Assembly (NCBI RefSeq): GCF_022378355.1
Contig: NZ_JAKMAJ010000001.1
Coordinates: forward strand, 372,001-436,000
Direction of reading: 5' to 3'
From: Brenneria bubanii
GTDB taxonomy: Bacteria > Pseudomonadota > Gammaproteobacteria > Enterobacterales > Enterobacteriaceae
Length of the DNA: 64,000 nucleotides
Made by a program: the position numbers and the translations under genes. The notes below the pieces were generated by a model. That model saw only the letters and a list, made by a program, of their open reading frames with translations, was not told the origin of the DNA and ran no database searches. This document shows, in pieces, positions 1-64,000 of this stretch. Every line of letters begins with the position of its first letter. The stretch's first letter is position 1.

Positions 1-3000
1 GAACTGACCGGCACCGATATCTATGGCCTGATTTCCGAACGCGTGTTCGACCGGCACAAGCAGGCCAGAATAGCCTTGGATACGCTACAGGCGCGCGCTT
101 CAGGAATTGAGTTATTGAATGACGAACAGCGCCAGTTGCTGGAAACGCAGTTGTCATCATTAACGCAGCAGGAGCAGTCGCTTATTGCCGAGCGAGAGCA
201 AGTGCTCACTTATCAACGCTGGCTTGAACAAGAGGAAGGCTATCAACGGTCGCTCGCTGCCAGCAAGACCCGGCGCGACGACGCGGAAACGGCGATCCGG
301 CAGGCGCAACCGCGGCTCGAGCGTCTGGCGCAAAACGAACCGGCGGAAAAACTCCGCCCGAGCCAGCAGAACAGGGAACGCTACCGGCTGGAGTTGTCGG
401 CGTTGTCACAACAGATGACCAGCCTGCTGGAACAGCAAGAAACACAGCTATCGGCCGTCAGCGCGCTACGCCAACAGGAAGAGCGGGCCCTGCTTGACTT
501 GCGTCAGCACGCTGATCATCGGCGGCGGCAGGAGGTGCTGATCAGCGAACGCGTGATACCGCTGGATCATCAAATAGACAATCTGCAACAGCAGTGCGAG
601 AAACTGCGCCAGGATCTGGCTCAGGTGCAAAAACGCCTGACTGACGATCAGCATAAACTTGAGCAGGCCGACAAACAGCATCGGCTTACCCGCCAGCGGG
701 TTGAACAACTGGACGGCTATTGCCGCCAACACCCGCATCATCAGCACTGGGGAGAGAATCTTTCCCTGTGGCGAACTCAGTTTCAGCGCCAACAGCAGTT
801 TGAACAAGAGCTGGCGAATCTGAAAGAAAAACAGGCCGGCTACAGGCAACAATCAGAGCAGCTACATCAACAGGCGATTCAATTAGCCGCTCAGCATGCC
901 GAACGCCAGCGCGAGGTCGAGCTGGCTCAGCGACAGTTCGACCAACATCAGCAACAGCGCCGAGAGCAGGAAACTCAACGGTCTGTCGCCGCGTTGAGTC
1001 AGCAACTGAGTCAGTCCATTGCTCTGCGCCCCGCGCGGCAGCAGTTGGCCACCCTCAGCGCATTATTTCAGCAGCAGTTCGAGAACCGTCGGCAGTTGGA
1101 AATCCAGCTAGCGCAAACACAGACGCAGATCGCGCGGTTGGCGGCATTGCGCCAACAGCAACGCCATACTTATGACCAGCGCCATCAGCACCTGATCGAT
1201 CTGGATAATCATTTCCAGTTGGAAAAGCGCATCGTTCAATTGGAAGAAGAGCGGGGACGGCTTCAGCCGAATGAAGCCTGTCCGCTATGCGGCTCGACAC
1301 ACCATCCGGCCATTGAGCGCTATCAGGCAATACAACCATCAGCGACTGAACAACGCCTGCAACAGTTACGTCAGGATGTCGCAGCGTTGGAAAGCGCGCT
1401 GGCGCATACCGACGCGCAACACGCCGCATGCCTACAGCAGCTTCAACAGCAGCAGCAAGCGCTTACTCACATGGACAAGGAGTATCAAGGCTTGCTGCGT
1501 CAATGGCAGGAAGTCAGTGAGCGCTTACAAGGGAACTTCACTCCCGAGCAATTCGCCGAGATAACCGAGTGGCTGGCGCAGAGCGAAGCGCATGAGCAAC
1601 GCATTCAACAACAGATTGCAGCTGGCGAACAGGTGCAACGACAGTGGCAGGAAAGTAAGGATTCACTGACTCACGTCACAACCCAGAGACAGCTGACGCT
1701 TGAAAAAATCACGCTCAATAGCGAGAAGCAAAAAACGCTGAAAAACGCCCAGACTGAACTGGCGCTGTCTCTGCAACAGCGACTGACGCAACAGGCCGAG
1801 CATCTGTCGGCGCTGGAGCAAGCCCTGACCGGTTTCGGCCTGAAGGTGCCGGGTATCGAGGCGCAATCCCTCTGGCTGGCGCAGCGCGATGAAGAGTGGC
1901 AAAAGTGGAAAGCGATTGAACAGGAACAACGGCAGCTATCGAACCGCTTGACGGCCTGCGCGGCTGAGCGCCAGCACCTCGCGACAACGCTTCAGGAAAT
2001 GGAACAGCAGCAACAGGCATTACAACAGCAATGTGAAGCGCAACGGCATAAGCTGTCGACAGCACAACAGCAGCGCCGACAGCTTTTTGGCGACCAGCAG
2101 ACGGCGGACGTCAGCAGCCAGCTTCATTTGCTCAGCCAGCAAGATGAGCAGATCTGCCAGCAGGCGCGGGAGCAGCGCCAACGGGCCGAGTCGTCGTTAA
2201 GTCGCATAACCGGCGAACTCACCAGCATTCAACAACAACAAACCCGTATTAACGCCCTATACCAACAGGCGGCGCAAGAGTTTAGCCAAGCCTTGCAGCA
2301 CAGTATTTTTACCGATGAAGCCGCCTTTCAACACGCATTGCTTGACGAACAGGAACGAAATGAACTGCGCGACTGGAAAGAGACGCTGCACCAGCAGTTG
2401 CAGCAAACCAGCGCGCTTTACCAGCAGGCGCAACAGCTGCTGACCGCTCACGGGCTGCAGCGCCCGGAAAAACTTGCGGCGGACGCCAGCCCGCACGCCA
2501 TGCGGCAGGCGCTGACGGCGTCTGACGACGCGCTGAAAAGCATTCTGCAACAGCAGGGGGAAATCAATCAGCAATTAACCACCGATCGGCGCTATCGGCA
2601 GAATCAACAGGCATTGCTGACCGAAATTGCGCACAGCCAGCAGCGCTATGACGACTGGAACTGCCTGAATGAACTCATCGGCTCACAAAAGGGCGATAAA
2701 TTTCGTAAATTCGCTCAGGGACTGACGCTCGATCACCTGGTGTATCTGGCTAATCTGCAACTTGCCCGTCTGCACGGCCGCTATCTCCTGCAGCGTCAGG
2801 TCAATGACGAACTCAAACTCCAGATTGTCGATACCTGGCAGGCCGACGCCATCAGGGATACCCGTACATTATCGGGTGGAGAAAGTTTTCTGGTCAGCCT
2901 GGCGCTGGCGCTGGCGCTCTCCGATCTGGTGAGCAATAAAACCAGTATCGACTCCCTGTTTTTGGATGAGGGCTTCGGCACGCTGGATGCCGAAACGCTG

Positions 3001-3162
3001 GATGCCGCGCTGGACGCCCTGGATAACCTCAATGCATCCGGTAAAACCATCGGCGTAATCAGTCACGTTGAAGCCATGAAGGAGCGCATTCCGGTACAGA
3101 TTAAGGTTGATAAAGTAAATGGTTTAGGTATCAGCCGGTTAGCTAAAGAATTTGCGATTTAG
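1..3162 (+). CDS. sbcC: Exonuclease SbcC, large ATPase subunit (5' end outside window)
   Basis: SbcC is the SMC/Rad50-like ATPase of the SbcCD nuclease, which opens DNA hairpins and processes blocked ends with SbcD. The reading frame is open from base 1, so the N-terminal Walker A half lies upstream of the window. Visible are very long Gln/Glu/Arg-rich coiled coils, the zinc-hook CPLC motif encoded near base 1280, the ABC signature LSGGES near 2870 and Walker B plus D-loop (FLDEGFGTLD) near 2960. The coiled coils on both sides of the hook are intact. rdgC follows 121 bp later on the same strand, the E. coli neighbourhood. Identification is secure; only the start is missing. Confidence 0.96.
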   Translation, partial: ELTGTDIYGLISERVFDRHKQARIALDTLQARASGIELLNDEQRQLLETQLSSLTQQEQSLIAEREQVLTYQRWLEQEEGYQRSLAASKTRRDDAETAIRQAQPRLERLAQNEPAEKLRPSQQNRERYRLELSALSQQMTSLLEQQETQLSAVSALRQQEERALLDLRQHADHRRRQEVLISERVIPLDHQIDNLQQQCEKLRQDLAQVQKRLTDDQHKLEQADKQHRLTRQRVEQLDGYCRQHPHHQHWGENLSLWRTQFQRQQQFEQELANLKEKQAGYRQQSEQLHQQAIQLAAQHAERQREVELAQRQFDQHQQQRREQETQRSVAALSQQLSQSIALRPARQQLATLSALFQQQFENRRQLEIQLAQTQTQIARLAALRQQQRHTYDQRHQHLIDLDNHFQLEKRIVQLEEERGRLQPNEACPLCGSTHHPAIERYQAIQPSATEQRLQQLRQDVAALESALAHTDAQHAACLQQLQQQQQALTHMDKEYQGLLRQWQEVSERLQGNFTPEQFAEITEWLAQSEAHEQRIQQQIAAGEQVQRQWQESKDSLTHVTTQRQLTLEKITLNSEKQKTLKNAQTELALSLQQRLTQQAEHLSALEQALTGFGLKVPGIEAQSLWLAQRDEEWQKWKAIEQEQRQLSNRLTACAAERQHLATTLQEMEQQQQALQQQCEAQRHKLSTAQQQRRQLFGDQQTADVSSQLHLLSQQDEQICQQAREQRQRAESSLSRITGELTSIQQQQTRINALYQQAAQEFSQALQHSIFTDEAAFQHALLDEQERNELRDWKETLHQQLQQTSALYQQAQQLLTAHGLQRPEKLAADASPHAMRQALTASDDALKSILQQQGEINQQLTTDRRYRQNQQALLTEIAHSQQRYDDWNCLNELIGSQKGDKFRKFAQGLTLDHLVYLANLQLARLHGRYLLQRQVNDELKLQIVDTWQADAIRDTRTLSGGESFLVSLALALALSDLVSNKTSIDSLFLDEGFGTLDAETLDAALDALDNLNASGKTIGVISHVEAMKERIPVQIKVDKVNGLGISRLAKEFAI

Positions 3163-3283
3163 CCTGGGTTCTGCAACAGGCTTAATCTCATTTTATTCAA
3201 CACCGGCGGGCTGAATTCGCTATCATGCCCGCTGCTTCAATGAACCTGCGTGCAAGCCTGCACGCCCAGTCAGAGATAACACC

Positions 3284-4195
3284 ATGCTGTGGTTTAAAAA
3301 TTTAATGATTTACCGCTTAAGCCGGGAAAGCGCTTTCTCTGCGGATGAGATGGAAAAACAGTTAAGCGCCTTTGCTTTTAGCCCATGCGGTAGTCAGGAC
3401 ATGATGAAGACGGGTTGGGTATCGCCAATGGGCTCCCATAGCGATGCATTGACGCATGTCGTTAACGGTCAGTTCATCATCTGTGCGCGTAAAGAAGAGA
3501 AGATCCTGCCCTCCCCCGTCATTAAGCAAACGCTGCAGGCCAAAATCGAACGGCTGGAAGCGGAGCAACACCGCAAGCTGAAAAAAACCGAGAAAGACTC
3601 CCTGAAGGACGAAGTGCTGCATAGCCTGCTGCCGCGCGCCTTCAGCCGTTTCAGCCAAGTCTGGTTATGGATTGATACCGTCAATGGCCTCATCATGGTC
3701 GATGCCGCCAGCGCCAAAAAAGCGGAAGACACGCTGGCGCTATTGCGAAAAACCTTAGGGTCGCTGCCGGTGGTTCCGCTGACCATGGAAAACCCCATCG
3801 AGCTGACGCTGACCGAGTGGGTACGCTCCGGCGAACCGCCGGCCGGCTTCGCTTTGCAGGATGAAGCGGAACTGAAAGCGATTCTGGAAGACGGCGGCGT
3901 GATTCGCTGCAAGAAACAGGATCTGGTCTGCGATGAAATCGCCGTCCACATTGAAGCCGGCAAGTTGGTCACCAAGCTGGCGTTGGACTGGCAAGAACGG
4001 GTTCAACTGGTGCTGGCCGACGACGGTTCGCTGAAGCGGCTGAAGTTTTCCGATACCCTGCGTGAACAAAACGATGATATCGATCGGGATGATTTTGCTC
4101 AGCGCTTCGATGCCGACTTTATTTTGATGACCAGTGAACTGGCCGCGCTAATCAGTAACCTGATCGAGGCGTTGGGCGGAGAAGCGCAGCGCTGA
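3284..4195 (+). CDS. rdgC: Recombination-associated protein RdgC
   Basis: RdgC is a ring-forming nucleoid-associated protein that binds double-stranded DNA and limits RecA activity. The 303-residue length and the start [15 protein letters not shown] match the enterobacterial family. No signal peptide or membrane segment is seen, in line with a cytoplasmic protein. It lies between sbcC and ppnP as in E. coli, but a chemoreceptor gene has been placed between rdgC and ppnP here. A strong hairpin follows the stop codon. Confidence 0.96.
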
Positions 4196-4223
4196 CGCGC
4201 CCCGGCATGATGCGCTCTTGAAT

Positions 4224-4256
4224 GATGCCCGCCGTTGACGCCGTCGCGGCGGGCAT
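4224..4256. terminator. Hairpin between convergent rdgC and chemoreceptor genes
   Basis: A 10-bp perfect stem (ATGCCCGCCG paired with CGGCGGGCAT) with a 13-nt loop lies in the 66-bp gap between two convergent genes. There is no long T-run, so it may be a weak or Rho-assisted bidirectional terminator. Confidence 0.5.
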
Positions 4257-4261
4257 TCCGC

Positions 4262-6052
4262 TTATACTTTGAAGTGTCCGATAACCGCCGTCAAATCATC
4301 GGCCTGAGACTGCAACGCCGAGGATGCCGCTGCGGATTCCTGCACCAGCGCCGCATTCTGCTGCACCATCGAATCCAACTGGGCGACCGCTTTGTTGATT
4401 TCCTGAATACCGCGCATCTGTTCGTCGGCCGCATGGGTGATTTCGGACATCACCGTCGTTACCGTGGATACCCCGCCGACAATTTCATTCATCGTGTCGC
4501 TGGCCTGCCGCACCTGCGTCGAGCCGGAAGCCACGCTGGAAACGGTCGATTCAATCAGCACTTTAATCTCTTTGGCCGCCTGCGCGCTGCGATGCGCCAA
4601 ATTACGCACTTCACCCGCGACCACGGCGAAACCACGCCCCTGCTCTCCGGCGCGCGCCGCCTCTACGGCCGCATTCAGCGCCAGAATATTGGTCTGGAAG
4701 GCAATGCCGTCAATCACGCCGATGATATCGCCGATTTTGCCGGAGGCCGACACTATATCCTCCATGGTGACGATGACGTCAGACACCACCTTGCCGCCGC
4801 TCCCGGCCTCTTTAGCCAGCGTCAGGGCTTTTTCATTAACCTGCCGGGCCGATCCGGCGGACTGGGTAACGGTCGCGGCGATCTGTTCCAATGCCGCAGC
4901 CGTTTGCTGAATACTGGATGCCGCCGATTCGGTGCGGGACGACAGGTCGTTATTTCCGGCTGAAATTTCATCCGCCGCCATTTGCAACGAGGCGCTGATC
5001 TCACGGACCTGAATCATCACCTGACTGAGCTTATCAATAAAGATATTGAATGAACGCGCGATCTGCGCGACTTCATCATCCCCATCATCAGGCAGACGCC
5101 GCGTCAGATCGTTATTGCCATGGCTGATATCGTCCATCGCATCGCGAATCAACAGCAAACGTTTCAACGCTGAGGCGATCATGACCCCGACAATCAACGA
5201 ACCGAGCAATGCAATCACCAGCAGCGTACCAACAGAAGTAACCAGCAGAGAGCGCATACCTTCCGTCGCTTCGGCCTTATCCAGAGCCACCAGCATGCGC
5301 CAGTCAGTACCACGAATAGGTTGAGCAAGCACCAGCTTGGTTATGCCGTCGACATCAACGGCGAGCGGACGCGTTGACGCCATCAGCGCGTTTAAATCAA
5401 GCCCCGGCGCAATCTCCGCGATGTTCTTCAGCGTCAGTGCCGCATCCGGGTGCGCGATAATGGTGCCGTCCCGGGCGATCAGCACGCCAAAACTGGAGGG
5501 TGTTGGGTTGATTGACTTCACGTTGTCAATCACGCTTTGCATCGTCACGTCGCTGCCCACGACCCCTTTAACCGCGTTTTCCTGCATGATCGGCGCAGCG
5601 AAAGAAACGATCAGCGCCTTGGTCGATACGTCAACATAAGGGGCGGTAACAATCGGCTTTCCTGCCTTTACCGCCTGCTGGTACCAGGGCCGTATGGTGG
5701 GATCATAGTCGGCGGGAATGCCATTTGAATCGGAGAACTTCGCCGTCTTATCCTCATAGCCCATGTAAACATTCAGAAAACCGCCGGCAGCGGCTATTTT
5801 CTGGAATACCGCGACCGGATTATCATCAATGAGCAAAGCGTCGTGAAGGGACGTAATCATCAGGGTTTTAGCCGCGACCCAATCGCCAATCGCCATGCTA
5901 TGGCTGGTGGCGACGGATTCCAACAGGTTATCGATGGACGCTTCATTAGCGTCATTGGCTATGGTGTAATTAAGGAAAGTGTTAATGGTGAGCGAAAGTA
6001 CAACCATCGTCGTACAAACCGCCAAAATTCGTGCCCGCGTCGTTTTCAGCAT
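4262..6052 (-). CDS. Methyl-accepting chemotaxis protein with dCache_1 amino-acid sensor
   Basis: This 596-residue transmembrane chemoreceptor has an N-terminal membrane helix (about residues 8-30), a periplasmic dCache_1 domain (about 35-275), a second helix (about 278-298), HAMP, and a cytoplasmic signalling domain with the conserved hairpin tip ([20 protein letters not shown]). The ligand pocket carries Y116, R121, W123, Y124, Y139 and D168. These match, with one constant offset of five, the amino-acid-binding residues known from Pseudomonas PctA-type receptors (Y121, R126, W128, Y129, Y144, D173). Amino acid chemotaxis is therefore predicted. The C-terminus ends in HFKV without the NWETF tether for CheR/CheB. 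It interrupts the rdgC-ppnP order seen in E. coli. No clear Shine-Dalgarno sequence precedes the ATG. Confidence 0.93.
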
Positions 6053-6507
6053 AGGAGATTCTTAACATAGAAAGCAGATGAAAATCATAACGGCAAAATA
6101 AAATAAAGCTTGAGGGGGCTTACAAGGCAGTAAATTGATTTATAAGGAAAATAAACAATAATAACGAAGTGACTTATCACGTATAAAACTTAAAAAGCAG
6201 CGCTTACACGTTATTCCAGATGAAATATCAGTTCATCTTTTCGATAAAACAAATATTTTCAGTGAATAAACGCTATTAACTTGTATAAGAAATAACTATT
6301 TATAAGAAAGACCTCAGACGGCGCATTTTCACATGCATGCGCGGCTGAATTCAATGGGCCGATAATAATTAAATTTTTTAATTATTTTTTACTTGGCAGA
6401 TTTTAAATCACAAAAAAATAATCGATAAAAGGCCGCGTTGCCATCATAAGGCAACGCGGCCCGCTATCTACAGGCAATATCAGTTGGCTGACTCAGCCCC
6501 GATTCGA
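6053..6507. other. Gene-free AT-rich region upstream of the chemoreceptor
   Basis: No plausible gene is seen in 455 bp. It should hold the chemoreceptor promoter (minus strand). An AT-rich palindrome at 6364-6386 (arms AATAATTAAA and TTTAATTATT) is followed by a T-run and could terminate rightward transcription. The ppnP terminator occupies the right end. I found no convincing FliA-type promoter. Confidence 0.5.
6427..6461 (-). terminator. Intrinsic terminator of ppnP
   Basis: A 12-bp perfect stem (GGCCGCGTTGCC paired with GGCAACGCGGCC, 7-nt loop) is followed on the minus strand by TTTTATC, directly downstream of the ppnP stop codon. Confidence 0.85.
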
Positions 6508-6792
6508 CTACAGATACTGGCACAAATAGGAAGTCGTCTCAGCCACTTCCAAATTGAATTCGCTTTGCGCCGGGACGGAAAACGACTCACCCGCCGCGAA
6601 TAAGCGCCAGTCCGTCTCGCCGGGCAATAATACCTTCAGGGCGCCGCTGATTACCGTCATCGCTTCAGGCTGCCCCGTGCCAAACGTATATTCCCCTGCG
6701 GCCATAACGCCGACACTGGCGCGGCCAACACTGTCGCTTTCAAAACCAATAGACTTTACTTTCCCGGCAAAATACTCATTTACATTCAGCAT
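6508..6792 (-). CDS. ppnP: Pyrimidine/purine nucleoside phosphorylase PpnP (YaiE)
   Basis: PpnP is a small cupin-fold enzyme that cleaves several nucleosides with phosphate to give ribose 1-phosphate and free base. The sequence [17 protein letters not shown] and the end TSYLCQYL match the 94-residue E. coli protein along its length. An upstream in-frame ATG at 6822 would add ten residues that the family lacks, so the start at 6792 is chosen. Single gene with its own strong terminator. Confidence 0.93.
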
Positions 6793-6946
6793 AGCTGCGG
6801 CACCTATCGTCGAAAAACTCAAGAAAATTCATCATAAAAGGAGAGCAGAGCCGCTGTCACTATCTATTAGACGATAAGTGGGTCTGTTCGGTAAAAAAAC
6901 CCGCGCCAACGGTCTCTGTGGGTGAAGGTTTTCGCAGGTAAAGGCG

Positions 6947-7468
6947 CTAGGCGACGGATAAGCGCAAAATTTGCATAACATTGGCGACGATGACGCGCGG
7001 ATCCCGCGTCGCATCAATAATATGGTGCGCCACTTCCTGATAAAGCGCCTCGCGCGACGCCAGCACGTCGGCCATCTCTTCCGCGATGGGCCGCCCGGTC
7101 AGCGTTGGCCGCTGATGCGCCAGCGGGCTGCTTTGCAGACGTAGAGCCAACAATTCAGCGGGAGCCCGCAGGTAAATCACCGAGCCCTGATCGTACATAA
7201 ATCGCCGGTTTGACGCCGACAGCACCATGCCGCCGCCGGTGGCGACCACACGACAGCGCGTGGTCACCTCCTGCAATGCCTGGCTTTCCCGTTGGCGGAA
7301 GCCCTGCCATCCCTCTTGTTCGACCACCTCGGCAACCGTCATCTTACTGTTCTGCTGCATAAAAATATCGGTATCGACAAAGTCGTACCCTAACGCTTGC
7401 GCCAGCTCTTTTCCTATCGTGGTTTTCCCACAACCTCTGGCACCGACCATAAAAATGGGTTGTGTCAT
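6947..7468 (-). CDS. aroL: Shikimate kinase II
   Basis: AroL phosphorylates shikimate at the 3-hydroxyl in the common aromatic pathway. The 173-residue protein has a P-loop near its N-terminus (GARGCGKTT, about residues 9-17), the DTD shikimate-binding motif, GGG (about 78-80) and the arginine-rich lid ([10 protein letters not shown]). Size and sequence favour AroL over AroK. It sits near ppnP as in E. coli, but aroM and yaiA are absent between them. I see no clear TyrR box upstream. Confidence 0.93.
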
Positions 7469-7549
7469 CTAATGATGTATCCTTATTTTCACCAAGCCCG
7501 TACCGAATACCCTAATTCCGCTATCCTGCGGCCGCTTATTAAAGCAGAA

Positions 7550-7573
7550 GGCCCCGCGGTAGATAACGGGGCC
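7550..7573 (+). terminator. GC-rich hairpin between aroL and ansB
   Basis: A 7-bp perfect stem (GGCCCCG paired with CGGGGCC, 10-nt loop) is followed on the plus strand by ATCATCTTTT. No plus-strand gene ends here, so it may act on antisense or leader transcripts. Confidence 0.4.
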
Positions 7574-7651
7574 ATCATCTTTTATCCAATACTTATTTAT
7601 GATGAGGGTCGTCCTGCCCGTCATCCTCCAGAGCCGCCGCCGGCGGCGTTG

Positions 7652-7674
7652 AAAATCGCTCCCGGCGATTTTTT
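7652..7674 (-). terminator. Intrinsic terminator of ansB
   Basis: Stem AAAATCGC/GCGATTTT with a 5-nt loop, A/T-rich on both sides, 15 bp downstream of the ansB stop codon. The symmetrical A and T runs would permit termination in both directions. Confidence 0.75.
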
Positions 7675-7688
7675 ATCTGGACCTAATA

Positions 7689-8738
7689 TCAATAACTGTG
7701 GAAATATTCCTGAATCACCGCCGGATTGGTGGTTTTCGTTAACGCCAGCATCAGCAGAATACGTGATTTAGCCGGGTTGAGCGAATCGGAAACCAGACCG
7801 GGCTGAGCCGCGTCCGGCGGGACTATGCCGCTGCCGGTACGACTGGAGCGAACCACCATCACGCCTTTGCTTTCGGCTTTGCGAATACCCGCGTCACTTC
7901 GTTTGGACACGCTGCCCGCGCCCATGCCGGCATAAACAATGCCTTTCACGCCGTGGGCGATGGCCGCGTCATACATATATTCCGGATCGTCCTGATAGCC
8001 ATAAATAATATCCACTGCCGGCAATTTTTCCAGTTTAGAAACATCAAATACGGAACGAGTGGTATGAATTTTATCCAAGCGATTTTGGAAATAAACTTTA
8101 TCGCCAGTAATCACGCCCAGATAACCTTCTTCCGGCGCTTTAAAGGTATCCAGCGTTGAAGCGTTGGTTTTGGTGATAAAACGCGCGGAGCCGATACGAT
8201 CGTTCAACACCACCATCACGCCGCGGCCGCGCGCATTTTTGTCCGCCGCCACTTTAACCGCGCCGTACAGGTTCATCGGGCCATCGGCGCTGATCGACGT
8301 CGCCGGGCGCATCGCCGCCACGAAAACAACCGGTTTGTCGCTTTTCACCGTCAGGTTCAGAAAGTAAGGGGATTCATCCAGCGTATCCGTACCATGGGTA
8401 ATGACCACGCCGTCCACATCGCTGCGCGCCAGCAGTTCATTGACCCTTTTGCTCAATTTCAGCAAAACATCGCTGGTCATATTCTCACTGCCGATATTGG
8501 AAATCTGCTCGCCGGTAATATTGGCTAACGATTTCAGCTCCGGCACGGCATTAATCAGCGTATCCACGCCTAACGCGCCAGCTTTATAACCCGTGGTTTG
8601 TGTATTCGCCGCCGCAGAACCCGCAATCGTTCCGCCGGTAGCCAGAATCACAACATTAGGCACATTCTCCGCCGCCGTCGCCAGGGCGGAAAAACAAACA
8701 AAAATGACCACAAACAGAGAATTAAATATCCTTTTCAT
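7689..8738 (-). CDS. ansB: Periplasmic type II L-asparaginase, Erwinia/Dickeya type
   Basis: The enzyme hydrolyses L-asparagine (and some glutamine) to aspartate and ammonia in the periplasm. A signal peptide ([20 protein letters not shown], then TA/AEN) precedes a mature domain starting [18 protein letters not shown], which aligns without a gap to the Dickeya chrysanthemi enzyme as I remember it. The catalytic residues T15 (in TGGT), Y29, S62-E63 (SEN), T95-D96 (HGTD) and K168 (ITKTN) of that enzyme are all conserved. It ends QEYFHSY, one residue from the Dickeya C-terminus. An upstream ATG at 8852 would add 38 non-secretory residues, so the start at 8738 is chosen; the Shine-Dalgarno is weak (CAGG). 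Confidence 0.95.
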
Positions 8739-9090
8739 AACCTGTACCAACCCCATATGTTTAAACGGCAAGCCTTCCTGAAACGCTATTATTTCTACCT
8801 GAACGCCGCCGGTGAGTGATAGACCATCGTCCGCCAGCAGCATGGCTGGCATTGACGCTAATGATGCCTTAGCGTCAGTTGGCTGTATAGCTTTTGCTAT
8901 CCGGCCACTGGCATTGGCTTAAAAGCCGACGGATGAAGGGAGACAGACCGTCATGGTTCATATCGGCATAAGGCGCGCTTGGCGCAGGATGAAGAGAATC
9001 CCTTCCCGCCGAGCGGCGGAAAGGACAAAAACCGATGACGCATTCTCATGCGATCCCCGCGTAGCGCGGGAATCGCGGTCGCAAACGTTG
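8739..9090. other. Gene-free region between ansB and uxuA
   Basis: Some 350 bp without a plausible gene. It holds the ansB promoter region on the minus strand, a hairpin with 9-bp arms TGACGCTAA/TTAGCGTCA (8853-8877), a second small hairpin at 8834-8850, and GC-rich inverted repeats near 9001-9024 and 9052-9074 (CCCGCG/CGCGGG) that lie downstream of uxuA and could end its transcript. Confidence 0.5.
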
Positions 9091-10287
9091 TTAACCCTGT
9101 TTCAATTCGGGAAAAAGCAGGCGTTTTAGCGCCAGTTCGACGCCGCGCACTTCCGCCAGCCCTTTCAGGCGGCCAATCGCCGAATAGCCGGGATTGGTTT
9201 TCTTTTTCAGATCGTCGAGCATCTGATGACCGTGATCCGGCCGCATAGGTATTGGACGCAGGTCTCCGGCTTTCTGACGGCGCAGTTCTTCCGTCAGAAT
9301 CGCCTTCACGACGGCGACCATGTCCACATCCCCATGCAGGTGAGCGCCTTCATGGAAACTTTTCGGATTCTGCTCGCGGCAGGTTGCGCGCAAATGGGTA
9401 AAATGAATGCGATCGCCAAAAGTTTCGACCATTTTAACCAGATCGTTATCCGCCCGTACGCCGTATGATCCGGTACACATGGTAAAGCCGTTATTGATGC
9501 TATCAACGGTCTGCTTCAACCAGTGCATATCATCAATGGTCGATACCACGCGCGGCAATCCCAGGATCGGACGCGGCGGATCGTCCGGATGGATCGCCAG
9601 ACGGATCCCCACCGCTTCGGCCACCGGCACTATCTGCTGTAAAAAATATCCCAGATGATCACGCAGCCCTGCATGATCGATGCCGTCATATTCCGCCAGA
9701 CGGGCGCGGAACTGATCCAGCGTGTACCCCTCTTCCGCGCCCGGCAGTCCGGCAATGATATTGCCCGTCAGGCGAGCGATATCGTCCTCGCTCATAGCCT
9801 TGAAGTACTCTGCGGCCTGCGCCTGCTCTTCCGCCGTATAATCCTGCTCCGCGCCTTTACGCCGCAGGATATGCAGCTCAAAAGCCGCAAAGGCTATCTG
9901 ATCGAAACGCAGCGCTTTCGCGCCGTTCGGCAACAGGTATTCCAGATCGGTTCGGGTCCAGTCCAGCACCGGCATAAAGTTATAGCAAACGGTATCGATG
10001 CCGCACTGCGCCAGATTACGCAGCGATTGCTGATAGTTCGCGATATGTCGTTGGTAGTCGCCGGTCTGTGTCTTGATCTCTTCGTGTACCGGCACGCTTT
10101 CCACTACCGACCATACCAGCCCTTTCGCCTTTAATTCCGTTTTGCGCTTTTCAATTTCTTCAATCGACCAGACTTCCCCATTGGGGATATGATGCAACGC
10201 CGTCACCACGCCTGTGGCCCCGGCTTGCCGGATATCATCGAGTGATACCGGATCTTTCGGGCCGTACCAACGCCAGGTTTGTTCCAT
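9091..10287 (-). CDS. uxuA: D-mannonate dehydratase
   Basis: UxuA dehydrates D-mannonate to 2-keto-3-deoxygluconate in glucuronate breakdown. The start [21 protein letters not shown] and motifs IHPDDPP and MRPDHGHQ (metal and substrate site) are typical; 398 residues is the usual length. AAGG lies nine bases before the ATG. It is divergent from uxuB, which makes its substrate, and the two share a 339-bp control region. In E. coli uxuA and uxuB form one operon, so the divergent layout is a local variant. Confidence 0.95.
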
Positions 10288-10626
10288 ACAGGGTTACCTT
10301 CTCGCTATAGTCATTGTTTATATCAAACCACGTTTATCTCAGCCCGCACTCATGTCAGACCAATTTTTAAATAAAGATAGCCAAAGCCTACATCAACCGG
10401 TTTTTCTGTCAAATTAAATAGTAAATTGGTTGATCGATTACACAAAAAATACCTATTTTGGACAAACAAATTCTCTTTTGTGTCGGTAAGACTTACATTA
10501 TCGAGAGTGAAATGCGTCTAACCCTGTATTTTTTCATCCGGCAACGCATTTTGGTCTGACAGATTTTATATTTCCATCGGTGTACAAACCGCTCCATGGC
10601 AAGGGAACGACACGCAGAGAACCCGT
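10288..10626. promoter_or_regulatory. Divergent uxuA/uxuB control region with TTGGT-type sites
   Basis: The 339-bp gap holds repeated motifs likely to bind the nearby FadR-type regulator: ATTGGTCTGACAT on the minus strand (about 10351-10363), TTTGGTCTGACAG on the plus strand (about 10551-10563), and an inverted pair ATCAACC (about 10392) and GGTTGAT (about 10427). Similar ATTGG...CCAAT symmetry occurs before the regulator gene itself (about 12965-12982). This fits the known E. coli UxuR/ExuR half-site (ATTGGT). No convincing KdgR box was found. Operator assignment is inference. Confidence 0.45.
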
Positions 10627-12135
10627 ATGAAAACGACTAACGCTGGAAAAAACACATTGAATGATGAACTGGACAACATCGCCAACATCGCTTTACCTGA
10701 TGACGTTCAACAACCTCAATACGATCGGAAGATCCTGAAAAGCCGTATCGTACATATTGGGTTCGGCGCCTTTCACCGCGCCCATCAGGCGCTGTTGACC
10801 GACCGTGTGCTCAATCGCCAGGGTGGCGACTGGGGCATCTGCGAAGTCAGTCTGTTCGGTAATGAAAACCTGTTTAACAGTCTGAGGCGACAGGCTCATC
10901 GTTACAGCGTGCTGGAAAAAGGCGCCAACGCGAATCGCGCGCTGGTAATCGGCTCGGTCAACGAATCGCTGCATGCCCGCCTGGAAGGCATAACCGCGGT
11001 GATAGAAAAGCTGGCCGAACCGCAGGTCGCCATCGTATCGATTACCATAACGGAGAAAGGCTACTGCATCGATCGCAGCAGCGGAAAGCTGGATCGAGAA
11101 AATGCGTTAATCAAGATGGATTTGGATATGCCGGATGCACCGGCTTCCGCGCCGGGCGTACTGGTGGAAGCGTTGCGCGTGCGCCGTGAACGCGGTCTTG
11201 CGCCTTTTACCGTACTATCCTGCGACAACATGCCGGAAAACGGCGATGTGGTGAAAAACGCGGTGCTCGAACTGGCGGCCCTCAGAGACGGCGAATTGGC
11301 CGAATGGATTGAAACCCACAGCGCCTTTCCCAATACCATGGTCGATCGCATCGTGCCGGCGGCGACGTCGGAGACCCTACAGGAAATAGCCGACGCGCTG
11401 GGGGTTTACGACCCTTGCGGAATCGCCTGCGAACCCTTTATTCAATGGGTGGTGGAAGACAAATTTGTCGCCGGACGCCCGGACTGGGATCTTGCCGGCG
11501 CGCAGTTGGTCGACGATGTGCTGCCGTTCGAAGAAATGAAGTTGCGGATGCTCAATGGCAGCCACTCCTTTCTCGCCTATCTCGGCTATCTGGCCGGTTA
11601 TCAGCACATCAACGACTGCATGACGGACAGCCATTACCGCCGGGCGGCCCATCATCTGATGCTCAATGAGCAAGCGCCGACGCTGCGGGTTGCCGGCGTC
11701 GATTTGGCGGACTACGCCAGTCAGTTGATTGCCCGTTACGAAAATCCGTCGTTGAAACACCGTACCTGGCAAATCGCGATGGACGGCACCCAGAAACTGC
11801 CGCAGAGAATGCTGGACTCCATCCGCTGGCATATCGCACACGGCAGCGACTATCGCTGCCTGCTGCTGGGCGTCGCGGGCTGGATGCGTTACGTCGGCGG
11901 CGTAGACGATGCCGGGCAGGACATTGACGTACGCGATCCCATGGCCGAACAGCTTCGGCAAATCGTGAACGCCACTGAGGACGGCGAGCCCCGTGTGCGG
12001 GCGCTGCTTGCGCTGAACGCCGTATTTGGCGAGGAGCTGCCGCAAAATGAAACCCTGGTTGACCAGCTGATTCAGGCTTACGCATCGCTTCGACAACGCG
12101 GCGCGAAAGCCGCTGTCGCCGCGTTGCTGTCGTGA
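10627..12135 (+). CDS. uxuB: Fructuronate reductase (D-mannonate oxidoreductase)
   Basis: UxuB reduces D-fructuronate to D-mannonate with NADH. The 502-residue protein has an N-terminal nucleotide-binding fold (HIGFGAFHRAHQ) and the long-chain polyol dehydrogenase motif KxxxxNxxH (KLRMLNGSH) in the C-terminal domain. The N-terminal 30 residues before the fold look like an extension. The divergent uxuA makes the next step and a UxuR-like gene follows convergently, which supports fructuronate over mannitol or YeiQ-type substrates. Confidence 0.88.
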   Translation: MKTTNAGKNTLNDELDNIANIALPDDVQQPQYDRKILKSRIVHIGFGAFHRAHQALLTDRVLNRQGGDWGICEVSLFGNENLFNSLRRQAHRYSVLEKGANANRALVIGSVNESLHARLEGITAVIEKLAEPQVAIVSITITEKGYCIDRSSGKLDRENALIKMDLDMPDAPASAPGVLVEALRVRRERGLAPFTVLSCDNMPENGDVVKNAVLELAALRDGELAEWIETHSAFPNTMVDRIVPAATSETLQEIADALGVYDPCGIACEPFIQWVVEDKFVAGRPDWDLAGAQLVDDVLPFEEMKLRMLNGSHSFLAYLGYLAGYQHINDCMTDSHYRRAAHHLMLNEQAPTLRVAGVDLADYASQLIARYENPSLKHRTWQIAMDGTQKLPQRMLDSIRWHIAHGSDYRCLLLGVAGWMRYVGGVDDAGQDIDVRDPMAEQLRQIVNATEDGEPRVRALLALNAVFGEELPQNETLVDQLIQAYASLRQRGAKAAVAALLS

Positions 12136-12146
12136 ATCGTTAAAGC

Positions 12147-12169
12147 GAAGCCCGACGGGGTCGGGCTTC
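12147..12169. terminator. Bidirectional terminator between uxuB and the UxuR-like gene
   Basis: A 10-bp perfect stem GAAGCCCGAC/GTCGGGCTTC with a 3-nt loop sits in the 64-bp gap between the convergent genes. The T-tract is short. Confidence 0.7.
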
Positions 12170-12199
12170 TGCATCATGAGGTGGCGACGGAGGAACCGC

Positions 12200-12934
12200 T
12201 CAGGACTCCAGACGCGAAGGCACGGACTCAAACAGATAACCGTCGAACGCCGGATCGTCCACGTTGGAGATCTCCAACAGTTTGTTCTTTACATTTTCCA
12301 GATGCAGCCACATTTCCTGGCGCGCCGTTTTTGCGTCGCGTCGCGATACCGCCCGCAGGATTTTCTGATGGTCGTCCAGCCACTGCCGCTGATAGCTGAA
12401 ATCATCGGTATGTGAATGAATTCCTTGCCACATCGGGCTTCGTTTGCGAGCTTGCCACACCTCATACACCATATTGGCCAGCACGCTATTTTGAGTGGAC
12501 TGCGCTAACAGGCAATGAAACTGTTCGTCCGCGCTCTCATCCACGCTGCCGTTTTCCAGAGAGAGCTTTTCCTGCTCGATAGCCTGACGCATCTTGACGA
12601 TATCGCTCTTGGTCGCCTGCATCGCCGCAAACGCCGCCACTTCGCTCTCCAACAGCTGACGCGCCTGCAACAGTTCAAACGGACCATAGCCGCTGTCGGC
12701 ATCGTTATCCTTGCCCTGCTCTTCAGGGATCTGTATCACATAGACGCCGGACCCCTTGCGCACCTCGATCAGTTTTTCCAGTTCCAGCATGATCAGCGCT
12801 TCGCGCACCACGCTGCGGCTGACGCCGTAGGCCTCGGCGATATCGCGTTCGGGAGAAAGGCGATCGCCAATCTGATAATTCCCATTCAGAATTTCTGCGC
12901 GGATGTTACCGCCTATTTGCTGATATAACCGCAT
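12200..12934 (-). CDS. GntR/FadR-family regulator, UxuR/ExuR-like
   Basis: A 244-residue repressor with an N-terminal winged helix (about residues 1-70; SPERDIAEAYGVSRSVVREALIML) and a C-terminal FCD ligand domain. Its closest recognisable relatives are UxuR and ExuR, which respond to fructuronate/galacturonate-type inducers. The start at 12934 has AAGGA ten bases upstream; in-frame ATGs at 12952, 12973 and 13039 lack a good site. Placement beside uxuB and TTGGT motifs in both the uxuA-uxuB gap and its own upstream region suggest control of uxuAB and autoregulation. Confidence 0.85.
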   Translation of the reverse strand: MRLYQQIGGNIRAEILNGNYQIGDRLSPERDIAEAYGVSRSVVREALIMLELEKLIEVRKGSGVYVIQIPEEQGKDNDADSGYGPFELLQARQLLESEVAAFAAMQATKSDIVKMRQAIEQEKLSLENGSVDESADEQFHCLLAQSTQNSVLANMVYEVWQARKRSPMWQGIHSHTDDFSYQRQWLDDHQKILRAVSRRDAKTARQEMWLHLENVKNKLLEISNVDDPAFDGYLFESVPSRLES

Positions 12935-13219
12935 CTCACCCTGTTCCTTCATCCATCCAACTGCCGCAGCCATTAATTGGCAGGACCAATAATGCAACAA
13001 GTCATCCAATTTGTCTGAAGTATAACACGAAGCCCGCAAACCTTTTCTATCGTAAGTATCGATGTTTCTCTGCCGGAGTTCGCCGTGTTATGCGGCTTGT
13101 TTGCTTCGGCATGGCGGACTACCGGCGCGGCATCGCCTCTACCGCGTCTTGTCATTATTCGTTCATAAACATCGGCTATTTTTTATTATTAAGGACGATC
13201 AGCTGTTAAAACAAGGCCC

Positions 13220-14464
13220 ATGACTTCTCTCACTGTTTCACGCGAACAACAATATCTTTGGGGGCCGAATACGGCGCTGGATCTCTGCATTCCAGTCCCC
13301 GTCATTTCGCCCGATACCGATAATGCCGCCGTGTTACAGCTTTTCAGCAAGAATAAAGAGCTTGTCAGCCTGCCGGTGGTGGAACATGGCCGGCCATTCG
13401 GACTCATCAGTCGGCATATCTTCATGTCTCAAATGTCGCGTCCTTTTTATCATGAGCTTTACGATAAAAAGAGCTGCATTGCCTTTATGGATAAAAACCC
13501 GCTGATTGTCGATGCCTATTCCTCGTTGAATGACGTGGCGGAACAAACGGTAATCACCGGAGATAAATCGCTGACCGACGGCTTTATCATAACGGAAAAC
13601 GAACAATATATCGGCATCGGACTCGGCATCGACCTGATCAAAGCGGTATCCGACATGCACTCGCAGCAGCACCAGCAAATAATGCAAAGCATTGAATACG
13701 CAAGGGTAATACAGGAAGCAATGCTGACCACATCTCGACGCGCGATGTCCGGCTCGCTGGCGGACTGGTGTCTGGTATGGGAGCCAAGAGACTGCGTCGG
13801 CGGAGACTGCTATTACTTTAAAACCTATGCCAATGGTTGGCTCGCCGTGGTCGCCGACTGTACCGGACATGGCGTTCCCGGCGCGTTTATGACGCTGATT
13901 CTCGCCTCGGCATTGGAGCAGGCGCTGACGCAGCACGGACCGGAAATGCCCGATCGATTACTACAAAGCATCAATCGTCATATCAAGGATACCTTGGGGC
14001 AACGTAGCGAGAGACGGCATCAGCCTTCCTCGAACGACGGTTGTGACGCCATTTTGATCTTCTGCGATACCACCAAAAATACGCTTGTCTGGTCCAGCGC
14101 CCGCATGTCCGCCTTTTTAAGTAAGCAGCAAACCGGTCAGTTGGAGATCCTCGCCGCAGACCGCATGGGCGTGGGCTATACCGATACGCCTTACGATTAC
14201 TGCTGGCCTTGTCATCAGTTAACGCTGGACAACAACGACCTTTTTTTTACCACTACCGATGGTCTGACCGACCAAATCGGCGGCGAACGACAAACGATGT
14301 TTGGCAAACGCCGGCTCCAGGCGCTTCTGCTGAGCCATCGGGAGCAGTCTATGCAAGCCTTTGCCGAGCAGTTACTACAAAAACACATGGAATATCAGGG
14401 AAATCAGGTAAGGCGGGATGACCTGACATTTTGGGGCTTTCGACATTGTTCCACATTGACTTAA
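13220..14464 (+). CDS. SiaA-like PP2C phosphatase with N-terminal CBS pair
   Basis: 414 residues, no membrane segment. Residues about 20-145 form a tandem CBS-like module (LPVVEHGRPFGLISR; SLNDVAEQTVITGDKSLTDGFII). Residues about 165-410 are a SpoIIE/PP2C phosphatase with metal-binding motifs VGGD, VADCTGHGVPGA, TTDGLTD and RRDDLTF. It heads an operon with siaB-, siaC- and siaD-like genes. In Pseudomonas aeruginosa SiaA is a membrane protein with a periplasmic sensor and HAMP and dephosphorylates SiaC; here a cytosolic CBS pair replaces that input, so the signal is probably an intracellular ligand such as a nucleotide. AAGG precedes the ATG. Confidence 0.85.
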   Translation: MTSLTVSREQQYLWGPNTALDLCIPVPVISPDTDNAAVLQLFSKNKELVSLPVVEHGRPFGLISRHIFMSQMSRPFYHELYDKKSCIAFMDKNPLIVDAYSSLNDVAEQTVITGDKSLTDGFIITENEQYIGIGLGIDLIKAVSDMHSQQHQQIMQSIEYARVIQEAMLTTSRRAMSGSLADWCLVWEPRDCVGGDCYYFKTYANGWLAVVADCTGHGVPGAFMTLILASALEQALTQHGPEMPDRLLQSINRHIKDTLGQRSERRHQPSSNDGCDAILIFCDTTKNTLVWSSARMSAFLSKQQTGQLEILAADRMGVGYTDTPYDYCWPCHQLTLDNNDLFFTTTDGLTDQIGGERQTMFGKRRLQALLLSHREQSMQAFAEQLLQKHMEYQGNQVRRDDLTFWGFRHCSTLT

Positions 14465-14481
14465 CCAGGTGAGTCGGGATT

Positions 14482-15033
14482 ATGCCAGATACTCAGTACG
14501 CCGAATTTTTTGACTCAACGAATCAACGGGACATCACGTTGTATTACGTCGGGTATTTTTCGCAGAACATCATCAGTTCACTGGCTGAAACAGTGCGGCT
14601 ACAGCTTGAAAAAAAACAGGTTCCAGCCGGCGTACGCCGAAAGTTATTCTCTGCATTTGTTGAAATGGTACAGAACATCACCCGCTATTCGGCCGCCCAT
14701 TTAACCGCCATCGACCAGTCGAATGAGATCCGTCACGGCTCGGTATGCGTCGGCCATGAAAACGGGAAATATTTTTTACTTTGTGCGAATCAAGTTCACC
14801 CCGACGATATTGAAAAGCTGCGAGTCCGTCTTGAGCCTTTGCGCTATATGACTCTTGATGAAATCAAACTCGCCTACAAAGCCTCTCTGCGCGATGAAAC
14901 GCCGCCCTGGAGCAAAGGGGCGGATATGGGGTTACTGACCGTCGCACGCGATGCCAGCGAGCCATTGCAGTTCACCTTCAGGGTGGACTCGATAACGGGG
15001 CTGTCAACGTTTTACCTGAAGGCGATCATCTGA
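14482..15033 (+). CDS. SiaB-like protein kinase (HATPase fold)
   Basis: 183-residue cytosolic protein of the SiaB family. The N-box-like EMVQNITRYS (about residues 54-63) and the glycine motif GADMGLLTVARDAS (about 150-163) resemble GHKL ATPases/anti-sigma kinases. In Pseudomonas SiaB phosphorylates SiaC, which stops SiaC from activating the cyclase SiaD. It starts 17 bp after the phosphatase gene and ends one base before the siaC ATG, so translation is probably coupled. Confidence 0.83.
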   Translation: MPDTQYAEFFDSTNQRDITLYYVGYFSQNIISSLAETVRLQLEKKQVPAGVRRKLFSAFVEMVQNITRYSAAHLTAIDQSNEIRHGSVCVGHENGKYFLLCANQVHPDDIEKLRVRLEPLRYMTLDEIKLAYKASLRDETPPWSKGADMGLLTVARDASEPLQFTFRVDSITGLSTFYLKAII

Positions 15034-15034
15034 A

Positions 15035-15466
15035 ATGGCGAACATTATCAATATGGAAAACCTCCACATCGCAGGGACGCCCTGTACACCAGCCGTAGAT
15101 TTTTATTTTGATACCCATCGGCTCTCTCTGGCTGGCGAGTCCTATCCTGAAAATGCGGCGGCGTTCTATCGCCCGTTGATTGAACGGATTCAGGATTATC
15201 TCGATCTGTTGGTTATAAAAAGCGATGCGGCAGAGGCCGCGTTGCCGCCAACCATCGAATTCCACATATCGCTGGTTTACTTCAACAGCTCCAGCACCAA
15301 AATGCTGTTCGGCCTGTTCAACGTCCTGAGTCAGGCGGCGCAACGTAAACTGCCCATTACCTTACATTGGTATTACGACCAAGATGACGACATTGCGGAA
15401 GAGTTCGGTGAGGAATTGCACATCGATTTTCCCGCGCTTGACTTCCACAGCCATGTTCTGGAGTAA
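15035..15466 (+). CDS. SiaC-like switch protein (DUF1987)
   Basis: 143-residue protein of the SiaC/DUF1987 family. The segment YFNSSSTKML (about residues 86-95) matches the family's phospho-acceptor region. In Pseudomonas the unphosphorylated form binds and activates the diguanylate cyclase SiaD. It lies between its presumed kinase and its presumed cyclase target, with gaps of 1 and 7 bp, consistent with one transcript. Confidence 0.85.
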   Translation: MANIINMENLHIAGTPCTPAVDFYFDTHRLSLAGESYPENAAAFYRPLIERIQDYLDLLVIKSDAAEAALPPTIEFHISLVYFNSSSTKMLFGLFNVLSQAAQRKLPITLHWYYDQDDDIAEEFGEELHIDFPALDFHSHVLE

Positions 15467-15473
15467 CCCCACC

Positions 15474-16181
15474 ATGAGTACTTTTGAACTATTCACGCCA
15501 GAATACGACATTCTCATCGCCGCGCGTAATGTCGCCAACCAGCAGAATATGCCGGCCGAGGTCTACCGCGACACGCTGCTGGCGCTGACCGAACACTACC
15601 AGCGTCTGGTGCGGGAATCCCACCGCCTCATTTCGCGCAGCGACCGCGCGGAAAAGGAGTTGAACCGCCTGAATGCCCAACTGCATAAACTGGCGGGTGA
15701 ACTGGAATATAAAGCCAGTCACGATCCGCTGACCAACGTATACAATCGCGGCGCGATCATTGAACGCATCAATCAAACCCTGGAACGTAATCAAGCCGCG
15801 CTTATCGTATTGGATATCGACCATTTTAAGCGGGTAAACGACGTTTTCGGCCATCCAACCGGCGATGCGGTAATCTGTGCGCTGATGTCGCGGGTACGGG
15901 AAGTGCTTAAAGGAAGCGGCAGCATTGGCCGGGTCGGCGGCGAAGAGTTCACCATCCTGCTTGATGACTTCGCCATTGAACAGGCCGTGGCTATCGCGGA
16001 GCGTATCCATTTCAGCCTGAATGACACGCCGCTGTCTGTTTTACCCCAGCAGGCCGTCACGGCCAGTTTCGGCGTGAGCTGGGCGCCGCCCCGGACCTGC
16101 TTCGATACCCTCTATGGTTCGGCGGATGCGGCGCTATACAAGGCCAAGAACCGGGGCAGAAACTGCGTCGAATATCAGTAA
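15474..16181 (+). CDS. SiaD-like GGDEF diguanylate cyclase
   Basis: 235 residues: an N-terminal helical stalk (about 1-75) and a GGDEF domain (about 76-235) with active-site GGEEF and metal aspartate in LDIDHFKRVND. It should make cyclic di-GMP. The inhibitory I-site RxxD, five residues before GGEEF, reads KGSG, so product inhibition at that site is probably lost. The start at 15474 is eight bases after the siaC stop; a longer frame from 15384 overlaps siaC and is rejected. Its stop overlaps the convergent mltB stop by 7 bp. The stalk is where SiaC is expected to bind. Confidence 0.88.
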   Translation: MSTFELFTPEYDILIAARNVANQQNMPAEVYRDTLLALTEHYQRLVRESHRLISRSDRAEKELNRLNAQLHKLAGELEYKASHDPLTNVYNRGAIIERINQTLERNQAALIVLDIDHFKRVNDVFGHPTGDAVICALMSRVREVLKGSGSIGRVGGEEFTILLDDFAIEQAVAIAERIHFSLNDTPLSVLPQQAVTASFGVSWAPPRTCFDTLYGSADAALYKAKNRGRNCVEYQ

Positions 16182-17269
16182 AGGCCGCCCTGTCTGGCGC
16201 GGCTGACCGCGTCCCCTAGCTGCCATACCGCCATCGCATAATGGGTACTGTGGTTATAACGGGTAATGGTATAAAAATTGGGTAAACCATACCAGTATTG
16301 ATAGCCGCTGCCGATATCCAGCCGCAACAGGCTGGCCTCGGCATAGCCGCCCAGCGTGCTCAGCGGTTTTAACCCGGCGGCCTGCAACTCGGCGAGGGAG
16401 TAGCGCGTATTAAAGCCGTTTTTCAGCGCCGACGCCTGACCCAGAGCGGGTACGGCGACCAGTCCCCCCTTGACCCAGCCGTGAGCCTTAAAGTAATTGG
16501 CGACGCTGCCGATGGCGTCCACCGGGTCCCACAGATTGATATGCCCATTACCGTCAAAATCGACCGCATAGCTTTTAAACGATGACGGCATAAACTGGCC
16601 GTATCCCATCGCACCGGCGTAAGAACCGCGCAGGCTTAGCGGGTCGTCCCCTTCGGTGCGCGCCATCAGCAGAAAGGTTTCCAGCTCGCCGGTAAAAAAC
16701 TCGGCACGACGTGGATAATCAAAAGCCAGCGTCGCCAGCGCATCAATGATCCGGGTTTTACCCATCACCCTGCCCCAGCGGGTTTCCACGCCGATAATGC
16801 CGACGATGATCTCAGGAGGAACGCCGTATGTCTCCCAGGCGCGTTGCAACGCGTCTTGATGCTGGTTCCAGAATACCACGCCGTTTTGTACGTTATCCGG
16901 CGTAATGAACTGGTTGCGATAGCGAAGCCATGATCCATTCGGCCCGGACGGCGCCGCAGACGTGGGGGCCTGTTTGTCCATCAGGCGCAACACCCAGTCC
17001 AGCCGTTGCGCCTGAGCCAGCACGTCATGCAGCTGCTGGCGGTCGAAACCGTGCTCGTTCACCATTTTATCGACAAAGCGGCTGGTCGCAGGATTAAAAG
17101 CGAAATCCCCGCTCAGCAGATGTCCCGGCGCCGTATGGGCGGGCTCCAGCAAAAAACCGCCGTTGCCTTTGAAAGGATTGCCCTGAGGCGCTTCGGGTGG
17201 CGGCGTCGGTTTGCTGCTACAGGCGGAAATAAGCGCAAGCACCGGAAGAAGAGTGGCCAAATGACGCAT
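16175..17269 (-). CDS. mltB: Lytic murein transglycosylase B-like lipoprotein
   Basis: MltB cleaves peptidoglycan glycan strands, forming 1,6-anhydromuramic ends. A lipoprotein signal with lipobox ISAC (lipidated Cys17 from the start at 17269) is followed by a proline-rich linker and the SLT_2 domain with the catalytic glutamate in GVETRWG and GAMGYGQFMPSS. Residues 2-3 of the mature protein are SS, consistent with outer-membrane sorting. An upstream ATG at 17350 would bury the signal, so it is rejected. Confidence 0.92.
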   Translation of the reverse strand: MRHLATLLPVLALISACSSKPTPPPEAPQGNPFKGNGGFLLEPAHTAPGHLLSGDFAFNPATSRFVDKMVNEHGFDRQQLHDVLAQAQRLDWVLRLMDKQAPTSAAPSGPNGSWLRYRNQFITPDNVQNGVVFWNQHQDALQRAWETYGVPPEIIVGIIGVETRWGRVMGKTRIIDALATLAFDYPRRAEFFTGELETFLLMARTEGDDPLSLRGSYAGAMGYGQFMPSSFKSYAVDFDGNGHINLWDPVDAIGSVANYFKAHGWVKGGLVAVPALGQASALKNGFNTRYSLAELQAAGLKPLSTLGGYAEASLLRLDIGSGYQYWYGLPNFYTITRYNHSTHYAMAVWQLGDAVSRARQGGLY

Positions 17270-17385
17270 CAGATGTCCGTATAACCGAGTAAGGGAAAAG
17301 TAACCGTTATGGTAAATCATTGCCTGACGCGAAAAAACTGAAATCTGCACCCCAAATCAGCGAAGGTTCGGGGCGCATCTGAGTG

Positions 17386-17727
17386 TTAGTTTTTCTTCAC
17401 AAACTCAGATTTCAGCTTCATCGCGCCAAAACCATCAATCTTGCAATCGATATTGTGATCGCCTTCCACAAGGCGAATGCCTTTAACACGAGTTCCAATT
17501 TTCAATGTTGATGAACTTCCTTTAACTTTCAAATCTTTAACTACCGTTACGGAATCGCCGTCCGCCAGTAAATTACCATTGGCGTCTCTGACGATCAGCC
17601 CTTCTTCCTCAGTTGCTGAATCACCATTCATCGCCCACACATGCCCGCACTCCGGGCAGTTCAGTAGTTCGTTGTCCTGCCAGGTATATTCAGAGCTGCA
17701 TTTTGGACAATTAGGTAGCTGTTGCAT
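17386..17727 (-). CDS. yjdM: PhnA/YjdM family zinc-ribbon protein
   Basis: 113 residues. An N-terminal zinc ribbon (CPKC and CPECGH, about residues 8-28) precedes an SH3-like PhnA domain ending [10 protein letters not shown]. The family keeps the name PhnA, but the E. coli member is not part of phosphonate breakdown and its role is unclear. It is a single gene. Confidence 0.9.
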
Positions 17728-17854
17728 GATAAAATTCCTGAAAATTTAAAAAAATAGATAAAAAGCCAATAAAATCAATAATAGTGTTACCAGCTACGCA
17801 TATTTTAACGTTTTATTCGCACCGAGAGTAGCCATCTGTCGAACCGGCGATGCA

Positions 17855-18508
17855 TCATTTCACTATTTTGCCGTCCTGCAAGATGAACATCAGTTTCCCA
17901 TCCCAAAACTCGGCGATAAAGATGTCCTCTTCCTCAAGTCCGTGCTTTGCCAGTTGCGCCTTAAGCCAGTCCTCATCTTTTTCTATTTGTTGCTCCAGCT
18001 CATCCTGCCTGATTTTACCGTCTTTCATAATAATCACGGACGGCATTTTCGCGTCGTCACAAACCACGGTGAGTTGACCACTGGGCTCTATTTGCGCGTA
18101 GGTTACCTGCTGAAAAGAATTGACGCCCTGGGAGTGAAGTTGGGAAGCGACATTGAGGATATCGATTTTATTTTTCCGGCGCAGGATATTATCCATCAAA
18201 AAACGCCCTTTCTTCACAATAGGAAGCGGATCGCCAATGGCGATTGAGCGAAATAGATGAACATGCTTGGTAATGGCATTAAGCAGCGATATCAACCCAA
18301 CCCCGATAAATAACACAATGATATATTGATGCAACGGTATGCTATCACTGTAAATAACCCCGCCGATAATACCGCCAAGAACAAAGTTGCCAATAAAATC
18401 AACCGGCGTCATCTGCGAAAGTTGAGTTTTACCTGAAAGATTCAGATGCATGATCACAATAAAAAAACCAATAATAAACTTTATTAACACAAAGCCGTAA
18501 TATTCCAT
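17855..18508 (-). CDS. DUF421 (YetF/YcaP-like) membrane protein
   Basis: About 217 residues with two or three N-terminal membrane segments (about 5-22, 38-53, 60-78) and a soluble C-terminal DUF421 domain (GKPLP-like IGDPLPIVKKGRF, then a segment with EPSGQLTVV). The C-terminal extension ends in FWDGKLMFILQDGKIVK. The family's function is not established. The start at 18508 (MEYYGF) has GGA five bases upstream; an in-frame ATG at 18523 is possible. Confidence 0.75.
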   Translation of the reverse strand: MEYYGFVLIKFIIGFFIVIMHLNLSGKTQLSQMTPVDFIGNFVLGGIIGGVIYSDSIPLHQYIIVLFIGVGLISLLNAITKHVHLFRSIAIGDPLPIVKKGRFLMDNILRRKNKIDILNVASQLHSQGVNSFQQVTYAQIEPSGQLTVVCDDAKMPSVIIMKDGKIRQDELEQQIEKDEDWLKAQLAKHGLEEEDIFIAEFWDGKLMFILQDGKIVK

Positions 18509-18652
18509 ATATATCCAACCCATCTTTTAACGATATGTCTAATCAACACCAAAAAACGCCATGTAAATGACAGCACTTGCCGGCGGGTTATTCCTATCGC
18601 AATTAACCGCATCAGCATGATGGTTATAGATGAAGATTGACATTTATGCCGT

Positions 18653-18696
18653 TTTTTTGTGGCTTGCCATCCATGGCCGCCACCCTCCGGGCCGTC
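18653..18696. repeat. 44-bp direct repeat, copy 1
   Basis: Begins with TTTTTTGTGGCTTGCC and ends with CCTCCGGGCCGTC. It is identical over 44 bp to the copy at 18730-18773. Directly after it lies a palindrome, CGTCGCTAAAGCGACG (18694-18709). Each copy contains GGCC and GCC/GGC blocks that can fold. It resembles dispersed intergenic palindromic elements of this bacterial group; that comparison is from memory. Confidence 0.8.
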
Positions 18697-18729
18697 GCTA
18701 AAGCGACGTCTAAAACTTTTTCCTGAACG

Positions 18730-18773
18730 TTTTTTGTGGCTTGCCATCCATGGCCGCCACCCTCCGGGCCGTC
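18730..18773. repeat. 44-bp direct repeat, copy 2
   Basis: Second identical copy, 77 bp downstream of the first start point. It ends 8 bp before the ROK gene stop codon (18782) and so lies in that gene's 3' flank. Open frames running through both copies encode only a repetitive peptide and are not treated as genes. Confidence 0.8.
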
Positions 18774-18781
18774 CGGCGCGA

Positions 18782-19954
18782 CTACTTGAGCAGCACCTGA
18801 TACTGCGGGTTGAATTCATCGAATATCGGCAACGCCGCGGCCCCCAGCGCGGCGGTGTCGCTGCCCGTCATGCCGATCTTGATTCGCATATCATCCAGAT
18901 AACGGCCGCGCACCGACTGATGCAGCGGCGGCAGGCGCCTGATGATTTTCTTCAACAGCGGCGACGGCATCATGCCGCCGATGATCACCGTCTGCGCATC
19001 AAACAGGCACTCAATGACATTGATCGCCTGACGCAACGGCGGCAACATGCTGTCGATCCAACCGTCGAACAACGCCGCGTCCACCGCCAGCAAATCGTCC
19101 GGCAGCGCGCTTTCCGGATCCAGCCCGCAGTGTTCGTAGGCGGCCTGCAGAGAAACGTAGCGTTCGAGGCAGCCGTGATTGCCGCAGTAGCAGGGACGCC
19201 CGTCAGGCTGTACCACAATATGACCGATTTCGCCCGCGTTGCGCGCATGGCCGGTGTAAATCTGACCATCGACGAAAATACCGGCGCCCAGTCCGGTACC
19301 GATATACAGATAGATAAAGGAGTTCAGTTTGCGCGCCACGCCGTGAAAACGCTCGCCAATCGCCGCCACGGTGGCGTCGTTCTCCAGCGTAACGGGCAGC
19401 CCGCTGACCTGCGTCAGTTGCAGTTGTACATCCACCCCTTCCCAGCCGTTCAGCGTGGTGGGGCCGCGCGACGAGATGCCTTCCACGCCAAACGGCCCGG
19501 GCATCACCACGCCAATGCCCAGCACCTTGCGCCAGCGCTCGCCAAGCTGCTGTTTTATCTCCTCCAGTACCGCCGAGATTAACCGAAGCGTTGCACCCGG
19601 CTGGGGCTTTTGCACCATGATAAGGCGCCGGAAGTGCACGCCGCCGGTCAAATCGACCAGCACGATCAGCAGCATCTGGTGGTCGAGGTGAATACCGATA
19701 GACCAGGCGCTGACCGGGTTGAGCGTGATGGGGATCGCCGGCTGGCCGCGGCCCTGGGCTTTGCGCGGCGAATGGGCGGCAAGGATATCGGCTTGCTGAA
19801 GTTCCGCCACGATATTGGAGACGGTTTGCGGCGTCAGCGCCGTCAGGCGCGCCAGTTCCGCGCGCGTCAGTTCGCCGTGCAGGCGGATGGTTTCAATGAT
19901 CACGCGCCGGTTGTGGGCTCGCGCGTGCTCAAGATTGGTTCCCGAGGTTTTCAT
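18782..19954 (-). CDS. ROK-family transcriptional repressor (NagC/Mlc-like)
   Basis: 390 residues: an N-terminal winged helix (about 10-65; ELTRAELARLTALTPQTVSNIV) and a ROK domain with the zinc site CYCGNHGCLE. Such repressors lose DNA binding on sensing a sugar or its phosphate. The start at 19954 has AGGG about ten bases upstream; an earlier frame start at 20011 is not supported. It is divergent from the ABC importer operon, and an AT-rich 27-bp palindrome in the gap is the likely operator. Confidence 0.88.
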   Translation of the reverse strand: MKTSGTNLEHARAHNRRVIIETIRLHGELTRAELARLTALTPQTVSNIVAELQQADILAAHSPRKAQGRGQPAIPITLNPVSAWSIGIHLDHQMLLIVLVDLTGGVHFRRLIMVQKPQPGATLRLISAVLEEIKQQLGERWRKVLGIGVVMPGPFGVEGISSRGPTTLNGWEGVDVQLQLTQVSGLPVTLENDATVAAIGERFHGVARKLNSFIYLYIGTGLGAGIFVDGQIYTGHARNAGEIGHIVVQPDGRPCYCGNHGCLERYVSLQAAYEHCGLDPESALPDDLLAVDAALFDGWIDSMLPPLRQAINVIECLFDAQTVIIGGMMPSPLLKKIIRRLPPLHQSVRGRYLDDMRIKIGMTGSDTAALGAAALPIFDEFNPQYQVLLK

Positions 19955-20170
19955 GAGTGGATTCCCTGCATACGGACGCTCCAGTATCCGATCGCGCCAG
20001 TGGTCAATCAAACGAATTCTTTGATTCCATACGCCATTTTACTCATCAGACGGCCGCTGATCATGGCGCACGTGCGGCGCGGACGGCGGATGAATTATCT
20101 GCCTGGCACAGGAATTGCTTTATTTTTACCGTGGTCACACCAACACCAGGGAACGCCATTTTTTGCCCTT

Positions 20171-20197
20171 TATTAAATCAATCAAATTGATTTAATA
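20171..20197. promoter_or_regulatory. 27-bp palindrome, likely operator of the ROK/ABC sugar locus
   Basis: Two perfect 11-bp arms (TATTAAATCAA and TTGATTTAATA) flank a 5-bp centre. It lies 39 bp before the importer start codon and in the divergent promoter gap of the ROK repressor, about where RNA polymerase would bind. Use as the ROK operator is inference. Confidence 0.65.
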
Positions 20198-20236
20198 ATT
20201 AATCATAGTATTAACGCAGCGTACTGGAGAGAGAGA

Positions 20237-21484
20237 ATGAAAAGTCCATTCACCCCGCGCCTGAACGGTTGTCTGCTGGTATTAATGGCGTTGAGCGGTT
20301 CCGCACAGGCCGCGCAAACGCCGATTAGCGCATTGTTTATGACTCAGGCGGCCTACAGCGAAAACGATATTCGCGCCATGACCAGCGATTTTGAAAAACA
20401 ACATCCGGATATCCGCGTTAATCTGGAGTTCGTACCCTACGAAGCGCTGCATGACAAGATTGTGGCGGCGCGCGGCGCGGGCAGCAATGGCTACGACGTG
20501 GTGCTGTTCGACGCCGTCTGGCCGGCCGAGTTTACCCGTTTCAATTTATTACAGGACGTCTCCGCGCGCATCAGCGCAGACGAACAGGAAAAAATCTTTC
20601 CCGGCGCCATGAATACCGTGGTCTACAAAGGCAAGACGCTCGGCATGCCGTGGATCCTCGATACCAAGTACCTGTTCTATAACAAAGCCATGCTGGCTAA
20701 AGCCGGCATCAACGAGCCGCCCCAAACGCTGCAACAACTCATGGAAGACGCGCAGATTCTGAAAGATAAAGGGATAGTGAAATACCCGCTGGTGTGGAGC
20801 TGGTCGCAGTCGGAAGCGCTGGTGTGCGACTACACCACGCTGGTTTCCGGCTACGGCGGCGAGTTTTACCAGAACGGCAAGCTGAACTTCTCCAGTCCGG
20901 CGTCGCTGAACGCGGTGAACTATATGAAGACCTCACTGGATAAAGGTCTCACCAACCCGGCATCGCGCGAATATCTGGAAGAGGACGTGCGTAAAGCTTT
21001 CTCCAATGGCGACGCCGCCTTTGCCCTCAACTGGACCTACATGTACGGCATGGCCAACGACGCCAAACAGAGTAAAGTGGCGGGCGACGTCGGCATCATA
21101 CCGGCGCCGGGCGACGCGCCGGGCAAGGCGGGCGCGTTGAATGGTTCGATGGGGCTGGGCATCACGTCCGCCAGCCCGCACGCCGAAGAGTCCTGGCAGT
21201 ATATTCGCTACATAACATCCCAGCCGGTACAGGACAAATATGCTCGTCTGAGCCTGCCGATCTGGAAGTCCTCCTATAACGATCCGGCGGTGCAGCAGGG
21301 ACAGGAGGCGCTAATCGCCGCGGCGAAGCAATCGCTGAACGCCATGCTGTCGCGTCCGGAAACCACGGACTACTCGCGTCTGTCGAACATGCTGCAACAA
21401 CAGTTACAGCAGATTCTTCAGGGGCAAACCACCGCGGAAGCCGGGCTACAGGCGGCGGATAAGAGCGCGGCGCGTCTGCGCTAA
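20237..21484 (+). CDS. ABC sugar importer, periplasmic substrate-binding protein
   Basis: 415 residues. A signal peptide (hydrophobic LLVLMALSGSAQA, cleavage near AQA/AQT at about residue 26) precedes a type I extracellular solute-binding fold of the maltose-binding-protein superfamily. First gene of a five-gene operon with two permeases, a PfkB kinase and a MalK-like ATPase. GAGAGAGA before the ATG provides a ribosome site. The sugar cannot be named from sequence alone. Confidence 0.9.
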   Translation: MKSPFTPRLNGCLLVLMALSGSAQAAQTPISALFMTQAAYSENDIRAMTSDFEKQHPDIRVNLEFVPYEALHDKIVAARGAGSNGYDVVLFDAVWPAEFTRFNLLQDVSARISADEQEKIFPGAMNTVVYKGKTLGMPWILDTKYLFYNKAMLAKAGINEPPQTLQQLMEDAQILKDKGIVKYPLVWSWSQSEALVCDYTTLVSGYGGEFYQNGKLNFSSPASLNAVNYMKTSLDKGLTNPASREYLEEDVRKAFSNGDAAFALNWTYMYGMANDAKQSKVAGDVGIIPAPGDAPGKAGALNGSMGLGITSASPHAEESWQYIRYITSQPVQDKYARLSLPIWKSSYNDPAVQQGQEALIAAAKQSLNAMLSRPETTDYSRLSNMLQQQLQQILQGQTTAEAGLQAADKSAARLR

Positions 21485-21493
21485 GGACCTGCG

Positions 21494-22402
21494 ATGCTGA
21501 GTTTGCGACAACGCGCGCATCGCCAGGCGTGGGGGCTGCTGGCGCCGATGCTGATCGTGATGTTTCTGCTGACGGCCTGGCCGCTGGCGCGCACCATCTG
21601 GCTGAGTTTTACCGATGCGGCGCTGATCGGCGGCGGCGATACGCCGGCCTGGATCGGACTGGAGAACTATCTCTTCGCCCTGACCGACGCCGATTTTCTG
21701 GCTTCAATCCTGCGCACGCTCTACTTTACCGTGGCGTCGGTGGCGCTGGAGGGCATTATCGGCGTTCTGGTGGCGCTGTTGCTCAACCAGCGTTTCTACG
21801 GCCGCAACCTGCTGCGCGTACTGGTGATCCTGCCGTGGGCGTTGCCCACCATCGTCAACGCCATGATGTGGCGCCTCAATTTCAATCCGGACTACGGCAG
21901 CATCAACGCGCTGCTGACTCAGTTGGAATTGATCGACGGCTACCGCAGTTGGCTGGGGACCCCGACCTCCGCGCTCAACGCGGTGATGCTGGCCGACATC
22001 TGGAAAAACTATCCGCTGGTGACGCTGCTAGTGCTGGCGGCGCTACAGTCGATTCCCGACGATCTGTACGAGGCGGCGCGGCTCGACGGCGCTTCCGCCT
22101 GGCGCCGGTTTCGCGCCATCACCTTTCCGGCGATTGTCGCGCCGCTGAGCGTGGCGCTGGTGTTGCGAACCATCGACGCGTTTAAAATTTTCGACATCAT
22201 TTATGTGATGACGCGCGGCGGCCCGATCGACAGCACCAAGACGCTGAGTTTCTTTGTTTATCAGGAGTCCTTCAGCTATCTGCGAGCCGGCAGCGGCGCC
22301 GCCTACGCCATTCTGATGGCGCTAATGTGCGGCGTGCTGATTGCGATTTACCTGTTAATGCTGCTGCGTCAGCGCCGCCGGAGTACCGCTAATGAAATCT
22401 AA
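21494..22402 (+). CDS. ABC sugar importer, permease 1 (MalF/UgpA type)
   Basis: 302 residues with six predicted membrane helices and the cytoplasmic EAA loop (EAARLDGASAWRRFRAITFP, about residues 194-213) that docks to the ATPase. It starts 9 bp after the binding-protein stop. Its 3' end overlaps the next permease start by 11 bp, which suggests coupled translation. Confidence 0.92.
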   Translation: MLSLRQRAHRQAWGLLAPMLIVMFLLTAWPLARTIWLSFTDAALIGGGDTPAWIGLENYLFALTDADFLASILRTLYFTVASVALEGIIGVLVALLLNQRFYGRNLLRVLVILPWALPTIVNAMMWRLNFNPDYGSINALLTQLELIDGYRSWLGTPTSALNAVMLADIWKNYPLVTLLVLAALQSIPDDLYEAARLDGASAWRRFRAITFPAIVAPLSVALVLRTIDAFKIFDIIYVMTRGGPIDSTKTLSFFVYQESFSYLRAGSGAAYAILMALMCGVLIAIYLLMLLRQRRRSTANEI

Positions 22403-23231
22403 ACTTCGTTTGTTGCCGCGCTATCTGGCCGCGCTGCTGGTGGCGGCCAGCATTATCGGTCCGATGCTGTGGCTGTTTTTGATGAGCGTCAGCGCTACCG
22501 CCGATTTAACGCGGGTGCCGCTGGAATGGCTGCCGCGCCACTGGGATTTCAGCCGTTATGCGCGTCTGCTCTCGCTGGCGCCCGGTCAGCCCGGCGCGCT
22601 GTTCCTGCATGCGTTGGGAAACAGTATTTTAGTAGCCAGCGTCGCGACGCTGATTTCGCTGCTGCTGGCGATCCCGGCGGCGTTCAGCTTCTCCCGCTAC
22701 CCGGGACGCGATGGCCTGCTGTTCGGCTGTCTGGCGATCTACATGGTGCCGCCGGTGGCGTTCGTGCTGCCGCTCTATTTTGTCTTGCAGCAACTGGGAC
22801 TGTTGAATACCCATCTCGGGCTGGTGCTGGTCTACTGTTCGCTGATCCTGCCGTTCCTGACCTGGATGCTGAAAAATCAGTTCGATGCGCTGCCGCGCGA
22901 TATCGAACAGGCGGCGCGGCTCGACGGCCTGCGTTTCTGGCAGGTGCTGACACGCATCACGCTGCCGCTGGCGAAGCCGGTTCTCGGCGCCTCGTCGCTG
23001 TTTGGCTGGCTGCTGGCATGGGATGAATTTTTCTATGCCCTGCTGTTCACCAGCAATATTCAGGCGCAAACCCTGCCGGTCACCATCGCCGGCTTCACCG
23101 CCGGTCGCGCCACCGACGACGGCCTGATTGCCGCGGTCGGTATCCTCGCATCGGTACCGCCGTTGTTTATCGCCATTTGGTTGCAGAAAACGCTGGTTAG
23201 CGGTCTCGCCGGCGGCGGAAGTAAGGGATAA
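22392..23231 (+). CDS. ABC sugar importer, permease 2 (MalG/UgpE type)
   Basis: 279 residues, six predicted helices, EAA loop EQAARLDGLRFWQVLTRITL (about residues 173-192). Partner of the preceding permease. The 2-bp gap to the kinase gene points to one polycistron. Confidence 0.92.
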   Translation: MKSKLRLLPRYLAALLVAASIIGPMLWLFLMSVSATADLTRVPLEWLPRHWDFSRYARLLSLAPGQPGALFLHALGNSILVASVATLISLLLAIPAAFSFSRYPGRDGLLFGCLAIYMVPPVAFVLPLYFVLQQLGLLNTHLGLVLVYCSLILPFLTWMLKNQFDALPRDIEQAARLDGLRFWQVLTRITLPLAKPVLGASSLFGWLLAWDEFFYALLFTSNIQAQTLPVTIAGFTAGRATDDGLIAAVGILASVPPLFIAIWLQKTLVSGLAGGGSKG

Positions 23232-23233
23232 AC

Positions 23234-24181
23234 ATGGACAGGACTCTCGACGCCACGCTGTACGTGGCGGGCAATATCAATGTCGATTTAATTATGAGCA
23301 CCCTGCGACATTGGCCGCAGCCGGGAACGGAAACCATGCTCGATCACAGCGAACTGCGTCCCGGCGGATCGGCGGGCAACTGCGCGCTGGCGCTGGCGGC
23401 GATGCGGGTGCCGCACCGGGCGGTGGCCAATCAGGGCAACGACGGCTTCAGCGCCTGGCTGGCCGGCTACTTCCCGGATAGCGCGCCGGACTGGCCGCAG
23501 TACGCCTGCGATACCTCGCTCACCGTCGGGTTGACGCATCCGGATAAGGATCGTTCGTTCATCAGCAATCAGGGACACATCGTGCGTCTGAGCGTCGACG
23601 ACGTGCTAAACCAATTACCGACGCAGGCGCAGCCCGGCGATATCGTGCTGCTGTGCGGCACCTTCCTGTGCACCGCGCTGCTGGAAGCCTACCCGACGCT
23701 GCTGGCGACGCTGCGCCGGCGCGGTTTCCTGATCGCCATCGATACAGGCTGGCCGCCGCAGGGCTGGAGCGAGGCGCTGCGACAACAGCTGTCGCGCTGC
23801 CTGGGCGACTGCGACTATCTGATGCTGAACGAGGTGGAGACGCTGGGTTTCGCGAAACGCGCGACGCTGGAGGCGTCCGCCGATTGGCTGGCGCAGCGTC
23901 TGAGCGGACGCGGCGGCTGCGTAGTGAAGCGCGGCGCCGACGGCGCGTTTTTCTGTACCGGACACACGCAGTTGCGCAGGCCGGCGCGCCGGGTCGAGGT
24001 GGTAGACACCATCGGCGCGGGCGACAGTTTCAACGCCGGATTTCTCAGCGCGCTGCTGTGCGGGGAATCCCACGCCGTCGCGCTGCAATGGGGAATCGAG
24101 GTGGCGTCGCACGCCATCAGCAGTTCGCCGCGCCGCTATCCCGACTGGCGCGCATTGCAACAACGAATAAAGGAGAGCTGA
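23234..24181 (+). CDS. PfkB/ribokinase-family carbohydrate kinase
   Basis: 315 residues. Two PfkB signatures are visible: the N-terminal glycine-rich GGSAGNCALALAAM (about 38-51) and the C-terminal DTIGAGDSFNAGFLSALL with the catalytic aspartate (about 257-274). It probably phosphorylates the sugar, or a product of it, brought in by the surrounding ABC importer. No isomerase or aldolase is encoded here, so the phosphorylated product should enter central metabolism with enzymes from elsewhere. Confidence 0.88.
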   Translation: MDRTLDATLYVAGNINVDLIMSTLRHWPQPGTETMLDHSELRPGGSAGNCALALAAMRVPHRAVANQGNDGFSAWLAGYFPDSAPDWPQYACDTSLTVGLTHPDKDRSFISNQGHIVRLSVDDVLNQLPTQAQPGDIVLLCGTFLCTALLEAYPTLLATLRRRGFLIAIDTGWPPQGWSEALRQQLSRCLGDCDYLMLNEVETLGFAKRATLEASADWLAQRLSGRGGCVVKRGADGAFFCTGHTQLRRPARRVEVVDTIGAGDSFNAGFLSALLCGESHAVALQWGIEVASHAISSSPRRYPDWRALQQRIKES

Positions 24182-24184
24182 GTC

Positions 24185-25270
24185 ATGGCCAGCGTAGAAC
24201 TTGTCAAAGTAGCCAGACGTTACGGCAAAAATACCGTACTGCATCCGCTGGATCTGACCATCCCCGACGGCAGCTTCACCGTACTGGTGGGGCCGTCCGG
24301 CTGCGGTAAATCCACCCTGCTGCGCCTGTTGGCCGGGCTGGAAACCCTGTCGGACGGGGCGATTCTGATGAATGACCGGCAGATTGACGATCTCGATCCG
24401 GCGGAACGCGATATCGCCATGGTATTTCAGAGCTATGCGCTCTATCCGCACCTGACGGTGGCGGAAAATCTGGCCTTCCACATGCAGGTGAAAAAGGTCA
24501 AGCGAGAGGAGCAGAAGAGCAAAATCGAGCGCATCGCCGCCATGCTCGGCATCGATAAATTGCTGAACCGCTATCCGCGCGCGCTGTCCGGCGGGCAGCG
24601 GCAGCGCGTGGCGATGGGGCGCGCCATGGTGCGTAATCCGCAGGTCTTCCTGTTCGACGAACCGCTCTCCAATCTGGACGCGCAGCTGCGCATGGAGCTG
24701 CGGGCGGAGATCAAATCGCTGCATCAGCGCTTTAATACCACCATGGTATACGTCACGCACGACCAGGTGGAAGCCATGACGCTGGCGGACCAGATCGTGG
24801 TAATGCGCGAAGGACGGATTGTGCAACAGGGCGCGCCGCTGACCATTTACGATCGGCCGGTCAATACCTTCGTCGCCCGCTTTATCGGATCGCCGCCGAT
24901 GAACCTGCTGACCGGCAACATCGTCAACCGGGACGGGCAGCCCGGCGTCAGCTGCGGCGAGCTGTGGTTCGCGCTGCCGGAGAAATGGCGGGCTGCCGCG
25001 CAGGCGCAAGGGGACAGGCCGGTCGCCGTCGGGGTGCGTCCGCACGACATCCGACTGGCGCAGACCGGGCCGACGGCCGCGGTGAAACTGCTGGAGGTGA
25101 CCGGCGAGTCCACGCTGCTGCACCTTGACTGGCAGGGTTTTGCGCTGCACGTACAGCGCGCCGGCCGCGTCGATTTGCATGCCGGCGATCAGGTGCCGCT
25201 GGCGCTCATCCCCGACAGAATGCATCTGTTTGACGGCGAAAACGGGGAACGGCTGGCGGAATCGGCATAA
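24185..25270 (+). CDS. ABC sugar importer ATPase (MalK/UgpC/MsmX type)
   Basis: 361 residues. Walker A GPSGCGKST, Q-loop FQSYALYPH, signature LSGGQRQRVAMGRA and Walker B VFLFDEP are in the first 240 residues, followed by a C-terminal OB/TOBE regulatory domain. It energises the two permeases upstream; the start is 3 bp after the kinase stop. Last gene of the operon, followed by a GC-rich hairpin. Confidence 0.93.
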   Translation: MASVELVKVARRYGKNTVLHPLDLTIPDGSFTVLVGPSGCGKSTLLRLLAGLETLSDGAILMNDRQIDDLDPAERDIAMVFQSYALYPHLTVAENLAFHMQVKKVKREEQKSKIERIAAMLGIDKLLNRYPRALSGGQRQRVAMGRAMVRNPQVFLFDEPLSNLDAQLRMELRAEIKSLHQRFNTTMVYVTHDQVEAMTLADQIVVMREGRIVQQGAPLTIYDRPVNTFVARFIGSPPMNLLTGNIVNRDGQPGVSCGELWFALPEKWRAAAQAQGDRPVAVGVRPHDIRLAQTGPTAAVKLLEVTGESTLLHLDWQGFALHVQRAGRVDLHAGDQVPLALIPDRMHLFDGENGERLAESA

Positions 25271-25282
25271 GCGGACCTCCAC

Positions 25283-25310
25283 GCGTCGTTCCTGTACCCG
25301 GGAACGACGC
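25283..25310. terminator. Hairpin between convergent transport clusters
   Basis: A 10-bp perfect stem (GCGTCGTTCC/GGAACGACGC) with an 8-nt loop in the 58-bp gap between the convergent ATPase and MmgE/PrpD genes. It lacks a T-run. Confidence 0.5.
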
Positions 25311-25328
25311 GGTTTCGCGGGAACGTCT

Positions 25329-26639
25329 TCACCGCATCATGACGCGTAAAAACGCCAGCGACGTTTCCTGCTCAAGCCGGGTTAAACGCTGGTATAGCGC
25401 CTCGGCATCCGCCAGAGCGGCGCAGCAGTCGCTGAACTTGCGCCGGCGCTCGGCATCGCTGAAGGGTTCGCTGATGTCGCCTTTCGCATGGAGCCGCTGG
25501 GCGCTCAGTCTGCGGCCGTCTTTTAGCGTGATGACCACGGTATGCGGCAAGTTTTCCTCCTCGCCCTCTTCCTCCGCACTCCAGCTTTGCATGCCGACGC
25601 GAACCAGCTTATCCGCCACGGCCTGTCGGGCGACCCGCTCCGGCGTAAAGTCCGCGACGCTTAACGCCCCGTTTTCCAACAGTACGCTGACGCAATAAGG
25701 CATGGAAAAACGCGCCTGCATTTCATCTTTCGGCAAGGGATAAGCCAGATTACGTTGGTTGGCGATACCGACCTTGGCATCGACTTTCACCACATCGTCG
25801 GCGCTAAACGCGTGCAGCGTCTGTAAATCGCCGATGGCATCCAAAATCCGGTGCGTCGACCCGCAGCAAGGGTGTTTTTTCGGCAACACGCCGTCGGTCT
25901 CAATCACATGTTTCGACAGGCTCAACCAGCCGGCGATATGCTCCGACTGAAAGTGCCGGCCGGCAAAGAGCTGATAAAAGCCCTGTTCGCCTTCAATAAT
26001 ATCCAGACGACCGGACATACCGGCGGCGGCAAGTTGCGCCGCATCCACCGCATTACGCGCCGCCATGCCGGCATGAAAGGGTTTCAACGGCGTGCCGAAC
26101 TGGCCTTTGACGCCGCCGGCAAGGCTGACGGCGATACTCAGCGTGCGGGCGATGCCCTGTTCGTCCAGCCCTTTCAGCCAGGCGACGCCGGCCGCGGTGC
26201 CGATACAGCCAACGGTAGAGGTGCCGTGCCATCCGGCGGTATAATGCGACCAGCCGACTACCGAGCCGACAAACGCCTGGGCCTGCAAGCCAACCAGATA
26301 GGCATCAAGCAGAGCGCCGCCGTCGCGCTTTTCCTCCAGCGCTACCGCCAGTAATGCCGGCACCAACACCGCCGAAGCATGGCTCATTCCCGGCGCAAAA
26401 TTGTCGTCGTAGTCGATGGCGTGCGCCGCGGTGCCGTTAATCAGCGCGCATATCGCCGCCGGCTGCGGACGGTAGGCCGACCACGCTTGCCGCACCGCGC
26501 GGCTGGAAAAATCATTATGGCCGGCGTACAAACAGGCCAGCGTATCAATAATGGCTTCACGGGCCCGTTGTCTGGCCGCCTGGCTAAACGGCGTTCTACG
26601 CACGCACCAGGCGGCGATAGTTTCAATCACCGTCATCAT
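25329..26639 (-). CDS. MmgE/PrpD-family protein
   Basis: 436 residues of the MmgE/PrpD fold, which includes 2-methylcitrate dehydratase, cis-aconitate decarboxylase and iminodisuccinate epimerase. Family segments NGTAAHAIDYDD (about 67-78) and GWHGTSTVGCIG (about 134-145) are present. It is the last gene of a minus-strand block with a peptide-type ABC importer and two AbgA/AbgB-like hydrolases, separated from the ATPase by 80 bp. The reaction is unknown; a role on a dicarboxylate-like product released by the hydrolases is speculation. Confidence 0.82.
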   Translation of the reverse strand: MMTVIETIAAWCVRRTPFSQAARQRAREAIIDTLACLYAGHNDFSSRAVRQAWSAYRPQPAAICALINGTAAHAIDYDDNFAPGMSHASAVLVPALLAVALEEKRDGGALLDAYLVGLQAQAFVGSVVGWSHYTAGWHGTSTVGCIGTAAGVAWLKGLDEQGIARTLSIAVSLAGGVKGQFGTPLKPFHAGMAARNAVDAAQLAAAGMSGRLDIIEGEQGFYQLFAGRHFQSEHIAGWLSLSKHVIETDGVLPKKHPCCGSTHRILDAIGDLQTLHAFSADDVVKVDAKVGIANQRNLAYPLPKDEMQARFSMPYCVSVLLENGALSVADFTPERVARQAVADKLVRVGMQSWSAEEEGEEENLPHTVVITLKDGRRLSAQRLHAKGDISEPFSDAERRRKFSDCCAALADAEALYQRLTRLEQETSLAFLRVMMR

Positions 26640-26719
26640 TTATCTCTCTGATAAAGTGTATTACCCGCTAGCCGCGTCACGTCGCCGGACTGAAAACGCG
26701 AGCCCCGGCTCCTGACGTA

Positions 26720-27481
26720 TTACGCTTCGCTGGCGGCAAGAAAATGCCGGGTATAGGCTTCTCGCGCGTCTCCCCGGCGCAGGGCATCAGCGCTGAGTTC
26801 TTCCAATAGTTTGCCCTGATGCATAATCGCCACGCGCTGGCACAGGTGGGTCACCACCGCCAGATCGTGCGTGACCATCAGATAGGTCAGCTTGCGTTGC
26901 CGGCGCATGCCGGCAAGCAAATTAAGAATTTCGGCCTGTACCGATACATCCAAGGCGGAAGTGGGCTCATCCAGCAGCAAGACCGAAGGCTCCATAATCA
27001 GCGCTCTGGCGATAGCCACACGCTGACGCTGGCCGCCGGATAGCTGATGCGGATAGCGGTAGCGGAAGGCATCCGACAGGCCGACGGCATTGAGCGCGTC
27101 GCTGATCCGTGCTTCGTGGCGGTCCAATCCATGCAGTTGCAGCGGCTCACGCAGCGTGCTGTACACCATTTTTCGCGGATGAAGCGACGCATAGGGATCC
27201 TGAAACACCATCTGCACCTGACGATAAAAGGCTTTGTCACGCACCGGATGCTGTTCGCGGTTGGCAAACAGAATCGCGCCCTGATAATCGCGGTTCAACC
27301 CGGCGAGCGCGCGCAAAATCGTCGATTTGCCGCAGCCGGATTCGCCGATCAGTCCGTAGCTTTCGCCTTCAGCCAGCGTGAAGCTGACGTCGCTGACCAC
27401 CTGACGCCGCATTACGCCTTCGCCAAAAGCGATATTAAGATCGACGACTTCCACGCTGCGTTGTGAGGCGGGAATGATCAT
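26720..27481 (-). CDS. Dipeptide/oligopeptide-type ABC importer ATPase (DppF-like, short)
   Basis: 253 residues. Walker A GESGCGKST, signature LSGGQRQRVAIARA and Walker [13 protein letters not shown] are intact. It ends soon after the nucleotide-binding domain, some 80 residues shorter than E. coli DppF and without its C-terminal oligo_HPY-type region. Overlaps the previous ATPase gene by 4 bp (ATGA). Confidence 0.9.
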   Translation of the reverse strand: MIIPASQRSVEVVDLNIAFGEGVMRRQVVSDVSFTLAEGESYGLIGESGCGKSTILRALAGLNRDYQGAILFANREQHPVRDKAFYRQVQMVFQDPYASLHPRKMVYSTLREPLQLHGLDRHEARISDALNAVGLSDAFRYRYPHQLSGGQRQRVAIARALIMEPSVLLLDEPTSALDVSVQAEILNLLAGMRRQRKLTYLMVTHDLAVVTHLCQRVAIMHQGKLLEELSADALRRGDAREAYTRHFLAASEA

Positions 27482-28344
27482 AGCGCGACTCCATTACGGT
27501 AGCTGGGGCCGGTTAGCCAGGCCGGATCGCGCGTCGGCACGCTCAGGGCGTCCACCGGATGATGCAAGCGCGGCTGACTGGCCAATAGCGCCTGAGTATA
27601 AGGATGACGGGCGTCGTGCAGCCGGCTGGCGAGGATCTCTTCGACGATGCGTCCGGCGTACATCACCAGCACCCGATCGCAAAAGCGCGATACCAGATTC
27701 AGATCGTGGGTGATAAACAACAACCCGGTATTACGCCGCGCCAGTTGTTCATCCAGGATCGACAGCACCTGCTGACGCACGGTGACGTCCAGCGCCGAGG
27801 TCGGTTCGTCGGCGATGATCAGATCCGGTTCCGGGATCAGCATCATGGCGATCATCACGCGCTGCCCCATACCGCCGGAAATTTCGTGCGGATAACGCTC
27901 GAACACATTTTCACCATCGCGAATATGTACCGATGCCAGCATCGCCAGCGCTTTTTCACGGGCGACCTTGCCGCTGACGCGCGTATGCAGACGATAGGCC
28001 TCGGTGATCTGATGGCCGATGCGCATCAGTGGATTTAGTGAGAATTTGGGATCCTGTAAAATCATCGAAATATGATTGCCGCGAATGGTGCGCATCTGCT
28101 TTTCGCTGGCGTTGAGCAGATCGAACTCGCCGAAACGCAACGCTTTGGCGCTGATGCGGCCGATTTTCGGCGTTAGCTTCAGTAGCGCGCGGCAGGTCTG
28201 AGACTTTCCCGAACCGGATTCGCCGACAATCGCCACTTTTTCGCGTCCCACCTGAAAGGAAACATCCCGCACCGCGTGGTTGTCCTCGTGAGCGCCTTTG
28301 AACACAATATTCAGACCCTGTACATCAAGCAGAATGTCACTCAT
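27478..28344 (-). CDS. Dipeptide/oligopeptide-type ABC importer ATPase (DppD-like)
   Basis: 288 residues. Walker [11 protein letters not shown], signature [14 protein letters not shown] and Walker [13 protein letters not shown]. The variant signature with GM is usual for DppD/OppD. Overlaps the permease gene by 8 bp and the second ATPase by 4 bp. The two ATPases are expected to form a heterodimer. Confidence 0.92.
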
Positions 28345-29272
28345 GGCGAAGATCCATTACGTCGCGCAGGCCGTCGCCAAGCAGGTTGAAGGCCAGACTG
28401 GTGAAAAGGATGGCTAAACCGGGGATGGCGGCGATCCAGCCGTTATTGAGCATAAACTCGCGTCCTGACGCCAGCATGGCGCCCCACTCCGGGCTGGGCG
28501 CCTGCGCCCCCAAGCCGAGAAAACCGAGCCCGGCGGCGGTCAGAATGATGGCCGCCATATTCAACGTCACTCGCACCACCACCGACGGCAGGCACATGGG
28601 AATGACGTGGAACAGAATGATGTGCCGGGACGACGCGCCCTGTAAACGCACCGCCGCAATGTAATCCATTTTGCGGATCGACAGCGTTTCAGCCCGCGCC
28701 AGGCGAGCTATCGGCGGCCAGGATGACAGGGATATGGCGATAATCGCGTTCTCGATGCCCGGCCCGAGCGCGGCGACAAACGCCAGCGCCAGGATCAGGC
28801 TGGGAAACGCCAGAAAAATATCCACCAGCCGCATCAGCACCGTATCCACCCAGCCGCCGAGGTAGCCCGCCGTGGTGCCGATCACCAGACCGAGCGGCGT
28901 AATGATGATGGCGGTCAGCGCCGCGATATACAGCGTGATGCGCGCGCCGTACAGCAGCCGGCTATAAATATCCCGTCCCAACTCATCGGTGCCGAGCCAG
29001 TTTTCCAGACTCGGCGTTTGCAGGCGATTGCCCAGATCCTGCGTATAGATATCGTGGCTGGCCAGCCACGGCGCGAACAGCGCCGCGACAATGATGACCA
29101 ATAACACCATCAGACCAAACAACGCCGAGTGATTGGCGCAAAAGCGATGCCACTGGATCCACATTTGTTGCATACGCGCCTGAAACGGCGTGGTCGGCAC
29201 CGGCGCATTCAGCCAGTTGCGCAGTGAAGAACGCGACCGGACGGCGAAAGGTTTGTTGGTCAAATCGGTCAT
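28337..29272 (-). CDS. Dipeptide-type ABC importer permease (DppC-like)
   Basis: 311 residues. A cytoplasmic N-terminal tail of about 45 residues is followed by six membrane helices and the EAA-like loop (VRLQGASSRHIILFHVIP). N-terminal OppC-type segment with NRLQTPSLENWLGTDELGRD, typical for DppC. It overlaps dppB-like and dppD-like genes at both ends. Confidence 0.92.
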   Translation of the reverse strand: MTDLTNKPFAVRSRSSLRNWLNAPVPTTPFQARMQQMWIQWHRFCANHSALFGLMVLLVIIVAALFAPWLASHDIYTQDLGNRLQTPSLENWLGTDELGRDIYSRLLYGARITLYIAALTAIIITPLGLVIGTTAGYLGGWVDTVLMRLVDIFLAFPSLILALAFVAALGPGIENAIIAISLSSWPPIARLARAETLSIRKMDYIAAVRLQGASSRHIILFHVIPMCLPSVVVRVTLNMAAIILTAAGLGFLGLGAQAPSPEWGAMLASGREFMLNNGWIAAIPGLAILFTSLAFNLLGDGLRDVMDLRHE

Positions 29273-30342
29273 TTGTCCTCCTGACGAGTTCGGGGATCAA
29301 ACAGGCGATACAGCAGATCGCAAATCAGATTAAGGATGACGAATATCGCGCCGGTCAGCAGCGCGCAGCCCACCACCGCATTCATATCGCCCGCCAGCAA
29401 GGCATTGGTCAGATAACGGCCGAAACCCGGCCAGGCGAAGACGGTTTCGGTCAGCACCGCGCCTTCCAGCAGCCAGGCCCAGGAGAGCGCGACCACGGTC
29501 AGCGTGGGAACGGCGATATTGCGCAGCGCGTGCACCCAAACGCAGCGCGCCCAGGACAAGCCTTTCACCCGCGCGGTGATGATGTACTCCTGAGAAAGCT
29601 GTTCGATCATAAAGCTGCGCGTCATACGGCTGATATAGGCCAGCGAACTCAGTCCGAGGATCGAGGCCGGCAGCACAATGTGGCTGAAAACATTGCTGAA
29701 CATCGCCCAGTTATTGGCCAGCGCGCTGTCTATCAGCCAGAACCCGGTGACCGGTTGCAGATCGAATTCATAAATAAAATCGATGCGCCCCGGCCCGCCG
29801 ATCCAGCCCAGCGAGGCGTAGAACAGCAGCAGCCCCATCAGACCGAGCCAGAAATGCGGCGTCGAGTAGCTCAGCAGACCGATAAAGCGGATCAGATGAT
29901 CAAACCAGGAATTTCGGTACATGGCGGACAGCACGCCGGCCGGGACGCCCAGTCCGGTGCCGACGATCGCCGCCAGGGTGGCCAGTTCCAGCGTGGCGGG
30001 AAATACGCGGGCAATATCCTGCGTCACCGGTTGGCTGGTGGTCAGGGCGATGCCGAAATCAAGATGCGCCAGTTGCCAGAGATAATCGGCGAACTGTTTC
30101 CACAGGGGCTGGTCAAGCCCCAGCTGGATATACATGGTGTTGTAGGCTTCCTGACTGGCGTTGTCGCCGATCACCGCCACCACCGGGTCGATCGGCAGCA
30201 GCCGGCCGATAAAGAAGGTCAAGGCCGCCAGCCCCAGCAGCGTACAGAAAATGGAAATCGCGCCTTTTATCAGCCGCATCAAGCGGCGATAGCGTAACGC
30301 CCATACCAGGTTCATCGGTTGTTGCGAGAATACCTGCGACAT
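29269..30342 (-). CDS. Dipeptide-type ABC importer permease (DppB-like)
   Basis: 357 residues with six membrane helices; the first is preceded by about 30 cytoplasmic residues, longer than usual for DppB. The EAA-like loop reads ARVKGLSWARCVWVHALRNI. A large periplasmic loop lies between helices 1 and 2. Its stop overlaps the DppC-like start by 4 bp, and it starts 14 bp after the binding-protein gene. Confidence 0.92.
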   Translation of the reverse strand: MSQVFSQQPMNLVWALRYRRLMRLIKGAISIFCTLLGLAALTFFIGRLLPIDPVVAVIGDNASQEAYNTMYIQLGLDQPLWKQFADYLWQLAHLDFGIALTTSQPVTQDIARVFPATLELATLAAIVGTGLGVPAGVLSAMYRNSWFDHLIRFIGLLSYSTPHFWLGLMGLLLFYASLGWIGGPGRIDFIYEFDLQPVTGFWLIDSALANNWAMFSNVFSHIVLPASILGLSSLAYISRMTRSFMIEQLSQEYIITARVKGLSWARCVWVHALRNIAVPTLTVVALSWAWLLEGAVLTETVFAWPGFGRYLTNALLAGDMNAVVGCALLTGAIFVILNLICDLLYRLFDPRTRQEDK

Positions 30343-30356
30343 TGACGCCCCTCCTG

Positions 30357-31952
30357 CTATTTACTTGCCGTGTTATACCAAACGCGAAAACCATTCCAGG
30401 TCCAGTTCTTCACCGCCGGACTGATACCCGCGGTGTTATACATCTGGAACATAATGGCCATCGGTCCTTTCTCCATCACTGCGCGCTGCAGCTCGGCATA
30501 TTTTTCAATGCGTCGGGCTTCATCCGCTTCCAGCAATGCGGCGCCGACCTGCTGATTCAGCGCCTCGTTATAAAACGCGGCCCGCCAGCTTGGGTATTGC
30601 GTAGCGCGCGCCTCCTTTCGGTTATCGGGGTTAAAGACCAGACGAGAGGCATTGCCGTGGGCATCCGGCACGGAGGTCTGCCACGCCATCATGGCGCTGG
30701 AAAATTCACGTCCGCGCGCCCGGCTAAACAACTGCGCATTCGCCATGCGTTCCAGCTTCAGCGTGACGCCGATTTTGGCGGCGTTCTGCTGAATGCTTTG
30801 AGCGATAGGCGCGGAGTGAGGCAAGGTGCCGAAAATCACGCTGGAGGCGAATCCGTTGGGATAACCGGCCTCGGTCAGCAGCCGTTTGGCCTTGTCCAGA
30901 TCCAGTTTGAAAGGCTGCCCCTGTTTTTCATCCAGCGCGCCAAAGGCGCCGATCTGGACAAAGCTGGCGCGAGGCACGCCAAGATAGGGCATCACGTTTT
31001 TCGCCAGGCCGTCATAGTCGATCAGATAGCGCATCGCCAGACGAACCTTCTCGTTTTTGAAGATCGGATCTTCACTATTAAAGGTCCAGAAAAAAAGCTG
31101 CGGCTTGAGCACCTTTTCCACTCTCACCTTACCGCTTTCGTCGAGCGTTTTCAGATCGTCGGCGGAGAGATCGCGCGCCACATCCACGTCGCCTTGGGTC
31201 AGCAATAATCGCTGGGTGCCCGTTTCCGCCACGTGGCGAATCAATACGCGTTTCAGCGCCGGCGGCGTCGACCAGTAGTGCTCCGTCGCCTGCAACACCA
31301 CGCCTTCCCCAGCATTCCAGCGCACCAGTTGATAGGGGCCGACGCAGGCGGTACGGGTGGCGAGATATTTATGGCCGAAGTCGCCGTTGACCGCTTCTTT
31401 TTCCAGCAATTTGCGGTTCTGCAACGTGGAAACCACGTTCGCCGCAATAGCCTGCAAGACCAGATTGGTGGGGTAAGGCCTATCCAGCTTGATGATCAGC
31501 GTTTTATCGTCCGGCGCGATGATGGTCCGGTCGACGTTTTCCTTGTTAAAGCCGTAATCGGTAATAGCGGCGGCATTACCGTATCCCAGCTTCACCACGC
31601 GCTGCATCGACCAGGCGAGATCGCCTGCCGTGGCGGGCGACCCGTCGGGGAATTTCAGATTATCCTGCAAATGAAAGGTGATTTGCTGGCGATCAGGCGC
31701 AACATCCCAGCTTTTCGCCAGATTGGGCGCTACCTTTTTTTCGTCTTCGGCGTCAAATTTAACCAGCGAATCACAGGTATTCAGCACAATTTCATTGGTG
31801 ACCACTTCACCAATCTGCGCCGGATCCCAGGTACTGATAGCGTCAATATTCCAGGCCATCACCAACGAGTCGGGCGGCGTAGCGGCATGGCCGGCCGCGC
31901 TGATAAAACCGGAAAACACCAATCCTGCGGTAATCCTGTTGAGTTTGATCAT
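30357..31952 (-). CDS. Dipeptide-type ABC importer, periplasmic binding protein (SBP family 5)
   Basis: 531 residues. A signal peptide (ITAGLVFSGFISAAGHA, cleavage near GHA/ATP) precedes a family 5 solute-binding fold (TCDSLVKFDAEDEKKVAPNLAKSWDV). This family carries peptides, opines, nickel and other amides. Next to two AbgA/AbgB-like hydrolases, an N-acyl amino acid such as p-aminobenzoyl-glutamate or an indole-acetyl amino acid is a reasonable guess for the cargo. GGAG lies about seven bases before the ATG. Confidence 0.88.
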   Translation of the reverse strand: MIKLNRITAGLVFSGFISAAGHAATPPDSLVMAWNIDAISTWDPAQIGEVVTNEIVLNTCDSLVKFDAEDEKKVAPNLAKSWDVAPDRQQITFHLQDNLKFPDGSPATAGDLAWSMQRVVKLGYGNAAAITDYGFNKENVDRTIIAPDDKTLIIKLDRPYPTNLVLQAIAANVVSTLQNRKLLEKEAVNGDFGHKYLATRTACVGPYQLVRWNAGEGVVLQATEHYWSTPPALKRVLIRHVAETGTQRLLLTQGDVDVARDLSADDLKTLDESGKVRVEKVLKPQLFFWTFNSEDPIFKNEKVRLAMRYLIDYDGLAKNVMPYLGVPRASFVQIGAFGALDEKQGQPFKLDLDKAKRLLTEAGYPNGFASSVIFGTLPHSAPIAQSIQQNAAKIGVTLKLERMANAQLFSRARGREFSSAMMAWQTSVPDAHGNASRLVFNPDNRKEARATQYPSWRAAFYNEALNQQVGAALLEADEARRIEKYAELQRAVMEKGPMAIMFQMYNTAGISPAVKNWTWNGFRVWYNTASK

Positions 31953-31981
31953 TGAACGAGCTCCAGCGTATTGAAAGTGGA

Positions 31982-33409
31982 TTAAAGGTTTTCCGGACGC
32001 GGCTGAAGAGGCGGTTTGACCTCGGCCGGGATAGGACAGCGGTACGGCGTTTCCTGAGTCTGTTCGGCATGCGCTTTCTGTACCTGCGCCAGCAAGGCGC
32101 TATCCGTCAGCGCGTCAATCGCTGTGGCGGCCATGATTTTGGCGACATGCGCCAGCCCTTTGTGCGCGGCGGGCATTTTCCCTTGCGCGGTCAGCTGCCA
32201 TGAATGCCCCGGCGTACCGATAGCCATCGTCGGCACATGCGCCTGCACCGTCGGAATCACCCAGCTGACGTCGCCGACGTCGGTGGATCCGATCATGATT
32301 TCTCCGTGCACGTCCAGCGGAATGATGTAATCGCTGAGCGGTTTTAATTCGGCGGGCTTCATGCCGACGCGGCGATAATCGCTGGCGATCTCTTCCGGGC
32401 TCAGCGTAGACTGAATTTCAGCGGCGAAGGCCATATCGGCGTCATCGAAGGGTACCGGTCCCAATGCGTCAAAGTTGCGCTGCATCGCCGCTTCCAGCGG
32501 GCGGTTGCCCAGCAGATTGGCAACCGCGCTCATAATGCTGATATCCACCTGGGTATCCGTCATCATGGCGGCGCCGTTGGCCACGCGTTTTACCCGCTCG
32601 TTGAGATCAAACATGGTGTAGACATCGCGGGCGCGAATGGCATAGCGAACGGCGGCTTTAGCCTGCACCACGTTCGGCGCGATGCCGCCGGAATCCAACA
32701 TCGCGTAATGAATGCGGCAATCCTGCGGCACATGTTCGCGCAGGAACTGAACGCCGACGTTCATCAGTTCGACGGCATCCAGCGCGCTGCGGCCCAGATG
32801 GGGCGAAGCGGCGGCGTGCGAAGAGCGACCGGTAAAACGGAAATCCATGCGGGTATTGGCAAGGGAGCGCGGTTTCGCCACCTCATGATGCGGACTGGGA
32901 TGCCAGGTAATGGCGACATCGACGCCGTCAAAAGCGCCGGCGCGCACCATAAAGGATTTGGCGGCGCCCCCCTCTTCGGCTGGACAGCCATAATAACGCA
33001 CGCGGCCCGGCTGACCGGTCTGCTCCAGCCAGGTTTTTATCGCCGTGGCGGCCAGCATCGCCGCCGACCCCAGCAGGTTATGCCCGCAGCCATGTCCGTT
33101 GCCGTTGCCCGGCAGCGGCGAAGGTTTGGCGACGCCGGAGGCCTGACTAAGCCCCGGCAAGGCGTCATACTCGCCCAGAATGGCGATGATGGGACCGCCT
33201 TGCCCCGCTTCCCCCATCACCGCGGTCGGAATATCGGCCAGGTTTTCAGTCACGCGGAAACCTTGCTTTTTCAGCATGGCGGTATGCTCGGCCACGGAGC
33301 GATACTCGGTGTAGCAAATTTCCGGCATTCCCCAAACGCGATCGCTCAAATCACAAAATTCAGCCTTGTTTTCATCCACCAGTTTCCAGACTAACTCTTT
33401 ATTTTGCAT
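31982..33409 (-). CDS. AbgB-like M20 amidohydrolase subunit
   Basis: 475 residues of the M20 metallopeptidase family. Metal-binding GHGCGHNLLG (about 101-110), EEGG (about 148-151) and a central dimerisation domain (SSHAAASPHLGRSALDAVELM). The match to E. coli AbgB, a subunit of p-aminobenzoyl-glutamate hydrolase, is clear from end to end, including the tail YRCPIPAEVKPPLQP. Indole-acetyl-aspartate hydrolases belong to the same family, so the amide substrate is open. First gene of the ABC operon. Confidence 0.88.
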   Translation of the reverse strand: MQNKELVWKLVDENKAEFCDLSDRVWGMPEICYTEYRSVAEHTAMLKKQGFRVTENLADIPTAVMGEAGQGGPIIAILGEYDALPGLSQASGVAKPSPLPGNGNGHGCGHNLLGSAAMLAATAIKTWLEQTGQPGRVRYYGCPAEEGGAAKSFMVRAGAFDGVDVAITWHPSPHHEVAKPRSLANTRMDFRFTGRSSHAAASPHLGRSALDAVELMNVGVQFLREHVPQDCRIHYAMLDSGGIAPNVVQAKAAVRYAIRARDVYTMFDLNERVKRVANGAAMMTDTQVDISIMSAVANLLGNRPLEAAMQRNFDALGPVPFDDADMAFAAEIQSTLSPEEIASDYRRVGMKPAELKPLSDYIIPLDVHGEIMIGSTDVGDVSWVIPTVQAHVPTMAIGTPGHSWQLTAQGKMPAAHKGLAHVAKIMAATAIDALTDSALLAQVQKAHAEQTQETPYRCPIPAEVKPPLQPRPENL

Positions 33410-33727
33410 AACAATCCCCAGAATTTACCTTGGAGTGGGACGACAGGCGCATCAGGCCCCGGAGAAACTCAGAATGCGACAGAAACCAGCGGCAATACCA
33501 ATGAGCAATTCACACCACCTATTCCAAAAATTCATAGTTTGGCGAAAGCGCCGGCGAGCAAGGTTTATGTCGCGCCCTAGCACGCGCTCGCCACCGGGCA
33601 TCGCAATCACGGCGTGCCGTACGGCGAAAATACCGGCGAGGAAATAAGGGAATAAAAGAGAGACGGACAGCGCTGATGCGTGCGGCCCCAGGCTGCGACA
33701 GGACGAACGTCGGGAATGAGGCAGCGA
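33410..33727. promoter_or_regulatory. Gene-free region upstream of the AbgB-like operon
   Basis: 318 bp that should contain the promoter of the six-gene transport and hydrolase operon and the 3' end of the LysR transcript. A wide inverted repeat GGCGAGC/GCTCGCC (33553-33559 and 33586-33592) is the only structure noticed. Confidence 0.4.
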
Positions 33728-34648
33728 TTAGCCCACGGCGAGCTCGGGCAGCAGGGAAGCCGCCGCCAGTTGCCAGAACGCCTCGCCTTGCCGGTTGCGC
33801 AGCTCGGGCTGCCGGTATAAACGGATATCCAGCGGTAGATCCCAGTGGCTGTCGCCCGCGCGGATCAGCTCGCCGCCGGCAAGCTCCTCCCTCACCAGAC
33901 TCTCCGGCAACCAGGCGACCCCGGTGCCGGAAAGCGCCATGGCCTTGAGGTTTATCGACATGCTGTTTTCGTAAATCGTCTCCAGCGGCAGGGGCTTGGC
34001 CATCAGCATATGCGCCAGCGCATGGGCGAAGAACGAATGTTTGCCGTAACTCAACCAGGGAACCGCATCGCGGGAAAAACCGATGGGGTAGAGCGGGCGC
34101 CCCTGACTATCCGGACGGCAGACCGCAATGGCGCGTTCCGTCCCCAGCGCCAACATGGGGTAAGCGGAAAGCTGCTTGATTAACGATACCGAATCGTGCG
34201 CGTACGTCAGCAGGAAATCCGTTTCACCGCCGTGCAGCAAAGAAATATGTTCAACAAACGTCGGCTTTTGATCGCACAGGCGAATGTATCCCATGCGATG
34301 CTGGCGATTAAGCTGCTTGAACCATTCGGGGAAAAACGTCAGCGACAGGGTGTTCAACATGGCGAAACGCAGCACGGCGGTGCGTTTCTCATAGCGCTGA
34401 GCAATATTGCTGCGTAAATGCGCCATGGCGAATACGGTTTCGTTGGCGGTGGCGAGAAACGCCTGACCTTCGGGCGTTAAGGTCACGGGGTAGGTTTTGC
34501 GATCGAACAACGGTACGCCGAGCCATTCCTCCAACTGACGGATACGGCGACTCAACGCCGATTGGGTGATATGACGTTCGCTGGCCGCGCGCGTGAAACT
34601 ATAACAACGAGAAACACTTAGGAAATCTTCAAACCATTTCAATTCCAT
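33728..34648 (-). CDS. LysR-family regulator (AbgR-like position)
   Basis: 306 residues. N-terminal HTH (ELKWFEDFLSVSRCYSFTRA; HITQSALSRRIRQLEEWLG) and a periplasmic-binding-like effector domain. AGAGG lies six bases before the ATG at 34648; an earlier frame start at 34693 lacks support. It lies between the AbgA-like and AbgB-like genes on the same strand. In E. coli abgR is divergent from abgABT; here the layout differs, but control of the hydrolase/ABC genes is likely. Confidence 0.88.
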   Translation of the reverse strand: MELKWFEDFLSVSRCYSFTRAASERHITQSALSRRIRQLEEWLGVPLFDRKTYPVTLTPEGQAFLATANETVFAMAHLRSNIAQRYEKRTAVLRFAMLNTLSLTFFPEWFKQLNRQHRMGYIRLCDQKPTFVEHISLLHGGETDFLLTYAHDSVSLIKQLSAYPMLALGTERAIAVCRPDSQGRPLYPIGFSRDAVPWLSYGKHSFFAHALAHMLMAKPLPLETIYENSMSINLKAMALSGTGVAWLPESLVREELAGGELIRAGDSHWDLPLDIRLYRQPELRNRQGEAFWQLAAASLLPELAVG

Positions 34649-34881
34649 AGCAAGCAACCTCTGTCTGGACGAAAGGGAACAAAGCATTTTCAATGAGTGG
34701 TTAATTTACAAGCAAAAAACGAGCCACAATACAAACGTCCCAAGATCAGATTGTTACCGCCATCTTTCACCAGCACGGCGCTGCCGCCCGCGCAAAAAAA
34801 CGACGAAGATGCACGATAAAAGTGCGTCCTCGCAAAGGGGGCAGCCTACATACACGATAGCAGCGGCGCCAACGGCCTGAA

Positions 34882-36153
34882 TCAGAGAGACGCCAGCGCC
34901 GCGAGACTGGCGCAAAACAGCCTGACGCCCTGCGACAACGCGGACTCATCGAAATCAAAATCGGCTTCATGGTGACCCGCCGCGCGGTCCGCGCCCAGAA
35001 CAAAATAGATCGCCTTGCCGCCGTTAGCCTGTACGCGTCTCGCCAACAGCGTGGCATCCTCGCTGCCGCCGAAACGCCCTTCACATAGCTTCATCCCGAG
35101 CTGTTGCCGGGCGATATCGCCGACCAGCGCGACCAGTTCGGCATCGTTGCGCAGATCGGTCGCCTCCCCCACCACCTGATGTTCAAAGCGCAGATTAAAG
35201 CTCCAGGCGATCCCTTCGGCAATCCGCTGCGCCCGTTCCAGCATATATTGATTTATTTGCTGATTTTCACCGCGGACCTCCAATTGCATCTCGGCAAAGG
35301 CTGAGATCACGTTGCGCCCTTCACCTGCGCGCAGCGTGCCGATATTAATCCGCGAAACGCCTTCGCCATGACGGGCAATACCCAACAGCTGGGTCACGCA
35401 GTGACAGGCGCCCGCCAGCGCATTCGCCCCCCCATGCGGCGCCACGCCGGCGTGAGCCGGCGCGCCGTAAAAGCGGAAATCCGCTTTCGTGGTACACAGA
35501 AAATCCTGCGGATCGGCGATGATTTCGTTACTGGCCGCCCCCATACCCAGATGAGCGGATAAAAAATAATCAGCATCATCAAGAATCCCGCCTTCGGCAA
35601 CCGGCCTCGCGCCCCTGACGCCTTCTTCCGCTGGCTGAAACACCAGCTTGAACTTTCCCCTGAGCCGATCGCGATGTCGCATCAGCCAATCGGCGACGCC
35701 AAGCCCCATAGCCATATGCCCGTCGTGCCCGCAGGCATGCATACAGCCCGGAAATTGTGAAACGAAGCCTTTCTGCCGGGGGAGATGAGATGGTTCCTGC
35801 GTTTCGTCAACCGCAACGCAATCGATGTCAAAACGTAAAGCGATCGTCGGGCCGGGCAGCCCGGTATCCAGTAGCGCGGCGCATCCCGTCAGTGCGTTCA
35901 TCTCCTCCAGCAGCGCGGGTGCGACGCCGTACTTACGAGCCCGCGCCAGTCCATCGGCCACCACCGACTCATCGCGTCCCAGCAAATGCCCGGGAGACAA
36001 AAAGGCGGCGCCCGGCAATACCTGATAGCCCAGGTCACGCAACGCGGCGATCAAGGTTGCGGAGGTGATGAATTCGGACCATCCCATTTCAGGCGTCTGA
36101 TGAAAAAGCCTGCGCCACTCAGACAGCTGAGACTGTAAATTATTTTCACTCAT
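34882..36153 (-). CDS. AbgA-like M20 amidohydrolase subunit
   Basis: 423 residues, M20 family. Metal site MHACGHDGH (about 131-139), QPAEEGVRGARP (about 166-177) and the catalytic GSEDAT near the C-terminus. It aligns with E. coli AbgA along its length. AbgA and AbgB form a heterodimer that cleaves p-aminobenzoyl-glutamate, so this protein and the AbgB-like one 1.5 kb downstream probably work together. The start at 36153 (MSENNLQ) is preferred; a frame start at 36216 adds residues unlike the family. Confidence 0.88.
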   Translation of the reverse strand: MSENNLQSQLSEWRRLFHQTPEMGWSEFITSATLIAALRDLGYQVLPGAAFLSPGHLLGRDESVVADGLARARKYGVAPALLEEMNALTGCAALLDTGLPGPTIALRFDIDCVAVDETQEPSHLPRQKGFVSQFPGCMHACGHDGHMAMGLGVADWLMRHRDRLRGKFKLVFQPAEEGVRGARPVAEGGILDDADYFLSAHLGMGAASNEIIADPQDFLCTTKADFRFYGAPAHAGVAPHGGANALAGACHCVTQLLGIARHGEGVSRINIGTLRAGEGRNVISAFAEMQLEVRGENQQINQYMLERAQRIAEGIAWSFNLRFEHQVVGEATDLRNDAELVALVGDIARQQLGMKLCEGRFGGSEDATLLARRVQANGGKAIYFVLGADRAAGHHEADFDFDESALSQGVRLFCASLAALASL

Positions 36154-36292
36154 GGGCTGAATCCCGTTGAAAAAGCATGCTAACCACGCGGGGTAGGTTC
36201 CCCGGCCGCAAACCAATGCGCACAGGGTAGCGCCGGATCGGGGTCACATGCCAAGACTGAATGAATAAATTCCGCCGGCGGTCGGGCTCCCA

Positions 36293-37957
36293 CTACGCCA
36301 GCGCGGCCTCAATCGTCGCATTCACCCGTTCGCGCAGGCGCAGCAGCGGTTCGGCCTGATGCGGATAGCGCTTAAAGGTAATATCCATGCCCAGCTCCTG
36401 CTCGATCAAGGCCAGCGTCGCTTCACGGCTGGTCAGGCTCTCCAGCAGCCGTAACGCCCGCAGGTCCTGCAATCCCTGCTGCAACACCTTCAGCCGCAGC
36501 GATTCCACCGGCGCCAAATCCTCGCCAGGATAAACCAGGAAGGGATCGCCGGACGGAAACGCATTGCCGCTGTCCGTCACCGCATAAGGATTCAACCTGG
36601 CCCGCGAATGGGCGCTGTTGTAAAAGTTGTAGCCCCAATGCAGAAAACCGCTGATGTTATAACGATAGAGCTGCACGCCGAGAATACGGTTACGCGCCGA
36701 AGGCTGGGCGAAGAAGCGGTTCGCCACCTCGGTCCGCTGCACGCAGCAGTAGTAGGCCCACAAATGAGGCACCTGATTGTCGAGGAACGGCGCCAGATGA
36801 TTGGTGGCCACCACCGGCGTTTCCACCAGGCCACGCTGGTAAAACGCATAATCGGACAGCGCGTCGAAGGTATGAAACCCCTTCAGCAGCGGGCGCAGCG
36901 CGGCGCTGACGCGCTGGTAGACCTCAATATTTTCCAACGTCGGCTCATCGGAAAGATGAAACCATACCCGCTGCTGTAAACCGCGTTCGCGCCACCAGGC
37001 GGTCAACTCAGGCAACAGCGCCTGCAGAAACGCCTGATACTCCTCGCCCTGCGCATCGGTGTGCCAGCCAAACAGCGGTACGATTCGCCCATCGACTTCG
37101 GCGATAATCTTCGGCGCGTGAGCGGCGCCCCACTGGGTAAACAGGTGCGCGATTTCAAAATGCTCGATGCCCTCCTCCAGCGCCAGCTCAACCCACTGCG
37201 CCAATCGGCTGAAATCAAACTGATAGTCGCTCCCGCAACGCTTGACGCCAATCAGTTGAACGGTAGTGCGCTCCCCGCCGGGCGCGGTATCCAACGGCGG
37301 CGTAAAAATAGGCGTCAGCAACATATTGACGCCGTTGCCAACCGCGGTGCGGATAAAATTACGCACCGCCAGCCAATATTGCGAACTGAAGACCGCGATC
37401 CGATAATAATCCGCCAGACAATCAGTGTGCAGCCATTCGGTGTGCAGAAGGGTTTGCGCCGGCAATGACGCCGCGACCACATGCAGCGTCATTGCGCATG
37501 AGCCCAGCCGTTCGCCGGACGCCACATCAAACAAACTTAGCGTCAGCGAATAATCGCCGTCCGGCATCCCGTCCGGGGGCGGCGTCAACGTCAACCAAAG
37601 GCTGCCATAGTAGTTGCATGCGACAAAAAAGCGGTCGTCCGCCAATGGAATCAGCGGATCGGGAAATAAGCCGGGTTCGGTGGTGAGATAGTTTTCATCG
37701 ACTTCGGTATAACAGGGGAAATGACTGGGTACGGACTGCACCTGACGCACGCTGATATAAGGGGCTAAGGATCCTTCAAGCCGATAACGCAATTCACGAC
37801 GCGTTTCATTATCATTTTTATGCAGGCAATAAACGCCCTGCCATGAAAAACATTCATTACTCAAACAGCTAAAGCGGTTGTTTTGAGTAAACGATGGAAG
37901 GGTACGCCGGTGAAATATTTTTTCCAGACAATGGGTAAAAGAAAGAGACAGCCGCAT
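36293..37957 (-). CDS. GH123-family (DUF4091) glycosidase, probable beta-N-acetylgalactosaminidase
   Basis: 554 residues. An N-terminal beta-sandwich-like part (about 45-190) precedes a TIM-barrel-like domain (about 200-480) typical of the DUF4091 proteins now classed as glycoside hydrolase family 123. The adjacent Asp-Glu pair used by GH123 in substrate-assisted hydrolysis is seen as D337-E338 in FHLSDEP. No signal peptide or membrane segment is present, so it should act in the cytoplasm on an imported glycoside. It is divergent from an ABC sugar importer, ROK kinase, AgaS- and KbaY-like genes, which supports a GalNAc-containing substrate. GGAG lies 12 bases before the chosen ATG. Confidence 0.72.
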   Translation of the reverse strand: MRLSLSFTHCLEKIFHRRTLPSFTQNNRFSCLSNECFSWQGVYCLHKNDNETRRELRYRLEGSLAPYISVRQVQSVPSHFPCYTEVDENYLTTEPGLFPDPLIPLADDRFFVACNYYGSLWLTLTPPPDGMPDGDYSLTLSLFDVASGERLGSCAMTLHVVAASLPAQTLLHTEWLHTDCLADYYRIAVFSSQYWLAVRNFIRTAVGNGVNMLLTPIFTPPLDTAPGGERTTVQLIGVKRCGSDYQFDFSRLAQWVELALEEGIEHFEIAHLFTQWGAAHAPKIIAEVDGRIVPLFGWHTDAQGEEYQAFLQALLPELTAWWRERGLQQRVWFHLSDEPTLENIEVYQRVSAALRPLLKGFHTFDALSDYAFYQRGLVETPVVATNHLAPFLDNQVPHLWAYYCCVQRTEVANRFFAQPSARNRILGVQLYRYNISGFLHWGYNFYNSAHSRARLNPYAVTDSGNAFPSGDPFLVYPGEDLAPVESLRLKVLQQGLQDLRALRLLESLTSREATLALIEQELGMDITFKRYPHQAEPLLRLRERVNATIEAALA

Positions 37958-38416
37958 AAAGAACGCTCACTCCATAAATAACATCAACAGGATTAATTTA
38001 GGCTAACGTTTTTTATCCAACCAAACAACAAAAAGGAATAAAAATGAAAAAATAACCTCCTTAAATCCGCAAAATAATAATTTTTTCTTCTTATTTTTAT
38101 ACCGAAAATGAAAGGTAAAACCCCATGCACAAAAAAAACATTTTTAATCACCATTTCGGTGCAACAGCCGGATGCGTTTTTTTCACCATAAATGGCCAGC
38201 CACAACCTATGTTATGAGTGTAATTCACCATAAACAGGCAAAATAGCCAACAAAGCTGGCTTTCACTTTACACTTTCAAACTTTCGATGTTCGCAACAGT
38301 GAAAGATCAACGCCCCAATCTTGGGCGAAAGCCTATGTATTGACAGGGAAATACTTAGAGGATAGAAATATTTTCCATTACGAAAACTCTTATTTTCCGG
38401 GCACTATGGGGAAGCT
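37958..38416. promoter_or_regulatory. Divergent control region of the GH123/ABC sugar locus
   Basis: 459 bp, AT-rich, no plausible gene. It separates the GH123 gene from the importer operon and should hold both promoters. Repeated TTTC steps at about 38261, 38274 and 38282 followed by GAAAG at 38301 resemble operators of AgaR-type DeoR regulators. Confidence 0.6.
38281..38305. promoter_or_regulatory. Putative DeoR-family operator, copy A
   Basis: A 25-bp site starting CTTTCGAT, with internal TCGCAAC, ending GAAAG. A site of the same length, ends and core lies before the DeoR gene at 43748-43772. It sits 112 bp before the binding-protein start codon. Confidence 0.6.
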
Positions 38417-39673
38417 ATGTTTACTAAAAAAAACGCTGGGATTAAATTTATTATTCGTTCCATTATCGCCACCGCATTATTATTACCGACCATAAGCCAT
38501 GCGGCAGAACAAATAACTCTACGTTATTCCGTCTGGGACAGAAATCAATTCCCAGCCGAACAGGAGATCGCAAAGCGTTTTGAACAACAGAATCCCAATA
38601 TAAAAATAGAGTTGGAATTAACGCCGGCGGCTCAGTATTTCGTTAAATTGGATTCCGCCGCCGCAGGCGGCGTAGCACCGGATATATTCTGGATTAACAT
38701 GCCGTATTTCGTTCAATATGCAAAAAATGGAATTATGCAGCCGCTGACGCCTTATTTAAAAGACAGCAAGGTAAATTTGAACGATATCGTCGCCAGTTCG
38801 GTAAAGGCTTATGAGTATCAAGGTCAACTGATGGCCATCCCGCGCGACGTCGACTCCATCGCCGTCTGGTACAACAAAAAACTGTTCGATCAGGCGGGCG
38901 TCGCCTACCCCACCAGCGACTGGAGCTGGGACGACCTGAAACAAAAAGCAGCGCGGTTGAAAAGCGGTTTGAAAGACAGCGCTTTCCCGCTGGTCATGGA
39001 TCTGAGCATCGACGGTCAGGACAGCTACCTGAACCTGCTATTCCAGACGGGCAACCATATCGTGCCGCAAGACGGACGTCCCACCGATATCGCCAATGAC
39101 AAAGCCATCTGGGTCTATCAACAGTTGCAGGACATGATGAGTAAAGGACTGTTGCCAAGCGCCCAGCAGATGAGCGAAATCAAAACCGAAAACATTTTCC
39201 AGTCCAACCGCGCCGCAATGGTTTATGCCGGCTCCTGGCTGGCGGCGCCGTTCGCCAACAACCCGCAGATCAACGACCACATTGGCGTCGTCACGATGCC
39301 GAGCATCGATCGACGCTCCGGCGTGGCGCACAGCTTGGCCTACGCCGTCGCCGCCAGCAGCGCGCATAAAGAGGAAGCCTGGAAATATATCGAGTTCATG
39401 AGCAGCGAAGCCTCGCAGGCCACGCTGGCGCAGGCGGTCATTCCAGCCAATAAGGTTGCGGCCAAACAGTGGGCCGCCAATATTCAGAAGGTGGATGTGA
39501 CGCCTTACATCGACACGCTCGACTTTACCGAGGCTTATCCTACCGCCGGCACCAATACGCCGAAATGGCAAAATATGTGGATCGCCAGCCTGAAGAAAAT
39601 CTTCATGGGCGCGGATGCGAAGAAAGAAATGGATAAATCGGTGAACAAGATCGAACGCGTTATGGAGCAGTAG
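38417..39673 (+). CDS. ABC sugar importer, periplasmic binding protein (GalNAc-type locus)
   Basis: 418 residues. The signal peptide (IIRSIIATALLLPTISHA, cleavage near SHA/AEQ at about residue 30) precedes a type I solute-binding fold of the maltose-binding-protein superfamily. First gene of an operon of permeases, ATPase and ROK kinase, divergent from the GH123 glycosidase. A short amino-sugar oligosaccharide is the expected cargo by context. Confidence 0.9.
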   Translation: MFTKKNAGIKFIIRSIIATALLLPTISHAAEQITLRYSVWDRNQFPAEQEIAKRFEQQNPNIKIELELTPAAQYFVKLDSAAAGGVAPDIFWINMPYFVQYAKNGIMQPLTPYLKDSKVNLNDIVASSVKAYEYQGQLMAIPRDVDSIAVWYNKKLFDQAGVAYPTSDWSWDDLKQKAARLKSGLKDSAFPLVMDLSIDGQDSYLNLLFQTGNHIVPQDGRPTDIANDKAIWVYQQLQDMMSKGLLPSAQQMSEIKTENIFQSNRAAMVYAGSWLAAPFANNPQINDHIGVVTMPSIDRRSGVAHSLAYAVAASSAHKEEAWKYIEFMSSEASQATLAQAVIPANKVAAKQWAANIQKVDVTPYIDTLDFTEAYPTAGTNTPKWQNMWIASLKKIFMGADAKKEMDKSVNKIERVMEQ

Positions 39674-39750
39674 TTATCTCGTCCGGGACGGCCGCGCCGC
39701 AGCGCGCCGTCCGCGAAAACGTACAGAAGTTACAGGTAAGGAACGGCAAG

Positions 39751-40692
39751 ATGTCGCTGGCAGAAACGGCTACGGTCACCATGGAACAACCACAACACAA
39801 ACCGCGCGCGGCGTTAAACCATCTGGAACGCGCCGAGCGCTTCTGGGGCTGGGTGATGATCCTGCCGCTGCTTATTGGTTTGACGGTATTTTACTTCATC
39901 CCTTTTTTGCAGAATATTTTTTATAGTTTTACCGATCTCAACCAGTTTATGAACTGGACGACAATCAGCGTCGACAACTATGTCAATCTGTTCTCGGATG
40001 ACGATTTTTACATCGCCGCCGGGAATACCTTGTTTTACGTGGCGGTTTGCGTCCCCATCAGCCTACTGCTGTCGTTGCTGATGGCCATCGGCCTCAATCA
40101 GCCTATCCACGGCAAGGCGCTATTGCGCACCCTGCTATTTCTGCCGGCGGTTACCATGCCCGCCGCGGTCGCGATGGTATGGCAATGGCTGTTCAACAAG
40201 GATTTCGGCCTGGTTAATCAGGCTCTTGGGTTTTGGCATATCGACCCGGTGGGATGGTTGTCTGATCCGGACGTGGTGCGCATTAGCGTCGCCGTAATCA
40301 TTATCTGGTCATCGCTGGCGCTGAAAATCATCATTCTGCTCGCCGGGCTACAGAATATCCCTGCCCAGCTCTATGAAGCGGCGGATATCGACGGTATCGG
40401 CACGCTGCGCCGCTTCTTCAGCATTACGCTGCCGCTGATGCTGCCCACGCTGTTCTTTGTTTCCGTAATGAGCTTCATCGAAATCCTACAGATTTTCGAC
40501 GTGGTGTTCCTGATGTTCGACCGCACGATGGTGGAGAGCGACACCATGACCATTACCTACCTGTTCTACAAATACGCCTTCTATTTGCAGGATAAAGGTT
40601 ATGCCACCGCCATTACCGTGGTGCTGTTCGCCGTCACGCTGTTGATCACGCTGGTACAGATGATGATCGGCAAACGCCTGAAGATGAGCTGA
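39751..40692 (+). CDS. ABC sugar importer, permease 1
   Basis: 313 residues. A cytoplasmic N-terminal tail of about 30 residues leads to six membrane helices and the EAA loop (EAADIDGIGTLRRFFSITLP, about 210-229). It pairs with the permease that starts 9 bp downstream. AAGGAACGGC precedes the ATG. Confidence 0.92.
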   Translation: MSLAETATVTMEQPQHKPRAALNHLERAERFWGWVMILPLLIGLTVFYFIPFLQNIFYSFTDLNQFMNWTTISVDNYVNLFSDDDFYIAAGNTLFYVAVCVPISLLLSLLMAIGLNQPIHGKALLRTLLFLPAVTMPAAVAMVWQWLFNKDFGLVNQALGFWHIDPVGWLSDPDVVRISVAVIIIWSSLALKIIILLAGLQNIPAQLYEAADIDGIGTLRRFFSITLPLMLPTLFFVSVMSFIEILQIFDVVFLMFDRTMVESDTMTITYLFYKYAFYLQDKGYATAITVVLFAVTLLITLVQMMIGKRLKMS

Positions 40693-40701
40693 GGAACCCC
40701 G

Positions 40702-41520
40702 ATGAATTCGAGTAAAAAAACGCTGGTCTATCTGCTGATGGCGCTGGCGGCGCTGGCTTCGGTAGTGCCGTTTATCTGGATGCTGATCACCTCGCTGAAA
40801 ACGCAGACGGAAAGTATTCAGGTCCCGCCTACGCTGTGGCCGCAGCAGGCCAGCTTGCTGGCCTATAGCCGGGTAATGCGCGAAATTCCGTTCGCCGACT
40901 TTTACATCAACTCGCTGCTGGCGACGTTCTTCACCGTTACGCTGCAAATGGTGGTCGCCACTATGGCCGCCTACGGTTTCTCGCGCCTGCATTTTCGCGG
41001 CCGCGACGTGCTGTTTATGCTGTGCGTGTCAATTCTGATGGTGCCAAGCCAGGCTTTTCTCATCCCGCAGTTTCTGGTCATTCAGAAAATGGGGCTGGTG
41101 AATACCATCACCGGGCTGGTGCTGCCGGGCATCTTTAGCATCTATGCGACTTTTTTACTGCGGCAGTTCTTCCTCGCAGTGCCGAAAGAGATGGAGGAAG
41201 CGGCGCTGATCGACGGCTACAGCCACTTCGCCATCTTCTGGCGCATTATGCTGCCGCTGATCCGTCCGGGCATTATCGCCTGCATTATCATCAACGGGCT
41301 CTGGAGCTGGAATAATCTGATGTGGCCGTTGATTGTCAACACCACCGCGGAAAAACTGACGCTGCCGGTCGGGCTGGCTTCTCTCTCCAGCCGCGCCGGC
41401 GTGGAGTACCCGCTGCTAATGGCCGGCGCGCTGATGGCGGTGCTGCCGATGCTGATGCTGTTCATTCTTTTTCAACGATATTTTATCCAGGGCATCGCCA
41501 GCGCCGGCGTAAAAGGCTAA
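40702..41520 (+). CDS. ABC sugar importer, permease 2
   Basis: 272 residues, six predicted helices and EAA loop EEAALIDGYSHFAIFWRIML (about 160-179). A hydrophobic first helix directly follows MNSSKK. Partner of the preceding permease; the ATPase gene follows after 22 bp. Confidence 0.92.
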   Translation: MNSSKKTLVYLLMALAALASVVPFIWMLITSLKTQTESIQVPPTLWPQQASLLAYSRVMREIPFADFYINSLLATFFTVTLQMVVATMAAYGFSRLHFRGRDVLFMLCVSILMVPSQAFLIPQFLVIQKMGLVNTITGLVLPGIFSIYATFLLRQFFLAVPKEMEEAALIDGYSHFAIFWRIMLPLIRPGIIACIIINGLWSWNNLMWPLIVNTTAEKLTLPVGLASLSSRAGVEYPLLMAGALMAVLPMLMLFILFQRYFIQGIASAGVKG

Positions 41521-41542
41521 GCGAAAACATAAGGTAAATAAC

Positions 41543-42670
41543 ATGACCGGTATTCAGTTAAACGATGTAAAAAAAGTTTACCCCAATGGTTTTCAAGCGC
41601 TGCACGGCGTCAATCTTGAGATTAAAGATGGGGAATTCATGGTATTCGTCGGCCCGTCGGGCTGCGCCAAATCCACGCTGCTGCGTATGATCGCGGGGCT
41701 GGAGAGCGTCAGCGCAGGTCAGATTATGATCCACGGCAACTGCGTCAACGACGCCATGCCCAAAGATCGCGGCATCGCCATGGTTTTCCAGAACTATGCG
41801 CTCTATCCGCACATGACGGTCTACAAAAACATGGCCTTTGGCCTGATCGGAAAGAAAAGCAAGACGGAAATCGATCGCCGGGTACGGGAAGCGGCGAAAA
41901 AACTGGAAATCACCAACCTGCTCCAGCGCAAGCCGGGCCAGCTATCCGGCGGCCAATGCCAGCGGGTGGCGGTGGGCCGAGCCATTGTGCGCAAACCGCG
42001 TGTTTTCCTGTTTGACGAACCGCTCTCCAATCTGGATGCCAAACTGCGCGTGTCCATGCGCGTACAGCTGATAGAACTGCACAATCAGCTCAAACAATCC
42101 GGTTCAGCGGCCACGATGATCTATGTCACCCACGATCAGGTGGAAGCCATGACCATGGGCGATCGTATCTGCGTCATGAACCGCGGCAGCATTATGCAGG
42201 TGGACAAACCCATCAACCTCTACCATCGACCGGCCAACCGTTTTGTCGCCGGATTTATCGGCAGTCCGTCGATGAATTTGCACGATCTGCGCGTCGTGCG
42301 CGCCGCGACAGGCACGCAGCTCTGCATCGGCGATAGCCAGCGGCTTACGCTGCCGCCGCCGCTGGCGCGTCAGATGGAAAACTATACCCGGCAACGCGTC
42401 TGCCTGGGACTTCGCCCGGAACATCTGCGCATCGGCGAACCTGGCGACGATAACTGTTTTCCCGCCCATATCGTCACCATTGAACGTATGGGCAACGAAG
42501 AGCTGCTGCACTGCGAGATCGACGGACTGCGCGTCGTCATGCGCATGGCCTCGCGGCCGCAATGGGAGCCGCGCCTGGGCGAATCGCTGCCGCTGGCCTT
42601 CGACCTGACTCGCGCCCACCTGTTTGATGAAGAGAGCGGACAAAACCTGTCTCTCAACCAGTCTGAATAG
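41543..42670 (+). CDS. ABC sugar importer ATPase with variant Walker A
   Basis: 375 residues, MalK/UgpC type. The Walker A reads GPSGCAKST (alanine for the last glycine before Lys), and the signature reads LSGGQCQRVAVGRA (cysteine for arginine). Q-loop FQNYALYPH and Walker B VFLFDEP are normal, and a C-terminal TOBE domain is present. The GCAKST form is known in some importer ATPases, so activity is expected. Confidence 0.92.
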   Translation: MTGIQLNDVKKVYPNGFQALHGVNLEIKDGEFMVFVGPSGCAKSTLLRMIAGLESVSAGQIMIHGNCVNDAMPKDRGIAMVFQNYALYPHMTVYKNMAFGLIGKKSKTEIDRRVREAAKKLEITNLLQRKPGQLSGGQCQRVAVGRAIVRKPRVFLFDEPLSNLDAKLRVSMRVQLIELHNQLKQSGSAATMIYVTHDQVEAMTMGDRICVMNRGSIMQVDKPINLYHRPANRFVAGFIGSPSMNLHDLRVVRAATGTQLCIGDSQRLTLPPPLARQMENYTRQRVCLGLRPEHLRIGEPGDDNCFPAHIVTIERMGNEELLHCEIDGLRVVMRMASRPQWEPRLGESLPLAFDLTRAHLFDEESGQNLSLNQSE

Positions 42671-42693
42671 CCAAACAAGCGAGGTCCGATACC

Positions 42694-43623
42694 GTGCAAC
42701 CGCATGAAATACATTATGGATTTGATATTGGCGGCACCAAGATTGAAATGGCGGCCTACGATGCTCAACTCAATCAGCTGCTGTGCCGGCGCGTCAGCAC
42801 GCCGACCACCGACTATCGGGCGTTCCTCGCCTGTATCGGCAATCTGGTGAAACAGGCCGACCGTGAGTTGCATAGCCACAGCAGCGTGGGCATCGGTCTG
42901 CCCGGCATTACCGATCCCGCCAGCGGCAAGCAGTTATCGGTCAATGTTCCCTGCCTGAGCGGTCGTCGTCTGGCCGACGACCTGGCGAACGAACTGGCGC
43001 GTCCGGTAGTGATCGACAACGACTGTCGCTGTTTCGCCCTGTCCGAGGCCCAAACCAGCCAGACCGAACATCTGCGCGTGGTGTTCGGCGCCATTATCGG
43101 CACCGGCGCCGGCGGCGGTCTGGTCATCGACAAACAGCCGCATCGCGGCAGACTGGGGCTGTCGGGCGAATGGGGACATACGCCAATTTCCGCCCGACTG
43201 ACCGAACGTTACGATTTGCCGTTATTCGACTGCGGATGCGGGCTGAGCGGTTGCTTTGAACGCTATGTTTCCGGCAGCGGTTTGCTGGCGTTGAGCCATC
43301 ATTTCGGTTATCGCGTCGACAGCGTTCCCGAGCTGGTCGCCGGCTACCGTCGCGGCGAGGCGCAGGCCCAGCGCCTGATGACCATTTTCATCGATATTTT
43401 GGCCAGCGCCCTGGCCAATCTGCAACTGCTGCTGGATGTCGATGCCTTTGTGCTGGGCGGCGGTCTGTCCAATATCGACGAACTCTACCGCCTATTGCCG
43501 TCGGCCATGCGCCAGTGGCTATTGCCCGGCACCGCGCCGGCCGTAATTTATCCACCGATGTTCGGCGACAGCAGCGGCGTACGCGGAGCCGCATTGTTAT
43601 GCCTCGGCGAGAATAAAAAATAA
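42694..43623 (+). CDS. ROK-family sugar kinase (probable amino-sugar kinase)
   Basis: 309 residues. Phosphate-binding FDIGGTK (about 9-15), the ROK glycine motif GTGAGGGLV and the zinc site CGCGLSGCFE. ABC importers bring in unphosphorylated sugar, so a kinase of this type is needed; by context it should make N-acetylgalactosamine 6-phosphate, or galactosamine 6-phosphate. Starts with GTG at 42694, with GAGG nine bases upstream; an ATG seven bases on is out of frame with the family start. Confidence 0.85.
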   Translation: MQPHEIHYGFDIGGTKIEMAAYDAQLNQLLCRRVSTPTTDYRAFLACIGNLVKQADRELHSHSSVGIGLPGITDPASGKQLSVNVPCLSGRRLADDLANELARPVVIDNDCRCFALSEAQTSQTEHLRVVFGAIIGTGAGGGLVIDKQPHRGRLGLSGEWGHTPISARLTERYDLPLFDCGCGLSGCFERYVSGSGLLALSHHFGYRVDSVPELVAGYRRGEAQAQRLMTIFIDILASALANLQLLLDVDAFVLGGGLSNIDELYRLLPSAMRQWLLPGTAPAVIYPPMFGDSSGVRGAALLCLGENKK

Positions 43624-43947
43624 TGAAAGGCAGCGACGAAATAATAAAACCACGAGGCTTGCATCTTGCAAGTATTTAATTAAGGCAGGGAAGCGACTTT
43701 CACTGAATAAATAATAAATTACCTCATTCTCCGTTATTTTTCCGCGCCTTTCGATTCATTCGCAACCGAAAGCAGAAAACAAAATAACAGATTGATTAAT
43801 AAAGATATTTTTAATTATATCGGTTGCATTTCACCGTTTCGCTTGCTGTAATTCGCCGCGAAAACTGAAAGCGCATCCGCCCTAAGCGCCATGTCATGCC
43901 ATGACATGGGCCGCTTTAGCTACAGCAAAATCAGGGGTCCACTATTA
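43624..43947. promoter_or_regulatory. Gene-free control region of the DeoR regulator gene
   Basis: 324 bp, AT-rich. It holds an operator-like site (43748-43772) and a second TTTC-rich block (TTTCACCGTTTCGCTTGC near 43830, then CTGAAAGCG near 43864). A palindromic CATGTCATGCCATGACATG lies at about 43890-43908. Confidence 0.5.
43748..43772. promoter_or_regulatory. Putative DeoR-family operator, copy B
   Basis: A 25-bp site starting CTTTCGAT and ending GAAAG, with internal TCGCAAC, matching copy A before the importer operon. Position 176 bp upstream of the regulator start suggests autoregulation. Confidence 0.6.
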
Positions 43948-44718
43948 ATGTTCAATACCGCCAAACGACGGGAATTAATTATCGACCAGCTATGTCGTGA
44001 AGGCGTGGTGCGCGTGGAGCCGTTAAGCCGCCAGTTCGGCGTGTCCACCGTCACCATCCGCAGCGACCTGCGTCACCTGGAAAAATGCGGTTGCGCCGTG
44101 CGCGCCTATGGCGGCGCCACCCTGAATAAGCAGTTCGTGTTCGATCGGCCGCTTCAGGATAAGGGGCGCATCAACCGCGACGTGAAATACTCCATCGCCT
44201 GCGCCGCAAGCGCGCTGATTAACGACGGCGACGCCGTCATCCTTGACTCCGGCTCCACCACCAGCCTGATGGCGCAGCAAATGATGGGCAAAAAGGATCT
44301 GGTGGTGATGACCAATGCGCTGAATATCGCCTTTGAGCTGGCGAACAACCAACAGGTCGACCTGATGGTTGTGGGCGGCAGCGTGCGGCGTAAGTCCTGG
44401 TCGCTGTACGGCGCGGCGGCGGAACAGCATATCCGTCAATATCGCTTCGATAAGCTGTTTCTCGGCGTCGATGGGTTCGACCTGACTAACGGCATTACTA
44501 CGCCGGATGCCGGCGAAGCCCAGTTGAACCGCGCCATGTGCGATGTGGCGCGCGAAGTGATCGCGCTGGCTGACGCCAGCAAGTTCAACCGCACCAGTTT
44601 CTGCATGATCCGCGAAATCGGCCAAATCCAGCATTTGGTCACCGACAGCAGCATCCCGCAAGACTACCTGCATGCGCTGTACGACTTAGGGGTCGACGTG
44701 ATTATCGCCGATCGTTAA
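43948..44718 (+). CDS. DeoR-family repressor (AgaR-like)
   Basis: 256 residues: N-terminal HTH (RELIIDQLCREGVVRVEPLSRQFGVS..TIRSDLRHLE) and a DeoRC sugar-phosphate sensor domain (ILDSGSTTSLMA; DGFDLTNGITTPD). The start at 43948 has AGGGG nine bases upstream; a longer frame from 43891 is rejected. It is followed by AgaS- and KbaY-like genes and preceded by the importer. AgaR, the E. coli GalNAc repressor, is of this family. Confidence 0.88.
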   Translation: MFNTAKRRELIIDQLCREGVVRVEPLSRQFGVSTVTIRSDLRHLEKCGCAVRAYGGATLNKQFVFDRPLQDKGRINRDVKYSIACAASALINDGDAVILDSGSTTSLMAQQMMGKKDLVVMTNALNIAFELANNQQVDLMVVGGSVRRKSWSLYGAAAEQHIRQYRFDKLFLGVDGFDLTNGITTPDAGEAQLNRAMCDVAREVIALADASKFNRTSFCMIREIGQIQHLVTDSSIPQDYLHALYDLGVDVIIADR

Positions 44719-44745
44719 CCGCTATTTTATTAAGGAGTTTTCATC

Positions 44746-45906
44746 ATGAATGGGTACTTTTCCTACGATGCGGACTGGCTGGAGCAACGGCATGCGCTGC
44801 ACACCGCGCGTGAAATCTGGCAACAGCCGGACCTGTGGGTCGAACTGTATCGACAACTGACGGCGCAGCAAGGTGTATGGCAACCTTTCCTGGCGCCGCT
44901 GCTGGCCAATCCGCGCCTGCAAATTGTGCTGTGCGGCGCCGGCAGCTCCGCATTCGCCGGCCGGGCGCTGGCGCCCTGGCTACGTGAACAGACCGGGCAT
45001 GAGGTCGTGGCCTACGGCACAACCGATATCGTCGCCACGCCTCGCCAATACCTCGATCCGTCCCGTCCCACCCTGCTGGTATCTTTCGCGCGATCCGGCA
45101 ATAGCCCGGAAAGCGTCGCCGCCGTGAAGCTAGCGGATACGCTGATTGCCGAAAGCCATCATCTGATGCTGCAGTGCAATCCGGACAGCCATTTGGCGCA
45201 GTACGCCCACGGACGCGACAACGTCTGTTCTCTGATTATGCCGCAGGGCACCAACGATCGCAGCTTCGCCATGACATCCAGCTTCAGTTGCATGCTGCTT
45301 GGCGCCGCGCTGCTGCTGGGCCGCAGCCCGCTGGCCGAAACCGGTGCGCAGTTGGAAAGCATGGCCGATCGTTGCCGCACGCTGCGCGAAAGCCTGCAAC
45401 CGCAGGTGAAACGGTTGGCGGCCCGCGGCTTTCGCCGTTACATCCCGCTGGGCGCCGGCTGCTTTACCGGCCTGGCTGAAGAAGCTGCGCTGAAAATGAT
45501 GGAGCTGACGGCCGGTAAGATCGTGTCCCGCTATGACTCGCCGCTGGGCCTGCGCCACGGACCAAAATTCATGATTGATGACCAAACCCTGGTGCTGCTG
45601 ATGTTTTCGCGCGACGCCTACATCCGCCGCTACGATCGTGATCTATGGCATGAGCTTAGCCGCGACGGACTGGCGAAGGAAATCATCGGACTGAGCGACA
45701 GCGCGGACTCGTCTCCGCAATTGCTCGATCTGCATCAGGCCGATGACGATATCTGGCTGCTGTTCCCCTATTTGCTCTTCTCTCAGATGCTGGCCTTCGA
45801 ATGCTCGCTGGCGCTGGGGTTGTCGCCCGATAATCCCTGCCCGACAGGCGAGGTGAACCGCGTGGTGCAAGGCGTCACGATTTATTCTTATTCTTCTGTG
45901 CTGTAA
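44746..45906 (+). CDS. agaS: AgaS-like SIS-domain aldose/ketose isomerase-deaminase
   Basis: 386 residues with two SIS domains (CGAGSSAFAGRALAPWLRE, about 65-83; SFARSGNSPESVAAV, about 112-126). Sequence and length match AgaS, which converts galactosamine 6-phosphate to tagatose 6-phosphate and ammonia. AAGGAG lies eight bases before the ATG. It follows the DeoR gene by 27 bp and precedes the aldolase by 9 bp, so all three are probably cotranscribed. Confidence 0.9.
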   Translation: MNGYFSYDADWLEQRHALHTAREIWQQPDLWVELYRQLTAQQGVWQPFLAPLLANPRLQIVLCGAGSSAFAGRALAPWLREQTGHEVVAYGTTDIVATPRQYLDPSRPTLLVSFARSGNSPESVAAVKLADTLIAESHHLMLQCNPDSHLAQYAHGRDNVCSLIMPQGTNDRSFAMTSSFSCMLLGAALLLGRSPLAETGAQLESMADRCRTLRESLQPQVKRLAARGFRRYIPLGAGCFTGLAEEAALKMMELTAGKIVSRYDSPLGLRHGPKFMIDDQTLVLLMFSRDAYIRRYDRDLWHELSRDGLAKEIIGLSDSADSSPQLLDLHQADDDIWLLFPYLLFSQMLAFECSLALGLSPDNPCPTGEVNRVVQGVTIYSYSSVL

Positions 45907-46770
<864 letters not shown>

Positions 46771-47577
46771 GTCACGCGGCCGGCGGGTTGGCTAACGACG
46801 AGCGCCGTCCCTCAATGGATAAAATGAGAGCAGATATCTGACGCTGTCACCGCAGCGTCTTTATTCTGGAAAGCGGATGGATAAGGTGAGGCCGATCAAT
46901 CGTTCAGGTCTTGCTTGTTTTTAAATGCCATTTCCCACACGCCAGCGGCATAACATGCGAAATACCAAGCCTTCGGCCGTTTTCCGATAGCCGCCATGGC
47001 ATTTCGATCAGGCACTGACGCTCAATGAGCAGCTTGGTTGCTTGTCACAGAAGTAAATATTTATCGGCGTTGAGATAGCGCCGTTATCAAGTTCGATGCC
47101 TTCCCGGCCAATGTTACACCTCTCCCCGACTTTTGGCCCGCCACCTTAACGCCGTTGCCGGCAACGTTCCGCATTCCTGACTTGTTCCCGTTTGCGCAAT
47201 TTATCACGTGCCGTTGCAGGCGCAGAGTGCGGGAGGCATCCAATTTTTACCGGTGTCAGTTTACAGTGCGCTGGGCTAGTATAGCGCTAGAGAAATATCT
47301 TGATGCGCGTTGCGCCACGGGTTGCTTTCAGCGCCCGGTTTTCACCGCTATCGAACGTGCCGCTGTCCACCGGCTTCGTCTTTTCACCGACGTTGAACAG
47401 CAGCGACTTTTCGGCCTGTTTTCCTGTCACACAGGCTCCGCTATTATGACCTACTGATGACGATGCGGGTATGACCGGCCGGCTTCGGCCATACCCGGCA
47501 AAATGCCGGTGATAAACAACAAGAACAACAAAAATCACAATAAACTTTAAATTCAATGGATTAGAAAATAAAACCGC
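46771..47577. other. Long gene-free stretch left of the mutS island
   Basis: 807 bp with no recognised gene. It holds the aldolase terminator (46840-46863), two GC-rich hairpins (CGGGTATG/CATACCCG at 47466-47497 and CCGGCA/TGCCGG near 47495-47509) and short open frames on both strands around 47061-47460 that match nothing I know. The last 80 bases are AT-rich and lead into the mutS stump, so the original mutS leader may lie here. Decayed gene remnants are possible. Confidence 0.5.
46840..46863 (+). terminator. Intrinsic terminator after the aldolase gene
   Basis: Stem GACGCTG/CAGCGTC with a 6-nt loop, followed by TTTATT, 70 bp after the aldolase stop. Confidence 0.75.
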
Positions 47578-47637
47578 ATGAAAACCACTGATAATCTCGA
47601 AAACCACACCCCGATGATGCAGCAGTACTCCATTTAA
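47578..47637 (+). pseudogene. Displaced 5' stump of mutS
   Basis: Reads [19 protein letters not shown] and stops. Residues HTPMMQQY are the conserved MutS N-terminal segment and also occur in the intact mutS at 51720, whose first residues differ ([11 protein letters not shown]). This is best explained as the original (or an earlier) mutS 5' end cut off by site-specific insertion after codon 17. Confidence 0.8.
47611..47627 (+). repeat. attL-like 17-bp duplicated mutS sequence
   Basis: CCGATGATGCAGCAGTA, identical to 51759-51775 inside mutS. The 6 bp before each copy (CACACC and CATACG) are also similar. Taken as the left attachment site of the island. Confidence 0.78.
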
Positions 47638-47968
47638 ATATCTAATCCATTGAAATTCATTAATAAAGTTATTACGTCATGGATTCTAGTTTACTCATGG
47701 AATACTTTCATCATTAGTCTTCTCTGTTGGTAAACTTCTATACTTTGAAGATAAAATTATTTTTTGTTATGAAGCAACAGTTAGGTTTAAGTTAAATAGA
47801 CCAATATTTTAATTTGAAATTTATTATTTTTAGTGATTATCAAACCTACAAAATAAATTTGGATTACATTGCAACATAAAAAACCCGTCAGAGAATTCAA
47901 ATTCTGAAAGTCAAGATAACATACCCACTATTTCAAATTTATAAGATATATTACCTTCAACAAAATAA
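47638..47968. other. AT-rich left end of the island, no gene seen
   Basis: 331 bp, strongly AT-rich, without a plausible gene. TCATGGA occurs twice near 47677 and 47696, perhaps arm-type sites. A small AATT-centred hairpin lies near 47890. Confidence 0.5.
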
Positions 47969-48368
47969 TTAAATTCTTTTTGGATCACTTTCATCAAATT
48001 CACTTATAATGACAGAGTTAATTAGGTTTTTTTCTTCATCAAGAATTTTTGTTTCTATAATTCTTGTTATTTTATTTACATCAACATCGAATGCCAAGGC
48101 TGAAAAAAAACCACCAATCAAGAGTCCGATATCCCACAAGATCTGACAACTCAAAATTTTTAAAAATACCTACAAGTTTTAAACATTCCTGAGAATCATA
48201 GTATTCCTGGAACATCAGATAAACAACATCCAGGGCAGGATACATTTCGTAATCAGATATGTTATTTTTTTCTAGCAGAGATATTAAGTCACCATGAACT
48301 TTTGACAAAAACTCTTTTGCCTCCTCAAAGGATAAATAATTCTCTATCGATGTTTTTTCTTCTTTCAT
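47969..48368 (-). pseudogene. Small acidic protein gene broken by an A8/T8 frameshift
   Basis: A good Shine-Dalgarno (AGAGG, six bases upstream) precedes ATG at 48368. The frame runs MKEEKTSIENYLSFEEAKEF through DWWFFFSLGIRC and stops near 48081. Removing one base from the eight-base A run at 48103-48110 (T on the coding strand) joins it to the overlapping frame that ends ISEFDESDPKRI at 47969, giving a 132-residue acidic protein. Size, charge and position near a toxin gene are like immunity proteins, but I do not recognise the family. The change could be a true mutation, slippage-controlled expression, or a sequencing error. Confidence 0.6.
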
Positions 48369-48608
48369 TTAAACCTCTTTTTTATTCCCACATTCTTTTT
48401 AACCATAGATAAACTTTCGTCAATGTTTATTTGAAATATTTACAACGAAAATTATTATTCCAATTGCTTATATTAGTCATATTGAAAAAATAACATAGCA
48501 AAGTCCGGGCTTTAACATCGCACATATTTCGATGATTTAAAATAGCATAAGAATACCACCAGTCTAGGCAAGTAATGACTGAACACCTAAAAATGAGATG
48601 AGGGCATA

Positions 48609-48689
48609 ATGGAGATTAATAATTTATTGCAATACAGAAATACTTATCCATCTAACAAATATTACAACCATTTTTTAGAAAGCTTATAA
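48609..48689 (+). other. Possible 26-codon small ORF
   Basis: Encodes MEINNLLQYRNTYPSNKYYN and six more residues. GAGGG lies six bases before the ATG. It could be the start of a decayed gene or a chance frame in AT-rich DNA. Confidence 0.2.
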
Positions 48690-48880
48690 AAACCAGCAAG
48701 TAAACACAATAGTTAGCCACAAGAGGGACATTATATTTTTTCTCAACTGGTCAAGGGTCAAAGCAGAACGGACGAGAGACCAGCCAAAGCCAGTCTCCCC
48801 AATTCCCCATACATGGGGCAAATATATATAAGTCTGTTTTATTTAATAATTAACAATGAACTTTAATTAACCATTCTTAA

Positions 48881-48895
48881 CTGTGCATTGCACAG
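48881..48895. promoter_or_regulatory. Perfect 15-bp palindrome
   Basis: CTGTGCATTGCACAG is a perfect palindrome around one central base, in AT-rich DNA with no gene. It could be a repressor site. Spacing between CTGT and ACAG is seven, one less than a LexA box. Confidence 0.4.
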
Positions 48896-48913
48896 GATAC
48901 AAAATAAAAAAAG

Positions 48914-48947
48914 ACAAGTAACAATTAATATATTGTTCATTACTTGT
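48914..48947. terminator. Terminator-like hairpin in the island
   Basis: Arms ACAAGTA and TACTTGT enclose a second stem ACAAT/ATTGT. An A-run precedes it, so on the minus strand the stem is followed by T-rich sequence; it could end the toxin-immunity transcript. Confidence 0.45.
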
Positions 48948-49173
48948 TAACCTCTCAACTAAAAAAAACTGATTATTGAAATTCCTTTATAAACACACCT
49001 TCCAGCCTCAATTATAATAACCCTTGTATTAATACATGGTACTATCTTATGACTACATTCCTTAAATCAAAACATCTGAGAATATTAAAGAAGTAAAAGG
49101 CAATTAAAAACGGAGTAATTTAATTTATATGTAATTACCACATAAAAATATCCACATAATTTTCAATAACAGA

Positions 49174-49452
49174 TTAACAACCTTTATTTATTCGCATAAA
49201 CTCATTTAGTCTTGTTCCAACAGCAATACACTTCGCTTCAACCATACTGATATAATAATATGAAGGATTAGGCATATGCGCCATCATCCAGGGAAGTTTT
49301 TCTGAATATTCATTATCAGAAGTAGAGATCATCCATACAGGTTCACCATCTATGGTCATAGGACTGGCTTCATAGTATCGATCATCCCAACCTCGCCCAT
49401 TTTGTTCGGCATAATCTTTTGCTATCTGTATTGCTTTCTCCTGCGTAATCAT
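49174..49452 (-). CDS. Probable immunity protein of the HExxH toxin
   Basis: 92 residues, acidic, rich in aromatic residues (YYEASP, YYYISMVEAKCIAVGTR), no signal peptide. The start codon overlaps the stop of the metallopeptidase toxin gene by 4 bp (ATGA), the usual toxin-immunity arrangement. The family is not identified; immunity function is inferred from size and position. Confidence 0.6.
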   Translation of the reverse strand: MITQEKAIQIAKDYAEQNGRGWDDRYYEASPMTIDGEPVWMISTSDNEYSEKLPWMMAHMPNPSYYYISMVEAKCIAVGTRLNEFMRINKGC

Positions 49453-50000
49453 TGCTGAACTCCATACCAGACACTATACATAGTGGCCCCGACAGTCACC
49501 GGTCCCAGGAGAACCCCTGCGGCTTCCTGGCGTAAGAGGGAAAAGGTTATCTCATAGGTATTCCCCAAGGGAAATTTAAAACCCTGAACAATATATTTCG
49601 CACTCATTCCCCTTGCTCTTAGCAAACCAATAGTTTCGGCCAAGGCTTCTTCAAGATAGCGTAATATGTAAGACTTTGAATAAGCAGATTGTCTCATAAA
49701 GACCCGTAACTCACGCAGCAGATAGAACTTAGGGGCAATAGCCATATGGACTTGCTCGTGGTAAAGCGTGGTGAGCATTTTAATGTAGGCTTCATCTTTT
49801 GACATAGCTTCCGGATAGAAGTTACGGCCAACCACCGCATCTCCCCAGGGCTTTGTTGCCCCCTGTATGACATCCTTGTATTTGGTGATTTTTATTTTTG
49901 GCGTATAACGCCAGCCACCATTCCTGGGTAGATTCATACGCGAAGCAATCTCACCACTGTAACGGGGCATCACGACACCCCTTAGAGGTTTTTTAAAAGT
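49449..50000 (-). pseudogene. Orphan HExxH metallopeptidase toxin C-terminus, cut by IS
   Basis: The frame from GTG 49973 gives 174 residues; it stays open for nine more codons up to the IS boundary at 50000 (TFKKPLRGV), so the true gene continued upstream and was removed. The zinc-protease motif HEQVH (about residues 71-75 from 49973) is followed some 35 residues later by YLEEALAET, where the third metal-ligand glutamate would be. Such domains occur at the C-termini of polymorphic toxins (CDI, Rhs, T6SS effectors). The delivery part is missing. GTG at 49973 lacks a clear ribosome site, so expression is doubtful. Confidence 0.65.
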
Positions 50001-50030
50001 TGATCTGTCCCCGAAATTATTCCCACCTAA

Positions 50031-50873
50031 TTACGCTGCTATTTCATAATGCACCGGCGTTTGATAACCCAGCGTTAAGTACATGCGGCGGCGATTGTAA
50101 AACACCTCAATATAATCAAACAGGGCGTTCATTGCCTGCTCTCTACTGCTAAACGCTTTACCCTGCATCAGTTCCGTTTTCAGCATGTGGTAGAAGCTTT
50201 CCATTACCGCATTATCATAACAGCAGCCTTTCCCGCTCATTGAGCAGACTAAATCATTGTTTTTCAATATCTCACGGTACCGATGGCTGGCGTACTGGCT
50301 ACCTCTGTCCGAATGCACGATGACCTTCCCCGTCGGTCTGCGCTGTTTTATTGCCATCTCTAAGGCGTCAATCACCAACTGCTTTTTCAGGCGATTACTC
50401 AGACTCAGGCCGATAATGCGTCTGGAATACAGGTCAATCACCGTCGCCAGATACAGCCAGCCTTCTCCCGTGCGGATATACGTGATATCCGAAGCCCACG
50501 CGATATTCGCCGCTGACGGATTAAACGCCCGGTTCAGCAGATTGGGCGCGACCGGATAATCATGCCGGCTGTTGGTCGTCACTTTATAACGAACCAGATT
50601 CGCCGCTTTCAGACCAGACTGTTTCATCAGGCGGCTGATACGCGCCTTGCCGTGAAATCGTTGCTCATCGCGTAAATCACTTTGCAGGCGCCGGATACCG
50701 TAAGTCCCCCGGCTGTCGTGATGCAACTGAATCAGCCTCTGGCTCAGGGTGTCGTCAGACAACTGTCGTTGGCTGGGCGTTCGGTTTCGCCATGACTGGT
50801 AACCTCGCCTGCTGACATTGAGCAACAGGCAAATTCGCTTCACTTCATGGAAAGCCGATAACTGAGTGACCAT
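50031..50873 (-). CDS. IS3-family transposase OrfB (DDE integrase domain)
   Basis: 280 residues. An N-terminal HTH_21-like part precedes the rve domain with catalytic D in ASDITYIRT, D in HSDRGSQYAS and E in MESFYHMLKTEL. In this family it is usually made as an OrfAB fusion by -1 frameshifting from orfA; OrfB lies in the -1 frame and an A6G run occurs at 50914-50920. The stop codon is 30 bp from the IS end. Confidence 0.92.
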   Translation of the reverse strand: MVTQLSAFHEVKRICLLLNVSRRGYQSWRNRTPSQRQLSDDTLSQRLIQLHHDSRGTYGIRRLQSDLRDEQRFHGKARISRLMKQSGLKAANLVRYKVTTNSRHDYPVAPNLLNRAFNPSAANIAWASDITYIRTGEGWLYLATVIDLYSRRIIGLSLSNRLKKQLVIDALEMAIKQRRPTGKVIVHSDRGSQYASHRYREILKNNDLVCSMSGKGCCYDNAVMESFYHMLKTELMQGKAFSSREQAMNALFDYIEVFYNRRRMYLTLGYQTPVHYEIAA

Positions 50874-50881
50874 TACGTATC

Positions 50882-51172
50882 TTAGCGGCTTTCCCGCGCA
50901 AAGAACGCCGCCGCTTTTTTCAGGATAAGTTTATCCTCTTCCAGTTCAGCGATTTTGACTTTAAGACGGCGGATCTCCAGTTCCTGTTCGGAAAGCTGTG
51001 GCGTGTTGGAGAAAGCAGCCCCCGCCTTGTTCTGATAGCGTTTTTCCCAGTTGTAGAGCGTATTCTCTTTGATATCAAGCTCCTGTGCCATACGGGCAAC
51101 AGACTTGCCGCTTTCGAGCAGCAATGCAACGGCTCTGCGCTTGAACTCCGGAGTATATTGTTGTCTTGACAT
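50882..51172 (-). CDS. IS3-family transposase OrfA
   Basis: 96 residues with an HTH (YTPEFKRRAVALLLESGKSV) and a C-terminal leucine-zipper-like helix (LEIRRLKVKIAELEEDKLIL). It binds the IS ends. The A-run near its 3' end may allow frameshifting into orfB, though the exact slip phase is uncertain. Confidence 0.92.
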   Translation of the reverse strand: MSRQQYTPEFKRRAVALLLESGKSVARMAQELDIKENTLYNWEKRYQNKAGAAFSNTPQLSEQELEIRRLKVKIAELEEDKLILKKAAAFFARESR

Positions 51173-51234
51173 AGTGACCTCGCTTTCGTTGATTGGTTTG
51201 AAAACAAGGTGAGCGCTAAATCAAGGACAGATCA

Positions 51235-51572
51235 GTCTGAACTAGATTTCGGGCAGCTTCGCGAGCTTGATCAATATTCGTAAAATCAGAAACATTGCCA
51301 ATAGTAGAACGAATAACCTCAGATGGAGACTTACCTCCCGTCTTGGGGCGGTTGCCAGGAGAAGACACTCTCCGTTGAACAATATAGGTCTTTTTCGTAG
51401 CGCTGATTTTGACGCCAAAACCAACTGGTGAATCGCGGTGGTTGTCGGTGATAAGATAAGGCTTTCTATCTTTGTTGGGTAAGTAGACGACTCGCCCATC
51501 ATGATCGAGACATGGTTTTACGTCGATAGATAACTTATTGATTATAATCGACTGATTTAGTGTCATTTTCAT
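51235..51572 (-). pseudogene. Tyrosine integrase, N-terminal fragment truncated by IS
   Basis: About 112 codons from ATG 51572 (MKMTLNQSIIINKLSID). It matches the arm-DNA-binding and start of the core-binding region of phage/island integrases (GVKISATKKTYIVQRRV; IGNVSDFTNIDQAREAARNL). The reading frame then enters the IS and stops at 51216. The catalytic domain with the Arg-His-Arg-Tyr residues is gone, so the island can no longer move by itself. Transcription is away from the attachment site in mutS, 190 bp away. Confidence 0.75.
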
Positions 51573-51575
51573 CGA

Positions 51576-51675
51576 TGTATACCAGCAGTTCAAGTGTGTA
51601 TACCAGACACTAACTAGAATACATATGGTATACAAATTTATCGGTTCACATGGGTTTTTAAGGGTTTCACATGGG
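51576..51675. promoter_or_regulatory. Cluster of repeated motifs between integrase and mutS (arm-type sites)
   Basis: TGTATACCAG occurs at 51576-51585 and 51597-51606, and TGTATACCA inverted at 51626-51634. TTCACATGGG occurs twice, at 51645-51654 and 51666-51675. Two motif classes near the island end are what integrase arm and excisionase sites look like. They also overlap the only available promoter space for mutS and int. Confidence 0.6.
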
Positions 51676-51719
51676 GTCACCTGAGTACCCAAAAGACTTA
51701 AAAAACGAGTAAAATCAAT

Positions 51720-54284
51720 ATGAATGAGTCTATTGACAAGGATTTATCAGACCATACGCCGATGATGCAGCAGTATCTCAAGCTGAAGGCGCAACATCCC
51801 GAAATTCTGCTGTTTTACCGTATGGGCGATTTTTATGAGTTGTTCTATGACGATGCCAAGCGCGCATCCCAGCTTTTAGAGATCTCCCTGACTAAACGCG
51901 GAGCTTCAGCCGGCGAACCTATCCCGATGGCCGGCGTTCCCCACCATTCCGTCGAGAACTATCTGGCAAAGCTGGTGCAGTTAGGCGAGTCGGTGGCTAT
52001 CTGCGAACAAATTGGCGATCCCGCCACCAGTAAAGGGCCGGTCGAGCGCAAAGTGGTTCGCATCGTCACGCCGGGAACCATCAGTGATGAAGCGCTGCTG
52101 AAAGAAAAGCAGGACAATCTGTTAGCGGCCATCTGGCAGGATGGCCGCGGATTCGGCTACGCCACGCTGGATATCAGCTCAGGTCGTTTTCGCGTGACCG
52201 AACCGGCCGATCGGGAAACGATGGTGGCCGAACTGCAACGAACCAACCCGGCGGAGCTGCTCTATCCCGAGTCGTTTGAATCCATGTCGTTGATTGAACA
52301 CCGGCATGGGCTGCGCCGTCGACCGCTTTGGGAGTTTGAGCTGGATACGGCCCGTCAACAGTTAAATTTGCAATTCGGAACCCGCGATCTGAACGGATTC
52401 GGCGTTGAACAGGCAAAGCTCGCGCTGCGCGCCGCGGGCTGCCTGCTGCAATACGCCAAAGATACGCAACGCACTTCACTGCCCCATATCCGTGGCATCA
52501 CCATGGAACGTCAGCAGGACGGCATCATTATGGATGCCGCCACAAGGCGGAATCTGGAACTGACCCTGAACCTGTCCGGCGGCACGGAAAATACGCTGGC
52601 CGCAGTCTTGGACTGTACGGTAACGCCGATGGGCAGCCGCATGTTAAAACGCTGGCTGCATATGCCCAGCCGCGACATTAATGCGCTGACTCACCGCCAG
52701 CAGTCTATCGGCGTATTGCAGGATCTCACCCTGGAATTGCAGCCCTATCTGCGGCAGGTCGGCGATTTGGAACGCATTCTGGCGCGTCTGGCGCTGCGCA
52801 CCGCCCGCCCGCGTGACTTGGCGCGCATGCGTCATGCTTTCCAGCAACTTCCCGACATCCGCGCGCTGCTGGCGCCGCTGGAAACGGACTATATTCGCCA
52901 GCTTGTCGAGCTGATTGGTCAGTTTGACGAATTACGCGATTTGCTGGAACGCGCGGTCGTGGAAGCCCCGCCGGTGCTGGTGCGCGACGGCGGCGTTATC
53001 GCCTCTGGCTACAACGACGAGCTGGATGAATGGCGAGCGTTGGCGGATGGCGCCAGTGATTATCTGGACAAACTGGAGATCCGTGAACGGGAAAAACTGG
53101 GAATTGATACGCTCAAGGTCGGCTTCAATGGCGTACACGGCTATTATATTCAGGTTAGCCGGGGCCAGAGCCATCTGGTGCCGATACATTATGTCCGCCG
53201 CCAGACGTTAAAAAATGCCGAGCGCTATATCATCCCGGAGTTAAAAGAGTACGAAGACAAGGTGCTGACCTCCAAAGGCAAGGCGCTGGCGCTGGAAAAA
53301 GCCCTCTATGACGAATTGTTCGATCTGTTGCTGCCGCATCTGGCGGAACTGCAGCAGAGCGCGGCGGCATTAGCGGAGCTGGATGTACTGTCTAATCTGG
53401 CTGAACGCGCCTATACCTTAAATTATGTCTGCCCGACGCTCAGCGATAAACCCGGCATCAAAATCATCGGCGGCCGCCATCCGGTGGTGGAGCAAGTGCT
53501 CAGCGAGCCCTTTATCGCCAATCCGTTGTCGCTCGCACCTCAGCGCCGAATGCTGATTATCACCGGCCCCAACATGGGGGGGAAAAGCACCTATATGCGC
53601 CAGGCGGCATTAATCGTGCTGATGGCGCACATCGGCTGTTTCGTTCCGGCGGATCAGGCAGTTATCGGCCCGGTAGATCGTATTTTCACTCGCGTCGGCG
53701 CGGCTGACGATCTGGCTTCCGGCCGTTCAACCTTTATGGTAGAGATGACGGAAACCGCCAATATCCTGCATAATGCGACGGAAAACAGTCTGGTATTAAT
53801 GGATGAGATAGGTCGCGGCACTTCGACCTATGATGGTCTGTCCCTGGCCTGGGCCTGTGCGGAAAACCTGGCCAACAAGATCAAAGCCATGACGCTGTTC
53901 GCCACTCACTATTTCGAACTGACCAACTTGCCGGAAAAAATGGAAGGCGTGGTGAACGTTCACCTTGATGCGCTGGAGCATGGAGATACCATCGCATTCA
54001 TGCACAGCGTGCAGGACGGCGCGGCCAGCAAAAGCTATGGCTTGGCCGTCGCGGCGCTGGCGGGGGTGCCGAAAGAGGTGATTAAGCGGGCGAGAAAAAA
54101 GCTGAAAGAGCTGGAAACCCTGTCTAACAACGCATCGACCAGCCATATCGATGGCGCCCAGCTTACGCTGTTGAGTAATGAAGAACCCTCGCCGGCAGTT
54201 GAAGCCTTGGAGTCTATCGACCCTGATGCCTTAACGCCGCGTCAGGCGCTGGATTTGCTATACCGTCTGAAGAAAATGCTGTAA
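51720..54284 (+). CDS. mutS: DNA mismatch repair protein MutS with island-supplied N-terminus
   Basis: MutS recognises mismatches and starts methyl-directed repair. 854 residues; the mismatch-wedge Phe-x-Glu (GDFYELF), the Walker [10 protein letters not shown] and Walker [16 protein letters not shown] are intact, so the protein should work. The first residues [11 protein letters not shown] precede the conserved [17 protein letters not shown] and differ from the stump at 47578. The upstream DNA is island sequence, so promoter and leader are now island-derived. The ribosome site is weak (GAG 12 bases before ATG). Confidence 0.95.
51759..51775 (+). repeat. attR-like 17-bp sequence inside mutS
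   Basis: Second copy of CCGATGATGCAGCAGTA, codons 14-19 of mutS. Recombination between this and 47611-47627 would delete the island (4,148 bp) and rejoin the stump codons to mutS in frame. Confidence 0.78.
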
Positions 54285-54308
54285 TAACCAGCGACACCGC
54301 TTAGCGAA

Positions 54309-54335
54309 AGGCGCTGATGACTCAGCGCCTTTTTT
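54309..54335 (+). terminator. Intrinsic terminator of mutS
   Basis: Stem AGGCGCTGA/TCAGCGCCT with a 4-nt loop and six T's, 25 bp after the mutS stop. Confidence 0.88.
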
Positions 54336-54346
54336 GTCAGGCAGCG

Positions 54347-55039
54347 TTATTCCGTAATCGTGTCGCAATGCTGACGAGGATTTATTTGCACCGTGCTGTC
54401 GTCCGGCACCAGCACGGTAGACATTTTTCCTTTCTCCATGGTCGGGATCTCGGAAAAGTGCGCTGACAACGACATCAACACCGGCGCACCCGCCTCTAAA
54501 GTGGCCTTCATATATTGCCGTTGCAGCGTTATGTTATTTGCCACCACAAAGGTTTTTTCCGTGGCGCAATCAATAAATGTCGCCGTATCAGCCACATAAC
54601 GATACATTCCCTTCATCGCCATCGGCGTATCCGGCAGGGCGAGTGCTGTTGCATTCAGCCGATATGCATGTTCGGAATCAATGGGAACGCCCTGTTGGTC
54701 CAGCATCTCTAAATCGTTTCCCTGCGGACGAAAATAGCGTTTGTCGCCATGGCTATCGGTTAACACCAGTTTGTCCGCCGTACGCCGCCACTGACCATAT
54801 TCAGCAAAGGTATTGGTTCCCTCGCGCGTCGTCTGATAGTGCTCGCGCAGAATAAAGCGCCCATCTTTTGACAAAAAGAGTGACGTATCAATACCTTCAC
54901 AATCAGCACAGGGCAATAATCCACGATAACTCTGCGCCATCGGCTTCAAGGGTTCTTCCTGCATCAGAGAACGAGTGTGACACCCAATCAGTACAGATAT
55001 AACCGTAACCAACAGCGCACCAATCGCCAGTTTTTTCAC
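54347..55039 (-). CDS. nlpE: Envelope-stress lipoprotein NlpE (CutF)
   Basis: NlpE is an outer-membrane lipoprotein that reports surface contact and lipoprotein-sorting or copper/redox problems to the Cpx system. 230 residues with lipobox LIGC (Cys20) and the N-domain CADC motif (about 44-47) that forms a redox-sensitive disulphide. A C-terminal OB-like domain is present. In E. coli arfB lies between nlpE and yaeQ; here the 89-bp gap leaves no room for it. Confidence 0.9.
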   Translation of the reverse strand: MKKLAIGALLVTVISVLIGCHTRSLMQEEPLKPMAQSYRGLLPCADCEGIDTSLFLSKDGRFILREHYQTTREGTNTFAEYGQWRRTADKLVLTDSHGDKRYFRPQGNDLEMLDQQGVPIDSEHAYRLNATALALPDTPMAMKGMYRYVADTATFIDCATEKTFVVANNITLQRQYMKATLEAGAPVLMSLSAHFSEIPTMEKGKMSTVLVPDDSTVQINPRQHCDTITE

Positions 55040-55128
55040 TCTTCTTCTCCTGCCAGGCTATTTTATAGCCAGTTATTTTATTGGTGCGTTCTTCTACTGC
55101 TTATCAACACAGCGCACAATAATGCCTA

Positions 55129-55674
55129 TCAGTGCGCGATTTGCCAGTCGGAAAATGTAATCTCCTGGCTATTTTCGCTATCCGACAACCAGATGGTGCC
55201 TTCCTGTAAGGTAGCCTGTAGCGTCATATTTCTCTTGGCCAAAGAGGCGAGCTGAGACAGCTGATTATCGTCAATAAAACGTATTGTCAGGTTTTTATAT
55301 CCGGACACTTTACTGGCGATATTCTGCCACCATACCTGGGCGGCGCGTTCACTATAAGTATAGAGCACAACCGAGCGAGACAGGCTACAGGCCTTTTTTA
55401 ATCGTTTTTCATCCGGCAGCCCGAGCTCGATCCACTGTTCCAGCTCCAGCGTATCGTTTCGTAGCCAGATTTCCGGCTCATTATCCGCACTCAGCCCTTT
55501 AGTAAAACGTAAATTCTCATCCGCATGACAGATCCAGGCCAGTAAGCGCAACATCATCCGCTGCTCCGTTTCGGAGGGATGCTGAGCGATAGTCAGGTTA
55601 GCGTCATGAAAAAAATGGCGATCCATATCGGCGATATTGATCGCCGCCTTATACACCGTTGCTTTTAATGCCAT
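55129..55674 (-). CDS. yaeQ: YaeQ family protein
   Basis: 181 residues, [21 protein letters not shown] at the start, as in the E. coli protein. The fold is related to PD-(D/E)XK nucleases, but the cellular role is not settled. It is divergent from yaeP-rof, as in E. coli. Confidence 0.92.
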
Positions 55675-55902
55675 CTGTTACCTCATGTTTATCCGCAGAC
55701 AGTGTACTTGAGTTAGGACGATCCTCACAGTAAAGGCTAGCGTAGTAATGAAACAGGGCGAGTGGAATACTGATATCCTATCGGAGCCTATGCTATAGTC
55801 GATTTGATAAATAGAGTTTATCTTCGTAGGTTTACAACATCCGTCGCCGCAAAACGAGGATGCATGAATGTCTACCGGGTTAGACTTTCAGGGGAGGATA
55901 TA

Positions 55903-56103
55903 GTGCAAGAATACTGTGAATTAGTACGCCGCGTATACGCGGAGATCGCCAGCGGCGATCTAGGCTATATACCCGACTCGCTGGGTTGTGTATTGAAAAC
56001 CCTGGATGGCATCGCTGCCAACAGCGAATTGCCGTCCTCTGTCAGGGAACAGGCGGCTTATGCCGCTGCCAACTTATTGGTGAGCGATTATGTCAATGAG
56101 TAA
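55903..56103 (+). CDS. yaeP: YaeP family small protein
   Basis: 66 residues with GTG start at 55903, preceded by GGGGAGG six to seven bases upstream. The end [14 protein letters not shown] and length match E. coli YaeP. A longer frame from 55804 would add 33 unrelated residues and is rejected. It overlaps rof by 14 bp, so translation is probably coupled. Function unknown. Confidence 0.88.
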
Positions 56104-56350
56104 CGAATATCAACCCATCAACTGTGATGATTACGACAATCTGGAGGCCACCTGCCAGCAGAATTTGATACTGACGCTGGAGTTGCGTAATGGCGAAACC
56201 GTTATCGGCAAAGCCAGCGACATGATCTCACGTAAACACGTTGAATATTTAGTGATCGAAGAGTCTGGCTCGACTCGCGAGCTTCGTCTCGATCACATCG
56301 TCAGCTTTAGCCACCCAGGAATTGGGAAAGTGGTGGTCAGCGAATCCTGA
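56090..56350 (+). CDS. rof: Rho-binding antiterminator Rof (YaeO)
   Basis: Rof binds the primary RNA-binding site of Rho and inhibits termination. 86 residues with [10 protein letters not shown] at the start and [14 protein letters not shown] at the end. ATG at 56090 has GAG five bases upstream; ATG 56096 aligns better with the E. coli start, so two residues are uncertain. Confidence 0.92.
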
Positions 56351-56395
56351 TTGGATACTGGTTCCTCTCAAACGGACAACCTATGTTGTCCGTTT

Positions 56396-57730
56396 TCATC
56401 TCGTCCAGGCAATATGCCAACCCGGCTCCCCCGTTTGCGGCTGCCCCTCCAGGGTGACAAATTGTCCCAGCGCCGCGATCAATTGGTCATCATAGAACAC
56501 CAGAGGCGTACGGTCGCGCAACCACGGCGGCACGTCCAGCTCCTGCCAAAGTTTTTTCATTGTTCGGCCGCCAGAGCGCCCTACTCGATGTATTTTCCCT
56601 GCGGCGCTGAACCGCACGCTGACCTGCTCCTCGACATTCGGTCGGCGTACCTGGGCGCCGCCCTCCGCCAGTGACAGCACGCCCGCGCCGTCAGGCAGCG
56701 CGAGCGGTCCGAACGGCGGCCGCCACGCTAATACACAGTCCTTCAACGATTGCATCAGCGGCAGCACATAAAGGCGCTGCCGGAATCGCCGGATCTGCCG
56801 ATGCTTAAGCTGTAGCACCGGCTCGGCATCCTGACGGCTAACGGCGACCTCCTGCCACAATCGCTGCAGTTGGTCGCGGGCAGGCATCTGCGCGCCCCGT
56901 TCCGCCAGCCAGCGGCGCAGCAGCGCAAACCGCCGTGCCGGACTAAGCGATAGCAGCCCGTCAATCTTCAGAGAGCCATCCGGCTGAAGCAACGCCTGTA
57001 ATGATTCAGCCAGCAGTTCATCAAGCAGTTGCTCCTGCTCGGCGCACAGCTGCGCGCTGCGGGCGACCGCCGTAGTGAAATGCGGCCAGCGTTCGGTGAG
57101 CGGCGGAAGAATGCGGCGACGCAGAAAGTTACGATCGAAACGTTCATCCCGGTTGCTGTCATCCTCAATCCAGCGCAGCTGGTGCAAACGTGCGTAGCTC
57201 TCCAACTGGCGGCGAGAAAAACCAAGCAACGGACGCAGCAGCGCATGATGGCCTAATGTTGTACTGGCAGCCATGGCGGAAAGCCCCGCCGGACCGCTGC
57301 CTCGTTTAAGCGCCAGCAGGAAGGTTTCACTCTGATCGTCAAGGTGCTGCGCCGTCAGCAAAACCTCATCATCCAGCAAATGCGCCTCCAGCGCCCGGTA
57401 GCGCGCATCTCTCGCCGCAGCCTCAATACCGCCTCGTTGCGCATCGACGGTCACGGTAAGCTGGGCAAACGACACCTGCCACTGCCGGCATTGCTGATGA
57501 CAATGTTCCGCCCAGCTATCCGCCAGCGGATTTAGCCCATGGTTCACATAAGCGGCGCGCACTTCAATACGGCGACGTTGCCGTAACGCCACCAGCAGAT
57601 GCAGTAAAACGCTGGAATCCACACCACCGCTATAAGCCACCAGAACCTGCCGGCGCCCTTCGAGTTGCGAGGCCAGTGAGGTCAGGAATCGGTCATCCGG
57701 CGCGGTGTGGTCCACAATGCTAAATCTCAT
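56396..57730 (-). CDS. tilS: tRNA(Ile)-lysidine synthase
   Basis: TilS converts C34 of the CAU-anticodon isoleucine tRNA to lysidine, which is essential for AUA decoding. 444 residues with the PP-loop SGGVDSS (about 35-41), the N-terminal ATP-pyrophosphatase domain, and the C-terminal TilS domains (KLWQELDVPPWLRDRTPLVF). It overlaps the yaeR gene by 11 bp. Confidence 0.94.
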   Translation of the reverse strand: MRFSIVDHTAPDDRFLTSLASQLEGRRQVLVAYSGGVDSSVLLHLLVALRQRRRIEVRAAYVNHGLNPLADSWAEHCHQQCRQWQVSFAQLTVTVDAQRGGIEAAARDARYRALEAHLLDDEVLLTAQHLDDQSETFLLALKRGSGPAGLSAMAASTTLGHHALLRPLLGFSRRQLESYARLHQLRWIEDDSNRDERFDRNFLRRRILPPLTERWPHFTTAVARSAQLCAEQEQLLDELLAESLQALLQPDGSLKIDGLLSLSPARRFALLRRWLAERGAQMPARDQLQRLWQEVAVSRQDAEPVLQLKHRQIRRFRQRLYVLPLMQSLKDCVLAWRPPFGPLALPDGAGVLSLAEGGAQVRRPNVEEQVSVRFSAAGKIHRVGRSGGRTMKKLWQELDVPPWLRDRTPLVFYDDQLIAALGQFVTLEGQPQTGEPGWHIAWTR

Positions 57731-58109
57731 ATAGTTCTAAGGGCAATCCGTCAGGATCGCAGAAGAAGGTAAAGCGCCGCTGCGTTTCAGGATCGATACG
57801 CACCGGCTCACAGCTCACCCCAGCCTGCGCGAGCATGGCTACGGCCTGATCCACCTTCTGCACGGAAAAAGCCAGATGGCGCAGACCTCGAGCTTCAGGA
57901 CGGCTAACGCGAGCCGGCGGATGAGGAAATGAAAACAGCTCAATGACATAGCGCCCATTCAGCGCTAAGTCGCCTTTCCACGAATCGCGCGCGGCGCGGT
58001 ACACCTCATTAACCAGCGTAAAGCCCAGCAGGTTACAATAGAAAGCCTTACTGCGCTCATAGTCCGAGGCGATAATCGCAATGTGATGAATATCAATGAG
58101 TTTCAGCAT
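57720..58109 (-). CDS. yaeR: VOC/glyoxalase-fold protein YaeR
   Basis: 129 residues, one vicinal-oxygen-chelate domain (IHHIAIIASDYERSKAFYCNLLGF; HLAFSV; LPLELYE). Metal ligands H and E are in place, but the substrate is unknown. The start at 58109 has GGGAAG five bases upstream; ATG 58121 has none. Neighbours as in E. coli (tilS and accA side). Confidence 0.9.
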   Translation of the reverse strand: MLKLIDIHHIAIIASDYERSKAFYCNLLGFTLVNEVYRAARDSWKGDLALNGRYVIELFSFPHPPARVSRPEARGLRHLAFSVQKVDQAVAMLAQAGVSCEPVRIDPETQRRFTFFCDPDGLPLELYEI

Positions 58110-58212
58110 AGCTTCCCACATCGATTAATGATAATCAGGCCAGGTCGCCGGCAATCGCGGCAATTTATCCGTGGATCGACGCGATGCAAACTTCGGCGGG
58201 GAAATCATAGCA

Positions 58213-58246
58213 AAAAGTCCGCTCTCATTGCTGACAGCGGACTTTT
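58213..58246 (-). terminator. Intrinsic terminator of accA
   Basis: An 11-bp stem AAAAGTCCGCT/AGCGGACTTTT with a 12-nt loop, 23 bp after the accA stop; A- and T-rich ends allow termination in both directions. Confidence 0.85.
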
Positions 58247-58268
58247 ACCTCACTAGCCGATGAACAAA

Positions 58269-59228
58269 TCAGCAATAGCCGTAGTTCATCAAACGCTGAT
58301 AGCGGCGGTTAAGCAACTCTTCGCCATCCAGCGCATCCAGATCCTGAAGATCGGACAACAGCTGGGCCTTCAGCGATTCAGCCATCTCCGCGACATTACG
58401 ATGCGCAGACCCCAAAGGTTCAGGGATCACGCTATCGATCAGCTTCAGCTCTTTCAATCGGGCGGCGGTAATGCCCATCGCTTCCGCGGCCAAAGGCGCT
58501 TTATCGGCGCTTTTCCATAGAATAGACGCGCAGCCTTCAGGTGAAATCACCGAGTAGGTGCTGTATTGCAGCATGTTGATCTTGTCGCCGACGCCAATCG
58601 CCAGCGCGCCGCCGGAGCCGCCTTCGCCGATAACGGTACAAACGATCGGTACATTCAGGCCAGACATTTCCCGCAGGTTGCGCGCAATGGCTTCGGACTG
58701 GCCGCGCTCTTCCGCGCCAACGCCGGGATAAGCCCCTGGAGTATCGATAAACGTAATGATCGGTAATTTAAAACGTTGCGCCATTTCCATCAGACGCAGC
58801 GCTTTACGATAGCCTTCCGGCGCCGGCATACCGAAATTACGTCGAATTTTTTCTTTGGTTTCACGCCCTTTCTGATGACCAATAATCATCACCGGACGCC
58901 CGTCCAAACGCGCGATACCACCGACAATCGCTTTGTCATCGGCATAGGCGCGATCGCCCGCCAGCTCGTCAAAGTCGGTAAAGATATGCTTGATATAGTC
59001 CAACGTGTAAGGACGCATTGGATGACGCGCCAATTGGGCGACTTGCCAGGCCCCCAGATCGGAGAAGATTTTACGTGTCAGTTCAACACTCTTCTCGCGC
59101 AGGCGCTGGACTTCTTCATCCAGATTAATATCTAATTTTTCGTCTTGACGGCTGACTGCGGTCAGCGAGTCAATTTTCGCTTCCAACTCTGCAATCGGCT
59201 GCTCAAAATCAAGAAAATTCAGACTCAT
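58269..59228 (-). CDS. accA: Acetyl-CoA carboxylase carboxyltransferase subunit alpha
   Basis: AccA with AccD transfers the carboxyl group from biotin to acetyl-CoA, the first committed step of fatty-acid synthesis. The 319-residue length and motifs ([50 protein letters not shown]) are standard. It starts 12 bp after dnaE, as in the conserved enterobacterial operon. Confidence 0.96.
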
Positions 59229-59240
59229 AGTATTCCTATA

Positions 59241-62200
59241 TTAGTCAAATTCCAGTTCCACCTGCTCATTACCCACTAATGTGCGCAAATCGTTCAGCAG
59301 CGCATCGGTCGGCGTTATACGCCATGCTGCCCCGAAGCGTAACCGGGCGCGCGCATCCTCTCGCTGATAATAGAGATGCACTGGGATCGTCCCCGATCGA
59401 TGAGGTTCCAACGATTCGCGAAGACGGTTTAATAGCTGGTCATCAATTTGCCTGTCAGTCAGAGAGATAGCAAGTCCGCGCGCATATTTTTCCCGCGCTT
59501 CGCTGATATCCATTAACTCGCGAACGGTCATTTTAAGTCCGCCGCTGAAGTCATCAAAGCTGACCTGTCCACTGGCGATCAGAATACGGTCTTTTTCCAA
59601 TAAATGCTGATATTTTTCCAACGCATCGGTAAACAGCATTATCTCAAGACGACCGGAACGATCGTCCAGCGTACAAACCCCAATACGGTTACCTCGTTTG
59701 GTCACCATTACCCGGGCCGCCAATACCAGGCCAACGGCCGTGGTCATTTTGCCCCGATCCGTCGGGTGCATATCTTTTAAACGTACACCTCCGGCGTATC
59801 GTTCTATTTCCTTAATATATTGGGTGATCGGATGCCCGGTCAGATACAGACCCAGCGTTTCCCGTTCACCATCGAGCACCACCTGTTCCGGCCAGGGCGC
59901 AACCGTGCTGTAAGACTGCTCAACCTGCTCTGGCGCATCCGCCAGCACGCCGAACATATCCACCTGACCGATGGCTTCCGCTTTGGCATGTTGGTCGGCC
60001 GCCTTCAGGGCGTCGCCCAGCGAATTCATCAGTGCGGCGCGATGCGGCCCCAGCCGATCGAACGCCCCGGACATGATCAGCTTTTCCAGCACCCGACGAT
60101 TCAGTTTCTTGATATCGGTGCGGGCGCAGAGATCGAACAGCTCTTTAAAATAGCCGCCTTGATTACGCGCTTCGATGATCGCTTCAATCGGCCCTTCACC
60201 TACGCCCTTAATCGCGCCGATACCGTAAACGATCTCGCCGTCGTCGTTAACGTGGAAATGGTAAAGTCCGCTGTTGATATCCGGCGGCAGGATTTTCAAT
60301 CCCATACGCCAGCACTCATCCACCAGCCCCACCACTTTATCGGTGTTGTCCATATCGGCGGTCATTACCGCGGCCATAAATTCCGCCGGATAATGCGCCT
60401 TTAACCACAAGGTCTGATAAGAGACCAGCGCATAGGCGGCCGAGTGGGATTTGTTAAACCCATAACCGGCGAATTTTTCCACCAGGTCAAAGATTTTCAT
60501 CGACAGCTCGCCGTCGACGCCGATCCTTTCCGAACCCTCTTTAAATACCGAGCGCTGTTTCGCCATCTCTTCAGGCTTTTTCTTACCCATGGCGCGACGC
60601 AGCATATCCGCGCCGCCCAGCGTATAGCCCGCCAGCACCTGGGCAATCTGCATCACCTGTTCCTGATACAGGATAATACCATAGGTCGGCTCCAGCACCG
60701 GTTTCAGCGATTCATGCTGCCACTCGATATCGGGGTAGGAAATCGCTTCCCGGCCATGCTTACGGTCGATGAAGTTATCCACCATGCCGGACTGTAACGG
60801 GCCGGGACGGAATAGAGCCACCAGCGCGATCATATCTTCAAAGCAGTCGGGTTTCAGTCGTTTGATCAAATCCTTCATGCCGCGTGATTCAAGCTGGAAT
60901 ACCGCCGTGGTTTCCGAGCGCTGCAGCATATCGAAGCTTTTCTTATCCTCCAGCGGGATGGCGGCGATATCGATCGGCTCCAGCCCCTGCTTCGCCCGCC
61001 GCGCATTGATCATCTCCAGCGCCCAGTCGATGATGGTCAACGTACGCAACCCCAGGAAGTCGAATTTCACCAGGCCGGCATATTCAACGTCGCTCTTATC
61101 AAACTGGGTAACCGGGTGATGACCTTCCGCATCGCAATACAGGGGCGCAAAGTCAGTGATCTTGGTCGGAGAAATAACCACCCCGCCGGCGTGTTTTCCC
61201 GCATTACGCGTGACGCCTTCCAGCTTGCGCGCCATGTCGATCAGCGCTTTGACCTCCTCATCCGCTTCATAAATTTCAGGCAACTGCGGTTCAGCCGCGA
61301 ACGCCTTTTCCAGCGTCATGCCCGGATCGGGCGGCACCAGCTTGGAGATTCGGTCGACAAAGCCATAGGGATGGCCGAGCACCCGGCCCACATCGCGGAT
61401 AACCGCTTTGGCGGCCATGGTGCCGAAGGTAATGATCTGCGATACCGCGTCACGGCCGTACATCTCGGCCACGTGATCGATAACCCGATCGCGTTTTTCC
61501 ATGCAGAAGTCGACGTCAAAGTCGGGCATGGAAACACGTTCAGGGTTGAGGAAACGTTCGAACAGCAGGTCAAATTCCAACGGATCCAGATCGGTGATTT
61601 TCAGCGAGTAGGCCACCAGCGACCCCGCTCCCGAACCGCGGCCCGGACCAACGGGGACGTCATTGTCCTTGGACCACTGGATAAATTCCATTACGATCAG
61701 GAAGTAGCCGGGGAATCCCATCTGGTTGATAACCTTGAGTTCAATCTCCAGACGTTCATCATATTCAGGACGCTTAGCGACCCGTTCTTGCGGATCGGGA
61801 AACAGAAATTCCAGACGATCTTCCAAGCCCTCTTTGGCACGCTTGACCAGATAATCCTCGGTGGACATCTCGCCTGTCGGAAACTGCGGCAGAAAATATT
61901 CGCCTAACCGAATGGTTACGTTACAGCGTTTGGCTATTTCAACGCTGTTGAGCAATGCTTCGGGAATGTCGGCAAACAGCTCGCACATCTCGTCTTCGGT
62001 GCGCATATACTGCTGCGGGCTATAATTTCTCGGCCGTTTGGGATCGTCCAACGTATAGCCGTCGTGGATCGCCACACGGATTTCATGCGCATCGAAATCC
62101 GCTTCGCTGATAAAACGCACATCATTGGTCGCCACAACCGGCAAATTGTATTTGGTCGCCAGCTCCACTGCAGCATGCAGATAGCTCTCTTCATCCGGAC

Positions 62201-62723
62201 GTCCGGTGCGGATCAGTTCCAGATAATAACGATCGGGAAAATGTTGCTGATAAAAGGCCAGGCACTGTTCGGCCTGCGCCTGATTGCCGCGCACCAGAAA
62301 TTTGCCGATATCGCCCTGGCGGCCGCCGGATAGCAGCAACAGGCCTTTGCTATATTCAATCAGCCAGTCACGATCGATGGTCGGGCCTTCAGCCCCATAG
62401 CCTCGTTGATAGGCGTGGGATATCAGTAGCGTTAAGTTCTGGTAGCCTTCATTATCCATCGCCAGGATCGTAAGATGAGCAAGTTCATCGCCCAATTCTT
62501 CACTCGCGACGTAAAGATCGGCGCCGACAATAGGCTTAATACCGGCGCCGTGAGCGCCGCCATAAAACTTGACCAACCCGCACAGGTTGGTGAAATCGGT
62601 AATCGCCAGCGCCGGCATGCCGAGGGCCGCGGTTTTTTTTACCAGCGGCCCGACCTTTGCCAGCCCATCGATCATGGAATAGTCACTGTGAACACGCAGG
62701 TGGACAAAACGTGGTTCGGCCAT
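59241..62723 (-). CDS. dnaE: DNA polymerase III subunit alpha
   Basis: The replicative polymerase, 1160 residues. N-terminal PHP domain ([13 protein letters not shown]), catalytic aspartates in MPDFDVDFC (about 399-407) and a third near residue 555, helix-hairpin-helix region and C-terminal OB fold. The beta-clamp-binding motif region and tail are present. Located between rnhB and accA as usual. Confidence 0.97.
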
Positions 62724-62751
62724 ATCCAGATCCCAGAATTTATCGATTAGT

Positions 62752-62782
62752 CAGCGCCGTAATAAAGATTATTACGGCGCTG
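62752..62782. other. Long perfect hairpin between rnhB and dnaE
   Basis: Arms CAGCGCCGTAATAA and TTATTACGGCGCTG, 14 bp each with a 3-nt loop, in the 198-bp gap upstream of dnaE. There is no T-run, so it may be an attenuator, an mRNA-stability element or a repeat element. Confidence 0.5.
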
Positions 62783-62921
62783 AAGGTTAATGATGGAGTC
62801 AATGACGCCCCGTTATCGTCATGCCGGCGTCAGCAGGCATTCAGCAACGCCGAGTCGCCTGCGCGCGGACGACGTCGCGTTGTTTCTGCTACCCGATAAG
62901 CGGGCTACATTAATAATGATT

Positions 62922-63521
62922 TTACGCTAATCCTAACGCCCGTTTAACCGGGGCAAAACTCCGGCGATGAAACGCGGTAGCGCCCAGCGCCGCCAGTTTC
63001 TCCAGATGGAAAGCGGTCGGATAGCCTTTATGTTTGGCAAAACCATAATCCGGGAACAGCTTATCCAGTTCGACCATTTCCCGATCGCGCGTTACTTTCG
63101 CCATAATCGATGCCGCGCTAATCTCAGCCACCCGGCTGTCGCCCTTCACCACCGCCAGAGACGGCATTGGCAACGCAGGACAACGATTTCCGTCGATCAG
63201 CACAAAATCCGGCGTCAATATCAGCCCGGCTACCGCCCGCTGCATCGCCAACATGGTGGCATGCAGGATATTTAATCGGTCAATCTCTTCGGGCTCAGCG
63301 CGCCCCAGGCTCCAGGACAGCGCCTTCTCTTTTATTTCATCATACAGCGCCAAACGGCGCTTTTCGCTTAACTGCTTCGAGTCCGCCAGTCCGACGATAG
63401 GCCGGGAAGGATCGAGAATGACCGCGGCGGTGACTACTGCGCCCACCAGAGGACCGCGTCCTACTTCATCAACGCCCGCGATACAGTAATACTCCTGCGG
63501 GTAGATAAACGCATCATTCAT
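62922..63521 (-). CDS. rnhB: Ribonuclease HII
   Basis: RNase HII removes ribonucleotides from DNA. 199 residues with the catalytic start [15 protein letters not shown] (about 17-31) and further acidic residues in IDGN and KVTRDREM. It overlaps lpxB by 4 bp, as in other enterobacteria. Confidence 0.96.
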
Positions 63522-64000
63522 GATTTTACTAATTCCAATACGGCTTGCGCCGCCTGTTCGTCGGCATTACAGCGAATCTGCTGATGCAAATCCAGAAACG
63601 TTGCCCGCAGAGCGGCGATCTTATGTTCGTCCGCCAGCCAGGGCATTAATGCCGCCGCCAGTTTATCCGGCGTGCAATCCGTTTGCAGCAGTTCTGTCAC
63701 CAGCTCCCGTCCCGCCAGCAGGTTAGGCAGGGAAACCCAGGGGGTTTTTACCAACTTCTGCGCCAGCCAGAAGGTGAAAGGCTTCATTCGATACCCCACC
63801 ACCATCGGACATTTCGCCAACATACATTCCAGCGCGGCCGTTCCCGAAGCCAACAAAGTAGCATCACTGGCAACCATGGCCTCACGCGCCTGCCCGTCCA
63901 GAATACGAAGCGGCAAATCGGGCGCGACGCTATCTTTAATTCGTTCAAACTGCTCACGACGTTTGCTGTTGACCAGCGGCACGACAATTTCCAGTGCGGG
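63518..64000 (-). CDS. lpxB: Lipid-A-disaccharide synthase, C-terminal part
   Basis: LpxB joins UDP-2,3-diacylglucosamine and lipid X in lipid A synthesis at the inner membrane. Only the last 160 or so residues are in the window; the frame is open to the edge. Visible motifs are [27 protein letters not shown] and [11 protein letters not shown], characteristic of the GT19 nucleotide-binding side. Upstream genes lpxA and fabZ would be expected outside the window. Confidence 0.95.

Follow-up and report, generated by a model that had tools for sequence, protein, structure and literature searches.

An integrative-element remnant at the 5' end of mutS in Brenneria bubanii, and the probable relic of an older element beside it

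In a 64,000-nucleotide stretch of the Brenneria bubanii genome (the window), the sequence indicates that mutS has received its present 5' end and start codon from an integrative element, of which a 4.1-kb remnant (here called type A) lies between two copies of a short mutS repeat. The displaced start to the left, MKTTDNLEN, was in turn most likely left behind by the end of an earlier element whose integrase was of another kind (type B), i.e. the locus would hold two layers of inserted DNA.

The earlier note had described a 17-bp mutS repeat at 47611 and 51759, the left copy within a 19-codon stump and the right copy within a full-length mutS; both observations were borne out, the second by the open reading frames and by TIGR01070 (Table 1). 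CCGATGATGCAGCAGTA occurs exactly at 47611-47627 and 51759-51775, in both cases on the plus strand, and these are its only exact copies in the 4.89-Mb genome; in shuffled sequence, with up to two mismatches allowed, matches averaged 0.01 per window. With two mismatches the repeat reaches 47605-47627 and 51753-51775, covering the HTPMMQQY codons. The attachment site had been placed at mutS codons 11-18, which needs correction, as the 17 bp fall on codons 12-17 in the stump and on codons 14-19 in the present MutS. GC content at 47628-50000 is 33.6%, compared with 54.7% for the whole window. The description of the interval as AT-rich DNA with an N-terminal integrase fragment stands, except that the insertion sequence within it is a separate, later insertion. 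Nor is element-derived DNA confined to the space between the copies, since pieces of a type B integrase lie immediately left of the stump.

Table 1. Features of the mutS locus, in coordinates of the window
Feature	Position	Strand	Basis
Type B integrase remnant, C-terminal piece (about residues 349-391)	46946..47074	-	tblastn, relatives' type B integrases
Type B integrase remnant, N-terminal piece (about residues 16-111)	47173..47460	-	tblastn
Stump 5' region matching type B end	47508..47566	+	86% over 95 bp to G001 end
Stump, orphaned mutS start, 19 codons, MKTTDNLEN	47578..47637	+	sequence; same start in G001, G008 and G002 stump
Left attachment-core copy (HTPMMQQY codons)	47605..47627	+	repeat comparison
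Left end of type A element	47628..47710		78% over 59 bp (47650-47708) to L093 element, E 2e-5
Small ORF, 95 aa, cargo	48081..48368	-	ORF list
ORF, 92 aa, cargo; 4-base overlap with next gene	49174..49452	-	ORF list
ORF, 174 aa, cargo, contains HEQVH	49449..49973	-	ORF list
IS3-family insertion sequence, ends TGATCTGTCC/GGACAGATCA	50001..51234	-	NCBIfam transpos_IS3; junctions read in sequence
IS3-family OrfB	50031..50873	-	
IS3-family OrfA	50882..51172	-	
Type A integrase fragment (codons 1-113; full length about 487)	51235..51572	-	95% identity to complete G023 integrase
Donated 5' region (type A end), integrase to mutS start	51573..51719	+	116.2 bits with non-coding HMM (highest of 2380 decoys, 7.7)
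Donated first mutS codons	51720..51752	+	63.9 bits with leader HMM (highest of 2480 decoys, 5.5)
mutS, full length, 854 aa	51720..54284	+	NCBIfam TIGR01070, 1322 bits against cut-off 641.7
Right attachment-core copy	51753..51775	+	repeat comparison

The junction read in the sequence shows that the type A integrase is interrupted at codon 113 by the end of the IS3-family element, partial relatives of which are present elsewhere in the genome. The fragment was the sole match in a search of the genome (draft, 533 contigs) for a second type A integrase, and its start lies 147 bp from that of mutS. In relatives, mutS starts of the same type as the window's adjoin complete type A integrases. Since the start codon sits in island DNA, mutS is probably transcribed and expressed from the donated region. 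A consensus promoter scan of 51480-51780 found none, which we counted against our best explanation; the same scan of 47300-47760 found one, on the minus strand, and neither region exceeded its shuffles. The three cargo ORFs matched no Pfam, PADLOC or NCBIfam family at E 0.01, and HEQVH in the longest is what we take to be a metallopeptidase-like motif. Separate searches brought nothing further: solved structures gave no profile match at E 0.01, and the 12 phage records with a match were all below 60% identity. Judged by eye, the left end of the element also resembles those at loci L106 and L096.

Elements with intact integrases at the same mutS position, which the earlier note had proposed to look for, were found in relatives. 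Three genomes (G002, G018 and G023) have elements with a complete integrase, an end like that in the window and an orphaned start, and in 32 of 35 loci found by integrase alone the motif lay 178-208 bp from the integrase match. Further literature searches for other reports gained nothing. Complete type A integrases looked rare in an order-wide sample, where a search of 394 genomes at E 1e-30 gave a single match, the window's own fragment; this result was also counted against the best explanation.

Two genomes of the same genus, G001 and G008, carry no type A end and are continuous across the site, with a mutS start like that of the stump, and when the window was compared with them the left and right homology blocks overlapped by 25 bp at the core. 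Neither site is fully empty, because a type A integrase search gave a weak match in G008, ~1.5 kb upstream and 32 residues long (E 1e-4), and G001 holds a type B element. G001 was rejected as an empty site when a type B integrase was found beside its mutS. The continuity of these relatives, together with the elements that have complete integrases, supports the proposal that an integrative element at the 5' codons of mutS supplied a new start.

The proposal that the stump is the original host start was not supported, as type B integrase pieces lie beside it and G001 still has a type B integrase at this place. In tblastn the C-terminal piece was 44-53% identical over 43 residues to type B integrases of relatives (best E 2e-7), and the N-terminal piece matched the G001 protein at 51% over 96 residues (E 3e-21). 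In G001 the type B integrase is complete and lies, with its end, directly beside the MKTTDNLEN start, and this end scores 105.7 bits with a type B HMM from whose training G001 was excluded; type B integrase pieces also adjoin the G008 start and the G002 stump. The region upstream of the window's stump scored 17.5 bits with this HMM, below one of 2480 decoys (23.4), so the case for an older layer is made mainly by the integrase pieces and the similarity to the G001 end.

This weak score, and the lack of a second orphaned start to the left, would fit a single layer, in which the type A element inserted into a native MKTTDNLEN start and the type B pieces came from an unrelated nearby insertion. 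We regard this as unlikely, given that the same start stands right beside a complete type B integrase in G001 with its high-scoring end, that the window's type B pieces lie in the same orientation and immediately adjoin the stump, and that the type B HMM gave no match in K-12 and -2.7 bits for the orphaned start of E. coli 536. Our preferred reading keeps the stump as the relic end of a type B element. The left end of that element was not found, which also counts against this reading: window positions 1-47000, searched in all three forward frames, gave no weak HTPMMQQY copy (up to three changes), and the genes at about 18.5-46.8 kb were not assigned to it.

In the pair compared, BLASTP found no similarity between a type A integrase related to the window's and the integrase annotated in E. 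coli 536 (E 1.5). The idea that types A and B are unrelated was nevertheless rejected, because one type B protein matched the G002 type A integrase with 26% over 239 residues (E 3e-4), and the two are taken to be distantly related.

We consider the following history, taken as a whole, very probable. The HTPMMQQY codons of mutS would serve as the attachment site for at least two clearly different tyrosine-integrase lineages. A type B element, with an integrase of the E. coli 536 type, would have inserted in an ancestor and supplied a 5' end and the MKTTDNLEN start, and then decayed to a pseudogene next to what is now the stump. A type A element would have recombined into the same codons, orphaning MKTTDNLEN as a 19-codon ORF and supplying a second end and start, from which mutS would now be read. 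Finally, arrival of the IS3-family element, probably accompanied by a deletion next to it, would have destroyed the type A integrase, and therefore locked the element in place and left mutS with its borrowed 5' end. Of this history, the two repeats, the type A end, the remnants of both integrases and the in-frame join can be read directly from the sequence, while the order of events, the loss of mobility and transcription from the donated region are inferred.

Integration-dependent mutator switching, also raised in the earlier note, was unsupported for this copy. When excision was modeled in silico, the join left the mutS frame open to the mutS stop, whereas a switch of the 12B01 type involves a frameshift after excision. 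With the integrase cut at codon 113, no other copy found in the genome and an in-frame join, a switch lacks support here, and excision is not expected because the integrase is broken; the type A element is apparently dead, its mobility lost. A live switch, in which an integrase acting in trans still excises the element and modulates MutS as in V. splendidus 12B01, could draw on the two intact core copies and on the excision of such elements in other bacteria described by Chu et al. (2017, PMC5296598). We judge it highly improbable, as the search of the 533-contig draft gave no second type A integrase and an in-frame product predicts no mutator phenotype from the scar. Finally, that the repeat arose by tandem duplication or is an assembly artefact is scarcely credible: no support for it was found, both copies lie on a single contig despite the 533 contigs of the assembly, the same junction, end and start occur with a complete integrase in many other genomes, and the core is where similarity to relatives is interrupted.

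A type A or type B end was found in 68 of the 125 Enterobacteriaceae genomes examined, a non-random sample, and a complete matching integrase lay beside the end in 14 of those 68. Donated 5' ends therefore seem, from these sequences, to outlive their elements. The 125 genomes were drawn from 141 loci of 138 genomes, i.e. (i) 40 genomes picked among 53 with a MutS match, (ii) 100 stretches from 97 genomes, picked among the matches listed, and (iii) the window; degenerate sites are under-sampled because all loci of the second part have an exact core. Left out of the count were three contigs ending in a stump or an element junction (G222.C10, G130.C26 and G097.C144), as well as 13 genomes assigned to other families; with the type A leader HMM and the type B HMM, none of these 13 exceeded 8 bits. 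Some training loci are from survey genomes (G083, G130 and G200), and the survey also includes 9 of the 10 ends used to train the type B HMM; the scores of these overlaps are therefore not independent.

Because 4 of 5 genomes of the genus Salmonella carry a type A end, we considered whether SPI-1 had entered by integration at mutS. In the S. diarizonae genome G421 a displaced start, MTDIKNLD, which matches the unbroken start of G425, lies 12.5 kb from mutS, and a SPI-1 evolution study (PMC7232297) places the second island of this subspecies between invH and mutS. Delivery of SPI-1 by mutS integration is thus disfavoured, and SPI-1 should lie outside the element. The same study describes phage integration sites as 'not apparent' in the fhlA-mutS island hotspot (PMC7232297), for whose mutS-proximal part the present results offer a concrete integration site.

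On balance we lean towards a wider reading, in which mutS in Enterobacteriaceae has largely inherited its 5' region and its first codons from elements: two lineages would use one motif, their ends would persist after decay, and the re-made site would be hit again, so that control of mutS would be serially reset by repeated insertion. mutS sets mutation and recombination rates, and if such replacements recur and fix, past mobile DNA may account for differences in mutS control among related bacteria. The start of MutS would then be a readable record of earlier insertions.

Elements of the SXT/R391 group insert in the 5' end of prfC and supply a new 5' end; they are conjugative and have another target, and the remnant in the window showed no genes for conjugation. 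The SpyCI islands sit in the 5' end of mutL in Streptococcus pyogenes, and in SpyCIM5 the integrase is reported to be inactivated by deletion, with a promoter within int rescuing mutL expression (PMC3430984). The likeness lies in an occupied 5' end of a mismatch-repair gene and in an element that decays while the gene stays functional; as described there, however, SpyCI islands are phage-like, Gram-positive, use mutL and have regulated excision, whereas here the start codon and first codons of the gene are supplied as well.

The closest comparison is with the elements of Chu et al. (2017, PMC5296598), whose descriptions place mobile DNA of 4 kb to >150 kb in this exact MutS motif, HTPMMQQ; mutS as an integration target is thus already published. 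The window shares with those elements the motif (both cores), a left orphaned start like that of relatives (G001, G008 and the G002 stump), an in-frame right start on DNA that both type A HMMs assign to the element, and an integrase gene less than 300 bp from mutS. Its excision product would be in frame, as described for E. coli 536, P. putida F1 and B. multivorans CF2 and unlike 12B01 (PMC5296598). It differs from the elements so described in that its integrase is broken, with excision not expected, and in that its stump is most likely itself the relic of another element. What is added here is the two layers and the persistence of donated ends.

The 17-bp repeat of mutS coding sequence described by the earlier note was confirmed as two exact copies in the window, with no further exact copy anywhere in the genome. 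The left copy is the end of an orphaned 19-codon mutS start that opens with MKTTDNLEN (the stump), and the right copy lies inside an intact mutS of 854 aa. Between them is a 4.1-kb remnant, referred to here as the type A element, that includes AT-rich DNA (33.6% GC versus 54.7% for the window) and a tyrosine integrase fragment, i.e. the first 113 codons, transcribed away from mutS. The fragment alone matched just one arm-domain model, below that model's cut-off; a complete relative of its integrase matched PF00589. Three small ORFs between the repeat copies matched no family at E 0.01; two of these, which overlap, resemble an orphan toxin-immunity pair. An inverted repeat with 84% complementary arms spans the stump; it may be chance or a hairpin.

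Features of the window (nucleotide positions)
Feature	Position	Strand	E value	Remark
Short direct repeat, two copies	about 18660-18780			with GTGGCTTGCCATCCATGGCCGCCACCCTCCGGGCCGTC
Type B integrase pseudogene, piece 2	47074-46946	-	2e-7 (best)	left of stump
Type B integrase pseudogene, piece 1	47460-47173	-	3e-21	directly left of stump
25-nt inverted repeat, first arm	47549-47573			in DNA left of stump
Stump	47578-47637			
17-bp repeat, left copy	47611-47627			
25-nt inverted repeat, second arm	47633-47657			in left end of type A element
Overlapping small-gene pair	49174-49973			larger gene with HEQVH stretch
IS3-family element	50001-51234			between repeat copies
17-bp repeat, right copy	51759-51775			

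Elements with an intact integrase were sought at the same mutS position and were present in three genomes (G002, G018 and G023), where 12.0, 18.9 and 17.9 kb, respectively, separate an orphaned start from a re-started mutS, each element containing a complete integrase ORF (482-508 aa). Searching genome contigs with the integrase alignment gave 35 loci, and in 32 of these the integrase match and the core motif (the attachment repeat in the HTPMMQQY codons) were 178-208 bp apart; of the other three, two lacked the motif in the fetched stretch and one had it at 936 bp. In three of the 32 (L093, L095 and L096) the motif runs into DNA other than mutS, and the orphaned start of G023 is itself element-like, a pattern expected if the re-made site takes up further elements. 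Between integrase and mutS start the DNA was alike in most of 44 aligned loci, chiefly around AAAAACGAGTAAAATCAATATGAA. With an HMM built from the non-coding part of the type A end (the donated 5' region and mutS start), the window scored 116.2 bits, compared with 7.7 for the best of 2380 decoys, and 26 of 141 loci scored at least 25 bits. The type A end was matched in 133 of 5426 complete E. coli genomes, with at least 80% of the integrase present in 131 of them. The G023 element also has a Gabija GajA-like gene near its integrase (L049 15539-17524; PADLOC, E 3e-240), so that at least one mutS element is predicted to carry phage defence.

Within the host genus (ten genomes compared), seven had the type A end (G000, G002, G003, G004, G005, G007 and G009), one (G006) had the type A integrase in two frames adjoining a different mutS start, and two (G001 and G008) had neither adjoining mutS. 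The claim that the element used the 5' codons of mutS as its attachment site predicts that relatives without it run across the site, and this was found. Window DNA left of the repeat matched to the core end (G008, 90% over 104 bp; G001, 87% over 119 bp) and DNA right of it matched from the core onward (89% over 205 bp and 85% over 211 bp), with a 25-bp overlap of left and right blocks in both genomes, as predicted by site-specific integration. Both fall short of an ideal control: a weak 32-residue match to the type A integrase lies about 1.5 kb upstream in G008, and G001 is occupied by a different element, type B. When the flanks were joined in silico, the frame stayed open as far as the mutS stop. 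A near-exact core copy (one mismatch, NTPMMQQY) occurs on another contig of G009 (C4, about 59115; L223/L243) with no type A integrase or end within 4 kb, and is possibly a secondary site or leftover.

Type B is the lineage of E. coli 536, one of the strains tested by Chu et al., in which a different integrase (annotated 249 aa) adjoins mutS. By BLASTP the 536 integrase showed no similarity to its type A counterpart (E 1.5), and it fell in different PHROG families (phrog_3423 and phrog_1, versus phrog_216); a type B protein matched the G002 type A integrase with E 3e-4 (26% over 239 residues), so that the lineages are, by sequence, distantly related. In 10 survey genomes a type B integrase with a long match lay 245-276 bp away from the core, and these integrases are accompanied by a conserved end of their own; G001 is among the ten and was therefore ruled out as an empty site. 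An N-terminal type B integrase piece adjoins the start in G008 and the stump in G002. The region upstream of the window stump was 86% identical to the G001 end over 95 bp; alone it scored 17.5 bits with a type B HMM, and a single decoy among 2480 scored higher (23.4, the next 7.2). This HMM gave 105.7 bits for G001, though left out of training, and 37.0 for G008, with no match in K-12 and -2.7 bits for the orphaned 536 start, indicating that the type B end is element DNA and not general mutS upstream DNA. Most likely an earlier type B element had supplied the stump start MKTTDNLEN.

The window's type A integrase reads as far as 'LVQT' and breaks off precisely at the IS boundary. The IS flanks showed no target duplication, the missing part was absent beyond the IS, and a search of the whole draft genome (533 contigs) matched the fragment alone. 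The simplest reading would be an adjacent deletion caused by the IS. The element is apparently inactive, and the mutator switching suggested by the earlier note is not supported for this copy.

We surveyed 125 family genomes, a non-random sample, in which the mutS end could be read. Type A ends were found in 32, type B ends in 36 and both in none. A complete matching integrase, as a single match adjoining the end, was present in 6 of 32 type A and 8 of 36 type B cases; in G177 and G323 (type B) it was in several pieces. The upstream contig was under 7 kb in 6 of the 68 end-bearing genomes. With at least 7 kb upstream, 22 of 28 type A ends lacked a complete integrase of their type (12 had no match at all), as did 27 of 34 type B ends (13 with no match). 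In this non-random sample, donated mutS ends seem to outlive their elements, the direction of transfer being less certain for the shorter type B matches. Thirteen genomes of other families served as a negative control, and neither the type A leader HMM nor the type B HMM scored any of them above 8 bits.

The type A end was present in all five genomes sampled from the genus that includes Citrobacter gillenii (G032, G200, G283, G349 and G405), with a complete integrase in one of them. Four of five Salmonella-genus genomes also had this end: three had integrase fragments, and in the fourth a 440-residue match reached the edge of the fetched stretch. In G416 and G132 the relics are reduced to the stretch around the start. 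One of the 32 type A cases, G026 (L051), has just a non-coding trace of the end and an integrase trace, both lying upstream of a start of a different type (MSTTENFDA), as would result from a further replacement of the start by recombination. In S. diarizonae G421 (L242) a displaced start, MTDIKNLD, lies 12.5 kb from mutS and matches the unbroken start of G425 (L216). In G374 (L161) mutS starts with MEKEDISLHTPMM, 8.4 kb downstream of an orphaned start MSTPESLDAHAPMM, and neither integrase type adjoins mutS; this may be an end of a third kind.

What merits following up is the two-layer history and the persistence of donated starts. Neither serial replacement by two integrase lineages nor fixation of a donated mutS start was described in the open-licence text consulted. 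A full-text search for HTPMMQQ found a single paper, which describes elements that lie within this MutS motif in Beta- and Gammaproteobacteria, range in length from 4 kb to over 150 kb and supply promoter and start (Chu et al. 2017, PMC5296598). Excision was clean in E. coli 536, P. putida F1 and B. multivorans CF2, left a 2-bp scar and a hypermutator state in V. splendidus 12B01, and was not detected for a 7-kb, possibly degraded element (Chu et al. 2017, PMC5296598). Together with SpyCIM5 in mutL, a decayed element whose DNA keeps the mismatch-repair gene expressed (PMC3430984), these examples place the window's element in a kind that is already known.
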